From assembly GCA_016195275.1 (NCBI GenBank), contig JACPZZ010000017.1, positions 85,581 through 123,381 of the forward strand: a stretch of DNA of 37,801 bases, given 5' to 3'. The position numbers and the translations under genes are program-made. The notes under the pieces were generated by a model. That model saw only the letters and a program-made list of their open reading frames with translations, was not told where the DNA came from and did not search any database. The first letter of the stretch is position 1. Each line of letters opens with the position of its first letter. Shown here one piece after another: positions 1 to 37,801 of the stretch. Source of the stretch: Candidatus Aenigmatarchaeota archaeon. GTDB lineage: Archaea > Aenigmatarchaeota > Aenigmatarchaeia > JACPZZ01.

Positions 1-653
1 GGAACTTAGGCTTTAACCTGATCCTGGGAGACGGCTCGGCAATACCAGCCGCGGCAGCGCTTGCCGCGGAACTGGCAGCAAGTTATGACATAGATCCGTA
101 TTTCGCTATCCCGCGCCGCACAGAAGAAGCTGTCAAAAGGGCGGCAGACACTTTCCGCAAGACCCTACCTATTTTAAATGGCGACAGGGAAAAAGCCCGC
201 GCGTACGCATCGGAAAGGCTTTTCGTCGGCCGTGTGCCGGACCATGCCAGATACCTGCTAGTTTCTCCGCACAAGGAAGAGAGTGCTAAAAAACCCGTTG
301 AATATGAATTCGGCGCGCCGATGTCGGAAGGGTCTAAAGTTGTGTTGGTCGACGACTCAAAAATGACCGGTCGCACAACAAACTCCATGGCAACCAGGCT
401 TCGCCTGAAATATGAAAACCTAAACTTTTTGGGCGGATTTTACGCTGTAGACATCCAGGAAGTGCCTCCAGACGCAAGGATGGAAAGGGGGAACGCCGCG
501 CTGACCAGAGATATGCTCCGGATCAGCCTGCCCATGACATCCCTGTTAACGTCCTGGGACATTGCAAATTATCTGTACAAGATAGACAAGATGTCCGAAC
601 AGGCCTACCAGAAAGCCGTCGATGCGAGAAAAAGGTACGGGATGCAAATCTAA
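1..653 (+). CDS. PyrE-like phosphoribosyltransferase, 5' truncated by window edge
   Basis: The reading frame is open from base 3 to the stop at 653, so the beginning of the gene lies outside the window. The visible 216 residues contain the PRPP-binding signature of type I phosphoribosyltransferases, VVLVDDSKMTGRTT, near the middle: a hydrophobic strand, two acidic residues, then a TG loop. A helical tail follows (SLLTSWDIANYLYKIDKMS), which resembles the C-terminal part of orotate phosphoribosyltransferase. That enzyme joins PRPP to orotate in pyrimidine synthesis. Substrate cannot be fixed from a partial sequence, so another PRTase is possible. A GTG at 234 is internal, because coding continues upstream of it. 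It converges on the RIO2 gene with a 14-nt gap. Confidence 0.7.
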   Translation, partial: NLGFNLILGDGSAIPAAAALAAELAASYDIDPYFAIPRRTEEAVKRAADTFRKTLPILNGDREKARAYASERLFVGRVPDHARYLLVSPHKEESAKKPVEYEFGAPMSEGSKVVLVDDSKMTGRTTNSMATRLRLKYENLNFLGGFYAVDIQEVPPDARMERGNAALTRDMLRISLPMTSLLTSWDIANYLYKIDKMSEQAYQKAVDARKRYGMQI

Positions 654-667
654 TTTAAACTAGTTGC

Positions 668-1507
668 TTATAAACTGTACTTCTTCCTGAAATAAGTCCT
701 TATGTTGTCCATGTCCCGTTCTTTCATCCTGTCTGCATTCGGGTATTCTGAAGGCACAGCCTGCGGCCAGTCGATGTAATAAAGCTCGCCTTCATCTGTC
801 ACCATGATATTGAACTCCGAAAAATCGCCATGCACCCACTTTTCTGCCGCTTTTTCGTAATCCTCGATTATCACGTCAAAAACATCAGCCGGGTCTTTCA
901 AAACAACCTTTGCCAGGATTTTCGCAGGAAGGGATTTTTTCCCGATAAATTGCATGCACACAGCGTGCCTGTTTATGCCGTACGGTTCCGGAACCGGTAT
1001 AACGCCTTTCAGGTCCGATAAAACCCTGAACTCTGTCTGGGCTTTTGCGCGCGGCACGTTTATCTCATATTCCTTTATGCCAAGTTCCTCAATCTTCTTT
1101 TTTACTGCGATCCACGAAAAGGATCTTTTTATTTTCAGGAATTCTTTTTGGTTATATCGGTTCATTTTAACTGCGGCAAAACCGCTTTCTGTTTCCGCGG
1201 ATATTATCACGGATTCCTTGCCCGTACCTACGACAGACCCAATGTTCGTTATCACGCTGTGCTGTTTGAAATCCCATAAAGCCAGCGCGTCAAAACCCGT
1301 TTCCGCCACTTTGGCCGATGTCCCGGACTTCTTGTGGGTAAGGTAAGAAGCGTACCCCATCCTGTTTAATTCGGAAATCAGGAAATTGGTTTTCTTCATC
1401 GGAAACGGAAGCCTGGAACCAATCTCGTCAAGAGGGGCGTACTCATATTTTTTATGAAGGCCTTCGATAACACGGAGGATTGATATGTGGTCTTTGTTAA
1501 TTTTCAT
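668..1507 (-). CDS. rio2: RIO2-type serine/threonine protein kinase
   Basis: A 279-aa protein of the size usual for archaeal RIO2. An N-terminal winged helix of about 80 residues is followed by the RIO kinase fold. A glycine-rich nucleotide loop (GSVVGTGKES) is seen, with the catalytic loop HGDFSEFN at residues 226-233 (catalytic Asp228) and the metal-binding DWPQ at 246-249. Trp in place of the more usual Phe after that Asp is a small oddity. RIO2 acts as an ATPase/kinase in late maturation of the small ribosomal subunit. The start overlaps the end of the upstream DUF359 gene by 11 nt, so the two are probably one transcript. Confidence 0.93.
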   Translation of the reverse strand: MKINKDHISILRVIEGLHKKYEYAPLDEIGSRLPFPMKKTNFLISELNRMGYASYLTHKKSGTSAKVAETGFDALALWDFKQHSVITNIGSVVGTGKESVIISAETESGFAAVKMNRYNQKEFLKIKRSFSWIAVKKKIEELGIKEYEINVPRAKAQTEFRVLSDLKGVIPVPEPYGINRHAVCMQFIGKKSLPAKILAKVVLKDPADVFDVIIEDYEKAAEKWVHGDFSEFNIMVTDEGELYYIDWPQAVPSEYPNADRMKERDMDNIRTYFRKKYSL

Positions 1508-1991
1508 TTACCATCCTCTCCAGTATGCCCTCGATTTTATTTTTCATTTTTTTATCCGCTTTGACAGCAACAACGCCGCGGAACCACAAGCCGTAGACTA
1601 CAAGTGAATTGGCCGTACAGTATTTTATCGCAGGCAGCACAGCCAGATCTTCTTCGCCCCTGACATCTATCAGTGTTCTTTTTTTCATAGATTCTTTTAC
1701 AGCCGCAACCAGTTCACTGGATATTGTGGAAGGCTTATTCTTCACCCTGGTTTTTGCGCCGGAAAACTTCACGCCCCAATGCATCTTTTTTCTCCTGGTT
1801 TTCCTGTCTATGACAGCAACATCCGGCATCACGCCGTTGATAATCAGCTCCTTTGAGCACACATCGCCGACTGCTATAAGTTTAGTGTATTTCGTCCTTT
1901 TCAAGTACGCCAGAAGCGATCGGGTGTTTGCGAAAACCCTGCCCAAAGGCCTCCGCAACTCCTTTCTCATGCGCTTCGGCAGTTTATACAT
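1497..1991 (-). CDS. GTP-dependent dephospho-CoA kinase (DUF359 family)
   Basis: A 164-aa protein matching the DUF359 family, shown experimentally in Thermococcus to be the archaeal GTP-dependent dephospho-CoA kinase, the last step of coenzyme A synthesis. Diagnostic stretches are VGDVCSKELI at about residues 42-51, then PDVAVIDRKTRRK, and later VRGEEDLAVLPA with a VVYG strand. It is the first gene of a two-gene unit with RIO2, with an 11-nt overlap. In many euryarchaea this gene sits in the rpoE1-spt4-eS24 operon; here that operon is intact about 16 kb away without it. Confidence 0.88.
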   Translation of the reverse strand: MYKLPKRMRKELRRPLGRVFANTRSLLAYLKRTKYTKLIAVGDVCSKELIINGVMPDVAVIDRKTRRKKMHWGVKFSGAKTRVKNKPSTISSELVAAVKESMKKRTLIDVRGEEDLAVLPAIKYCTANSLVVYGLWFRGVVAVKADKKMKNKIEGILERMVNEN

Positions 1992-2106
1992 AAAGTCAGT
2001 TGTTTGTTGTGAAAAATAAGCTTAATAACCCGTTTTTACAAAATTGAACAATAATCGGTATTTTGTAAACAAATACCAAAAGGGTTTTTGGGGTTCTCAA
2101 AGACCT

Positions 2107-2155
2107 CACAGGAAATCAAAGGATTTCCTGTGCACGAAAATCTTCGGATTTTCGT
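2107..2155. repeat. Tandem double-hairpin repeat, copy 1
   Basis: Two adjacent perfect inverted repeats. The first (2107-2132) has an 11-bp stem, CACAGGAAATC with GATTTCCTGTG, and a 4-nt loop AAAG. The second (2134-2155) has a 9-bp stem, ACGAAAATC with GATTTTCGT, and the loop TTCG. The pair lies between the divergent DUF359 and ndk genes, ending 25 nt before the ndk start. It shares architecture and a GAAA(A/T)-rich left arm with copies at 9456, 14340 and 14539. Confidence 0.8.
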
Positions 2156-2180
2156 TGTTTTACTAAAAAAGGGATTTGAT

Positions 2181-2744
2181 ATGATAGAGAAGACATTGAT
2201 TTTGATAAAACCCGACGGCGTGCAGCGCGGATTAGTAGGGGAAATACTGGGCCGTTTCGAGCGAAAAGGCATGAAAATCGTGGGCATGAAAATGGTGCAC
2301 ATAAACAGGGAATTCGCCGAGGAACATTATCCTAAAGACATGGCAAAGCTTTTCGGAAAGAAAACGCTTGAAGGCATCAAGGAATTCGGCTTGAACACGG
2401 CAAAAAGCGAAAAAGAGCTTGGAGAAAAAACCTGGGAAGACCTCATAAATTTCATCACCGAAAGCCCTGTAGTTGCAGTTGTCCTAGAAGGCGTACACGC
2501 AATAAAAAACGTACGCATAATGACCGGTTCTACGTCGCCGCACGAAGCTTCACCGGGCACAATTCGCGGTGATTACGCCCATGTAAGCATGATTTACTCT
2601 TCAGTAACAGGGACAGGCGGCCGCAACGTTGTTCATGCATCCGGGTCTGTTGAGGACGCAAAGCGCGAAATCGCACTGTGGTTCAAACCGGAAGAGATTC
2701 ACGAATACAAACGCGCCGATGAATTCCATACCACAGGCAGGTAA
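2181..2744 (+). CDS. ndk: Nucleoside diphosphate kinase
   Basis: Transfers the terminal phosphate between nucleoside triphosphates and diphosphates through a phosphohistidine. The 187-aa product starts with the family signature IEKTLILIKPDGVQRGLVGE and holds the active-site block NVVHASGS, with catalytic His152. It is about 35-40 residues longer than the common 150-aa form, mostly from a central insertion (about residues 55-85) and a C-terminal extension. The ATG at 2181 was chosen because it begins the conserved first strand. The frame is open further upstream, but only through the double-hairpin repeat. Thymidylate kinase follows 35 nt downstream, so nucleotide metabolism genes are clustered. 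Confidence 0.95.
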   Translation: MIEKTLILIKPDGVQRGLVGEILGRFERKGMKIVGMKMVHINREFAEEHYPKDMAKLFGKKTLEGIKEFGLNTAKSEKELGEKTWEDLINFITESPVVAVVLEGVHAIKNVRIMTGSTSPHEASPGTIRGDYAHVSMIYSSVTGTGGRNVVHASGSVEDAKREIALWFKPEEIHEYKRADEFHTTGR

Positions 2745-2779
2745 ACGCCTTTTTATTTTCTGCCTGTGAAAGGTTTTCT

Positions 2780-3373
2780 ATGCAAGGCAGATTGATAGCG
2801 ATCGAAGGCTGCGACGGTTCCGGCCTGTCAACGCAAACAAGGCTTTTATGTGAATGGCTGCGAAGCAAAAACCTTGAAGTGCTTCAAACAAAAGAGCCTA
2901 CGGAAAATTTCATCGGAAAGACGATAAGATCCGTCCTGCGCAAGGAAATTGTGACGGATCAAAAGACCTTGCAACTGCTTTTTTGTGCCGACCGCGGGCA
3001 CCATTTGGAATCCGAAATAATTCCGGCGCTGAACAACGGAAAAACCGTGGTTACCGACCGCTACATAATGTCAACTCTTGCATTCGGATCGATAGACGTG
3101 GATATGGAATGGCTCAAAAAACTGAATGAAAAATTCCCGAAGCCGGATCTGACAATAATCATCGACGTACCGGAAAGCGTGTCCATAGAGCGCATAAAAA
3201 AATCAAGGCCAAACATAGAATTGTTCGAAGAAACTGAAAAACTTAAAAAAATACGCGGAAACTACAAAAAGCTTTCTGTCGAATTTCCAAACACTGTTTT
3301 CATCGACGGTACAAAAACCGTGGATGAAGTTTCCGGGGACATAAAATCCGCGTGGAAGGTACATTTAGCTTAA
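2780..3373 (+). CDS. tmk: Thymidylate-kinase-like protein with altered Walker A
   Basis: The 197-aa product has the length and order of motifs of dTMP kinase, which makes dTDP from dTMP. The P-loop region is EGCDGSGLSTQ (residues 9-19), a DR-type motif in VTDRYIMSTLAFG follows at about 93-105, and the PDLTIIIDVPESVSIERI strand/helix lies near 126-143. The P-loop lysine that normally contacts ATP phosphates (GxGKST) is leucine at residue 16. The codon is CTG and the frame is clean on both sides. This may mark a distinct archaeal subfamily or a protein with altered activity. A T/A-rich TATA-like stretch lies about 28 nt before the ATG. Confidence 0.85.
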   Translation: MQGRLIAIEGCDGSGLSTQTRLLCEWLRSKNLEVLQTKEPTENFIGKTIRSVLRKEIVTDQKTLQLLFCADRGHHLESEIIPALNNGKTVVTDRYIMSTLAFGSIDVDMEWLKKLNEKFPKPDLTIIIDVPESVSIERIKKSRPNIELFEETEKLKKIRGNYKKLSVEFPNTVFIDGTKTVDEVSGDIKSAWKVHLA

Positions 3374-3401
3374 ATTTATAGCGGCACTATAACTACTTCT
3401 A

Positions 3402-5135
3402 ATGGTGCAAAAAATGATCCGCCAACCGATTGTAGCTGTACTGGGCCATGTAGATCACGGCAAAACTTCTTTGTTAGACCGTGTCAGAGGCACCGCTGTT
3501 GCAAAATCCGAGGCCGGCGGCATAACCCAGCATGTCGGGGCTTCGGAAATCCCGTTCGACGCTATCAGAAAAATCTGCGGCCCTTTGCTTGAACGCATGG
3601 GTATCGAACTGTCGATACCCGGTTTGCTGCTGTTAGACACGCCGGGCCATGAGGCTTTCATCACTATAAGGAAGCGCGGAGGTTCCATCGCAGATATCGC
3701 AATCCTGGTCGTCGACATGCACGAAAGCCTGCAGCAGCAGAGTTTTGAATCGCTTGAGATATTGAAGCATTACAAAACGCCTTTCATCGTTGCCGCTACG
3801 AAGCTCGACAGGATTTCCGGATGGAAGCGCAACGAGAACACTCCGTTTATAGAAAGCGTTGAAAACCAGCCTTCAATGGCCATCGACGAACTGGAAGAAA
3901 AAATTTACAAAATTGTTGGGAAGTTGTCGGAACACGGTTTCCAATCGGAAAGATTCGACAGGATAACCGATTTCACAAAACAGGTTGCCATAGTTCCGGT
4001 GTCCAGCTCGTCGGGTGAGGGCATCGCCGACCTTTTGATTACGGTAGCCGGCCTGACCCAGCATTTTCTTAAAGAAAGCCTGAGAGTTTCGGAAAAAAAC
4101 GGCGAGGGAACAGTACTGGAAGTAAAAGAAATACGCGGCCTTGGAACAACCATAGACGTAATCCTTTACAACGGCAGTATCAGCAAAAACGATTTCATAG
4201 TCATAGGCGGCAAAGATCCTATAGTAACAAAAGTAAAGGCCCTGTTAAAACCGCCGGCACTGATGCAAATGGGCCTTGAAAAGAATTTCCTGCAGGTGGA
4301 CTCTGTAAATGCTGCAGCAGGCATAAAAATATCCGCGCCTGGGTTGGAAAAAGCTGTTGCGGGCAACCCGCTGCTCGCAACTTCGGATAAGGATGAAATA
4401 GAAGCGCTGAAATCCGTGGTTCAGAAGGACGTGCAATCGGTTGAGTTCTCCAGCGATGAAGAAGGTCTTATAGTTAAAGCGGATACTTTAGGATCCTTGG
4501 AAGCGCTGGTTAAAATACTCAAAGACTCCGGCATACCTATAAGAAAGGCTGAAGTGGGGCCTGTCACAAAGCTGGACGTCATGGAAATTTCCGCTGCCGC
4601 AGGCTTCAACAGGGCCGTAATAGTATTCAACAACGAAATACTTCCGGAAGCGGAGGAACTGGCGAAGACCCAGGAGATAAAAATAATCTCTTCGAACATA
4701 ATCTACCGGGTTGTCGAAGAATACAAAAAATGGGCCGAAGAGCTGAAAAGAAAAACGGTTGAAGAAAGGCTTTCTAAAATAACAAGGCCGTGTGAAATTC
4801 GCATCCTCCCCGGTTTCGTGTTCCGCGATTCCAATCCCGCAGTGTTCGGCGTGGAAGTTTTGGCCGGCACATTAAAAACAGGATATTCCATGAAAAGAAA
4901 AGATGACAACAGAACCGTAGGCATTGTAAAGGAGCTGCAGGATCAAAACCAGAATATCGAATCCGCCGAAAAGGGCAGGCGCGTGGCCGTGTCGATGGAA
5001 GAGCCTACAATAGGCCGGCACATAAATGAGGGCGATATTTTGGTAACCGTATTGGGCGAGGAAGACCTCGAGGTTCTCCGGGCGCTTTATAACCATCTCC
5101 GGGATGACGAAAAGATTTTATTGGCCAATTATTAG
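3402..5135 (+). CDS. infB: Translation initiation factor aIF5B
   Basis: A 577-aa GTPase of the IF2/eIF5B family that promotes ribosomal subunit joining. The N-terminal G domain shows G1 GHVDHGKT, switch/G2 QHVGASEIP, G3 DTPGHE and a G4-position motif TKLD. Domain II and the C-terminal half follow, including the ITRPCEIRILPGFVFR block typical of the archaeal/eukaryal type. The family has NKxD at G4, so Asn to Thr is unusual. The length matches archaeal aIF5B without the long eukaryotic N-terminus. No intein is present in its P-loop, unlike aIF2-gamma in this window. A TATA-like AATTTATAG lies about 25 nt before the ATG. Confidence 0.96.
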   Translation: MVQKMIRQPIVAVLGHVDHGKTSLLDRVRGTAVAKSEAGGITQHVGASEIPFDAIRKICGPLLERMGIELSIPGLLLLDTPGHEAFITIRKRGGSIADIAILVVDMHESLQQQSFESLEILKHYKTPFIVAATKLDRISGWKRNENTPFIESVENQPSMAIDELEEKIYKIVGKLSEHGFQSERFDRITDFTKQVAIVPVSSSSGEGIADLLITVAGLTQHFLKESLRVSEKNGEGTVLEVKEIRGLGTTIDVILYNGSISKNDFIVIGGKDPIVTKVKALLKPPALMQMGLEKNFLQVDSVNAAAGIKISAPGLEKAVAGNPLLATSDKDEIEALKSVVQKDVQSVEFSSDEEGLIVKADTLGSLEALVKILKDSGIPIRKAEVGPVTKLDVMEISAAAGFNRAVIVFNNEILPEAEELAKTQEIKIISSNIIYRVVEEYKKWAEELKRKTVEERLSKITRPCEIRILPGFVFRDSNPAVFGVEVLAGTLKTGYSMKRKDDNRTVGIVKELQDQNQNIESAEKGRRVAVSMEEPTIGRHINEGDILVTVLGEEDLEVLRALYNHLRDDEKILLANY

Positions 5136-5148
5136 ATATATAAGTTTT
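5133..5148 (+). promoter_or_regulatory. TATA-box promoter for the HExxH protein gene
   Basis: The sequence TTAGATATATAAG sits just after the aIF5B stop codon, 20-33 nt before the ATG at 5167. No purine-rich ribosome-binding site lies between them. This is the spacing expected for a leaderless archaeal transcript. The same arrangement recurs before many other genes in the window. Confidence 0.6.
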
Positions 5149-5166
5149 CCGGCTGATTACTGCTTT

Positions 5167-6051
5167 ATGTCAACCACTTACAGGGAAGAAGCCGTGGCCG
5201 CGAAACAGCTTTTACAGGAAGCAAAGATCCTGATGGGCCTGGAAGGCGTAGCACAAAGAATGCGTGGAACCACAGATTTTGGGGAGCTAAACGAATTTGT
5301 ACAACTGTCAGAACCCGGTGTAATAGAAAACAGACGGCCAAGATTCCGTAAATTGGGTAAAATAACCAGAGAAAGAATCGAATCAATTTCAGAATTAAGA
5401 GCCGATGCGGTATTGTTTACGAGGATGTTTGGGTATAGGATCCCGAAAAATACAAAAGTGAGTAAACGGCCATACAGCATGCAATTTGCCCTGCCGGATG
5501 CAGCTTACAGGGATTTATGTACCTACATTCCTGGGTTAGCACACTGTGCGGATGTAGATGGTTTTTGTATGAGACCGTTAGTTGGCGGTTCGATAATTTT
5601 AGTCAGGAAACCCAGTTATACAAAATTAGAAAGGCACGAAGAGGTGCACGCATTCCAAAATCTTATGGAGGATGCGAAGTATCAACCTTTCATTAATGGC
5701 GCCTTACATCAAGACCTTCTTAGCGAAGAAGCCGCAGAATGCATAGCAGAAGCCGAGCACAGGTTTGAACCAGCTAGAGAACGAGTGCTTTTGCATACAA
5801 GTTTTTATTCACGATACGAAGTTCCCGGCCAAGATTTTAACGCGCTGGCACGCCGGATCCATGAACGCTACCCCTCATTGTCAGAAAACCTTATACACCA
5901 AAGGCAGAAAAACGAAGAAGCGTTATTGCAAGCCTATGATAAATCAGACAGAGAATTGAAAAAGCTGATAGGCTGGACTTTACATTTGCTCGAATTTCCG
6001 ACTGCTGACAGGGTGCTGGGATCAATACCAAGCGTATACCAAACTATGTAA
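5167..6051 (+). CDS. Putative zinc metallopeptidase-like protein (HExxH)
   Basis: A 294-aa protein not recognised as a named family. It carries HEEVH at residues 157-161, the zinc-binding/catalytic motif of zincin metallopeptidases, in the helix-like context LERHEEVHAFQNLM. An acidic helix about 35 residues on (LLSEEAAECIAEAEH) could supply the third, glutamate ligand of a gluzincin. There is no signal peptide or membrane segment, so a cytoplasmic location is likely. The frame is open upstream of 5167, but the ATG there matches the TATA-box distance and avoids overlap with aIF5B. Function beyond a possible protease is unknown; a lone HExxH can occur by chance. Confidence 0.7.
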   Translation: MSTTYREEAVAAKQLLQEAKILMGLEGVAQRMRGTTDFGELNEFVQLSEPGVIENRRPRFRKLGKITRERIESISELRADAVLFTRMFGYRIPKNTKVSKRPYSMQFALPDAAYRDLCTYIPGLAHCADVDGFCMRPLVGGSIILVRKPSYTKLERHEEVHAFQNLMEDAKYQPFINGALHQDLLSEEAAECIAEAEHRFEPARERVLLHTSFYSRYEVPGQDFNALARRIHERYPSLSENLIHQRQKNEEALLQAYDKSDRELKKLIGWTLHLLEFPTADRVLGSIPSVYQTM

Positions 6052-6084
6052 AAGCACTTTAATAACGATGGACAAATATTTACC

Positions 6085-7704
6085 ATGATAACCGGCAACG
6101 GTAAAATGTTAATCGCCGTCGAAAACGGCAAAATAACAAAATTATTCTGGCCGACCGTAAACAATTTCCAGAACATGGCAGAATCGCGCCTCGGTGTTTT
6201 CTCGTTCGAGGAAAATTCCGTATCTTGGCTGGACGAATGGAAAACAACGCAGCAATACCTTCAGGATTCCAATATTCTTGAAACGACCGCAAAAAAAGGC
6301 CGCTTGACAATTTCGATAAAGGACTTTGCCCTGCCTCTGCAGGACTGCGTAGTGCGCATGGTTTCTGCGAACGAGCCTTCAGCCGTATACTGTTACACAA
6401 AAACGCAGCTGGGTGAAAACCAGAAAAAAGACTCTGTAATATTCGAGGGCAGTGTATTGCATAAGAACAAGAAAGCCGCATTGCGTATTTTCTCGCCCGA
6501 CGAGGTCAAAGAGCATGACATGGGGGAAAATATAAATTTCGATTCGCCCCAGGAAAGGAACGCCGGCGAATCGTCCTCAATGGTGTCGTTCTTCACCACT
6601 CCGGCCAACAACGGTGAAACGCACAGCGTAAACATTTTCATTGCCATATCCAACTCCGTCAAAAACACCAACCGGGTAATGACCAACGCGCTCAACACAG
6701 AACCTTCCAAATGGCTTTACAAAACCCAGTTTCACTGGAAAAAATGGCTTGAACGTTCAAAATTAACAGACCCCAAAGGAAAGAGGGCCCTTCTGAATAT
6801 GAAAACTCTCATGGATGAAAACCACGGAGGCTTCGCCGCGTCTGCGGCAGCAAGGTACTCATGGATACGCGACAGCGTTTATGCCGCCTACGCCTTTGAC
6901 CTCGCCGGCTATCATTCCGAAGCCTCGAAGTTTTACGCATGGCTGAAAACCGCGATAACGAAACACAAGTACCTTTTGTTTGCGGACGGAACCGCGACCA
7001 GCAACAACGAAAAAAGGACGGACCAGTTGGCAACCGCAGTCTGGGGTATTTACTCCCACTACACGAAAACAAACGACGCCAAGTTTCTGACCAGCATGTG
7101 GAACACAGTCCGCTACGCCGCTGAAGAGTTGCAAAAAAACTTCAACCCCAAAACCGGCCTCATGTCGCCTTCAATGACCCCCTGGGAGGACAGCTTCAAT
7201 GTGAATGCATACACTGCGTCAAGCTCCTGCTCGGCCTTCGGCGCCGCCGCTGCCATGGCAAAAAAACTTGGGCACGAAAATCTTTCGCAGGAGTGGCTTA
7301 CAGTCGCAGAAAAATTGAAAGAATCGTACCTGTTCATGTGCTCAGATGAAACTTACCACAGGGCGTACAACGAAAAGGATGTAGATTCTTACATGTTGTC
7401 GATGTTGGTTCCATTCAACATGGCCGACACTTGGGCGGAAAAGACCGAAAAAACCATTGAAAAAATAGAGAAATCCCTTTGGGACAACGGGCTTAAGAGA
7501 AACTCCGCTTCCAGCAAGGCGTGTTTCGTAAGCACGGCCTGGCTTGCCTGGGTACACAAAAAATCCGGTAACATGAAAAAATACAGGATAATTATGGACA
7601 TGATAAACGAAAATTTCACCGGGCTTGGCGTGCCGTCAACCGCGGCAGAGAATGACGTCTCCCTATGGCCCAATGCGATGTACGTTATCGCGAGAATGGA
7701 TTAA
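6085..7704 (+). CDS. Glycoside hydrolase family 15 (glucoamylase-like)
   Basis: A 539-aa protein with the two-part layout of prokaryotic GH15 enzymes: an N-terminal beta-sandwich (about 1-230) and a C-terminal (alpha/alpha)6 barrel. Barrel landmarks are YSWIRDSVYAAYAFDLAGY (substrate-binding W/RD motif), MTPWEDSF followed by an aromatic-rich YTASS stretch where the catalytic acid Glu is expected, and a C-terminal LWPNAMYV where the family has a PLxW(S/A) block. Substrates are alpha-linked glucans or trehalose-like sugars. No signal peptide is seen, which suggests an intracellular enzyme, for example for storage glucan or trehalose. The next gene starts 2 nt after its stop. Confidence 0.85.
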   Translation: MITGNGKMLIAVENGKITKLFWPTVNNFQNMAESRLGVFSFEENSVSWLDEWKTTQQYLQDSNILETTAKKGRLTISIKDFALPLQDCVVRMVSANEPSAVYCYTKTQLGENQKKDSVIFEGSVLHKNKKAALRIFSPDEVKEHDMGENINFDSPQERNAGESSSMVSFFTTPANNGETHSVNIFIAISNSVKNTNRVMTNALNTEPSKWLYKTQFHWKKWLERSKLTDPKGKRALLNMKTLMDENHGGFAASAAARYSWIRDSVYAAYAFDLAGYHSEASKFYAWLKTAITKHKYLLFADGTATSNNEKRTDQLATAVWGIYSHYTKTNDAKFLTSMWNTVRYAAEELQKNFNPKTGLMSPSMTPWEDSFNVNAYTASSSCSAFGAAAAMAKKLGHENLSQEWLTVAEKLKESYLFMCSDETYHRAYNEKDVDSYMLSMLVPFNMADTWAEKTEKTIEKIEKSLWDNGLKRNSASSKACFVSTAWLAWVHKKSGNMKKYRIIMDMINENFTGLGVPSTAAENDVSLWPNAMYVIARMD

Positions 7705-7706
7705 TC

Positions 7707-8351
7707 ATGTATGTTGATGCAACCTCTTTACCCGGAGAAAAAATTATAGGAAGCTACGGCGGGATAACCCTCACGAACAGGCGTGTGATCGGCCACGAGA
7801 ATGTAATCGATCTCGCGCTGGGAGGGCTCGGAAAAATAATTTCCAGGTTTTTGGGTTTTTCGTCGAAATCCGTCAGCGGTTCGGTAACGGAAATAAGGCT
7901 CGATAATATAGATTCCATAAAACTCACGCTAAACCGCAACGGCCTTCTTCTGAAAATAAGCAACCTTCTCTGGTTCGTGACCCTGTTTCTGCTGATAATG
8001 ATCTGGTTAATCGCACCTTACCGTTCAATTTCCACGGCCTTTATCAGCGTAATCGGTTTTATCCTGAACTTGGTTACCCTGGGTTTTTTGTCGGGAGTGT
8101 TTGAACCGGTGCTCGAATCTTTGCTGTCGGTCGTTTCCGGCTCTTATGAAATTCCTATCATGACGTTTGCGGCTTCGGTTTCTTTTTTTGTAGTTTACGT
8201 CCTTTTCAAGACGATACGGCTGGAAATACACTCTGCGAAAAATTTCGCGTTCACAAATATCCTAGACCTATCAGTCAAAAGCGGTTTGGAACAGGCGCAA
8301 AAATTCGCAAAAAAAATCAGGGAAACCGAGAAAGATTGCATGAAACAGTGA
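7707..8351 (+). CDS. Membrane protein with N-terminal PH-like domain
   Basis: A 214-aa protein of unknown function. The first 75 residues (GEKIIGSYGGITLTNRRVIG, ending IRLDNIDSIKL) resemble the bacterial PH-like fold seen in small membrane proteins, in which a TNRRVI strand and an I..I strand recur. Hydrophobic segments follow at about 85-105, 115-140 and 155-175, then a charged C-terminal helix. The ATG at 7707, 2 nt after the glucoamylase stop, was preferred over an upstream in-frame start that would overlap that gene by 40 nt. Co-transcription with the glucoamylase is likely. No function is inferred. Confidence 0.75.
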   Translation: MYVDATSLPGEKIIGSYGGITLTNRRVIGHENVIDLALGGLGKIISRFLGFSSKSVSGSVTEIRLDNIDSIKLTLNRNGLLLKISNLLWFVTLFLLIMIWLIAPYRSISTAFISVIGFILNLVTLGFLSGVFEPVLESLLSVVSGSYEIPIMTFAASVSFFVVYVLFKTIRLEIHSAKNFAFTNILDLSVKSGLEQAQKFAKKIRETEKDCMKQ

Positions 8352-8401
8352 TGTTTATATCGGAACGACGCTTATTCCTATAAGGTGTTCTTTTGCCCTA
8401 T

Positions 8402-9406
8402 ATGGAAAACATTATCATAGCAAACGAATCCGTACTTCTGGAATCTCACCAACCCGAAGACGTACTTCACCGCGAAGGCCAGAAGCAGGTTTTAATCGAC
8501 TGTGTCAAACCCGCCTCTTCAGGCAAACGTATACGCAACATCTTCCTTTACGGCCCGCCCGGGACCGGGAAAACGCTTTTGACCAGGTGGACAATGGCAG
8601 AGCTTGAAAAAGCCGCGAACCGTATCAAAACAATTTACGTCAACTGCTGGAGCCGGTCCACGGCTTATGCTGTATTAGGCGAGATACTCCATCAGGCCGA
8701 AATATTCGTCAGCCCGCGCGAGTCCATGCTCTCCATGACCAGGAAATTCGAAAACATGGTGAAAAGCCCGGAGAGGAAATTCATAATCGCGCTCGACGAG
8801 GTCGACCAGCTGGCGTCCACGGAAATTTTGTACGACGTTTCACGCAGCGGCGCGGGTCTGGTATGCATTTCAAACAACCCTTACGCGCTGTCGAATGTAG
8901 ACGACCGCATAAAAAGTTCGCTGCAGGTGGAAGGCGCCGAATTTCCGGCGTACACGGCAGATCAGGTGGCTGACATAATCGGACAGCGCGCAAAATACGG
9001 CCTTGCGCCAAATTCGATACTGCGGGATGACGTCAAAATGATTGCGCGTATGTGCAACGGCGACGCGCGCGTAGGGATTGAAATGTTACGCAAGGCTGCC
9101 TTGATCGCAGAGAACGAAAACAAAAGGAAAATTTCCGCAGAACACATAAGAAAGGCCTTCGACGAGGCCAAGTTCATGAGAAAAAGCAAGTCCGAAGCAA
9201 GGTTAAACGACGACGAGATGGAAATATTGAAAATAATACGCTCCGAAAACCGCATCAACGCGACGCACATTTATGAAAAATATTCTGAAAAGGTTTCTTC
9301 GCCTGTCACAGAGCGCGCTGTGCGCAAATATCTTAAAAAGTTCTCCAAACTGGGCCTGATAGGGCACGAAGGCGACGTGCGCTGGAGGGAGTATTTTGCG
9401 GTGTAA
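8402..9406 (+). CDS. cdc6: Orc1/Cdc6 replication initiator
   Basis: A AAA+ ATPase of 334 aa that would bind replication origins and load the MCM helicase. Walker A GPPGTGKT is at residues 51-58, Walker B IIALDEVDQL near 122-131, sensor 1 CISNNP, and the arginine-bearing sensor 2 block GDARVGIEMLRKA near 220. The C-terminal 80 residues form a winged helix (TERAVRKYLKKFSKLGLIG). A TTG at 8393 is an alternative start, but ATG 8402 lies about 27 nt after a TATAAG box at 8379. Such genes often sit near the origin, but no clear pair of origin-recognition boxes was found on either side. Confidence 0.93.
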   Translation: MENIIIANESVLLESHQPEDVLHREGQKQVLIDCVKPASSGKRIRNIFLYGPPGTGKTLLTRWTMAELEKAANRIKTIYVNCWSRSTAYAVLGEILHQAEIFVSPRESMLSMTRKFENMVKSPERKFIIALDEVDQLASTEILYDVSRSGAGLVCISNNPYALSNVDDRIKSSLQVEGAEFPAYTADQVADIIGQRAKYGLAPNSILRDDVKMIARMCNGDARVGIEMLRKAALIAENENKRKISAEHIRKAFDEAKFMRKSKSEARLNDDEMEILKIIRSENRINATHIYEKYSEKVSSPVTERAVRKYLKKFSKLGLIGHEGDVRWREYFAV

Positions 9407-9455
9407 ACCCTGTGAACTACTTCACGTTTCGCGCGAAGCTTCCTGATTGTCTGCA

Positions 9456-9506
9456 TTGAGAAATCCATAGGATTTCTCAAATAAAAAACCAACAGGTTTT
9501 CTATTT
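9456..9506. repeat. Tandem double-hairpin repeat, copy 2
   Basis: Hairpin one (9456-9480) has an 11-bp stem, TTGAGAAATCC with GGATTTCTCAA, and loop ATA. Hairpin two (about 9479-9506) has a 12-bp stem, AAATAAAAAACC with GGTTTTCTATTT, one A-C mismatch and loop AACA. The first stem is identical to that of the copy at 14539, and the second differs at one base. The loops differ in both sequence and length. Confidence 0.8.
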
Positions 9507-9753
9507 GTTTGCCAAGTTCGGCTTTACACAATACGTGGATGCGTGCAAATTCGTTATTGCGACCGTTTACGCCTGCGTGTGGACAATGAAATTCCCCATC
9601 TTGCGAAAGGGGACTTCTCGGGGACAAGGTTAAAAGCCGGGCTTTGCCAAAAAAGTAGGACTTAAACAGCCGCTTTTTGAGCAGGAAAACCTTTTGCCTA
9701 AAAAAGGGTAAGTCGCAGGGTTCTTAAATTTAACCTTAGTTAATTAGTTGAGA

Positions 9754-9764
9754 ATTATATAATA
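9754..9764 (+). promoter_or_regulatory. TATA-box promoter of the CHAT cassette
   Basis: ATTATATAATA, centred about 20 nt before the ATG at 9779. It is the only good promoter ahead of the three-gene cassette, whose genes overlap or abut, so the cassette was probably one leaderless transcript. Confidence 0.6.
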
Positions 9765-9778
9765 TTGGATGTGCACAA

Positions 9779-9958
9779 ATGACTGTGGATCGTTTTATGA
9801 AAGTTTATTCGAATCTGCCTATAAAAATCAGGGATGAGATAGTTTTAGTATTAGACGGCAAGCCAATAAGCTGGAATGTAGCTTACAACGAAATAAAACA
9901 TAACACTAAAGCGGGCGAAACAATAATAAGTAAATTAGTTGAGTTGGGTGTTATCTAA
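9779..9958 (+). CDS. Small conserved-looking protein, first gene of CHAT cassette
   Basis: A 59-aa protein of unknown function with a single globular-looking stretch and no membrane segment: FMKVYSNLPIKIRDEIVLVL, then SWNVAYNEIKHNT and a helical tail KAGETIISKLVELGVI. The start is the only ATG at the right distance from the TATA box. Its stop overlaps the next ATG by one base (TAATG), so translation is coupled. Gene order with the next small protein and a caspase-like peptidase suggests that it works with that peptidase, perhaps as a regulator or inhibitor; this is inference from context. Confidence 0.7.
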   Translation: MTVDRFMKVYSNLPIKIRDEIVLVLDGKPISWNVAYNEIKHNTKAGETIISKLVELGVI

Positions 9959-10164
9959 TGGCCACCGAAATAACAAAGGATGAAATAGATATCGTGCTGG
10001 TCAGACTTAGAGCGATCCCAGAAAACGCTCTAATATCTATCGGTGGTCCCGAAGGGTCTTTATCCAAGGAAAAATTGATAGAGGAAGTTGAAAATCTTAC
10101 GCCGTTGGGTAAACGAATCATAGAGATGCAAATGTTATATCTTAGATCGTTCAAAAAGGGCTGA
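9958..10164 (+). CDS. Small protein, second gene of CHAT cassette
   Basis: A 68-aa soluble protein of unknown function. Visible parts are a DIVLVRLRAIPENALISIGG segment and a charged helix KEKLIEEVENLTPLGKRIIE. The end (MQMLYLRSFKKG) mirrors the TxxGxxII layout in the tail of the first protein, so the two may share a helical fold. It starts on the last base of the preceding gene and ends 18 nt before the earliest standard start codon of the peptidase frame. The tight packing marks a functional unit. Confidence 0.7.
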   Translation: MATEITKDEIDIVLVRLRAIPENALISIGGPEGSLSKEKLIEEVENLTPLGKRIIEMQMLYLRSFKKG

Positions 10165-10181
10165 TCCAAATATTAATAACA

Positions 10182-10755
10182 TTGCCCGATCATGATGATC
10201 TAACTCGCTATGCAAGTGCTTGGAGCGATGAAATACTTCTAAAGACCGCGGAAAGAGTCGGGATAAAACCGATAATATCAAAAGGTAAAAATGTTGTTAA
10301 ATCTCAAGTAACTGAAAATATAACATCGAAAAATCCCAGATTTATTTTCTTCAATGGGCACGGTTCTGATACTACCATCGGAGGTTATCGGAATGAACCT
10401 TTGATAGTTCTAGGGAAAATGATAATTTATTGGAAGGCAAAATAGTTCATGTTATCGCTTGCGATGCCGGAATGTCTCTTGGAAAGGAGTGTAAATCAAA
10501 GGCGTTTATCGGGTATATCGGCAACTTTTGGTTGTGTATGGATAGATTCAGCCTATCAAGACCGTTAGAAGATAAATTCGCTGCTCCAATAATGATTTCA
10601 GCATTAGAAGCACCTAACCAGCTTTTAAAAGGAAATACGCCCACAGCGAATCCAAATATACTGCAACAGAACTGCAATTGATTCTTCCGGTTCTTAACAT
10701 AAACAAGCTCATGCAAGTGATATATGAAAAATCCGAAGGCAGAAAGGACTTTTAA
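10182..10755 (+). pseudogene. Caspase-like (CHAT/C25-type) peptidase, frameshifted
   Basis: Three successive frames rebuild one protein. Part one (10182-about 10415) contains FFNGHGSDTTIGG, with the catalytic His of the clan CD caspase-like fold. A one-base loss in GGGAAAA near 10414 shifts to a second frame, giving NDNLLEGKIVHVIACDAG with the catalytic Cys and then AFIGY. A second one-base loss near 10630-10640 moves to a third frame ending at 10755. The likely first strand (QILITLPDHDD) lies upstream of the first standard start, TTG 10182, so the start too may be damaged. Both shifts are -1. Such peptidases are used in cell-death and defence systems in other lineages; here the gene looks inactivated, or less likely needs frameshifting. 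Confidence 0.7.
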
Positions 10756-10819
10756 GGCAAACCCTAAAAGCCAGTTAACCTTAAATATATGCCCTGCCTT
10801 CTCTTGTTTTGGGTTATTT

Positions 10820-11404
10820 ATGAAAACGTTATATTTTCAAGACCTGTTCAGGGAAAATTTTGAAGCCGCGCTTGAGTGGGAACTCACGTGTCTTCAGGAA
10901 ACAGGCCTTACAGTAGAACGGTTTGTTACCGCAGTACAGTATGCGAAATGGCTTGTTAATCGTGGCATGCGGCACGGTGTGGAATCGGTTACGGTGAAAG
11001 ACCTTAACACCCCGTATAATCTATTGGGCGGATCGCACATTGCAAGAAGGAAGGACGGCCACGTGGAAATTGACACCAATCTCCACGGTCTTGTAGGGGT
11101 TAAGCAGTTAAACCCAAGAAATAGGAGGCTTATTGTGTATCCTGGCAGCTCTGAAGACGCCAAAAAAGTAGCAAGCACATTCCAGACGATAATGGCTGTT
11201 GATCTCAAACCTTTTGTGGATTTGCAGGCCAGAAGGCTTGGCCGCCCGTCCGTTAACGAATTACACGAACCTGTCCGGCTGCCTGACGGCAGCAGTTTTT
11301 TCCACGCTTACGAAGTGGGGATGCGCTATCGTGTGAACGTCCCACTCGGAATGATGCCTGCGCTTTACGCACAATCGAAGAAATCGACAGCCAGCTACAA
11401 ATAA
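10820..11404 (+). CDS. Hypothetical protein, 194 aa
   Basis: Not recognised. The protein looks soluble, with a helical N-terminal half (ENFEAALEWELTCLQETGLT) and a mixed middle containing LLGGSHIARRKDGHVEIDTN. The later region has VYPGSSEDAKKVASTFQTI and a C-terminal section rich in Arg and Pro. The ATG at 10820 was chosen over one at 10724 because the latter lies inside the peptidase remnant. A TATA-like TTAAATATAT at 10781-10790 is about 30 nt before 10820, consistent with an independent promoter. No catalytic motif is evident. Confidence 0.65.
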   Translation: MKTLYFQDLFRENFEAALEWELTCLQETGLTVERFVTAVQYAKWLVNRGMRHGVESVTVKDLNTPYNLLGGSHIARRKDGHVEIDTNLHGLVGVKQLNPRNRRLIVYPGSSEDAKKVASTFQTIMAVDLKPFVDLQARRLGRPSVNELHEPVRLPDGSSFFHAYEVGMRYRVNVPLGMMPALYAQSKKSTASYK

Positions 11405-11542
11405 TTTATATCGGAACTGTTTTCTTGTTATAGGAACTCCATCCACCCGAAACTGTGATAATGCCATAGGAACAATTATCATTGCCAACAAGGGAGCGCC
11501 CGGAAATAAGTTCCCCTTCCATTCGCATTTCCGCCTCCCAAG

Positions 11543-11570
11543 GGCAGGTTAGTTGCAAAACTAACCTGCC
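11543..11570. repeat. Perfect 12-bp hairpin
   Basis: GGCAGGTTAGTT pairs exactly with AACTAACCTGCC around a GCAA loop. It lacks the second hairpin of the tandem repeat family and no T-run follows it, so a terminator is not supported. It may be a remnant mobile-element end or a single-hairpin relative of the family. Confidence 0.7.
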
Positions 11571-11650
11571 ATCAAACTCATTGCCGCCCGGACGCGATTA
11601 AGGATGAAGGGAACTGGCAAAATTCCAGATTAGTTTTAGCAGTGGTGCCA

Positions 11651-11779
11651 ATGAATCACAAAGGTGTTATTATCGAAGAGAGCCTGAAAAACGTTGTAAT
11701 CTTGGATACAAAAATTGAAAAAGTTACAGGAACGCCCCCTTCGAAGAGTGCGGCGAATGCCATGCCTGAGGAACGATAA
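11651..11779 (+). pseudogene. Truncated small ORF (42 codons)
   Basis: The frame begins MNHKGVIIEESLKN, an ordinary-looking protein start with a strand and a helix, and runs through KIEKVTGT. From about base 11735 it is antisense to the paralog fragment 11724-11831, so its last 15 residues are unlikely to be genuine. It looks like a 5' gene fragment joined to foreign sequence. The frame is also open upstream of the ATG for about 20 codons. Confidence 0.4.
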
Positions 11780-11831
11780 TCTTATCGCCGTCCACTAGGG
11801 CAGGTACGAATATTTCTGGTTGGGTTGGCAT
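11724..11831 (-). pseudogene. 5' fragment of a paralog of the 15655-16317 gene
   Basis: The 35-residue frame starts MPTQPEIFVPALVDGDKI and continues IVPQA. It aligns with the start of the intact protein at 15655-16317, which reads ANEILVSALMDGDKVVVPQA. Identity then stops abruptly and the frame ends at 11724. This is the clearest evidence that the region is a mosaic: only about 23 residues of a roughly 220-residue gene remain. Confidence 0.65.
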
Positions 11832-11874
11832 GAGTTTCACTATTCTAGAACTAGAAGGGTTAAAGGTTTAAGTC

Positions 11875-12975
11875 TTATACTACCGTGTTTTTGGTTTCCA
11901 TCTCCTTGTAAACAGATGTCTGCGGATAAAATCCTGCCCAAACATACCAGAAGCTGTGCGTTGCGTCAATGCGCTTTAATTTCTCGGTCTTCAACGGCCC
12001 GTCCACGGCAACGCCTTCATAGTTCCAGCTGCTTTTTGTTTTCATATCAACAATTTTACCGTCAACGGTTTCAAAATTCAATTCAGTCCCCCGCAAAACC
12101 CTGTCAAAAACTTTTACAGTATCAAGATCGCTGTCGTGCATTATCAGAAGCTTGTTTTTTCCGATCTGGTCATTGATAACGCCGTCAGACGTTACATTGC
12201 TTTTCGGATACGCTTTTGAACCTTCGTTAAAAGCCACGCCGTAGATTATGTCCTTCACAAAAAGCCTTCCATCCTCTTTCTTGGGAAAATACCAAGTTTT
12301 GTCGCTCTCCTCATAGCCGCCGTACGGGTCTGTGCCATAGTCGCGGTCAAAGCCCGTGTCCGATGACATAACCAGTGTGTCCGGATATTTCGCCTTCCAC
12401 AAAGCCCACGTAGTCATTTCCGTCGGTATCTTTGTTAAATTTTTCCCGATGGCATCCCCGACCACAGCTTCGCCCGTAATCTGCTGCCAGTACGATCGTG
12501 TTTCTATGTCCACAAGAAGGTCGTTTGCGTTGTAAAGAAGTCCTGTTACCCGAAACGTGGCTTTTTTGCCCGAAATTCTGCCCTCATAAGCTATGGGTGT
12601 GCGGCAAAGGACGCAATATGTCATTGAAACGGGTTTGCCTGAAAAATTGTCGTTAACAACCTCGTGCAAGTTTAACATTTTCACAGGATACGCCTTAGTC
12701 ACGCCGTTGTAGGCCATGCCAGCAACAAGGTCTTTGTCTTCCGGGTACGTAGCGCTGCCGGCAGTGATAAATTTAGGATTGTTTATCTCGGGTATCGCAC
12801 CCTCGGGCAAAGGTGTGCTTATCTCGCTGATATTTACCAGGCTTTTCACAGAGCCTATGACCCTGGCCGGCGGGTAGAACTGGAAATAAGCGGAAAATGC
12901 CGCAAGCAGAATCAGCAGCGCTGCTAGGTAGAAAGACAGCTTTTTATTAGTCCCGTGTTTTCCCAACAAAGCCAT
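11875..12975 (-). CDS. DUF3179-family protein, membrane-anchored
   Basis: A 366-aa protein with one N-terminal hydrophobic segment at about residues 13-33 that would anchor it in the membrane or serve as a signal; the rest would be extracytoplasmic. The body contains the DUF3179 hallmarks AYPVKMLNLHEVVND, a cysteine pair in TYCVLCRTPIAYEG, and LLYNANDLLVDIETRSYWQQ, with a repeat-like second half. The biochemical role of DUF3179 is not established; the CxxC could bind metal or be redox-active. The gene is alone, flanked by degraded sequence. TATA-like elements lie near 13030 and just before the ATG. Confidence 0.85.
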   Translation of the reverse strand: MALLGKHGTNKKLSFYLAALLILLAAFSAYFQFYPPARVIGSVKSLVNISEISTPLPEGAIPEINNPKFITAGSATYPEDKDLVAGMAYNGVTKAYPVKMLNLHEVVNDNFSGKPVSMTYCVLCRTPIAYEGRISGKKATFRVTGLLYNANDLLVDIETRSYWQQITGEAVVGDAIGKNLTKIPTEMTTWALWKAKYPDTLVMSSDTGFDRDYGTDPYGGYEESDKTWYFPKKEDGRLFVKDIIYGVAFNEGSKAYPKSNVTSDGVINDQIGKNKLLIMHDSDLDTVKVFDRVLRGTELNFETVDGKIVDMKTKSSWNYEGVAVDGPLKTEKLKRIDATHSFWYVWAGFYPQTSVYKEMETKNTVV

Positions 12976-13063
12976 GCTCTATTTTATGTACAGTAAACGA
13001 GAAATAGTTGAAAAAACTTGTCCAGCTTATTTATATTGCCCTGATTCCAATAATATCCTGAAA

Positions 13064-13118
13064 GGATATGTCAAAACACACAGCAAACTGGGCGTTGAAC
13101 AGCAAGTTTTGCATATCC
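13064..13118. repeat. Long imperfect hairpin with an alternative pairing
   Basis: GGATATGTCAAAAC near 13064 pairs with GTTTTGCATATCC ending at 13118, apart from one bulged T, enclosing about 28 nt. The same GGATAT can instead pair with ATATCC at about 13053 in a short hairpin. Only one of the two structures can form at a time, an attenuator-like layout. No gene is clearly controlled by it. Confidence 0.45.
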
Positions 13119-13276
13119 TACACTATCCCTAATACGGCAAGCATATCTGCTTGATCTGGGATGATTTCCTTTTCCGTTCCGTCGGGATGAATGACCAGAG
13201 ATTTACTGTTTACGGATATAAGCGGGGTTTTTCGGGCTTTTTCTTGCCAGCCAACAAGTATAACCGGAAAACTCCG
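13118..13276 (-). pseudogene. 3' gene fragment, no start codon
   Basis: A 52-codon open stretch between stops on the minus strand has protein-like composition: PVILVGWQEKARKTPLISV, then SKSLVIHPDGTEKEIIP. It lacks ATG or GTG at its beginning and follows the Cas4-like gene stop by 8 nt. It could be the tail of a deleted or frameshifted gene. It was not matched to a family, and chance openness is possible. Confidence 0.35.
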
Positions 13277-13284
13277 CTAAAAAT

Positions 13285-13962
13285 TCATTTTGCGAGCATC
13301 TTCCTTCCCACGCTGCAGACTTTGTTGTATTTGCACGAGGCGCATGTCTGCTTTGAAATGGGCAGCCACTCGGAATCCATCATGGCAAAGCTTCGCGGCT
13401 TGGGCATTTCCCTGTTTTCGAGTATGTTGCCCGCGAGCGCCGTAAGCATTGGCATGTCGCCTGCCCACAAAGAAAGCTGTCTTCCCGAAACTTTGAATTC
13501 CGTGTGTTCCGGCGAGTTGAATTTCCTGAACCTTATAGACGCGCCGGCAACCTCGACCATGTCCCTGAACTTCGGATCCCTCGGAGTCATGAACGCATAC
13601 GAAGTCAGCTGTATCCTGTGCATATCGTTCATTCCCAGGAAATTCGAACGTGAAAATTTGTCGTCCCTGATTATGACCGCGTTCTTTTTGCTTTCGTTAT
13701 GCCCCATGAATTCCATTTCGTCTATCCTGCCCCGTATGCCCGCCTCATAATCAGCCACGCTTACCTCGCGCGCCACGAACCTCTCTCCTTTAATCGTTTT
13801 TTCTATAATCTCGTCTTGGGTGAAAAATTCCGCCTGCTGGTGCAATTCACTGTGCCTCTTCGCCCCCTGCATCATCGCTTGCGTTACTATCTTCGCTTTT
13901 TTATTGAACAAAAAAGCGATCTGGCATAATCCGAGATAAGAAAGGTCTGATACCGAAATCAT
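13285..13962 (-). CDS. Cas4-like PD-(D/E)XK nuclease with Fe-S cysteines
   Basis: A 225-aa protein with the layout of Cas4/RecB-family exonucleases. An early cysteine (C13 in YLGLCQIAFLF) combines with a C-terminal cluster C207-x2-C210-x5-C216 to give the four ligands of a 4Fe-4S centre. Between them are an early HSELH motif, GRIDEM with the acidic residue of motif II, IIRDDKFSR as motif III (D..K), and HRIQLTSYAF as a QxxxY-like motif. Such enzymes resect DNA ends. No cas1, cas2 or repeat array is in the window, so a role in CRISPR adaptation is not supported; a free-standing repair nuclease is more likely. ATG 13962 begins the conserved fold and has a TATA-like ATACTTTTAAG about 30 nt upstream. 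Confidence 0.8.
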   Translation of the reverse strand: MISVSDLSYLGLCQIAFLFNKKAKIVTQAMMQGAKRHSELHQQAEFFTQDEIIEKTIKGERFVAREVSVADYEAGIRGRIDEMEFMGHNESKKNAVIIRDDKFSRSNFLGMNDMHRIQLTSYAFMTPRDPKFRDMVEVAGASIRFRKFNSPEHTEFKVSGRQLSLWAGDMPMLTALAGNILENREMPKPRSFAMMDSEWLPISKQTCASCKYNKVCSVGRKMLAK

Positions 13963-14043
13963 ATTATCTTTTCGTTTCACACCCCTTAAAAGTATTGCCG
14001 GATTGAAGTTCCTATAAGAATCGGGCTGGACTCTTATGACGAG

Positions 14044-14180
14044 TTGAACGAATTCATAAATAAATGGAGACAAACCAGATGCTCATGCGGCAATTCGTTT
14101 TATGCGCCTACCCAAAAGTTATCAACGATGAAAGTTTTCATTGCGCTTGGTGCGGAACTGAATATCACTGGAAAAACTAA
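14044..14180 (+). pseudogene. Zinc-ribbon protein gene with one -1 frameshift
   Basis: The first frame (TTG 14044) reads INKWRQTRCSCGNSFYAPTQ. After CCCAAAA at 14111-14117 the continuation is in the -1 frame, KVINDESFHCAWCGTEYHWK, with a stop at 14178. Joined, they make a compact CxCG ... CxxCG zinc ribbon of about 45 residues. A TATAAG element at 14012-14017 sits about 27 nt before the TTG. Either one A was lost from the run or slippage on the run is needed. Confidence 0.55.
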
Positions 14181-14354
14181 AGCTCTGGTTTTTCTAAATC
14201 AAATATCAACCTTCTTCGAACAGTTGTTAACACTCTTAATAAGAGCCGTTCTGAATTTATGCGTATTCGCATGCATGGCATAAGCGTTCCAGCCGTTTAC
14301 GCTTTCAATAATTTCATCCTTGCCGGCCAAGGCCAATACATAGAAAATCATTAA
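14181..14354 (+). other. Open fragment after the zinc-ribbon remnant
   Basis: The same frame as the zinc-ribbon tail stays open for 57 codons after its stop, with protein-like content such as SKSNINLLRTVVNTLNKS and RMHGISVPAVYAF. An internal ATG at 14259 would give 31 residues. The end runs into double-hairpin copy 3. Whether this is translated is unknown. Confidence 0.25.
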
Positions 14355-14388
14355 ATTTCCTATGCAAGGAAACCTTTGGTTTCCTATG
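14340..14388. repeat. Tandem double-hairpin repeat, copy 3 (diverged)
   Basis: The first hairpin pairs ATAGAAAAT (14340-14348) with ATTTCCTAT (ending 14363) with one mismatch. The second pairs AGGAAACC with GGTTTCCT (14367-14385) around loop TTT. Spacing and arm composition match the other copies, but stems are shorter and less perfect. Confidence 0.6.
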
Positions 14389-14414
14389 AGAATTCGTAAA
14401 AACAGGTCTTATAC

Positions 14415-14516
14415 TTATTCCTGCACCTTAATTTTTGTAAGAAGCTCGCCGATTTCTTCGTTCTCTTTGGATAACCGGATTAATTCGTCATATTCCTTCT
14501 GTCCCATCACATACAT
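14415..14516 (-). pseudogene. 33-codon fragment ending in a charged helix
   Basis: The minus-strand frame starting at ATG 14516 reads MYVMGQKEYDELIRLSKENE and continues as a charged amphipathic helix ending KIKVQE. The frame is open back toward double-hairpin copy 4 at 14539. It may be the tail of a gene cut by insertion of, or recombination at, that repeat. A tiny real protein cannot be excluded. Confidence 0.35.
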
Positions 14517-14538
14517 CGACGTCGCAGGATGCTCAACA

Positions 14539-14589
14539 TTGAGAAATCCAGAAGGATTTCTCAAATAGAAAACCAATGGTTTTCTATTT
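14539..14589. repeat. Tandem double-hairpin repeat, copy 4
   Basis: The first hairpin (14539-14564) has the 11-bp stem TTGAGAAATCC/GGATTTCTCAA with loop AGAA. The second (14563-14589) has a perfect 12-bp stem AAATAGAAAACC/GGTTTTCTATTT with loop AAT. Both stems match copy 2 at 9456-9506 (one mismatch), while both loops differ. Confidence 0.85.
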
Positions 14590-14674
14590 CCTACTCTGGA
14601 AGAAAAAAGAAAAATTACAGGTAAATAAGGCTTGTGCTGTCTAAATTATTATTTTCATCTGTTTTGTCGATAGA

Positions 14675-14712
14675 CTTATATATTATATAAGTATATATAC
14701 TACTACGTAGTA
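14675..14712 (+). promoter_or_regulatory. Palindromic promoter/operator of the toxin module
   Basis: Three dyads lie side by side before the ATG at 14723. CTTATATA-T-TATATAAG spans 14675-14691, GTATATATAC spans 14691-14700 and TACTACGTAGTA spans 14701-14712; each is perfectly symmetrical. The middle one is at the distance of a TATA box (about -27) and the last covers the expected transcription start. This suits autoregulation by a dimeric DNA-binding antitoxin. Confidence 0.6.
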
Positions 14713-14722
14713 TAAACTACTT

Positions 14723-14986
14723 ATGAACCAAAACGTTATACACTATCCTAGACTGGACACTGTTCTTATGGTAGAGGAAAAAATAAAGAAATCGAAAGAT
14801 TATCCTTCCAGAGCTCGGTTGTGGAAAGATCTACCTAAGAAAACTATGTATCAGACTTTCACTCTTATTTTGGATTATCTAGAACAATCTAATAAAATAC
14901 TCGTAACTAAAGACGGCAAAGTTATGTGGATAGGCGGCAACCAGAAACTTGACGAGGCGATAGCAAGAGGCAAAAGGGTGAAGTAA
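14723..14986 (+). CDS. Winged-helix-like regulator, putative antitoxin
   Basis: An 87-aa basic protein of helix-turn-helix/winged-helix character: helices around TVLMVEEKIKKSK and ARLWKDLPKKTMYQTFTLIL, then a beta hairpin wing NKILVTKDGKVMWIGG. The following RelE-like gene begins directly after its stop codon in the same frame. DNA-binding antitoxins usually precede their toxins and repress the shared promoter, which fits the palindromes upstream. Its own gene appears intact. Exact family membership was not established. Confidence 0.7.
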   Translation: MNQNVIHYPRLDTVLMVEEKIKKSKDYPSRARLWKDLPKKTMYQTFTLILDYLEQSNKILVTKDGKVMWIGGNQKLDEAIARGKRVK

Positions 14987-15331
14987 ACGCCGCAGGTCAT
15001 TCGTTCTGAAGAGGTTAATGAAGAGTTTGAAAAACTCAAGAGAAAAGCTGAAAAAGGAGACGGCGAAGCCAAATATCTTCTGAAGATCATAGACAAAGGA
15101 GAAGCAAAATTGGTTGCTAACGTACAGGCTGGTAAACATATACCGAAGAAACTTTGGCCTACTGAATATGTAAGAAAATATGATATCACAAACTTATGGA
15201 AACTCAATCTTGACAGCTACTGGAGAGCTTTGTATACCCTCAGGGGAGGCCAGCCTGAAATTATAGCTTTTGTTCTTGATTTGATGGACCATAAAGAATA
15301 TGACAGGAAATTTGGGTATAAGACGAGTTAA
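14987..15331 (+). CDS. RelE/ParE-like toxin with apparent ACG start
   Basis: A 114-aa product with the RelE/ParE mRNA-interferase-like fold signature in its second half: NLWKLNLDSYWRALYTLRGG, then EIIAFVLDLMDHKEYDRKFG. This is the usual WR.LY strand, central strand and HKEYD tail. Members block translation by cutting mRNA on the ribosome. The coding frame begins immediately after the antitoxin TAA with ACG CCG CAG, where ATG would be expected. The first standard start, TTG 15110, would remove about 41 residues. Either ACG is used, the toxin is weakly expressed, or a start-codon mutation has silenced it. Confidence 0.75.
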   Translation, partial: TPQVIRSEEVNEEFEKLKRKAEKGDGEAKYLLKIIDKGEAKLVANVQAGKHIPKKLWPTEYVRKYDITNLWKLNLDSYWRALYTLRGGQPEIIAFVLDLMDHKEYDRKFGYKTS

Positions 15332-15502
15332 TAATGATTGTGATATTTAATTTATATTGAAGTCCATCGGGGAAACCACGTTAGAACTCCATTATAACCT
15401 GTTTCAAGGGGCTGGTATAAATAACCGATTTTGTTATCTTACTATTTTATACTTCTAAAATATAAAGATTCATGTTAATAACACAGAAGGCTAGACGGAA
15501 GA

Positions 15503-15688
15503 ATGATTGAAGAAAAATTGTCCAAAAAAGAAATAAAGGATTTGGGAAAAAGTCTAAAAGAATCAAAAGAAGGTAGAACATATTTGTTTTGTTGCGGAAA
15601 GAATTCGAAAAAAAGCAAGGTTTGTTCTAAGTCTAAATTGCCACTCGATATTTGTTATGAATGTTGCAGTAAAGAATCTAAAAAATAG
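15503..15688 (+). CDS. Small cysteine-rich protein
   Basis: A 61-aa, very Lys-rich protein with six cysteines in CC, C, C and CC groupings (YLFCCGKN, VCSKSK, ICYECC), suggesting metal binding. It is not recognised. The region is more A/T-rich than neighbouring core genes. TATA-like elements lie at about 15417 (TATAAATA) and 15460 (AAAATATAAAG); the latter is about 40 nt before the ATG. Its end overlaps the opposite-strand gene by 34 nt, and one of the two tails may be mis-set. Confidence 0.5.
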   Translation: MIEEKLSKKEIKDLGKSLKESKEGRTYLFCCGKNSKKSKVCSKSKLPLDICYECCSKESKK

Positions 15689-16317
15689 TATAAAATGGGC
15701 TCAAAGGATGACCTACGGAGCGAACGAACACCCACATCCGAGTCCCTGCCGTCGGGCTCGGAATACGCGTTGACGAGGAACGGCCCGTAGTCGGGGGCGA
15801 AGCACCGCAACACAGCTCTTAAGCCATTTTTGTTTGTGTAAAAATACGACGTGTCTTCACCGAAAACTTTTTCAGCGTCTTTCCTGCTCCCGGTTTCGCT
15901 CGGGAATCCGGTCCGCTCGTCATATTCCAGCGTCCAGCCGTCATTCGGAAGCTTGATGGGCGATGTTTTGCCGCCCTCGGCTATCCATAACCCACGCACC
16001 TCATCGAAGTAGATTTTTTTAGGCCTTTCCACGATTTCGTTCCCATCGCGCAAAAACGTCGATGTCCATTCACCGTATCCTCTTTTTGAGTTGACGCTTA
16101 ACCTGTATTCCGGCGATACAAACGACCCGTCAGGGTTTTTGTCGAAATAAGCGTGCCGTAGCTCTGCGAGTGTCGGAGGATTTAGTGTTTGGTATTCTGC
16201 GGCTGTAAGCGGCCTGCCTCCAGTTTTCTTGTATTTCACCCTCGCGGCGAACCGTGCTTGTGGAACAACTACCTTATCGCCGTCCATCAATGCTGATACA
16301 AGAATCTCGTTTGCCAT
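15655..16317 (-). CDS. Hypothetical protein, 220 aa, with a decayed paralog nearby
   Basis: Not assigned to a named family. It begins ANEILVSALMDGDKVVVPQA and continues with a soluble, aromatic-rich body (EYRLSVNSKRGYGEWTS, IYFDEVRGLWIAEGG, LRCFAPDYGPFLVNAYS). The late DSDVGVRSL motif slightly resembles the VGFR ending of formylglycine-generating-enzyme-like domains. The final 18 residues beyond it have unrelated character and overlap the small Cys-rich gene, so the original C-terminus may have been cut. ATG 16317 was preferred to an in-frame GTG three codons upstream because the remnant paralog at 11724-11831 starts at the same point. Confidence 0.65.
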   Translation of the reverse strand: MANEILVSALMDGDKVVVPQARFAARVKYKKTGGRPLTAAEYQTLNPPTLAELRHAYFDKNPDGSFVSPEYRLSVNSKRGYGEWTSTFLRDGNEIVERPKKIYFDEVRGLWIAEGGKTSPIKLPNDGWTLEYDERTGFPSETGSRKDAEKVFGEDTSYFYTNKNGLRAVLRCFAPDYGPFLVNAYSEPDGRDSDVGVRSLRRSSFEPILYYFLDSLLQHS

Positions 16318-16406
16318 GAAATTCACTTATTGTAGTATGGCAGTTAAAGATTTAAGATTTGTTCCAGCCTGTTTAGCTGCTCCAAATTTCTCAAGCAGTA
16401 TAAAAA

Positions 16407-17168
16407 TTACTTTTTACGGTCCGGTTTAAGGAATTCAAAAAGAATATCCGATAACGTTCTTGGCCTGACGCCTTCTATGTGCATAGCCAGCTTCTTGTAC
16501 GCCTTGGCCGCCTTGGAATTTGGCCTGTGTATGATAACAGGCACCCTGTTCTGTACCGCAGACCTGACGCTCTTGTCCTCCGGCACGATTCCGATTATAC
16601 TTTCGTTGAAAAAATTCTCTATCTCGCCGGCCTGCAACTCGTAACCGTCATTGTTCACCTTGTTGACCACCAGTCCCAGAATTTTTCCGTTAATGCTTTT
16701 TATCGCCTTGTACGTTTTGTAAGCGTCCGCGACAGCAGGCGTCTCCGGGTTGGTTACTATAAGGAATTCGCTGCACGCGTCTATAGCCGCCCGTGCGTCG
16801 GGCCCAAGGCCCGGAGCGCAGTCCATAATGATATAATCCGAATCGCCGGCAAGCTTGTGCATGTGGTTTTTTAATTCGCCTATGTCCACATGCCCGTCCT
16901 TGAGTGAAAAATCCGCGGGTATGACGCGCAATCCGCTCTCGTGTATGAAAATCGCCTGCGGTATATACGGCTCGTTTTCAATGATGTCCTGTATTGTGAA
17001 AGGCGTGAAATTCATGCCCAGATGAAGGCTGACATTCGGCGTATTCACGTTCGAATCTACGAGAACAACCGATTTGCCCAGCTTGGTGAGCGCAACGCCG
17101 AGGTTTACAGCCGTGGTTGTTTTGCCTGCGCCGCCCTTGCCTGACAACACCCCGACTATCCTGCTCAT
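16407..17168 (-). CDS. minD: MinD/ParA-family ATPase
   Basis: A 253-aa deviant-Walker ATPase. It shows KGGAGKTT at residues 11-18 (signature lysine plus P-loop), switch-like DSNVNTPN, and Walker B IIMDCAPGLG. Such proteins dimerise on ATP and position cellular structures on membranes or DNA. No partner gene is adjacent. An upstream in-frame ATG at 17177 is a close alternative start; a minus-strand A/T element near 17193-17202 serves either. It shares a 60-bp divergent promoter region with the AroD-like gene. A longer paralog lies at 34976-36010. Confidence 0.9.
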   Translation of the reverse strand: MSRIVGVLSGKGGAGKTTTAVNLGVALTKLGKSVVLVDSNVNTPNVSLHLGMNFTPFTIQDIIENEPYIPQAIFIHESGLRVIPADFSLKDGHVDIGELKNHMHKLAGDSDYIIMDCAPGLGPDARAAIDACSEFLIVTNPETPAVADAYKTYKAIKSINGKILGLVVNKVNNDGYELQAGEIENFFNESIIGIVPEDKSVRSAVQNRVPVIIHRPNSKAAKAYKKLAMHIEGVRPRTLSDILFEFLKPDRKK

Positions 17169-17228
17169 AATATTCATTGTACCGAGGGCGGATAAATCTT
17201 TTAATCCTTTCATTCTGATGTTAGGACT

Positions 17229-17864
17229 ATGAGAGCTTGCGCCGTGTTGGCGGGAAACAGCATGCAAGAGTTGCTGCAAAAGGCCTCCGATGCGAAAGGG
17301 CGCGGAGCAGACCTGGTCGAAGTGTGTTTCGACCAGTTAAACGGCTACGAAGACATAGAACTTATCGAAAGTTTTCCGCTCCCCGTCATTGTTTCGTGCA
17401 GATATTCGAAAGATAAAACGCTTTACAGCGCTTTGAAAAAGTCCCTGAAATTCAAAACGGAATTCGTCGACATCGATCTCTCATTCCCGAAAAGTTTCAT
17501 AGAGGAGATTTTCTCTTACGCGAGGTCAAACGGCATAAAGACGATAGTCTCCTACTACCCGGAAACGCTTCCCGCGCAAAAAACATTGAAAAAGGTTATA
17601 GAGGACATGTCAATACTTTCCAACCATATCAAGATAACCCTGCCCGCGAAAAGCGGCAAAAATTTCGAAGCGTTTGACGAAACATTTGGCACGTCTTCAA
17701 AAACAGGCGCCAAGCTGACGCTGATCAGCTCTATGCACGCCATAGCAGACAGGAGAAATTTCATAGGCTACGGAAAGACGGACTCGTCCAGCAACAACAG
17801 GCACCTGCCGCACATAGAAGACGTGAAAAAATTGATCGTGGAAAATACCAGGCCGCGGGCTTAG
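17229..17864 (+). CDS. Type I 3-dehydroquinate dehydratase-like protein
   Basis: A 211-aa protein aligned by motif to AroD, which makes 3-dehydroshikimate through a lysine Schiff base. Seen are ADLVEVCFDQL (family (E/V)lRxD strand), PVIVSCR (the T.R strand) and HIKITLPA carrying the expected active-site Lys. The conserved SxHdF-type strand is here IVSYYPETLPA, with Tyr where the catalytic His normally stands. No other shikimate gene is in the window. It may be a low-activity or repurposed homolog. The ATG at 17229 is 60 nt from the divergent minD start. Confidence 0.65.
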   Translation: MRACAVLAGNSMQELLQKASDAKGRGADLVEVCFDQLNGYEDIELIESFPLPVIVSCRYSKDKTLYSALKKSLKFKTEFVDIDLSFPKSFIEEIFSYARSNGIKTIVSYYPETLPAQKTLKKVIEDMSILSNHIKITLPAKSGKNFEAFDETFGTSSKTGAKLTLISSMHAIADRRNFIGYGKTDSSSNNRHLPHIEDVKKLIVENTRPRA

Positions 17865-17888
17865 ATACCAATTCGTACATCAAAAACG

Positions 17889-18047
17889 TCAGGCTTTCTT
17901 GTTTTCCCTGTAGCCGCACTTGCCGCATGTGAACCTGTCCTTGTGTTCGGCCATCCAGACGCCTGCGCCGCAGCGCGGGCACGTCCTGTTTTTGTGCTTG
18001 CCTTCCTTGTACATTTTCCAGTGCTGCAATGGTTTATGTTTTGGCAT
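17889..18047 (-). CDS. rps27ae: Ribosomal protein eS31 (S27ae)
   Basis: A 52-aa zinc-finger ribosomal protein of the small subunit. It starts [20 protein letters not shown] and holds the diagnostic CPRCG and CGKCGY pairs separated by an AEHKDRF stretch. Archaeal forms lack the ubiquitin fusion of eukaryotes, as here. Its start overlaps the end of eS24 by 14 nt, and it closes the rpoE1-spt4-eS24 operon. Confidence 0.95.
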
Positions 18048-18342
18048 TTTCCTCAACCTTTTGCCCTGCCGGTTTTGAACGGGCCTTTACTATTCCCAGC
18101 CTTTTTTTCGGTATGAACTGCGGATCGTCATAAATCTTGACTCTTGCCCGCGCTTCCGGAGTGCCGAATTCCGTGAGTATCTGGTCTACAAGGATTAGTT
18201 TATCTTCGACGCCGAAATGCGACGCGACCCCGGCGACCACGTCTTTTCTTGAAGGTGTTGCCCCTCCGCCTTTGATCTTTACAACTATTTCCTTCCTCTT
18301 CAGCACAGGGTTCGCCTTTTCAGAAACTACTTCCATTTCCAT
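18034..18342 (-). CDS. rps24e: Ribosomal protein eS24
   Basis: A 102-aa small-subunit protein matching eS24: [28 protein letters not shown], then AKIYDD-type strand ([19 protein letters not shown]). The length is typical for archaea. It starts 4 nt after the spt4 stop and overlaps eS31, so the four genes are co-transcribed from upstream of rpoE1. This order is conserved in many archaea. Confidence 0.96.
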
Positions 18343-18346
18343 ATTA

Positions 18347-18532
18347 TCATTTCACCAATATGCAATATCTTCCCGGAACCGTTATTCCCATATGCTTTGC
18401 TATGGTTGAATCGTTCGGATCATTGACAATTACAATGCCTTTCCACGACCAGGAAAAATTTGTTCCTTTGCAAACAGGACAAACTCCTTCCTTCACAAAC
18501 CTGTGACACGCGCGACAGACTTTTTCAGCCAT
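18347..18532 (-). CDS. spt4: Transcription elongation factor Spt4 (RpoE2)
   Basis: A 61-aa protein with the zinc-binding CRACHRFV and CPVCKGTN pairs and the SWSWKGIVIVND core of Spt4. It partners Spt5 on the RNA polymerase clamp to support processive transcription. Spt5 is not in the window. It sits between rpoE1 and eS24, the standard archaeal place. Confidence 0.95.
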   Translation of the reverse strand: MAEKVCRACHRFVKEGVCPVCKGTNFSWSWKGIVIVNDPNDSTIAKHMGITVPGRYCILVK

Positions 18533-18537
18533 TTAAA

Positions 18538-19101
18538 TCACCTTCGATTTTCTCCTTCTTTAACTTCTGTTTTTTTAGCTTGCGCCCATTCCAAAACGCC
18601 GAGCCCGTTCTGTCTCATTGTCATCCCAATCTTATAATCGTTTTTGCCTATTGATACCGTAATAACCCTTGCTTTCACACTGTCCCCTTCCTTTATGGTC
18701 CTTTTGGAATCTTTTCCGAAAAACATCGAGTTCTTGCTGTCGTAGGAAACGAAATCGTCCATAACCTGGGAAATATGCACCAGACCGTCCAGTGGGCCCA
18801 TCCTTACAAACGCGCCGAATTCTGTTATGTCTATGACCTCGCCGCTTACTATCTCGTACATAGCCGGATAATAGGCCAAGACGTCGAATGTGGCAACATA
18901 ATGTATCGATCCGTCGCCCGGCAGCAATTTGCCTTCACCCACACTGCGCACTTCTGTAACAGTCACTATTATCCCGAGTTCCTTGTCCATCACGCCTTCC
19001 AGCTGCTCTTGCAGGCTTTGTTTTACCGACTTCTTTATCGGCATGCCTAATTTTGAAGGCGGCACCCGCACAACATCCTCGATTGTTATCAGTTTGTACA
19101 T
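18538..19101 (-). CDS. rpoE1: RNA polymerase subunit RpoE1 (Rpb7-like)
   Basis: A 187-aa subunit of the archaeal RNA polymerase stalk, partner of RpoF. The N-terminal RNP-like domain starts MYKLITIEDVVRVPPSKLG, and an S1 RNA-binding domain (ITEFGAFVRMGPLDGLVHIS) occupies about residues 80-160. The ATG at 19101 was chosen over an upstream in-frame start because it begins the conserved N-terminus. It is the first gene of the rpoE1-spt4-eS24-eS31 operon. Here the dephospho-CoA kinase often found in this operon is absent. Confidence 0.96.
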   Translation of the reverse strand: MYKLITIEDVVRVPPSKLGMPIKKSVKQSLQEQLEGVMDKELGIIVTVTEVRSVGEGKLLPGDGSIHYVATFDVLAYYPAMYEIVSGEVIDITEFGAFVRMGPLDGLVHISQVMDDFVSYDSKNSMFFGKDSKRTIKEGDSVKARVITVSIGKNDYKIGMTMRQNGLGVLEWAQAKKTEVKEGENRR

Positions 19102-19219
19102 AGTCGCACCTAAAGTGTGAAAGCCAGCCAAATAGAAAATTTGAGCTGTCCAGCCTTGGGTTTACATCGAAATTAGTAATCTAAAGTTTATAAAGGTAGG
19201 CTTTGTTTGCATCCTTCTA

Positions 19220-20005
19220 TTAAAAATATCCGAAAATCCTTCCCTCTTTTCCCATGAGTTTATTCAGAATTCCTGAACCTGGAAACTCCTGTAACCCGTA
19301 CAACATTACAGCCCCTTTGCAATGCGGCAAAACCGGCAACAAATGGCTTTCCGATAGCGCGAAAAACGCAAGGGCAGCAGGATATTTAGACAGGGGTATT
19401 GTATGGCTGTACTCGTGATGTCGCAACGGGTTTCCCATTCTCATCGAAAAACCGAAATGATCCATGCCGGTTTCATACCTGTACGCGGCAGCCAGTTGGT
19501 TATGCTGCCTATCATAAACCATTCCCAAAAACCTGACCCCTGATACCTCGTGGTTCTGCAAACCTGTTTCCTCAAACAGTTCGTTGTAAAATCCGTCTAA
19601 AACCCGCATCGTTTCAGGTTTTAATTCATCCAAATTTATCATTCCCGCAGGGATACCTTGTACTTTTCCAGAAGAATACCCACCCGATAGCACGCCTACG
19701 GCTATGCCCTCTGTTATTTCCGGTAACCCCAGCGCGCCAACCGGCGTTAAACCCTCCCTTGGAATCAAACCTTTTAACATAGCAAGATTTGTAGCGTAAT
19801 CGATCTCGTCGCATTCCAAAACCAGTTTGCCTCCATTAGATCTTCGGCCTCGATAACTAACCATAGTTTCATTTCTCTGAAGGCTGTCGGAGACCCTGGA
19901 TACAGCATCTTTAACGGTCGGGCTCAATTCTAATTTACCGCCGACATCTAGAACAACTTCTTCGGTTCCACTTTCTGGTAGATACAGATCAGCTACAAAT
20001 GGCAC
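19220..20005 (-). CDS. Nudix hydrolase-like protein
   Basis: A 261-aa protein with a divergent Nudix box. A glycine in IPAGMINLD is followed by a helix ending FYNELFEETGL, where the family has REUxEExGU. Glu residues that bind metal are kept, but the Arg is Asn. About 120 residues precede the box and about 90 follow it. Family members cleave nucleoside diphosphates linked to another group; the substrate here is unknown. A minus-strand TTTAAATAAT about 30 nt before the ATG suggests its own leaderless transcript. Confidence 0.75.
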   Translation of the reverse strand: MPFVADLYLPESGTEEVVLDVGGKLELSPTVKDAVSRVSDSLQRNETMVSYRGRRSNGGKLVLECDEIDYATNLAMLKGLIPREGLTPVGALGLPEITEGIAVGVLSGGYSSGKVQGIPAGMINLDELKPETMRVLDGFYNELFEETGLQNHEVSGVRFLGMVYDRQHNQLAAAYRYETGMDHFGFSMRMGNPLRHHEYSHTIPLSKYPAALAFFALSESHLLPVLPHCKGAVMLYGLQEFPGSGILNKLMGKEGRIFGYF

Positions 20006-20050
20006 AAGCTTATATCAAAAGTAGATTATTTAAATGTCAAAAATCGCTGC

Positions 20051-20575
20051 CTAACTTTTTCTGAACTTTTCCATCGATGCCTTTATCAGTTTTTTCGCCT
20101 CTTCGCCGCTTTTCCAGCCTTCCACTTTGGCCCACTTGCCTTTTTCTAAAGCCTTGTACTGCTCAAAGAAATGCGATATCTCTTTCAGTATATGCGAAGG
20201 GACTTTGCCCATATCCGTTATTTCATCGTATCTGGAATCGTCCGCAGGGACTGCCAGAATCTTTTCGTCCGTACCTTTCTCATCCTTCATTATCAGCATT
20301 GCTACAGGCCTTGCGTTGATCACGCAACCCGGAAAACTCGGTTGGTCGACCAAAACAATGACGTCCAGGGGATCGCCGTCTCCGCAAAGCGTTCTGGGTA
20401 CAAAACCGTAATCGCCGACATAATGGAACGGTGATCTCAAAACGCGGTCCAGGATGAAAACGCCTTTCTCCTTGTCATATTCATACTTGTTTCTGGAGCC
20501 TTTCGGGATTTCCACAACAACATTGATCTCTTCTGGCGATTTTTTGCCCGCATCCAAATCCTTAAGCAGATTCAT
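20051..20575 (-). CDS. ppa: Inorganic pyrophosphatase, family I
   Basis: A 174-aa soluble pyrophosphatase that hydrolyses PPi from biosynthesis. Family I motifs are plain: EIPKGSRNKYEYDKE, DYGFVPRTLCGDGDPLDVIV with the metal-binding Asp residues, and later ALEKGKWAKVEGW. The length is typical. It follows the PIN-domain gene with a single-base gap, so the two are co-transcribed. Confidence 0.97.
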   Translation of the reverse strand: MNLLKDLDAGKKSPEEINVVVEIPKGSRNKYEYDKEKGVFILDRVLRSPFHYVGDYGFVPRTLCGDGDPLDVIVLVDQPSFPGCVINARPVAMLIMKDEKGTDEKILAVPADDSRYDEITDMGKVPSHILKEISHFFEQYKALEKGKWAKVEGWKSGEEAKKLIKASMEKFRKS

Positions 20576-20576
20576 T

Positions 20577-20966
20577 TTATCTTATTTCCCGTTCAAAAGT
20601 TAAATACCTTTTTTCTCTTATAAAGCCTGTTGAAAACCCAAGCCTTTTGCACCTTTCCCTCAGATTCCTGTCCTGCGTTATTAATATCGAATCTCCGTCG
20701 CACAATTCCAGCAGCGAATCGTCTCCCTTATCCTTTGTTTTCCTGGCCCCGACGGAATTTTTTTTGGCCAGCTGGATAGCGACCCTTGCAGCAATTGAGT
20801 TGCTCCCTTTTCCGCCAGAGATTTTTTTTAACTCTGCCATGACAGACGCAGACGTTACTATATCCGGTTTGGCGAAGCGGTCATTTATCTGCCCGAAAAT
20901 ATCCGCCTTATTCTTCGCAGCTTCTATCAGGGTGTTCGCGTCCAATATCACTTTTATCGGTCTCAT
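20577..20966 (-). CDS. PIN-domain protein, putative ribonuclease
   Basis: A 129-aa PIN domain. The first acidic site is in VILDANTLIEAA, another in DDSLLELCDGDSILITQD and the last in TQDRNLRERCKRLGF. The pattern of four acidic residues for Mg2+-dependent RNA cleavage is kept. The tail GFIREKRYL resembles archaeal VapC9/Fcf1-type proteins, which are often chromosomal rRNA-processing factors rather than toxins, and no antitoxin gene precedes it. A TATA box (ATATTTATAAAC) lies about 26 nt before the ATG, and pyrophosphatase follows directly. Confidence 0.85.
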   Translation of the reverse strand: MRPIKVILDANTLIEAAKNKADIFGQINDRFAKPDIVTSASVMAELKKISGGKGSNSIAARVAIQLAKKNSVGARKTKDKGDDSLLELCDGDSILITQDRNLRERCKRLGFSTGFIREKRYLTFEREIR

Positions 20967-21069
20967 GTATGGTCACAAATTACGTACGGGTTTATAAATA
21001 TCCATTTGTATCTGTCTAAGAAGACATCAATTAGTGCATTTAAATAATTCGTATAGGCTAATTAAATTC

Positions 21070-21291
21070 ATGGTGTACGATAAACCCAAAAGATCGATAG
21101 AACAAGTGACCTCAATAGCAAAATCCTTCTTGATCCAACAAGGTTATTTACTTTATATTAAACTGGACGGTGTAGAATTTAATCATTCTAACGGTACATG
21201 GAAAGTGTCTTTTGATATTGGAGCAATAACTAAAACTATTAAAACTATTGTCGTGGACGATGAGGATGGAAATGTCATCAGCTTTAATTGA
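21070..21291 (+). CDS. Small protein paired with a HEPN-like gene
   Basis: A 73-aa soluble protein of unknown function: a helix (EQVTSIAKSFLIQQGY) then strands DGVEFN, TWKVSFDIGA and IVVDDEDGNVISF. The helix-plus-sheet layout resembles a single PepSY-like unit. The ATG at 21070 is about 30 nt from a TTTAAATAATT box. Its last 20 nt overlap the start of the next gene in another frame, so expression is coupled. Confidence 0.7.
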   Translation: MVYDKPKRSIEQVTSIAKSFLIQQGYLLYIKLDGVEFNHSNGTWKVSFDIGAITKTIKTIVVDDEDGNVISFN

Positions 21292-21667
21292 AAATGTTCA
21301 AAAATACATAATTATAAAAGATGTGTATTTGGCTAATGCAAAAAAAATGATAGATGAAGGGGAATTACGGAAAGCTTCAGAATTTTTCTGGGGTGCCTGT
21401 ATACAAACTATATTTTCTTTAGCTTCGATTAAGGAAAATATTCCAAACGGACACGCCGCTGTAAGACAATATATTATTGAGCTCGGTAAGGAAATCAATG
21501 ACCCTGATATATCTAAATCATTCAGCGACCTTGAAAAGCTTCATGCAAATTTTTATCATGGTATGATAACAAAAGAAGATTTCCCACGTTACCAAGAAGA
21601 AGCCATCAATTTTATAGATAAGATTCAAAATCTGCTAACGACTGGGATGAAATCAGAAATTCTCTAA
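21272..21667 (+). CDS. HEPN/PaREP1-like helical protein
   Basis: A 131-aa all-helical protein. The segment LRKASEFFWGACIQTIFSLA, then GHAAVRQYI and a final EKLHANFYHGM helix, fits the PaREP1/HEPN-like pattern of paired long helices. The RNase motif R-x4-6-H of toxic HEPN proteins is not evident, so catalytic activity is doubtful. ATG 21272 was taken from three close in-frame ATGs (21260, 21266, 21272); the overlap with the upstream gene makes the exact start uncertain. The 3' end overlaps the ATPase gene tail by 15 nt. The pair could be a toxin-antitoxin-like unit. Confidence 0.65.
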   Translation: MSSALIENVQKYIIIKDVYLANAKKMIDEGELRKASEFFWGACIQTIFSLASIKENIPNGHAAVRQYIIELGKEINDPDISKSFSDLEKLHANFYHGMITKEDFPRYQEEAINFIDKIQNLLTTGMKSEIL

Positions 21668-24283
21668 CTTTAAAATAAATTTCTTGGCTTCCATGGCCGG
21701 TATTATCAAGAAGGCTACAAAGATTATCTTCAACATCTCGTCTGCGGACAATGGAATGGTTTCGAATATAGGACCCAGGACAGGCAAATATATCACTGCG
21801 AGCTGCAGGATGAACGACAGGAATATAGCAAGAAGGAGGTACATGTTTGGCGCTCCGGATTTCAAAATCGATTTTTCTGATTGCGAATTAAGCGCGTGGA
21901 AAAGCTGGAAAAACACTATGGTGGTGAAAGCGACTGTTTGCGCTTTATGAAGGTCGGAAATAAAGCTTGTGAACATATGCAGCGTTCCTGCGGATATGAT
22001 CAGGCCCACAAAAACGATGTTGAAAATGGTTTTTCTGTCGACGAGTTCCTCGTTCCTGTTTCTGGGTTTCCTTTCCATTATGTCCTTTTCGACCGGCTGC
22101 ATGCCCAACGCAAGGGCAGGCAATCCGTCTGTCAGCAGGTTCATCCACAGTATTTGCACAGCAACAAGCGGCAGCGGCAGGTCTTTCATTATTGTTGAAC
22201 CCAGCACGATCGCGAAAAGTATCGTAAAAACTTCGCCCACATTGCACGACAACAGGTAAAAAACGAACTTCCTTATGTTGTCGTATATGCCGCGGCCCTC
22301 TCTGACCGCCTTGACTATCGTAGCGAAATTGTCGTCCGCCAAAACCATTGTTGACGCCTCTTTGGCAACATCCGTGCCCGAACCTATGGCAACGCCTATG
22401 TCCGCAAGCCTCAAGGCCGGTGCATCGTTAACGCCGTCCCCGGTCATTGCCACAACCTCCCCTCTTTTCTGGAGCGCCTTTATTATCCTTGTCTTATGTT
22501 GCGGGGACATTCTCGCGTAAACCCAAATCTCGCCCGCAATTTTTTCAAATTCCTCGTCGCCCAATTCGTCCAATTCGCCCCCTGTAAGAACGCGGCCCTG
22601 AGGAAAACCCAATTCTTTGGATATCGCAACTGCGGTTATCTTGTGGTCGCCCGTGATCATCACCGGCCGTATGCCCGCCTTCTCGCACGTTTCTATGGAT
22701 TGTTTGACCTCGGGCCGCGGCGGGTCTATCATGCCTGCGAAACCCAGAAAAACCAAGCCCGACTCCACGCTCTTTTCTTCGTAATCGTTCCTGTCATATT
22801 TCTTATACGCCACCGCTATTATGCGCAAAGCTTCCGAGGCCATTTGTTCGTTCTGCGCCAGTATTTCCATTTTCCTTTTTTCCGTAAGTTTTATTTCTTT
22901 CCCGCCCTTTCTCTCCTTTATGCATAAATCAACCACAACATCAATCGCGCCTTTTGTAAAAACCGCCGGCCCGTCAGGTGTGGACGCTACAACGCTCATC
23001 CTCTTCCTTTCAGAATCGAAAACCATCTCGTGCAGCCTTTCGTATTTTTTATTCAGCGAATCCTTGTAAATTCCAGCCTTCGCAGCCGCTACAAGCATGG
23101 AAACTTCCGTAGGGTCGCCTACAATGCGGACATTGTCCTCTTCCTCGGATATGTAAGAGTTGTTGCAAAGTGCGCCTGCCTTCAACAAGAATTCAAGGTC
23201 CTCATCCGCGGAAACCCGGGAACCGGCCGAAGAAAATTCGCCCTCTGTGCTGTAACCGCTGCCGCTCACTTCATAAATTTTGGAAGGCGTGTATATTTTT
23301 CTCACAGTCATCTCGTTTTCCGTCAATGTCCCGGTTTTATCGCTGACTATGAAAGTTATCGCGCCCAGTGTTTCTACGGCAGGTAATTTTCTGACAATCG
23401 CGTTTTGTCTTGACATCCTGTAAACTCCAAGGGCCAGCGATGTTGTCACAACAGCAGGCAGCCCTTCCGGGATAGCGGCAACAGCCAGCGAAACCGAGGA
23501 TAGGAACATCCTGAATGCATCGATCCCTTCGTAAACACCCAGAACGAATATCACTGCAACAGCGGCCATGATTATCTTGGCCATATTCTTGCCGAAGACG
23601 TCAAGCTTTTTCTGCAATGGAGTTTTTATTGTCCGCTCCTCTTGTATAAGATCCGCTATTTTGCCGACTTCTGTCCGCATGCCGGTTTTTTCTACAATGA
23701 ATTTTGCATGGCCGTATGTTACAGCCGTTCCCATGAAAACCCTGTTTGTCCTTTCCGAAACAGGACGGTTTTCATCTTTATCCAGGTTCACCTTCTTTTC
23801 AACAGGGAAGGATTCGCCTGTAAGCGCGGATTCGTCGGTCTGCAGGCTGAAAGATTCGGCTAAAATGCCGTCGGCCGGGACTTTGTCGCCCGCTTCCAGG
23901 ATAACCAGGTCTCCGGGCGCAATATCAAAAGCGGGAATGACAACGTCTTTCCCGTCACGCACAACCTTGGCAACAGGATTCATTATTTTCTTCAGCGCTT
24001 CCAGTGATTTTTCAGCCCTGTACTCCTGCACGAATCCCAGCACGGCGTTCAATATTACTATGGAGATTATGGCCGCCGCATCTATTACCTCGCCCAAAAA
24101 GAACGAAACCAAGGCGGCCAATATCAATACGATTATCAACACGCTTGAAAACTGTTCCAAAAAAAGCTCGGCCGGTGTTTTGCCTTTCTTTTCCGTGAGC
24201 TTGTTACGGCCCGTTTCCGCAAGGATGCGGACCGCTTCAGCCGAGGAAAGGCCCGGATAATTCTTGCCGTATCTCATTCCCAA
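21653..24283 (-). CDS. P-type Ca2+-transporting ATPase (P2 type)
   Basis: An 876-aa cation pump. The actuator motif TGES is at 155-158, the M4 ion site IPEGLP at 271-276, the phosphorylated Asp315 in DKTGTLTEN, the hinge MTGDGVNDAPAL near 610, and WMNLLTDGLPALALG in M6. PEGLP together with the M6 N..TD pattern indicates a Ca2+ (SERCA/PMR1-like) or Mn2+ pump, not a heavy-metal type. The N-terminus is short and lacks metal-binding domains. Ten membrane helices are expected. It is divergent, by 63 nt, from a TerC-family transporter, which also fits divalent cation handling. Confidence 0.92.
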   Translation of the reverse strand: MGMRYGKNYPGLSSAEAVRILAETGRNKLTEKKGKTPAELFLEQFSSVLIIVLILAALVSFFLGEVIDAAAIISIVILNAVLGFVQEYRAEKSLEALKKIMNPVAKVVRDGKDVVIPAFDIAPGDLVILEAGDKVPADGILAESFSLQTDESALTGESFPVEKKVNLDKDENRPVSERTNRVFMGTAVTYGHAKFIVEKTGMRTEVGKIADLIQEERTIKTPLQKKLDVFGKNMAKIIMAAVAVIFVLGVYEGIDAFRMFLSSVSLAVAAIPEGLPAVVTTSLALGVYRMSRQNAIVRKLPAVETLGAITFIVSDKTGTLTENEMTVRKIYTPSKIYEVSGSGYSTEGEFSSAGSRVSADEDLEFLLKAGALCNNSYISEEEDNVRIVGDPTEVSMLVAAAKAGIYKDSLNKKYERLHEMVFDSERKRMSVVASTPDGPAVFTKGAIDVVVDLCIKERKGGKEIKLTEKRKMEILAQNEQMASEALRIIAVAYKKYDRNDYEEKSVESGLVFLGFAGMIDPPRPEVKQSIETCEKAGIRPVMITGDHKITAVAISKELGFPQGRVLTGGELDELGDEEFEKIAGEIWVYARMSPQHKTRIIKALQKRGEVVAMTGDGVNDAPALRLADIGVAIGSGTDVAKEASTMVLADDNFATIVKAVREGRGIYDNIRKFVFYLLSCNVGEVFTILFAIVLGSTIMKDLPLPLVAVQILWMNLLTDGLPALALGMQPVEKDIMERKPRNRNEELVDRKTIFNIVFVGLIISAGTLHMFTSFISDLHKAQTVAFTTIVFFQLFHALNSQSEKSILKSGAPNMYLLLAIFLSFILQLAVIYLPVLGPIFETIPLSADEMLKIIFVAFLIIPAMEAKKFILKLENF

Positions 24284-24346
24284 ACTCCTTTTTAGTTTGG
24301 GTTTCCTTGTTTTTTAAATAAGGTCCGCCAAAAATTATTGTTAACC

Positions 24347-25267
24347 ATGCCTGTTCTCGACTCCCTGCTTATAGTTATCGGCCTTGTAGTTTTCGAGATA
24401 ATCGTTAGCATAGACAACGCTATAGTGAACGCGCACGTGCTTAAAACAATGAACAGGAAATGGCGGAAGATGTTCCTGTTTTTCGGCATACTTTCAGCCG
24501 TCCTTCTTATGCGTTTGGTTTTGCCCCTGGTAATGGTGTGGCTGTTGGTTCCGGACATATCCCTGGACGGCATCGTCAATTTGTTTACTACGAACAACTC
24601 GCTGGCGCACGACGCAATAGAGCAGCAGAAATACCTCATACTGTCGTTCGGTGGCATGTTTTTGCTTCTTGTTTACTTCCACTGGCTGTTCATGGAAAAG
24701 AAGAAGCCCCTCTTTGCGCACGAAAAGCTGATAAACGAGAATCACGATGTCTGGTTTTTCGCTTTTGCTGCCATGCTGCTTGTAATATTGATGTATATGG
24801 CGCGCTCCAGCCCTCCAATGATGATAACTATCGCAATGGGCAGCGCCGCATTTTTCATACTGTACGGCTTCAAGGAAAGTGCGGAAAGAAAAGAGGAGAA
24901 GATGATAAAAAGCGAAGCCCCGGACATATCCAAATTCATGTACCTTGAAGTTTTGGACATGGTTTTCAGCTTCGACAGCGTAATAGGCGCGTTCGCGTTC
25001 ACTACCAACCTGCTTTACATATTCCTCGGGCTGGGAATAGGCGCGTTGGCTTTGCGCGAACTTACAATAATGGGCATGGAAAAGATCTCCAGATATGTAT
25101 GGCTTAAGAACGGAGCAATGACATCAATAGCGTTTTTGGGCATTTTCATGCTACTGGAAAGTTTCGGCAATCACCTGCCCGTCTCTTTGCCGACCCTGAT
25201 AACGTTTTCCGTAGTGGGCTACGCATTTTATATGTCGCGGAAAAATCTTGAAGCCAGAAAACGCTAA
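24347..25267 (+). CDS. TerC-like membrane protein (DUF475 type)
   Basis: A 306-aa integral membrane protein with seven or more hydrophobic segments. Two repeated acidic membrane motifs typical of the TerC superfamily are seen: EIIVSIDNAIVNAHVL near residue 20 and LDMVFSFDSVIGAFAF near 205. TerC proteins export Mn2+ or help load metals onto secreted enzymes. ATG 24347 lies about 30 nt after a TTTTTAAATAAGG box; an in-frame TTG three codons upstream is less likely. The shared upstream region with the Ca2+-type ATPase suggests joint cation homeostasis. Confidence 0.85.
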   Translation: MPVLDSLLIVIGLVVFEIIVSIDNAIVNAHVLKTMNRKWRKMFLFFGILSAVLLMRLVLPLVMVWLLVPDISLDGIVNLFTTNNSLAHDAIEQQKYLILSFGGMFLLLVYFHWLFMEKKKPLFAHEKLINENHDVWFFAFAAMLLVILMYMARSSPPMMITIAMGSAAFFILYGFKESAERKEEKMIKSEAPDISKFMYLEVLDMVFSFDSVIGAFAFTTNLLYIFLGLGIGALALRELTIMGMEKISRYVWLKNGAMTSIAFLGIFMLLESFGNHLPVSLPTLITFSVVGYAFYMSRKNLEARKR

Positions 25268-25935
25268 ACAGACAGCACATTAATCCCGTTCTGCATCATC
25301 TCGAAAGGGTGTATGTCCTGTGAATGGTTCGTGTCCCGCATCTTCCTTACCATAAGGCTTCTCTTGTACTTGGTGAGGCTCATGTATTGCAGTAAAATAA
25401 CGGCATCGGCCGCGAATTCTATCACTCCGTAACGGCTCAATGATTGCGAATCTTCGGGTATTTCCGCAGTTATCACAACCGTTGTTCCCAAATCCTTCAA
25501 CCGTCTTAACGTCTTGAAAAGTAGTTTTCTCATCTCAAGCTGCTTGTCTATGTACATTTCAAACATACTTACAGAATCTATGACTATCCTTCTCGCGTGC
25601 AGCGACTGTATCTCCTTTTCCAGCATCGTAACCAGAGTATCGATGGAAAACGGTTCCACCTCGATAACCTTTAACATACCTTTGTTTTCCATCTCTTCCA
25701 TGTTCCAGCCGTATCTCGCGCCGTGGTTTCTTATGCTGCGCGACGTTTCTTCTGTAGTAACCAGAATGCCCGGATCCTGGTACAGTTTTGCGCCGGTGTA
25801 AAGGAATTGTGTTATGAACGTCGTCTTTCCTGAACCGGTTTTCCCGGTAACAAGCACAGCGGAATTTTTGACAAACCCGCCTTCTATCAGCTCGTCAAGC
25901 CCGTTTATTCCTGTGGGAACTCTTTCTATGGCCAT
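25264..25935 (-). CDS. KaiC-like RecA-superfamily ATPase
   Basis: A 223-aa single-domain protein. It begins with IERVPTGINGLDELIEGGF, typical of KaiC/GvpD-like proteins, with Walker A GKTGSGKTT and Walker B RRIVIDSVS. The C-terminal YKRSLMVRKMRDTNHS strand is also common in this group. Archaeal single-domain members act in signalling or motility-related assemblies, but the partner here is unknown. The ATG at 25935 starts the conserved region, about 30 nt after a minus-strand AATATATAC box. It overlaps the tail of the TerC gene by 4 nt. Confidence 0.85.
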   Translation of the reverse strand: MAIERVPTGINGLDELIEGGFVKNSAVLVTGKTGSGKTTFITQFLYTGAKLYQDPGILVTTEETSRSIRNHGARYGWNMEEMENKGMLKVIEVEPFSIDTLVTMLEKEIQSLHARRIVIDSVSMFEMYIDKQLEMRKLLFKTLRRLKDLGTTVVITAEIPEDSQSLSRYGVIEFAADAVILLQYMSLTKYKRSLMVRKMRDTNHSQDIHPFEMMQNGINVLSV

Positions 25936-25985
25936 ACAGCAACCTAACAATTATTTCTTGTTTTCATCCCGTATATATTGGTTTT

Positions 25986-27308
25986 TTAATCGAATTCTTC
26001 AAGCTCTTCTTTCAGCCTTCTTATCTTAACGTCAATTTCCGTGGATTCCTGCTCGTACCTTTCCATCATCCTCCTGAACGTCCCTTCGTCTATTTTTCTC
26101 CTGTAATATTTTTCTTCTATTGCGGATTTCGTGTTTACGATGTCCCGTTTCTCGTCCTGAAGCTCGGCTATCCGGTTCTTTAATATTTTCGGCCTGGATG
26201 TGTTTTCCGTGTACGAAAGTTCTATCTGTTTTTCAAGGTACACTGTAAGCAGTATTATCGTTATTATCATCGGCAGTGTCCACCAAAGCTTGTAAGCCGT
26301 ATCAGGAAGCGTGTTTTTAACTATCCTGAAAATTACGGAATTTTTCCCCCCGTTCCCTGCGTCGTCGATTGCTGTAGCGCTGAGGGAAAGGTAATTGTTA
26401 TCCGAAGCCGTATCGTATTTCCTGAATTCGAAAATTCCCGAGTCGGACACTTGTTCCATTTGCGCCTGCCTGCCGTCCGAATCCTCAAGCAGGACTATGC
26501 CGTTTTTAACAGGATCGCCGTTCTGGTAATACGCCCTGACCATGACGTCTATATCCTCCCCGTTTTCCAACAGGGCTTTTGGCGGTGACAGGAATTCTAT
26601 CAGGATCGGCGTATTGACAACCTTTATCGGGCGCGAGGCGCCCCCCCGCTCGCCGTTTTTCTCCGCAGCGCATTTAATGACCCATGTCTGGGTCGGGTCT
26701 CCCCAGCCTATATGATAGTCCCTGTAATAAACGCCCCCGCTTCTTACATCATTCCCTGTTATCTGGTAAGTGTCTGCGAAAAAATCGCCTGCCGGCAAAA
26801 GCTCTGCCGTTGCACCCGCTTCCGGAAGGCCGGGAAAAGACAGTTTGCATAACACAGAAGCATCCTTCAAAGGCACGCCATCCCTGCTAACGCGCAAGTT
26901 CATCGTTAAATTATTTCCGCGATAGAACCTCTCGCCGATTGCAGGCGTTATAAACTCTACCCCCAGCAGATCGGCCGCGTCTTTTTGTATAAAGGCTTGT
27001 GTTTTCTTTTCCGCACCGGCAGCCTCGGCGCGTACCAGAATCTCGCCGTAATCGCCGGCCATTACCTTGTAGTCGTATTCGAAACTGCCGCCTTTTACAG
27101 GAACTGTTTTTATAGCGTCCAGCGGAAACAGGCCTGTTATATAAAGGGTTACGCTCCCTGCATCTGAAAAACCGCTGATTTTGATTGTCTCGCCCGGCTT
27201 GTAGACGTCATTATCCGTAACCATTTCCAATGAACCCGAGCCGTAAAAAGAATAGAAAATAAAAAATATTGCAAAAGACGCCAAACCCGCCGTTTTACGG
27301 ATATCCAT
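25986..27308 (-). CDS. Membrane-anchored Ig-like surface protein
   Basis: A 440-aa protein with an N-terminal hydrophobic segment (about 7-24), then roughly 320 residues of beta-rich extracellular sequence with repeated Ig-like features (DVYKPGETIKISGFSD, GEDIDVMVRAYYQNGDPV). A second membrane helix at about 348-366 precedes a cytoplasmic coiled coil of about 75 residues ending KYYRRKIDEGTFRRMMERYE. The two-ended topology suits a surface sensor or envelope structural protein. The ligand is unknown. It lies downstream of the mevalonate kinase gene on the same strand, 29 nt away, with an A/T box of its own. Confidence 0.75.
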   Translation of the reverse strand: MDIRKTAGLASFAIFFIFYSFYGSGSLEMVTDNDVYKPGETIKISGFSDAGSVTLYITGLFPLDAIKTVPVKGGSFEYDYKVMAGDYGEILVRAEAAGAEKKTQAFIQKDAADLLGVEFITPAIGERFYRGNNLTMNLRVSRDGVPLKDASVLCKLSFPGLPEAGATAELLPAGDFFADTYQITGNDVRSGGVYYRDYHIGWGDPTQTWVIKCAAEKNGERGGASRPIKVVNTPILIEFLSPPKALLENGEDIDVMVRAYYQNGDPVKNGIVLLEDSDGRQAQMEQVSDSGIFEFRKYDTASDNNYLSLSATAIDDAGNGGKNSVIFRIVKNTLPDTAYKLWWTLPMIITIILLTVYLEKQIELSYTENTSRPKILKNRIAELQDEKRDIVNTKSAIEEKYYRRKIDEGTFRRMMERYEQESTEIDVKIRRLKEELEEFD

Positions 27309-27337
27309 ACTTAATTTATTGTCTGCAGGGCAGATAA

Positions 27338-28360
27338 TTATAACTTTTCCGTCCTCACGCCTTCGACTCCCAGTTCAACGTCACGCGGTTCAAAGCCCGC
27401 GTTTCTTATTGCTTGTTTCAATCTCTCCTTGTCCTCGTGGAAGCATAAAACCGTGCCGCCGCCACCCGCGCCGCAAAGCTTCGCAGCCCCGCCGGCGTTG
27501 ACAACGACTTGCGCTATCCTGTCAATGTTTTTGGTGGAAACGCCAAGCTCGGCAAGGTTGCACTGGGCAAGATTGATAAGTTTTTTTACCGACTCAAAAT
27601 CGCGGTTATTAAGCGCCGCTCTCATTTTATTGGCTGCGATCCCTAGCGCCTTTATTCTGGAACTCCTGTATTTATCGTCAAGATTTCTTACATGCTGCAC
27701 TAACTTCCCTGTCGTTCGCTCCCTGTTTCCAGAGTTAACGATCACAAAGTTTTCAAGCTCGTAACCGATATTTAACGGCTGTATGGTGTTTGACGGAGAA
27801 GAACGCTTAAACCATATCAACCCGCCGTAGCAACATGCCGCATTGTCGCCGCCGGACGGGTTCCCATGCTGGATTTTTTCGATTTCGTATGCGATCCTGT
27901 TAATTTCGTCAAGAGGCGACTTTTTGTTGTACAAGTCTGAAACGGCCTTTGTTAACGCAACGGCGAACGCGGCAGAAGCTCCCACGCCTCCCACACCGGC
28001 TGGGATATCGGATTCTATCCTGATCTCAGCCCCAGATTTTATTTTTAACGCCTTCAAAACCTTCCCAACAGCCATTTTTCTGAAATTCGATTTTTCGGAT
28101 TTCATAAATTCAAAAAGTTCGGAGAAATCACTTTTTTCAAAGCCAGACTTCCAAAGCAAATCAGCATCTTCGACGAACGACAAAACTTCGTCTACACTGA
28201 ATTCTTCTGCGGTTTTGCCGTCACGAAAAATTATGTTGTCGCTTTTTTCAACTGTGATGTAACACCTAAGCCCTACGGATGCTATTATCGCGGGTTCTCC
28301 ATAAACAACACTGTGGTCTCCAATCATGATTATTTTGCCTGGAGCTGATATTGTTGCCAT
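27338..28360 (-). CDS. mvk: Mevalonate kinase
   Basis: A 340-aa GHMP kinase that makes mevalonate 5-phosphate. Motif 1 is SAPGKIIMIGDHSVVYGEPA at the N-terminus. The glycine-rich ATP loop is IPAGVGGVGASAA, HGNPSGGDNAACCYGG gives the catalytic Asp/substrate region, and GAGGGGTVLCF is motif 3 near residue 300. The IPAGVGGVGAS loop is slightly unusual next to the common P(x)GLGSSA. The start is 2 nt after the stop of the 78-aa gene, which carries a GGATGAG sequence that may act as its ribosome site. It is the last of three genes transcribed together. Confidence 0.95.
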   Translation of the reverse strand: MATISAPGKIIMIGDHSVVYGEPAIIASVGLRCYITVEKSDNIIFRDGKTAEEFSVDEVLSFVEDADLLWKSGFEKSDFSELFEFMKSEKSNFRKMAVGKVLKALKIKSGAEIRIESDIPAGVGGVGASAAFAVALTKAVSDLYNKKSPLDEINRIAYEIEKIQHGNPSGGDNAACCYGGLIWFKRSSPSNTIQPLNIGYELENFVIVNSGNRERTTGKLVQHVRNLDDKYRSSRIKALGIAANKMRAALNNRDFESVKKLINLAQCNLAELGVSTKNIDRIAQVVVNAGGAAKLCGAGGGGTVLCFHEDKERLKQAIRNAGFEPRDVELGVEGVRTEKL

Positions 28361-28362
28361 AG

Positions 28363-28599
28363 TTACTCATCCTTCAGTTTGTATTCGTACAAAAATGAAG
28401 AATTTTTCTGCGGCAGATTTCTTATCTTTTCTATTTTTCCCTCGTTTTTCATTTTTCCCATTTCTTCCATTAACCAACATTCCTCCAGGATATAAATAAT
28501 GTTTTTGGCTATGGTGTTCCGATAGAAGTTTCCACATTTAACAGGCAAAGCCCTTGCATCATTTTCTATAAAAATACTGGCCGTATCGTGCTGTATCAT
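28363..28599 (-). CDS. 78-aa protein inside the mevalonate operon
   Basis: Unrecognised small soluble protein. It starts MIQHDTASIFIENDARALP, contains a helix KNIIYILEECWLMEEMG and a basic middle, and ends with LYEYKLKDE. A clear GGAG ribosome-binding site lies 7 nt before the ATG. It sits 15 nt after the decarboxylase stop and 2 nt before the mevalonate kinase ATG, so it is surely translated if the operon is. A role in regulation or assembly of the pathway is only a guess. Confidence 0.7.
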   Translation of the reverse strand: MIQHDTASIFIENDARALPVKCGNFYRNTIAKNIIYILEECWLMEEMGKMKNEGKIEKIRNLPQKNSSFLYEYKLKDE

Positions 28600-28614
28600 A
28601 ACAATCTCCTTTTA

Positions 28615-29604
28615 TCAAAACAAATGGTTATCCGTCAATCTCGCACCGTCGCCCGGCCTGCATGTTATCGTTTTCTTCACGCCTTCCAGCATTTCCAGTC
28701 TTTTTCGCAATTCCTTCTCATTTTTATCAAGGCACATTACCTTGACGTTCGGGCCCGCATCTATGGTGAAGTAGCACTCAGAACCTTCCTCACGCCACGA
28801 CAATACAGAATGGATTATTTCCATAGTTGCTGGCTGCCAGTAAACTATGGAAGGCTTTGTAGTTATCATAGTCGCGTGCATCTTCAGGCAGTTTTGTTGT
28901 GCACACGATCCTGTCGCAGAAAAATCCCTTTCTTTTATTCCGTTACGCACAGTAGTCAAGTCTGCATCCACAGTATTAAGCCATCCTTCATAATACGGCG
29001 ACGTCTTGACCGTCTGCGACATACCTGCTCGCGAACTTATTTTTTTCTTCGTTTCTGCAACGATTGTAGTTATCATCCTGAACTCAGGCCAGTAATCCGC
29101 TTTTACAACACTTTCTGCAAAAGAGTCGGAACCATCATTTCTGTTTCCTTTATGCCATTCGACAAACCCCTCTGCAACAGATCGCGACGCAGAACCAGAG
29201 CCTCTGCGCGCAAGTATAGAAAGTTCCTTTTCATTCAATTTTAATCCGGCCGCCTCAGACGCTGCCAGCGCAAGCGCCGCAAAACCCGACGCCGATGACG
29301 CCAAACCTGCAGCCATTGGGAAATTGCTGGATGAAACCACTTTGGCTTTTAGCCTTGTTTTAGCTTGCTGGCGGACAAGATCGAGAAACGCAACAACCGC
29401 GTCTTTCTCCGCTGCCAGTTCTTCGTCGTTGATTGTTACGCTGTCCTCCTCGAATTTCTCTGAGAATTCAACAGTTGTCGTGGTCATTAACCCGCCGCAG
29501 GTCATTGATATACTGCTGTTTGCCGGCAAAATCAGCTCGTCGTTCCTTTTTCCCCAATACTTGACAAGTGCTATGTTCGCGTTCGCGACAGCCGTTGCTT
29601 TCAT
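28615..29604 (-). CDS. mvaD: Diphosphomevalonate decarboxylase
   Basis: A 329-aa GHMP enzyme that converts mevalonate 5-diphosphate into isopentenyl diphosphate. Seen are ANANIALVKYWGKRND at the start, the ATP loop SSNFPMAAGLASSASGFAAL, GSGSASRSVAEGFVEW, and an ending TIDAGPNVKVMC with the catalytic Asp. These match true decarboxylases, not the related phosphomevalonate decarboxylases of haloarchaea, though function cannot be proven from motifs. ATG 29604 has TTGGAG 9 nt upstream. It heads the minus-strand mevalonate operon and is divergent from phosphomevalonate kinase. Confidence 0.93.
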   Translation of the reverse strand: MKATAVANANIALVKYWGKRNDELILPANSSISMTCGGLMTTTTVEFSEKFEEDSVTINDEELAAEKDAVVAFLDLVRQQAKTRLKAKVVSSSNFPMAAGLASSASGFAALALAASEAAGLKLNEKELSILARRGSGSASRSVAEGFVEWHKGNRNDGSDSFAESVVKADYWPEFRMITTIVAETKKKISSRAGMSQTVKTSPYYEGWLNTVDADLTTVRNGIKERDFSATGSCAQQNCLKMHATMITTKPSIVYWQPATMEIIHSVLSWREEGSECYFTIDAGPNVKVMCLDKNEKELRKRLEMLEGVKKTITCRPGDGARLTDNHLF

Positions 29605-29658
29605 AAGTTTTTGCTCCAATCCCCAGTTTATTTATCATTGTACCAATAGGTTTATATT
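29605..29658. promoter_or_regulatory. Divergent promoter region of the mevalonate genes
   Basis: These 54 bp separate the decarboxylase and phosphomevalonate kinase starts. TTTATTTATC at about 29628-29637 (plus strand) is correctly placed for the kinase ATG at 29659, and its complement GATAAATAAAC is placed for the decarboxylase. One A/T element may therefore serve both directions and tie pathway expression together. Confidence 0.5.
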
Positions 29659-30774
29659 ATGCTCAAAGTAAGCGCGCCCGGAAAGCTTATGATCGCGGGC
29701 GAATGGGCCGTTCTGGAATTGGGGCATCCGTGCATAGTTGCCGCTGTAAACAGGCGGGTTCACTCAGAAATAAAAAACTCTGAAAAATACATTGTATCTT
29801 TACCCGAATTCGGCATTGAAAATACTGAAGGAATATTTTACAACGACAAATTCTCATGGAACAATAAGGTTGACGAAGAAAAACTGATGTTCACAAAATC
29901 GGCAATAGAAACCGCACTCGGGTTTTTGGAAAAATCAAAGCCGTTTAATCTAATTTCGCGCGGCGAGGACACGCAAATCAGCATGAATAGTAAATTAAAA
30001 AAAATCGGCTTCGGGTCGTCCGCTGCTGCGGTTGTTTCAAACATATCCGCGATACTTGAACTCAATGGTGTGGATATATCGAAAAAGGAGTCGAAGGATA
30101 CAATTTACAAACTGTCCGCATTAGCGCATTATTATGCACAAGGCAAGCTTGGATCAGCGTTCGATATCGCAGCTTCCGTATACGGCGAAATTATCGTTTA
30201 CAGGCGCTTTGATGCCGAACAGGTTGTAAAAAAAATAGAGAGCGGCGCCTCGATAAAAGATATTGTAAGTATGGATTGGCCCGGCCTTTTTGTCGAAGAA
30301 TTAAAAGTTCCGGAAGGCCTTAACCTGAACATATTTTGGACGGGTGATTCCGCATCAACACCTGCGATGATAAAACAAATGGGTGATTTCAAAATATCAA
30401 ATGTGCAAAAATATAACAAAATCTGCTCGCAGATAAAAAGTATTGTCAACAGGCTTATAGACGCGTGCAAAAACGGTAACAGGGACGAAATAATCAGGTT
30501 GCTCAATGCCAACGAGGAAATTTTGAGAACCTTGACAAAGGAGTCGGGCGTTAATATAGAAACTGAAAAATTAAAACAGCTTTCGGAAATCGCAAAAAAG
30601 TCAGGGGCTGCAGGAAAACTTTCCGGAGCCGGAGGCGGTGACTGTGGAATAGTAATCTGTTTCAGCAAAAATTTGTCGGAGGAAATAAGGGTAGAGCTTG
30701 AAAAAGAGAATCTTATCTTTGTAGATGCTAAAATAGACAACGAGGGCGTTAAACTGGAAAATAACTCCACTTAA
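29659..30774 (+). CDS. Phosphomevalonate kinase (GHMP type)
   Basis: A 371-aa kinase that adds the second phosphate to mevalonate 5-phosphate. SAPGKLMIAGEWAVLELGHP is motif 1 of PMK. The ATP loop is KKIGFGSSAAAVV near residue 118, GKLGSAFDIAASVYG is the substrate/catalytic block, and GAAGKLSGAGGGDCGI is motif 3. The AGEWAVLE segment is typical of phosphomevalonate kinase as opposed to mevalonate kinase. With the decarboxylase it would complete the classical mevalonate route. Its tail converges on aIF2-gamma with a 5-nt gap. It is A/T-richer than the ribosomal genes nearby. Confidence 0.93.
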   Translation: MLKVSAPGKLMIAGEWAVLELGHPCIVAAVNRRVHSEIKNSEKYIVSLPEFGIENTEGIFYNDKFSWNNKVDEEKLMFTKSAIETALGFLEKSKPFNLISRGEDTQISMNSKLKKIGFGSSAAAVVSNISAILELNGVDISKKESKDTIYKLSALAHYYAQGKLGSAFDIAASVYGEIIVYRRFDAEQVVKKIESGASIKDIVSMDWPGLFVEELKVPEGLNLNIFWTGDSASTPAMIKQMGDFKISNVQKYNKICSQIKSIVNRLIDACKNGNRDEIIRLLNANEEILRTLTKESGVNIETEKLKQLSEIAKKSGAAGKLSGAGGGDCGIVICFSKNLSEEIRVELEKENLIFVDAKIDNEGVKLENNST

Positions 30775-30779
30775 GTACC

Positions 30780-33755
30780 CTACTTTATAACCCCGGACCC
30801 TATTAATCTCCATCGATTCGCGATTTGCCGCGAAATCGCGACGCGGTTCCCTTTTTCAACGCACACCGGCAATTTCAGAGAAATTTCGAAATTATCCTTT
30901 CTTGCAGACGTCACAATGCCGACAGTGCGGCTCGTTCCGATTGTCAGCATCAATGGCTCATTAGTGCGTATGTTATCGACCTTCATCGTATCTTCAGCGC
31001 CGATAATGCTTTCCATCAAATCCGTTTCGATGTGCAATTTGTGCAGCACCGAAGGTAATTTATTCGGATGCCCGACAACCGAACCGGCCAATGAATCCGC
31101 CTTTGTTAGTGCAGGATCAAGCTCTGTCATTAACCCTACAAGCCCGCCCGGTCCCGCCTTGTCCAATAACATGTTTCTTTTGTGCAAGCCTGCAACCTTT
31201 GTGAAAAGAGGTTCCCAAAAAATCTTGTTCTCACGCTCAACCCTTAAGCCTGGACGGATTTCTATTTCATCCCCAACTTTAAACTCCCCTTGCAGTAACG
31301 ATCCGCCCAAAACTCCGCCTGATAATTTTTCGGGCGTATAGCCGGGCTTGTTTACATCAAAAGTTCTCACAACAAGCATCTTGGGATTTTTCTTTGGGTC
31401 GCGCTTTGGCGTAGGTATGGTCTTTTCAACCGTCTCGATTAACGCGTCTAAGTTTATCCTCTGCTGCGCGCTTATCGGGACAATAGGTGCGCTTTCAGCT
31501 ACTGTCCCGTTGACAAAATTTTTTATCTGCTCGTAATTTTCCTTCAACTTTTCCGGCGGTACGATGTCGATTTTATTTTGGACTATCACGATTTTCTCAA
31601 CGCCCGTTATGTTCAAAGCCGCCAAATGCTCGCGCGTTTGCGGCTGCGGACATTTTTGGTTGGCCGCAATCAAGAAAAGCGCGCCGTCCATTAACGCTGC
31701 ACCAGCCAGCACCGTCGCCATTAACGTTTCGTGCCCCGGCGCATCGACCAAGCTGACTGTGCGCAACGGCACAGAATCAGAAACATGTTTCAGGCATTTT
31801 GGCGATGTTGAATAAGATTCAAAACCTTCGCACTTCTCACACTTATAAATTGTTACGTCAGCATAACCCAGTTTAATTGTCAACCCTCGTTTCTGCTCTT
31901 CAGAATGCGTGCCAGTCCATTTGCCGCTTAGCGCTTGTAAGAGGGTCGTATTGTGCGAGATTATGCCGCCAAACCCAGCAATAAAGTTTTGATGTTCAGG
32001 GACAGAAAGGTCTATTATTTCCCCATTGTAATTTGTTTTCTCAATTCCTTTTATAACATCGAAGCTTATATTTTTGTGGTATAAGGCCTGCAACTGCGCA
32101 GATATTCTATTTATTGCTGTGTTATTGGAGTTTTTACACGCAATTTTTATATCCTTTAAAAATTCTAAAAATTTATCCTTTGAAAATCTGTTGGTGTTAT
32201 AACATGCGTTGTACGCATAAAACCAGGATTTTTGGCGGATGCGTTTTTTGTCCCATCCCAATAATTTGCACAACGTGTTCAAGATCCTATGGTCAATGAA
32301 TACAACCTCCAAAGATTTCCTGGAATCCGGTCGCAAACCGGAGATTGACCGGTTCATTAACGCTGCCTTTTTTTTGTCTTCTATGCCTACCAGCCTGATG
32401 AAATTTGCAATATTTTCTCTGCCGCATATGCTAAGTGTATAATATTTCCTGCGTATTTTCTTCGGCGAATTTGTTGCAAATCTGGTTTTATCACCCAGAC
32501 ACGCCCTGATACCGAGTTTATTCAGCATATAAACCAGCATATTTATATCGTGTTTGTTTCTTTGTATTACAACTATTTCCCTGCTTTTCTCGAAGCTGCC
32601 TTCCAGTATTATGAACCATTTCAAAAAAGTAGCCGTTAGCTTCTTATCTAAGCTCAGAACCCACCTGCATATCGGAGATTGCATAACATTTCCTGTACAG
32701 AAAAAATACTTTTCTTTAAGGTACCTTACAAACGCCTTATTGTTCAAATGGTAATCTATATCGCTTACTTTTTTAAATTCTACTCCGAATTTATCTTTTG
32801 ATATGCTTAAAAACTCCGAAAGTAAGTTTTTGTAATTCTTCTGGGAGACAGAAATCCTTGCTTCTGTACTGGTTCCTTCAGAGTGCACAAAACTGAACCA
32901 TCTGACTATATTTTCGTCCATGGCTTTGGGGTCTCTAATTTTGGTGATCGCACCTTTTTTGCGGTCTAAAAAAACGATTTCGTCCTTAGACAGTACCGGC
33001 TTGGATAACGAAAAAAATTTGGACAGCGCACGTTTTACGTTGTCGGATAAACCGCGCCTTTTTAAAGAAAGTACTTCCCCCAGATATGAGTCGGAATAAC
33101 CGACCCTTGCGGAAAGTTTAGATAAACTTAATCCGCATATTATTCTCAATTTATTGAAATCTTCGATTGTAAACTTCTCGAAGTTTACGAAATTGCCAGA
33201 TTTATTCTTAATGCCAATAAAATCTTCATACACCAGTACGATATACTCTTTTGACATGCTTCCAATAAAATCCCCCAGTTTAATTTCTGTTTGTTCTGGA
33301 AGATCGCCTGCAAACACAGCAACCTGGTCGGTTTTAGGGTTTAATGAATTAGCGCATACCCATTTCAATGAGCCCATACGGTTAACCAAAAATGGGTGCG
33401 AAGGTGTTACTTTTATGCTTCTGCCGCTCCTTGTTTTAATTTCAAACATAGGACCCTTGTATTTTTGTAAAAATATCAGCGGTCTTGCACGAACCAAATT
33501 GAAATCGCTGTCCAGCGAGTACGTATAAAGTCTGGGCAATTCGTATACCCTTTCGCCGCCTTCTTGTCTTATCAACTTACCGTCCGATTCCGCAAGTGCT
33601 TTTAAGTTAACGCCACTGGTCAGGTGATTATTAATCAATATATCCTCATCTAAAGCTATACATTTTCCATGTTCAACGTGTCCTACCGTACCAATGTTTG
33701 CTTCTGGTATAAGTTTTTCATTGACCTCGGTTTTCATCGAATAAAATTCACTCAT
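30780..33755 (-). CDS. eif2g: Initiation factor aIF2 subunit gamma with intein
   Basis: A 991-residue precursor. Residues 1-31 and 603-991 join to give a 420-aa aIF2-gamma, the GTPase that carries initiator tRNA. The mature protein has P-loop GHVEHGKTTLLQ, RGLTIKLGYAD switch, a zinc knuckle (CEKC with later C), DAPGHE, NKID, and the C-terminal beta-barrel domains. The 571-residue insert begins right after the P-loop lysine, so GTP binding depends on splicing. It follows eS6 by 18 nt on the same strand, a common archaeal pair. An in-frame ATG at 33737 is an alternative start; AGGA upstream of 33755 favours the longer form. Confidence 0.95.
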   Translation of the reverse strand: MSEFYSMKTEVNEKLIPEANIGTVGHVEHGKCIALDEDILINNHLTSGVNLKALAESDGKLIRQEGGERVYELPRLYTYSLDSDFNLVRARPLIFLQKYKGPMFEIKTRSGRSIKVTPSHPFLVNRMGSLKWVCANSLNPKTDQVAVFAGDLPEQTEIKLGDFIGSMSKEYIVLVYEDFIGIKNKSGNFVNFEKFTIEDFNKLRIICGLSLSKLSARVGYSDSYLGEVLSLKRRGLSDNVKRALSKFFSLSKPVLSKDEIVFLDRKKGAITKIRDPKAMDENIVRWFSFVHSEGTSTEARISVSQKNYKNLLSEFLSISKDKFGVEFKKVSDIDYHLNNKAFVRYLKEKYFFCTGNVMQSPICRWVLSLDKKLTATFLKWFIILEGSFEKSREIVVIQRNKHDINMLVYMLNKLGIRACLGDKTRFATNSPKKIRRKYYTLSICGRENIANFIRLVGIEDKKKAALMNRSISGLRPDSRKSLEVVFIDHRILNTLCKLLGWDKKRIRQKSWFYAYNACYNTNRFSKDKFLEFLKDIKIACKNSNNTAINRISAQLQALYHKNISFDVIKGIEKTNYNGEIIDLSVPEHQNFIAGFGGIISHNTTLLQALSGKWTGTHSEEQKRGLTIKLGYADVTIYKCEKCEGFESYSTSPKCLKHVSDSVPLRTVSLVDAPGHETLMATVLAGAALMDGALFLIAANQKCPQPQTREHLAALNITGVEKIVIVQNKIDIVPPEKLKENYEQIKNFVNGTVAESAPIVPISAQQRINLDALIETVEKTIPTPKRDPKKNPKMLVVRTFDVNKPGYTPEKLSGGVLGGSLLQGEFKVGDEIEIRPGLRVERENKIFWEPLFTKVAGLHKRNMLLDKAGPGGLVGLMTELDPALTKADSLAGSVVGHPNKLPSVLHKLHIETDLMESIIGAEDTMKVDNIRTNEPLMLTIGTSRTVGIVTSARKDNFEISLKLPVCVEKGNRVAISRQIANRWRLIGSGVIK
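31950..33662 (-). mobile_element. Intein (571 aa) with degenerate homing-endonuclease region
   Basis: The insert starts with nucleophile Cys in CIALDEDILI and block B VTPSHPFLV follows about 85 residues in. It ends NFIAGFGGIISHN followed by Thr, giving a class 1 Cys...His-Asn/Thr intein. The middle holds a helix-turn-helix-like part (SKLSARVGYSDSYLGEVL). Two LAGLIDADG-like helices have acidic-plus-glycine ends (WFSFVHSEGTST and FLKWFIILEGSF), with Glu where Asp is usual. Endonuclease activity is therefore uncertain. Coding is A/T-richer than the exteins, consistent with transfer. Confidence 0.93.
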
Positions 33756-33773
33756 CCAAACTTTTCCTAAAAT

Positions 33774-34184
33774 CTATTTTTTCGCTTCTTCCTTTTTCTC
33801 TTCTTTCTTTTCTGTTTTCGGCGCAATCTCTTCCAGGCTTTTCTCTCCGGTTTTTATAACCTTTGTATTAACCTGAACAATGGACTGTGAAATTGTATTG
33901 CCGCAAATCAATTTTCTTTTCTGCTGTCCTTTTAATTTTGGGTGGAAACCGGGCGTACCTTTCAGGATAAAGGCCCTTCTCGCCATTCCTGGTATCTCCG
34001 GTCTCATCGGAAAACCGCCGTTATCGGAACCGCCGGTTATTTTCAGCATGTAACCATTAAGCCCGATAAGGTCGCCCGCGAATTCTTCACTTATCTTCTT
34101 TCCTATAAGCGCAGAACTTTTTGCAGCGTCCACCTCTATCTGGTACGCTTTCTTCGTTGTCGGCTCTGAAATAACTATTTTCAT
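33774..34184 (-). CDS. rps6e: Ribosomal protein eS6
   Basis: A 136-aa small-subunit protein with the eS6 hallmarks GKKISEEFAGDLIGLNGYML, ITGGSDNGGFPMRPEI and RKLICGNTIS. The C-terminus is a Lys/Glu-rich tail of about 25 residues. AGGAG lies 8 nt before ATG 34184, and a GATATTTAAG box further upstream suggests a short leader. It heads the eS6-aIF2-gamma unit. Confidence 0.95.
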   Translation of the reverse strand: MKIVISEPTTKKAYQIEVDAAKSSALIGKKISEEFAGDLIGLNGYMLKITGGSDNGGFPMRPEIPGMARRAFILKGTPGFHPKLKGQQKRKLICGNTISQSIVQVNTKVIKTGEKSLEEIAPKTEKKEEKKEEAKK

Positions 34185-34313
34185 CAAAATCACTCCTAAA
34201 AAGAGTGTTCTTGATGACTTAAATATCTATTGTGCTTCTTACTAACCTTTACCAAGGTAAAAACACCAAACACATGCACCGCAATGCCGGACACTGAAAA
34301 ATATGATATTTGT

Positions 34314-34577
34314 CTACTCGACAATGTGCAATGCGGTCCTCCAGATAAGCCACGCTATCGACGCAAAAGCAATGCCCAAAACCGCAAGCTCTGCTATAAG
34401 CAGGTCTTTGTTCGACTCTTCCAAATTAACCGAACCGTGAAAATAAACCATTGTAAGGCTCATCCCGATGATTATTACGGCCGTCAGCGCAACCAGAAGG
34501 CTGATCAGCCTTAACTCTCTGACAACCAGGGATTCTACCTTTTCGTGCATCAGTCTGTGAAGAGTTTTTTTGAACAA
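34314..34577 (-). CDS. Small two-helix membrane protein
   Basis: An 87-aa protein with two hydrophobic segments (about 24-46 and 64-82) separated by a short charged loop with NLEESNKDL. The N-terminal part is basic and amphipathic (LHRLMHEKVESLVVRELR). It begins with TTG 18 nt after the stop of the coiled-coil gene; ATG 34550 is an alternative. As the third gene of the MinD operon it could be the membrane anchor for that system. The function is unknown. Confidence 0.65.
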   Translation of the reverse strand: MFKKTLHRLMHEKVESLVVRELRLISLLVALTAVIIIGMSLTMVYFHGSVNLEESNKDLLIAELAVLGIAFASIAWLIWRTALHIVE

Positions 34578-34595
34578 ATTCCCACTTTGAGCGGA

Positions 34596-34979
34596 TTATC
34601 TAATAACCCCGTTTTCCGCGTTTCTTTTTAACTCTATCCTTGTCTTTATCAGGTTATCGCGAAGCGACTGTATCTGGCTGATGATGCTCATTATATCCTG
34701 GTTTCTTTCGTCCTCAAACTGCTGCCACCTTTCGGAAATCGCGCGGTCGACTTCAGTGACGTCGGTTTTGAAATCGCTAACCTGTCCGTCAAGCCTTTTC
34801 TCAAGCTTTATTATCCTCTCACGGAGTTTTTTATTTTCCTCGACCAGTTGCCCGATAGTTTCCTTGTTCTGGTCCATCTCTATAAGTATGTCCGCTATCT
34901 TGCCCGAATTTACCGCAAGTTCTACGACCTCGTCGGCTATCCTGTCAACGACCTGGTTAATCTTTGCCTTCGCTTTCAT
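34596..34979 (-). CDS. Coiled-coil protein in MinD operon
   Basis: A 127-aa, almost fully helical protein. A heptad-like coiled coil runs from about residue 40 (LVEENKKLRERIIKLEKRL) to the end (IQSLRDNLIKTRIELKR). No membrane segment or enzyme motif is present. Its ATG overlaps the MinD-like gene stop by 4 nt (ATGA type), so the two are translationally coupled. Coiled-coil partners often regulate MinD/ParA ATPases, which makes this a plausible activator or adaptor; that is inference. Confidence 0.75.
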   Translation of the reverse strand: MKAKAKINQVVDRIADEVVELAVNSGKIADILIEMDQNKETIGQLVEENKKLRERIIKLEKRLDGQVSDFKTDVTEVDRAISERWQQFEDERNQDIMSIISQIQSLRDNLIKTRIELKRNAENGVIR

Positions 34980-36010
34980 TTTTTCGACCCCGACTTGACG
35001 CTTTCCTTTATCTTTTCGCGTATGCTGTCGCGCAGCATGCCCATTATTTCCTTTTTCAATTTGTCCTCAACCTCTTTCGGAACCTCGCCTGTATATTCGT
35101 CCTTGTCAAACTTGGTTTTCCAAGCGCGAGGCGTTTTAGAGGCGCGTTTCGCAGCAAGCCTGTAATCATCCCTTGGTGAAAGGCTTCTCTGGTTTTTTTG
35201 GAACATGGGTTCGGAATTGTCCCTGGCCCTGTCCGCCATGGAATACCTGTCTTTCAGGCCCAGCCAGAATTTTATTTTATCAAGGGTTGAAGGCGGGGAA
35301 TATCTAATCCTGAAAATTTCCGCAGCCAGCATGTTGACCTCGATTGAGAAATCTGAATATGGGTTTTTCAAAACTTCCGGCGTGCCTTCTGAAATACACC
35401 TCTGCACGTTTTCGTTTTCAGGTATTATACCCGCTATGTCCAATCCTGATATCGACTCTATCTCGTCCATTGTTAATTCATAATTCCTGTTCCTTACGCG
35501 GTTAACGACCAGACCCAGAAATTCGAGCCCGCTTCTTTCAGCGTGGACGGCCATCTTTGACGCGTCTGTCACAGCAGGCGCGTCCGGTGTAGTAACTATC
35601 AAAGCCTGGTCGACAGCGTTCAAACATTCCAACGTTTGCGTGCTAAGGCTTGGCGACGAATCCATGATTATATGATCGTAACCCACAAGCCTGTCCATGT
35701 GACGGCGCAAATTCCTTACCGACGCGCCGACTTTATGCGCTGAAATGGGGCTTGGTAGTATACGCACGCCGCTCGGGTGTATGTAAACCGCGGTGTTAAT
35801 CGGGATGCGGCTGTTTAACACATCGTACAAAGTTACGGGCGAATAATACAAACCAAAATGAAGCCCTAGGTTAGCTGCGGAAACGTTGCCGTCGACCAGG
35901 CACACCGATTTATTGAATTCTGAAACCAAAGACGCGCCTAAATTAGCTGTTAAAGTTGTCTTTCCAACCCCTCCCTTTGCAGAAAATATGCCTACGTTCG
36001 ACAATCCCAA
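34976..36010 (-). CDS. MinD/ParA-like ATPase with C-terminal extension
   Basis: A 344-aa paralog of the MinD at 16407. Deviant Walker A KGGVGKTT is at about 12-19, switch DGNVSAANLG near 41, and Walker B IIMDSSPSLS near 115. After residue 250 it has about 95 extra residues, rich in Arg, Lys and Glu, ending in an amphipathic helix (KEIMGMLRDSIREKIKES) that may bind membrane or partner. The start is TTG 36010, placed about 27-38 nt after a TTTATTATAAAG element. It leads an operon with a coiled-coil protein and a two-helix membrane protein. Confidence 0.88.
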   Translation of the reverse strand: MGLSNVGIFSAKGGVGKTTLTANLGASLVSEFNKSVCLVDGNVSAANLGLHFGLYYSPVTLYDVLNSRIPINTAVYIHPSGVRILPSPISAHKVGASVRNLRRHMDRLVGYDHIIMDSSPSLSTQTLECLNAVDQALIVTTPDAPAVTDASKMAVHAERSGLEFLGLVVNRVRNRNYELTMDEIESISGLDIAGIIPENENVQRCISEGTPEVLKNPYSDFSIEVNMLAAEIFRIRYSPPSTLDKIKFWLGLKDRYSMADRARDNSEPMFQKNQRSLSPRDDYRLAAKRASKTPRAWKTKFDKDEYTGEVPKEVEDKLKKEIMGMLRDSIREKIKESVKSGSKK

Positions 36011-36168
36011 AGCCTTAATTAGTTTTTATTCTAGCTTTATAATAAAGGTTGTTACTATCGGATAAAGAACTTCTGCCGCGCTTAAAAACAAGACTATCAA
36101 CATAAATTACTGAAAATTTCTACGATACACTTTTATGCCGACGCTCTCCCGTTTGACGTGTTAAAAAA

Positions 36169-36720
36169 TTAAACTACCCAGATAAACCACGTGATGTTTA
36201 TTTTGTCGTTTGTTTGTAAAGTCGCTGTTGTGAACGTGTTCTCTGCGAACAGGAAGCTTCCTGAGGAAGAGTTATAGAGTCCTGTTCCGTTTATCGGCAT
36301 GGAGTCGCAGCTTGAGGTGAATTCTCTGGTTAAGGTCCAGTTTCCCACTGAAATGATATTGGTATTGTAAAGTGCCGATGTTCGCCCGAAACCGCAAACG
36401 GCATACTCGCCTTGGAGCACCACATCCGCCGCGGCTTGTGTTGCTGTTGTGTTAGAAATGCCTATATATGTGACATTTGCAAGCGGACCGGCTATCCCCA
36501 GCAAATCTTTTGTCATGTTCCTTCCGAGATTTGTGAACAGGTTGTGATCGCATTGCAGTTCTTTGCCGTTTACGTAAACGCATACGACTCCTGTATACTT
36601 TATCGACTGGCCTTCATCCTCTAACGATGCCGGTGTAAATGAGAACGTGGCAACCAGATAACCAAAAACGATTCCAGAAACAACCAAAGCCGATAGCGCA
36701 AATGCCTGATGATTTTTCAT
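36169..36720 (-). CDS. Secreted/surface protein with tail-fibre-like domain
   Basis: A 183-aa protein with an N-terminal hydrophobic segment (about 7-29) as anchor or signal. The rest is beta-rich and Asn/Thr-rich with many N-x-S/T sites (NMTK, NVTY, NTTA, NWTL, NSSS, NITW), so glycosylation on the cell surface is likely. The pattern of TYIGISNTT, then TGLYNSSSG, FLFAENTF and DKINITWFIWVV resembles jelly-roll domains in phage-tail-like and archaeal surface proteins. A TATA box (GTATATAAGG) lies about 35-45 nt upstream. It is a single gene. Confidence 0.65.
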   Translation of the reverse strand: MKNHQAFALSALVVSGIVFGYLVATFSFTPASLEDEGQSIKYTGVVCVYVNGKELQCDHNLFTNLGRNMTKDLLGIAGPLANVTYIGISNTTATQAAADVVLQGEYAVCGFGRTSALYNTNIISVGNWTLTREFTSSCDSMPINGTGLYNSSSGSFLFAENTFTTATLQTNDKINITWFIWVV

Positions 36721-36808
36721 GTAATTCCTGAAATTATTTCATTTTTATTCCTTATATACTTTTATGTCGGTACTTTTGAATATCATTATACATTTGGTGA
36801 GCGGGAAA

Positions 36809-36829
36809 CCCACGCCGTTTACGGGTGGG
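36809..36829 (+). mobile_element. Orphan IS200/IS605-like right-end hairpin
   Basis: CCCAC and CCG pair with CGG and GTGGG around TTTA, with a bulged G, in the context GGGAAACCCACGCC...GGTGGGATGAGAGCG. This resembles the right end of IS605-group elements that also forms the 3' scaffold of the TnpB guide RNA. No tnpB is upstream on this strand, so it would be a remnant or solo end. Confidence 0.45.
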
Positions 36830-36867
36830 ATGAGAGCGAACAATATAGGTATATCATGAGCAGAAAG

Positions 36868-37365
36868 TTAAGATTGCCTATACTCCAAATACGCGACCAG
36901 CAAACCTAGCGGCAGGCTGGATCCATCCCCGGAAATTATAAACGCCACAAAAGCGAACAGCGCGCCTATGCCCAAGGCCTTTCCGAACCTGACCCAGACC
37001 GAGCCTGATCCTGGGAATTGTGTTCTCACCATAGTTAAACTCCTCCTTTCTATGATAATAACCATTACGGTTAATAAAACAGCTACTGCAACAAGCAGCA
37101 GGAAAAACAATGCATGCATTGATGAGATGTCGCCAATGCCTGCAGCGTAAACAGGCAATCGCAATAACCCGAAAAGGTATTGCCTTGTGACTTGCACGGA
37201 TACTGCGGTTCCTAAGCCTATGACCTCTCCGCTGCCGCTCTTTTGCGGATTGCCGGAGTCTACAGCGGATATGCGGCCAGCAACCAATTGGTCAACGAAA
37301 AAAAGATAGCCCCATGTAAGAATGACAAGGATCACCGGTATTAACAAAAATTTTTCCAGTCTCAT
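36868..37365 (-). CDS. Multi-pass membrane protein, unknown function
   Basis: A 165-aa protein with hydrophobic segments at about 5-25, 85-105 and 128-160 (the last may be two passes). A probable extracellular loop of about 55 residues follows the first helix. The C-terminus is short (LEYRQS). TAATATAAAAACC at about 37391-37402 gives a promoter roughly 30 nt upstream, squeezed against the right end of the TnpB element. It was not assigned to a family. Confidence 0.65.
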   Translation of the reverse strand: MRLEKFLLIPVILVILTWGYLFFVDQLVAGRISAVDSGNPQKSGSGEVIGLGTAVSVQVTRQYLFGLLRLPVYAAGIGDISSMHALFFLLLVAVAVLLTVMVIIIERRSLTMVRTQFPGSGSVWVRFGKALGIGALFAFVAFIISGDGSSLPLGLLVAYLEYRQS

Positions 37366-37410
37366 TTATAACTCTACTTAGCTATTGGTTTTTATATTAG
37401 TGACATACTC

Positions 37411-37429
37411 CCACCCCTAAAAGGTGTGG
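37411..37429 (-). mobile_element. IS200/IS605-type right-end hairpin (guide-RNA 3' scaffold)
   Basis: On the minus strand CCACACC and GGGGTGG pair with one mismatch around TTTTA, overlapping the tnpB stop. In this group the transposon right end overlaps a reRNA/omega-RNA whose guide is the flanking DNA, so the guide here would read outward toward 37400. The end is similar to the orphan hairpin at 36809. Confidence 0.55.
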
Positions 37430-37801
37430 ACTTCCTGCTTCAATGACGGAGCTATTACTCCATCTCCACAAGCGTTGCTTCCCCTCTGTCCGAGGGTAGC
37501 TATTTTTAGGATATTCTTTGCAGCGTTTACGTCTCTATCAACACTGAGACCGCACTGTGGACAGTTATGTGTTCTCTCACATAGTTCCTTACCTACAAGA
37601 GTCCCGCAGTCGCTGCACGTCTTTGTCGTGTTCTTCGGGTCTACGAATATAACTCTGCAACCAGCTTCTTCCGCTTTGTAGCTGATCATATTCGCAAACA
37701 CATTCGTGGAGTCTTGCAACCTTGAGCTTTGCCTTTTTCCTATTTTTACTGCCCCTGTTTTTCTTCGATAATCGCTTTTGTAATAGGGCAAGCGTCCCTT
37801 C
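37417..37801 (-). CDS. tnpB: TnpB (IS605 OrfB) C-terminal part, cut by window edge
   Basis: The frame continues beyond base 37801. The visible part has FANMISYKAEEAGCRVIFVD, the four-cysteine zinc finger CSDCG...CPQCG, and the last RuvC block DRDVNAAKNIL with its catalytic Asp. TnpB is an RNA-guided nuclease of IS200/IS605 and IS607 elements. The part before the SYKAEEAG stretch (RRKTGAVKIGKRQSSRLQ) does not show the expected ExL-type RuvC-II sequence, so the copy could carry an internal deletion. The stop lies inside the right-end hairpin. Confidence 0.85.
   Translation of the reverse strand, partial: KGRLPYYKSDYRRKTGAVKIGKRQSSRLQDSTNVFANMISYKAEEAGCRVIFVDPKNTTKTCSDCGTLVGKELCERTHNCPQCGLSVDRDVNAAKNILKIATLGQRGSNACGDGVIAPSLKQEVHTF

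What the first reader, a model, noticed from the sequence alone, without database searches (positions are those of the whole stretch)
9779..10755. Three-gene cassette: two small proteins plus a caspase-like peptidase, with the peptidase broken
Two overlapping tiny genes (59 and 68 aa) with a similar tail layout are followed directly by a frameshifted clan CD peptidase with visible His (FFNGHGS) and Cys (VIACDAG) motifs. One leaderless promoter precedes the set. CHAT and other caspase-like peptidases are effectors of defence and cell-death systems elsewhere. Small co-encoded partners could be inhibitors, sensors or substrates. I know of no characterised archaeal system with this order. The peptidase, and only it, is damaged, as expected for a costly toxin losing function.
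Basis: partly seen in the sequence, partly recalled or inferred. Interest (0 to 1): 0.75.

Follow-up and report, generated by a model that had tools for sequence, protein, structure and literature searches.

The report
Mobile three-gene archaeal protease cassette
Scattered archaea carry an undescribed, horizontally moving set of three genes, two tiny related proteins followed by a caspase-clan protease, and in this genome only the protease has broken, which is what one would expect if the small proteins normally hold a dangerous protease in check, although that role is not yet shown.

Summary
The two small genes (59 and 68 aa, "SP1" and "SP2") and the broken peptidase recur in the same order in archaea. 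The peptidase was found in 28 of 392 archaeal genomes. All 26 intact copies have SP2 directly upstream, and 25 also have SP1. All three genes are under strong purifying selection (dN/dS 0.03-0.05). The catalytic His and Cys are invariant. By profile-profile comparison the peptidase is related to Peptidase_C25 (gingipain family, clan CD), not to CHAT. None of the three proteins matches Pfam convincingly, and the peptidase also misses NCBIfam, PADLOC, PHROGs and the PDB. The cassette is patchy, absent from four congeners, multi-copy in some genomes, and has crossed between archaeal lineages. One congener has a near-empty site. SP1 and SP2 probably share a fold. In the window the peptidase has two frame breaks and no normal start codon, while SP1, SP2 and neighbouring genes read cleanly; four other loci show a broken peptidase beside intact small genes. 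Orphan SP2 genes exist; an intact peptidase without SP2 was never seen. My best explanation is a toxin-antitoxin-like module with the small proteins as inhibitors. That mechanism is inferred, and the predicted peptidase fold failed, so clan membership rests on sequence profiles.

The parts
9755..9760 (+). TATA-like box (TTATAT) 24 nt upstream of the SP1 start; probable single promoter of the cassette
   Evidence: A/T box 23-39 nt upstream of the SP1 start in the loci examined; not tested experimentally
9779..9958 (+). SP1, 59 aa small protein (conserved W; F...R...W..A..E...I)
   Evidence: profile match in 18 genomes of the phylum; W35 in 31/31; dN/dS 0.03 in an intact pair
9958..10164 (+). 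SP2, 68 aa small protein (invariant R16, P21, G51); predicted alpha-beta-beta-alpha-alpha fold
   Evidence: R16/P21/G51 in 36/36; AlphaFold2 pLDDT 86.6, pTM 0.73; dN/dS 0.046
10167..10418 (+). Peptidase, N-terminal piece with catalytic His motif (NGHG); no ordinary start codon
   Evidence: profile positions 4-86
10412..10711 (+). Peptidase, middle piece with catalytic Cys motif (ACDAG), in another frame
   Evidence: profile positions 85-187 with two stop codons inside
10645..10752 (+). Peptidase, C-terminal piece in a third frame
   Evidence: query 157-192
9407..10775 (.). Segment between cdc6 and the downstream gene's promoter that has no counterpart in congener G087 (near-empty site; approximate ends)
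   Evidence: the same two flanking genes are about 280 bp apart in G087, or less if the longer G087 reading frame is used

Best explanation
The region is a decayed copy of a mobile three-gene archaeal module. Shown: SP1 and SP2 are real, selected, probably paralogous small proteins; the third gene encodes a compact cysteine peptidase with no obvious signal sequence, related by profile to family C25 of clan CD and carrying an invariant His/Cys dyad; the three are co-encoded and inherited together; and the set moves between archaeal lineages. Inferred: it works like a toxin-antitoxin or abortive-infection module. SP2 (with SP1, perhaps as a heterodimer of like folds) would bind the peptidase as it is made and hold it inactive; loss, modification or capture of the small proteins, for example on infection, would free the peptidase to cut cell proteins and stop growth. 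In this genome the peptidase has been inactivated while the two inhibitors remain.
For: Same order in all loci with enough sequence, bar one lacking SP1. SP2 beside 26/26 intact peptidases, SP1 beside 25/26. Small genes are tightly coupled and upstream of the peptidase (gaps mostly -8 to +26 nt), as antitoxins often are. Purifying selection on all three. His 30/30 and Cys 29/29 invariant. C25 relation: hhalign probability 93-95%, E 4e-7 to 3e-8, motifs aligned, controls no better than 0.026. Patchy: 28/392 genomes, 0 of 4 congeners, three copies in each of two genomes. Lineages outside the class do not form one clade (AU p 7.5e-73). Near-empty site in G087 and a different gene at the same place in G089. 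Peptidase broken beside intact SP genes in five loci (G000, G052, G043, G303, G188); orphan SP2 in G029, G134, G150, G153 and G078:C43; never an intact peptidase without SP2. Several copies lie next to AbiE, HEPN-nucleotidyltransferase or PIN genes, an integrase or a transposase.
Against: No toxicity, inhibition or defence has been measured. The loss asymmetry is not strong: by gene length alone ten losses all sparing SP2 have a probability of about 0.06. One intact copy (G302, L115) has no SP1 just upstream, so SP1 cannot be strictly required in cis. Orphan SP2 in two congeners is only weakly constrained (dN/dS about 0.34). No match to any PADLOC model, and no relative in phages, plasmids or viral contigs. 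Toxin-antitoxin neighbours are common in such genomes and enrichment was not tested.
Confidence: 0.42

Rival explanations
1. Proteolytic signalling: one of the small proteins is the peptidase's substrate. On a signal the peptidase cuts SP1 or SP2 and so releases or destroys a small regulator, as Csx29 cuts Csx30 in type III-E CRISPR systems.
For: Near-obligate co-encoding; SP2 carries an Arg invariant in 36/36, and C25 enzymes such as RgpB cut after Arg (PMC4357240); the Csx29-Csx30 precedent (PMC10028731).
Against: SP2 is predicted as a compact fold with the invariant Arg inside helix 1, not in an open loop; no conserved linker or leader; two unlike small proteins would both need explaining.
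Confidence: 0.23
2. Immune sensor-effector system: SP1/SP2 are activating sensors or adaptors rather than inhibitors, and the peptidase is the effector.
For: Patchy, mobile, multi-copy distribution and defence-like neighbours.
Against: Orphan SP2 and SP-retaining, peptidase-broken loci are easier to explain with inhibitors; small folded proteins with no recognisable nucleotide- or ligand-binding domain.
Confidence: 0.18
3. Cellular regulatory or processing protease with no conflict role; its patchiness reflects gene loss in small genomes.
For: Strong purifying selection; no phage, plasmid or viral relatives.
Against: The tree strongly rejects a simple vertical split of the lineages; three diverged copies in one genome; near-empty site in a congener.
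Confidence: 0.12
4. The breaks in the window peptidase are assembly errors and the gene is intact in the organism.
For: The genome is a draft in 34 contigs; no reads were available.
Against: Two frame breaks plus a missing ordinary start in one gene, while about 3.3 kb upstream and the gene downstream read cleanly; similar decay in other genomes.
Confidence: 0.12

Closest known systems
Peptidase family C25 (Pfam PF01364; gingipain family, clan CD)
   Same: Profile-profile match over the catalytic half with His (GHG) and Cys motifs aligned; only a weak single-sequence match (E 0.083 in one of 16).
   Different: About 215 aa, no obvious signal sequence, no pro-region or large secreted architecture; the archaeal C25 matches here lie in open frames of about 340-2700 aa; always in a cassette with small genes.
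Csx29 (TPR-CHAT) with Csx30/Csx31 in type III-E CRISPR (Craspase/CASP; PMC10028731)
   Same: Caspase-clan protease co-encoded with partner proteins in a conflict setting.
   Different: Csx29 is a CHAT protease with a TPR domain and is RNA-activated through Cas7-11; our profile did not match CHAT (thin CHAT profile), and no Cas effector is encoded in the cassette.
Type II/IV toxin-antitoxin modules (e.g. AbiE, HEPN-MNT)
   Same: Small genes coupled to and upstream of a potential effector; patchy, mobile; sometimes side by side with such modules.
   Different: A peptidase would be an unusual toxin; two probably paralogous small partners instead of one; no antitoxin family matched; function untested.
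Prokaryotic metacaspases (C14; PMC3501461)
   Same: Same clan-level His/Cys dyad.
   Different: No profile match to archaeal C14 (thin profile); different genetic setting.

Membership tests
Clan CD cysteine peptidase | Ordered His then Cys dyad, with a Gly next to the His | tested here: met
   H 30/30, C 29/29, Gly after the His 30/30; definition from PMC4357240
Clan CD cysteine peptidase | Caspase-like alpha/beta fold with the dyad at the ends of strands 3 and 4 | tested here: inconclusive
Peptidase family C25 (PF01364) | Sequence match to the family profile | tested here: inconclusive
   Pfam scan below threshold; profile-profile E 3e-8, far better than controls: related, not shown to be a member
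CHAT (PF12770) | Match to the CHAT profile | tested here: not met
   No Pfam hit; hhalign probability 2-3% against a thin archaeal CHAT profile
Toxin-antitoxin system | Co-encoded small partner adjacent to the effector | tested here: met
   SP2 beside 26/26 intact peptidases, SP1 beside 25/26
Toxin-antitoxin system | Effector toxic alone, neutralised by its partner | not testable with these tools
   Needs expression experiments; indirect support only from SP genes outliving the peptidase
Toxin-antitoxin system | Patchy, horizontally mobile distribution | tested here: met
   28/392 genomes; non-monophyly p 7.5e-73; near-empty site
Known anti-phage defence systems (PADLOC-DB 2023) | Match to a described defence protein | tested here: not met
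   no credible match (best 0.0045 to Cmr5 in one of 16 peptidases)
Type III-E CRISPR Csx29-Csx30 | TPR-CHAT protease with Cas7-11 | tested here: not met
   No CHAT or TPR match in the roughly 215-aa protein

The most novel reading that the evidence does not exclude
A categorically new archaeal conflict system: a caspase-clan (C25-related) peptidase kept in check by a pair of paralogous small proteins of a new fold, spread horizontally among archaeal lineages and causing programmed dormancy or death on infection.
Probability: 0.3. Interest if true: 0.85.

Novelty: new variant of a known kind. Interest (0 to 1): 0.62.

Why it matters
I found no described archaeal system of this make-up in the open-access papers searched, and the three protein families are absent from the libraries scanned. 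If the small proteins inhibit the peptidase, this would be a protease-based toxin-antitoxin or immune module native to archaea and small enough to test with three short synthetic genes. It bears on where caspase-clan proteases entered cell-death and immunity systems, and gives a signature (SP1-SP2-peptidase) for finding more.

Tried and rejected
CHAT and C14 as the peptidase family: no profile match, though those reference profiles held only two or three sequences. Phage, plasmid or viral carriage: no relatives found. Database families for the small proteins: only sub-threshold Pfam hits and no significant PDB or fold match; weak response-regulator winged-helix hits to SP2 were not pursued. 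An early alignment (A1) held a placeholder stretch in one row; it was replaced by A4 and not used further. The genome-contig scan used one broken sequence and found a single relative, so it says nothing on bacteria. No obvious target-site repeats flank the cassette.

Full report
What is in the sequence. SP1 (9779-9958) and SP2 (9958-10164) are two short open frames sharing one base. They are followed at once by a region that encodes, in three successive frames, pieces of one peptidase with NGHG and ACDAG motifs. The expected start is a CTG overlapping the SP2 stop; no ATG, GTG or TTG is available there. One relative (G114) likewise lacks an ordinary start and seems to begin at ATT, so the start alone is not proof of damage; the frame breaks are. 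Flanking genes in this draft genome read cleanly.

It recurs. A first search found the peptidase in 17 of 156 genomes of the phylum, which is Candidatus Aenigmatarchaeota by the title of relative L002. With a profile it is in 18 of 156 and in 28 of 392 archaeal genomes overall, ten of them outside the class. Every locus with enough upstream sequence shows SP1-SP2-peptidase on one strand, except one G302 copy (L115), where SP2 is present but no SP1 lies in the 157 bases before it. Gaps between the genes are mostly -8 to +26 nt. In a pair of close relatives (G355, G302) dN/dS is 0.03 for SP1, 0.046 for SP2 and 0.041 for the peptidase: all three are selected proteins.

What the proteins are. The peptidase family keeps the His in 30/30 and the Cys in 29/29 rows, with Gly after the His, as clan CD requires (PMC4357240). 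No member passes a Pfam, NCBIfam, PADLOC or PHROGs threshold, and the profile finds nothing in the PDB. Against archaeal C25 domains taken from related genomes, hhalign gives 93-95% probability and E 4e-7 to 3e-8 with both motifs aligned; reversed and 30 column-shuffled controls reach at best 0.026. CHAT and C14 gave nothing, but on thin profiles. The fold itself is unconfirmed: the only model I could run, of an N-terminally truncated fragment, failed.

SP2 is predicted with good confidence as helix-hairpin-helix-helix (pLDDT 86.6, pTM 0.73), with no significant structural match. Its R16, P21 and G51 are in 36/36 sequences, and SP1's W35 in 31/31. SP1 and SP2 match each other over about 31 residues of the C-terminal half (E about 1e-4 against 0.009 for the best of 100 shuffles), so they are probably paralogues.

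It moves. The four other genomes of the window's genus lack it. In congener G087 the two flanking genes, cdc6 and the 194-aa gene, are adjacent; in G089 another gene (344 aa) follows cdc6. G119 and G302 each carry three diverged copies. On the peptidase tree the ten rows from outside the class fall in several places, and holding them together is rejected (AU p 7.5e-73). Pairwise distances of the three proteins correlate (Mantel r 0.58-0.76, p 0.001), so the cassette tends to travel as a unit. Some copies sit beside AbiEi/AbiEii, HEPN-nucleotidyltransferase or PIN genes, an integrase or a transposase; enrichment over background was not tested.

It decays in one direction. Besides the window, the peptidase is broken or truncated next to intact SP genes in G052, G043, G303 and G188; G229 is broken throughout; G152 and G338:C20 are remnants. 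SP2 occurs without a peptidase in G029, G134, G150, G153 and G078:C43, and in part in G090; SP1 alone in G151. No intact peptidase without SP2 was seen. Gene length alone gives about 0.06 for ten such events sparing SP2, so this supports but does not prove that the peptidase is the harmful partner. Draft-assembly errors may account for some single breaks.

Mechanism. Shown: a conserved, mobile, selected cassette of two small proteins and a dyad-bearing, C25-related peptidase. Inferred: the small proteins hold the peptidase inactive and its release harms the cell. Rivals are substrate processing, activation by the small proteins, and a non-conflict role. I searched open-access papers for a described counterpart and found none; subscription journals and preprints were not searched.

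Limits.

Noticed in passing
30780-33755 (-): Archaeal initiation factor aIF2 gamma interrupted in its GTP-binding domain by an intein with a LAGLIDADG-like domain.
   Followed up: partly
9454-9506 and 14537-14589: A roughly 54-bp palindromic repeat (91% identical) occurs twice; the first copy, between cdc6 and the cassette, folds into two hairpins (z -2.5). Possibly a REP-like element or terminator.
   Followed up: partly
10820-11404 (+): The gene downstream of the cassette lacks about the first 60-80 residues of its G087 homologue although the promoter region looks similar.
   Followed up: partly
13285-14073 (-): PD-(D/E)XK nuclease with weak Cas4 matches; no CRISPR context was examined.
   Followed up: partly
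L127 (G089), after cdc6: The site next to cdc6 holds different genes in three congeners: the cassette, the bare 194-aa gene, or a 344-aa protein; it may be an insertion hot spot.
   Followed up: partly
class-wide, e.g. L133-L162: Large C25 peptidases are common in these archaea and their relatives (35 of 294 genomes).
   Followed up: no
L066/L069 (G153, G150): Orphan SP2 next to a type I restriction-modification-like gene and near RadC-like genes in two congeners (gene names by eye).
   Followed up: partly
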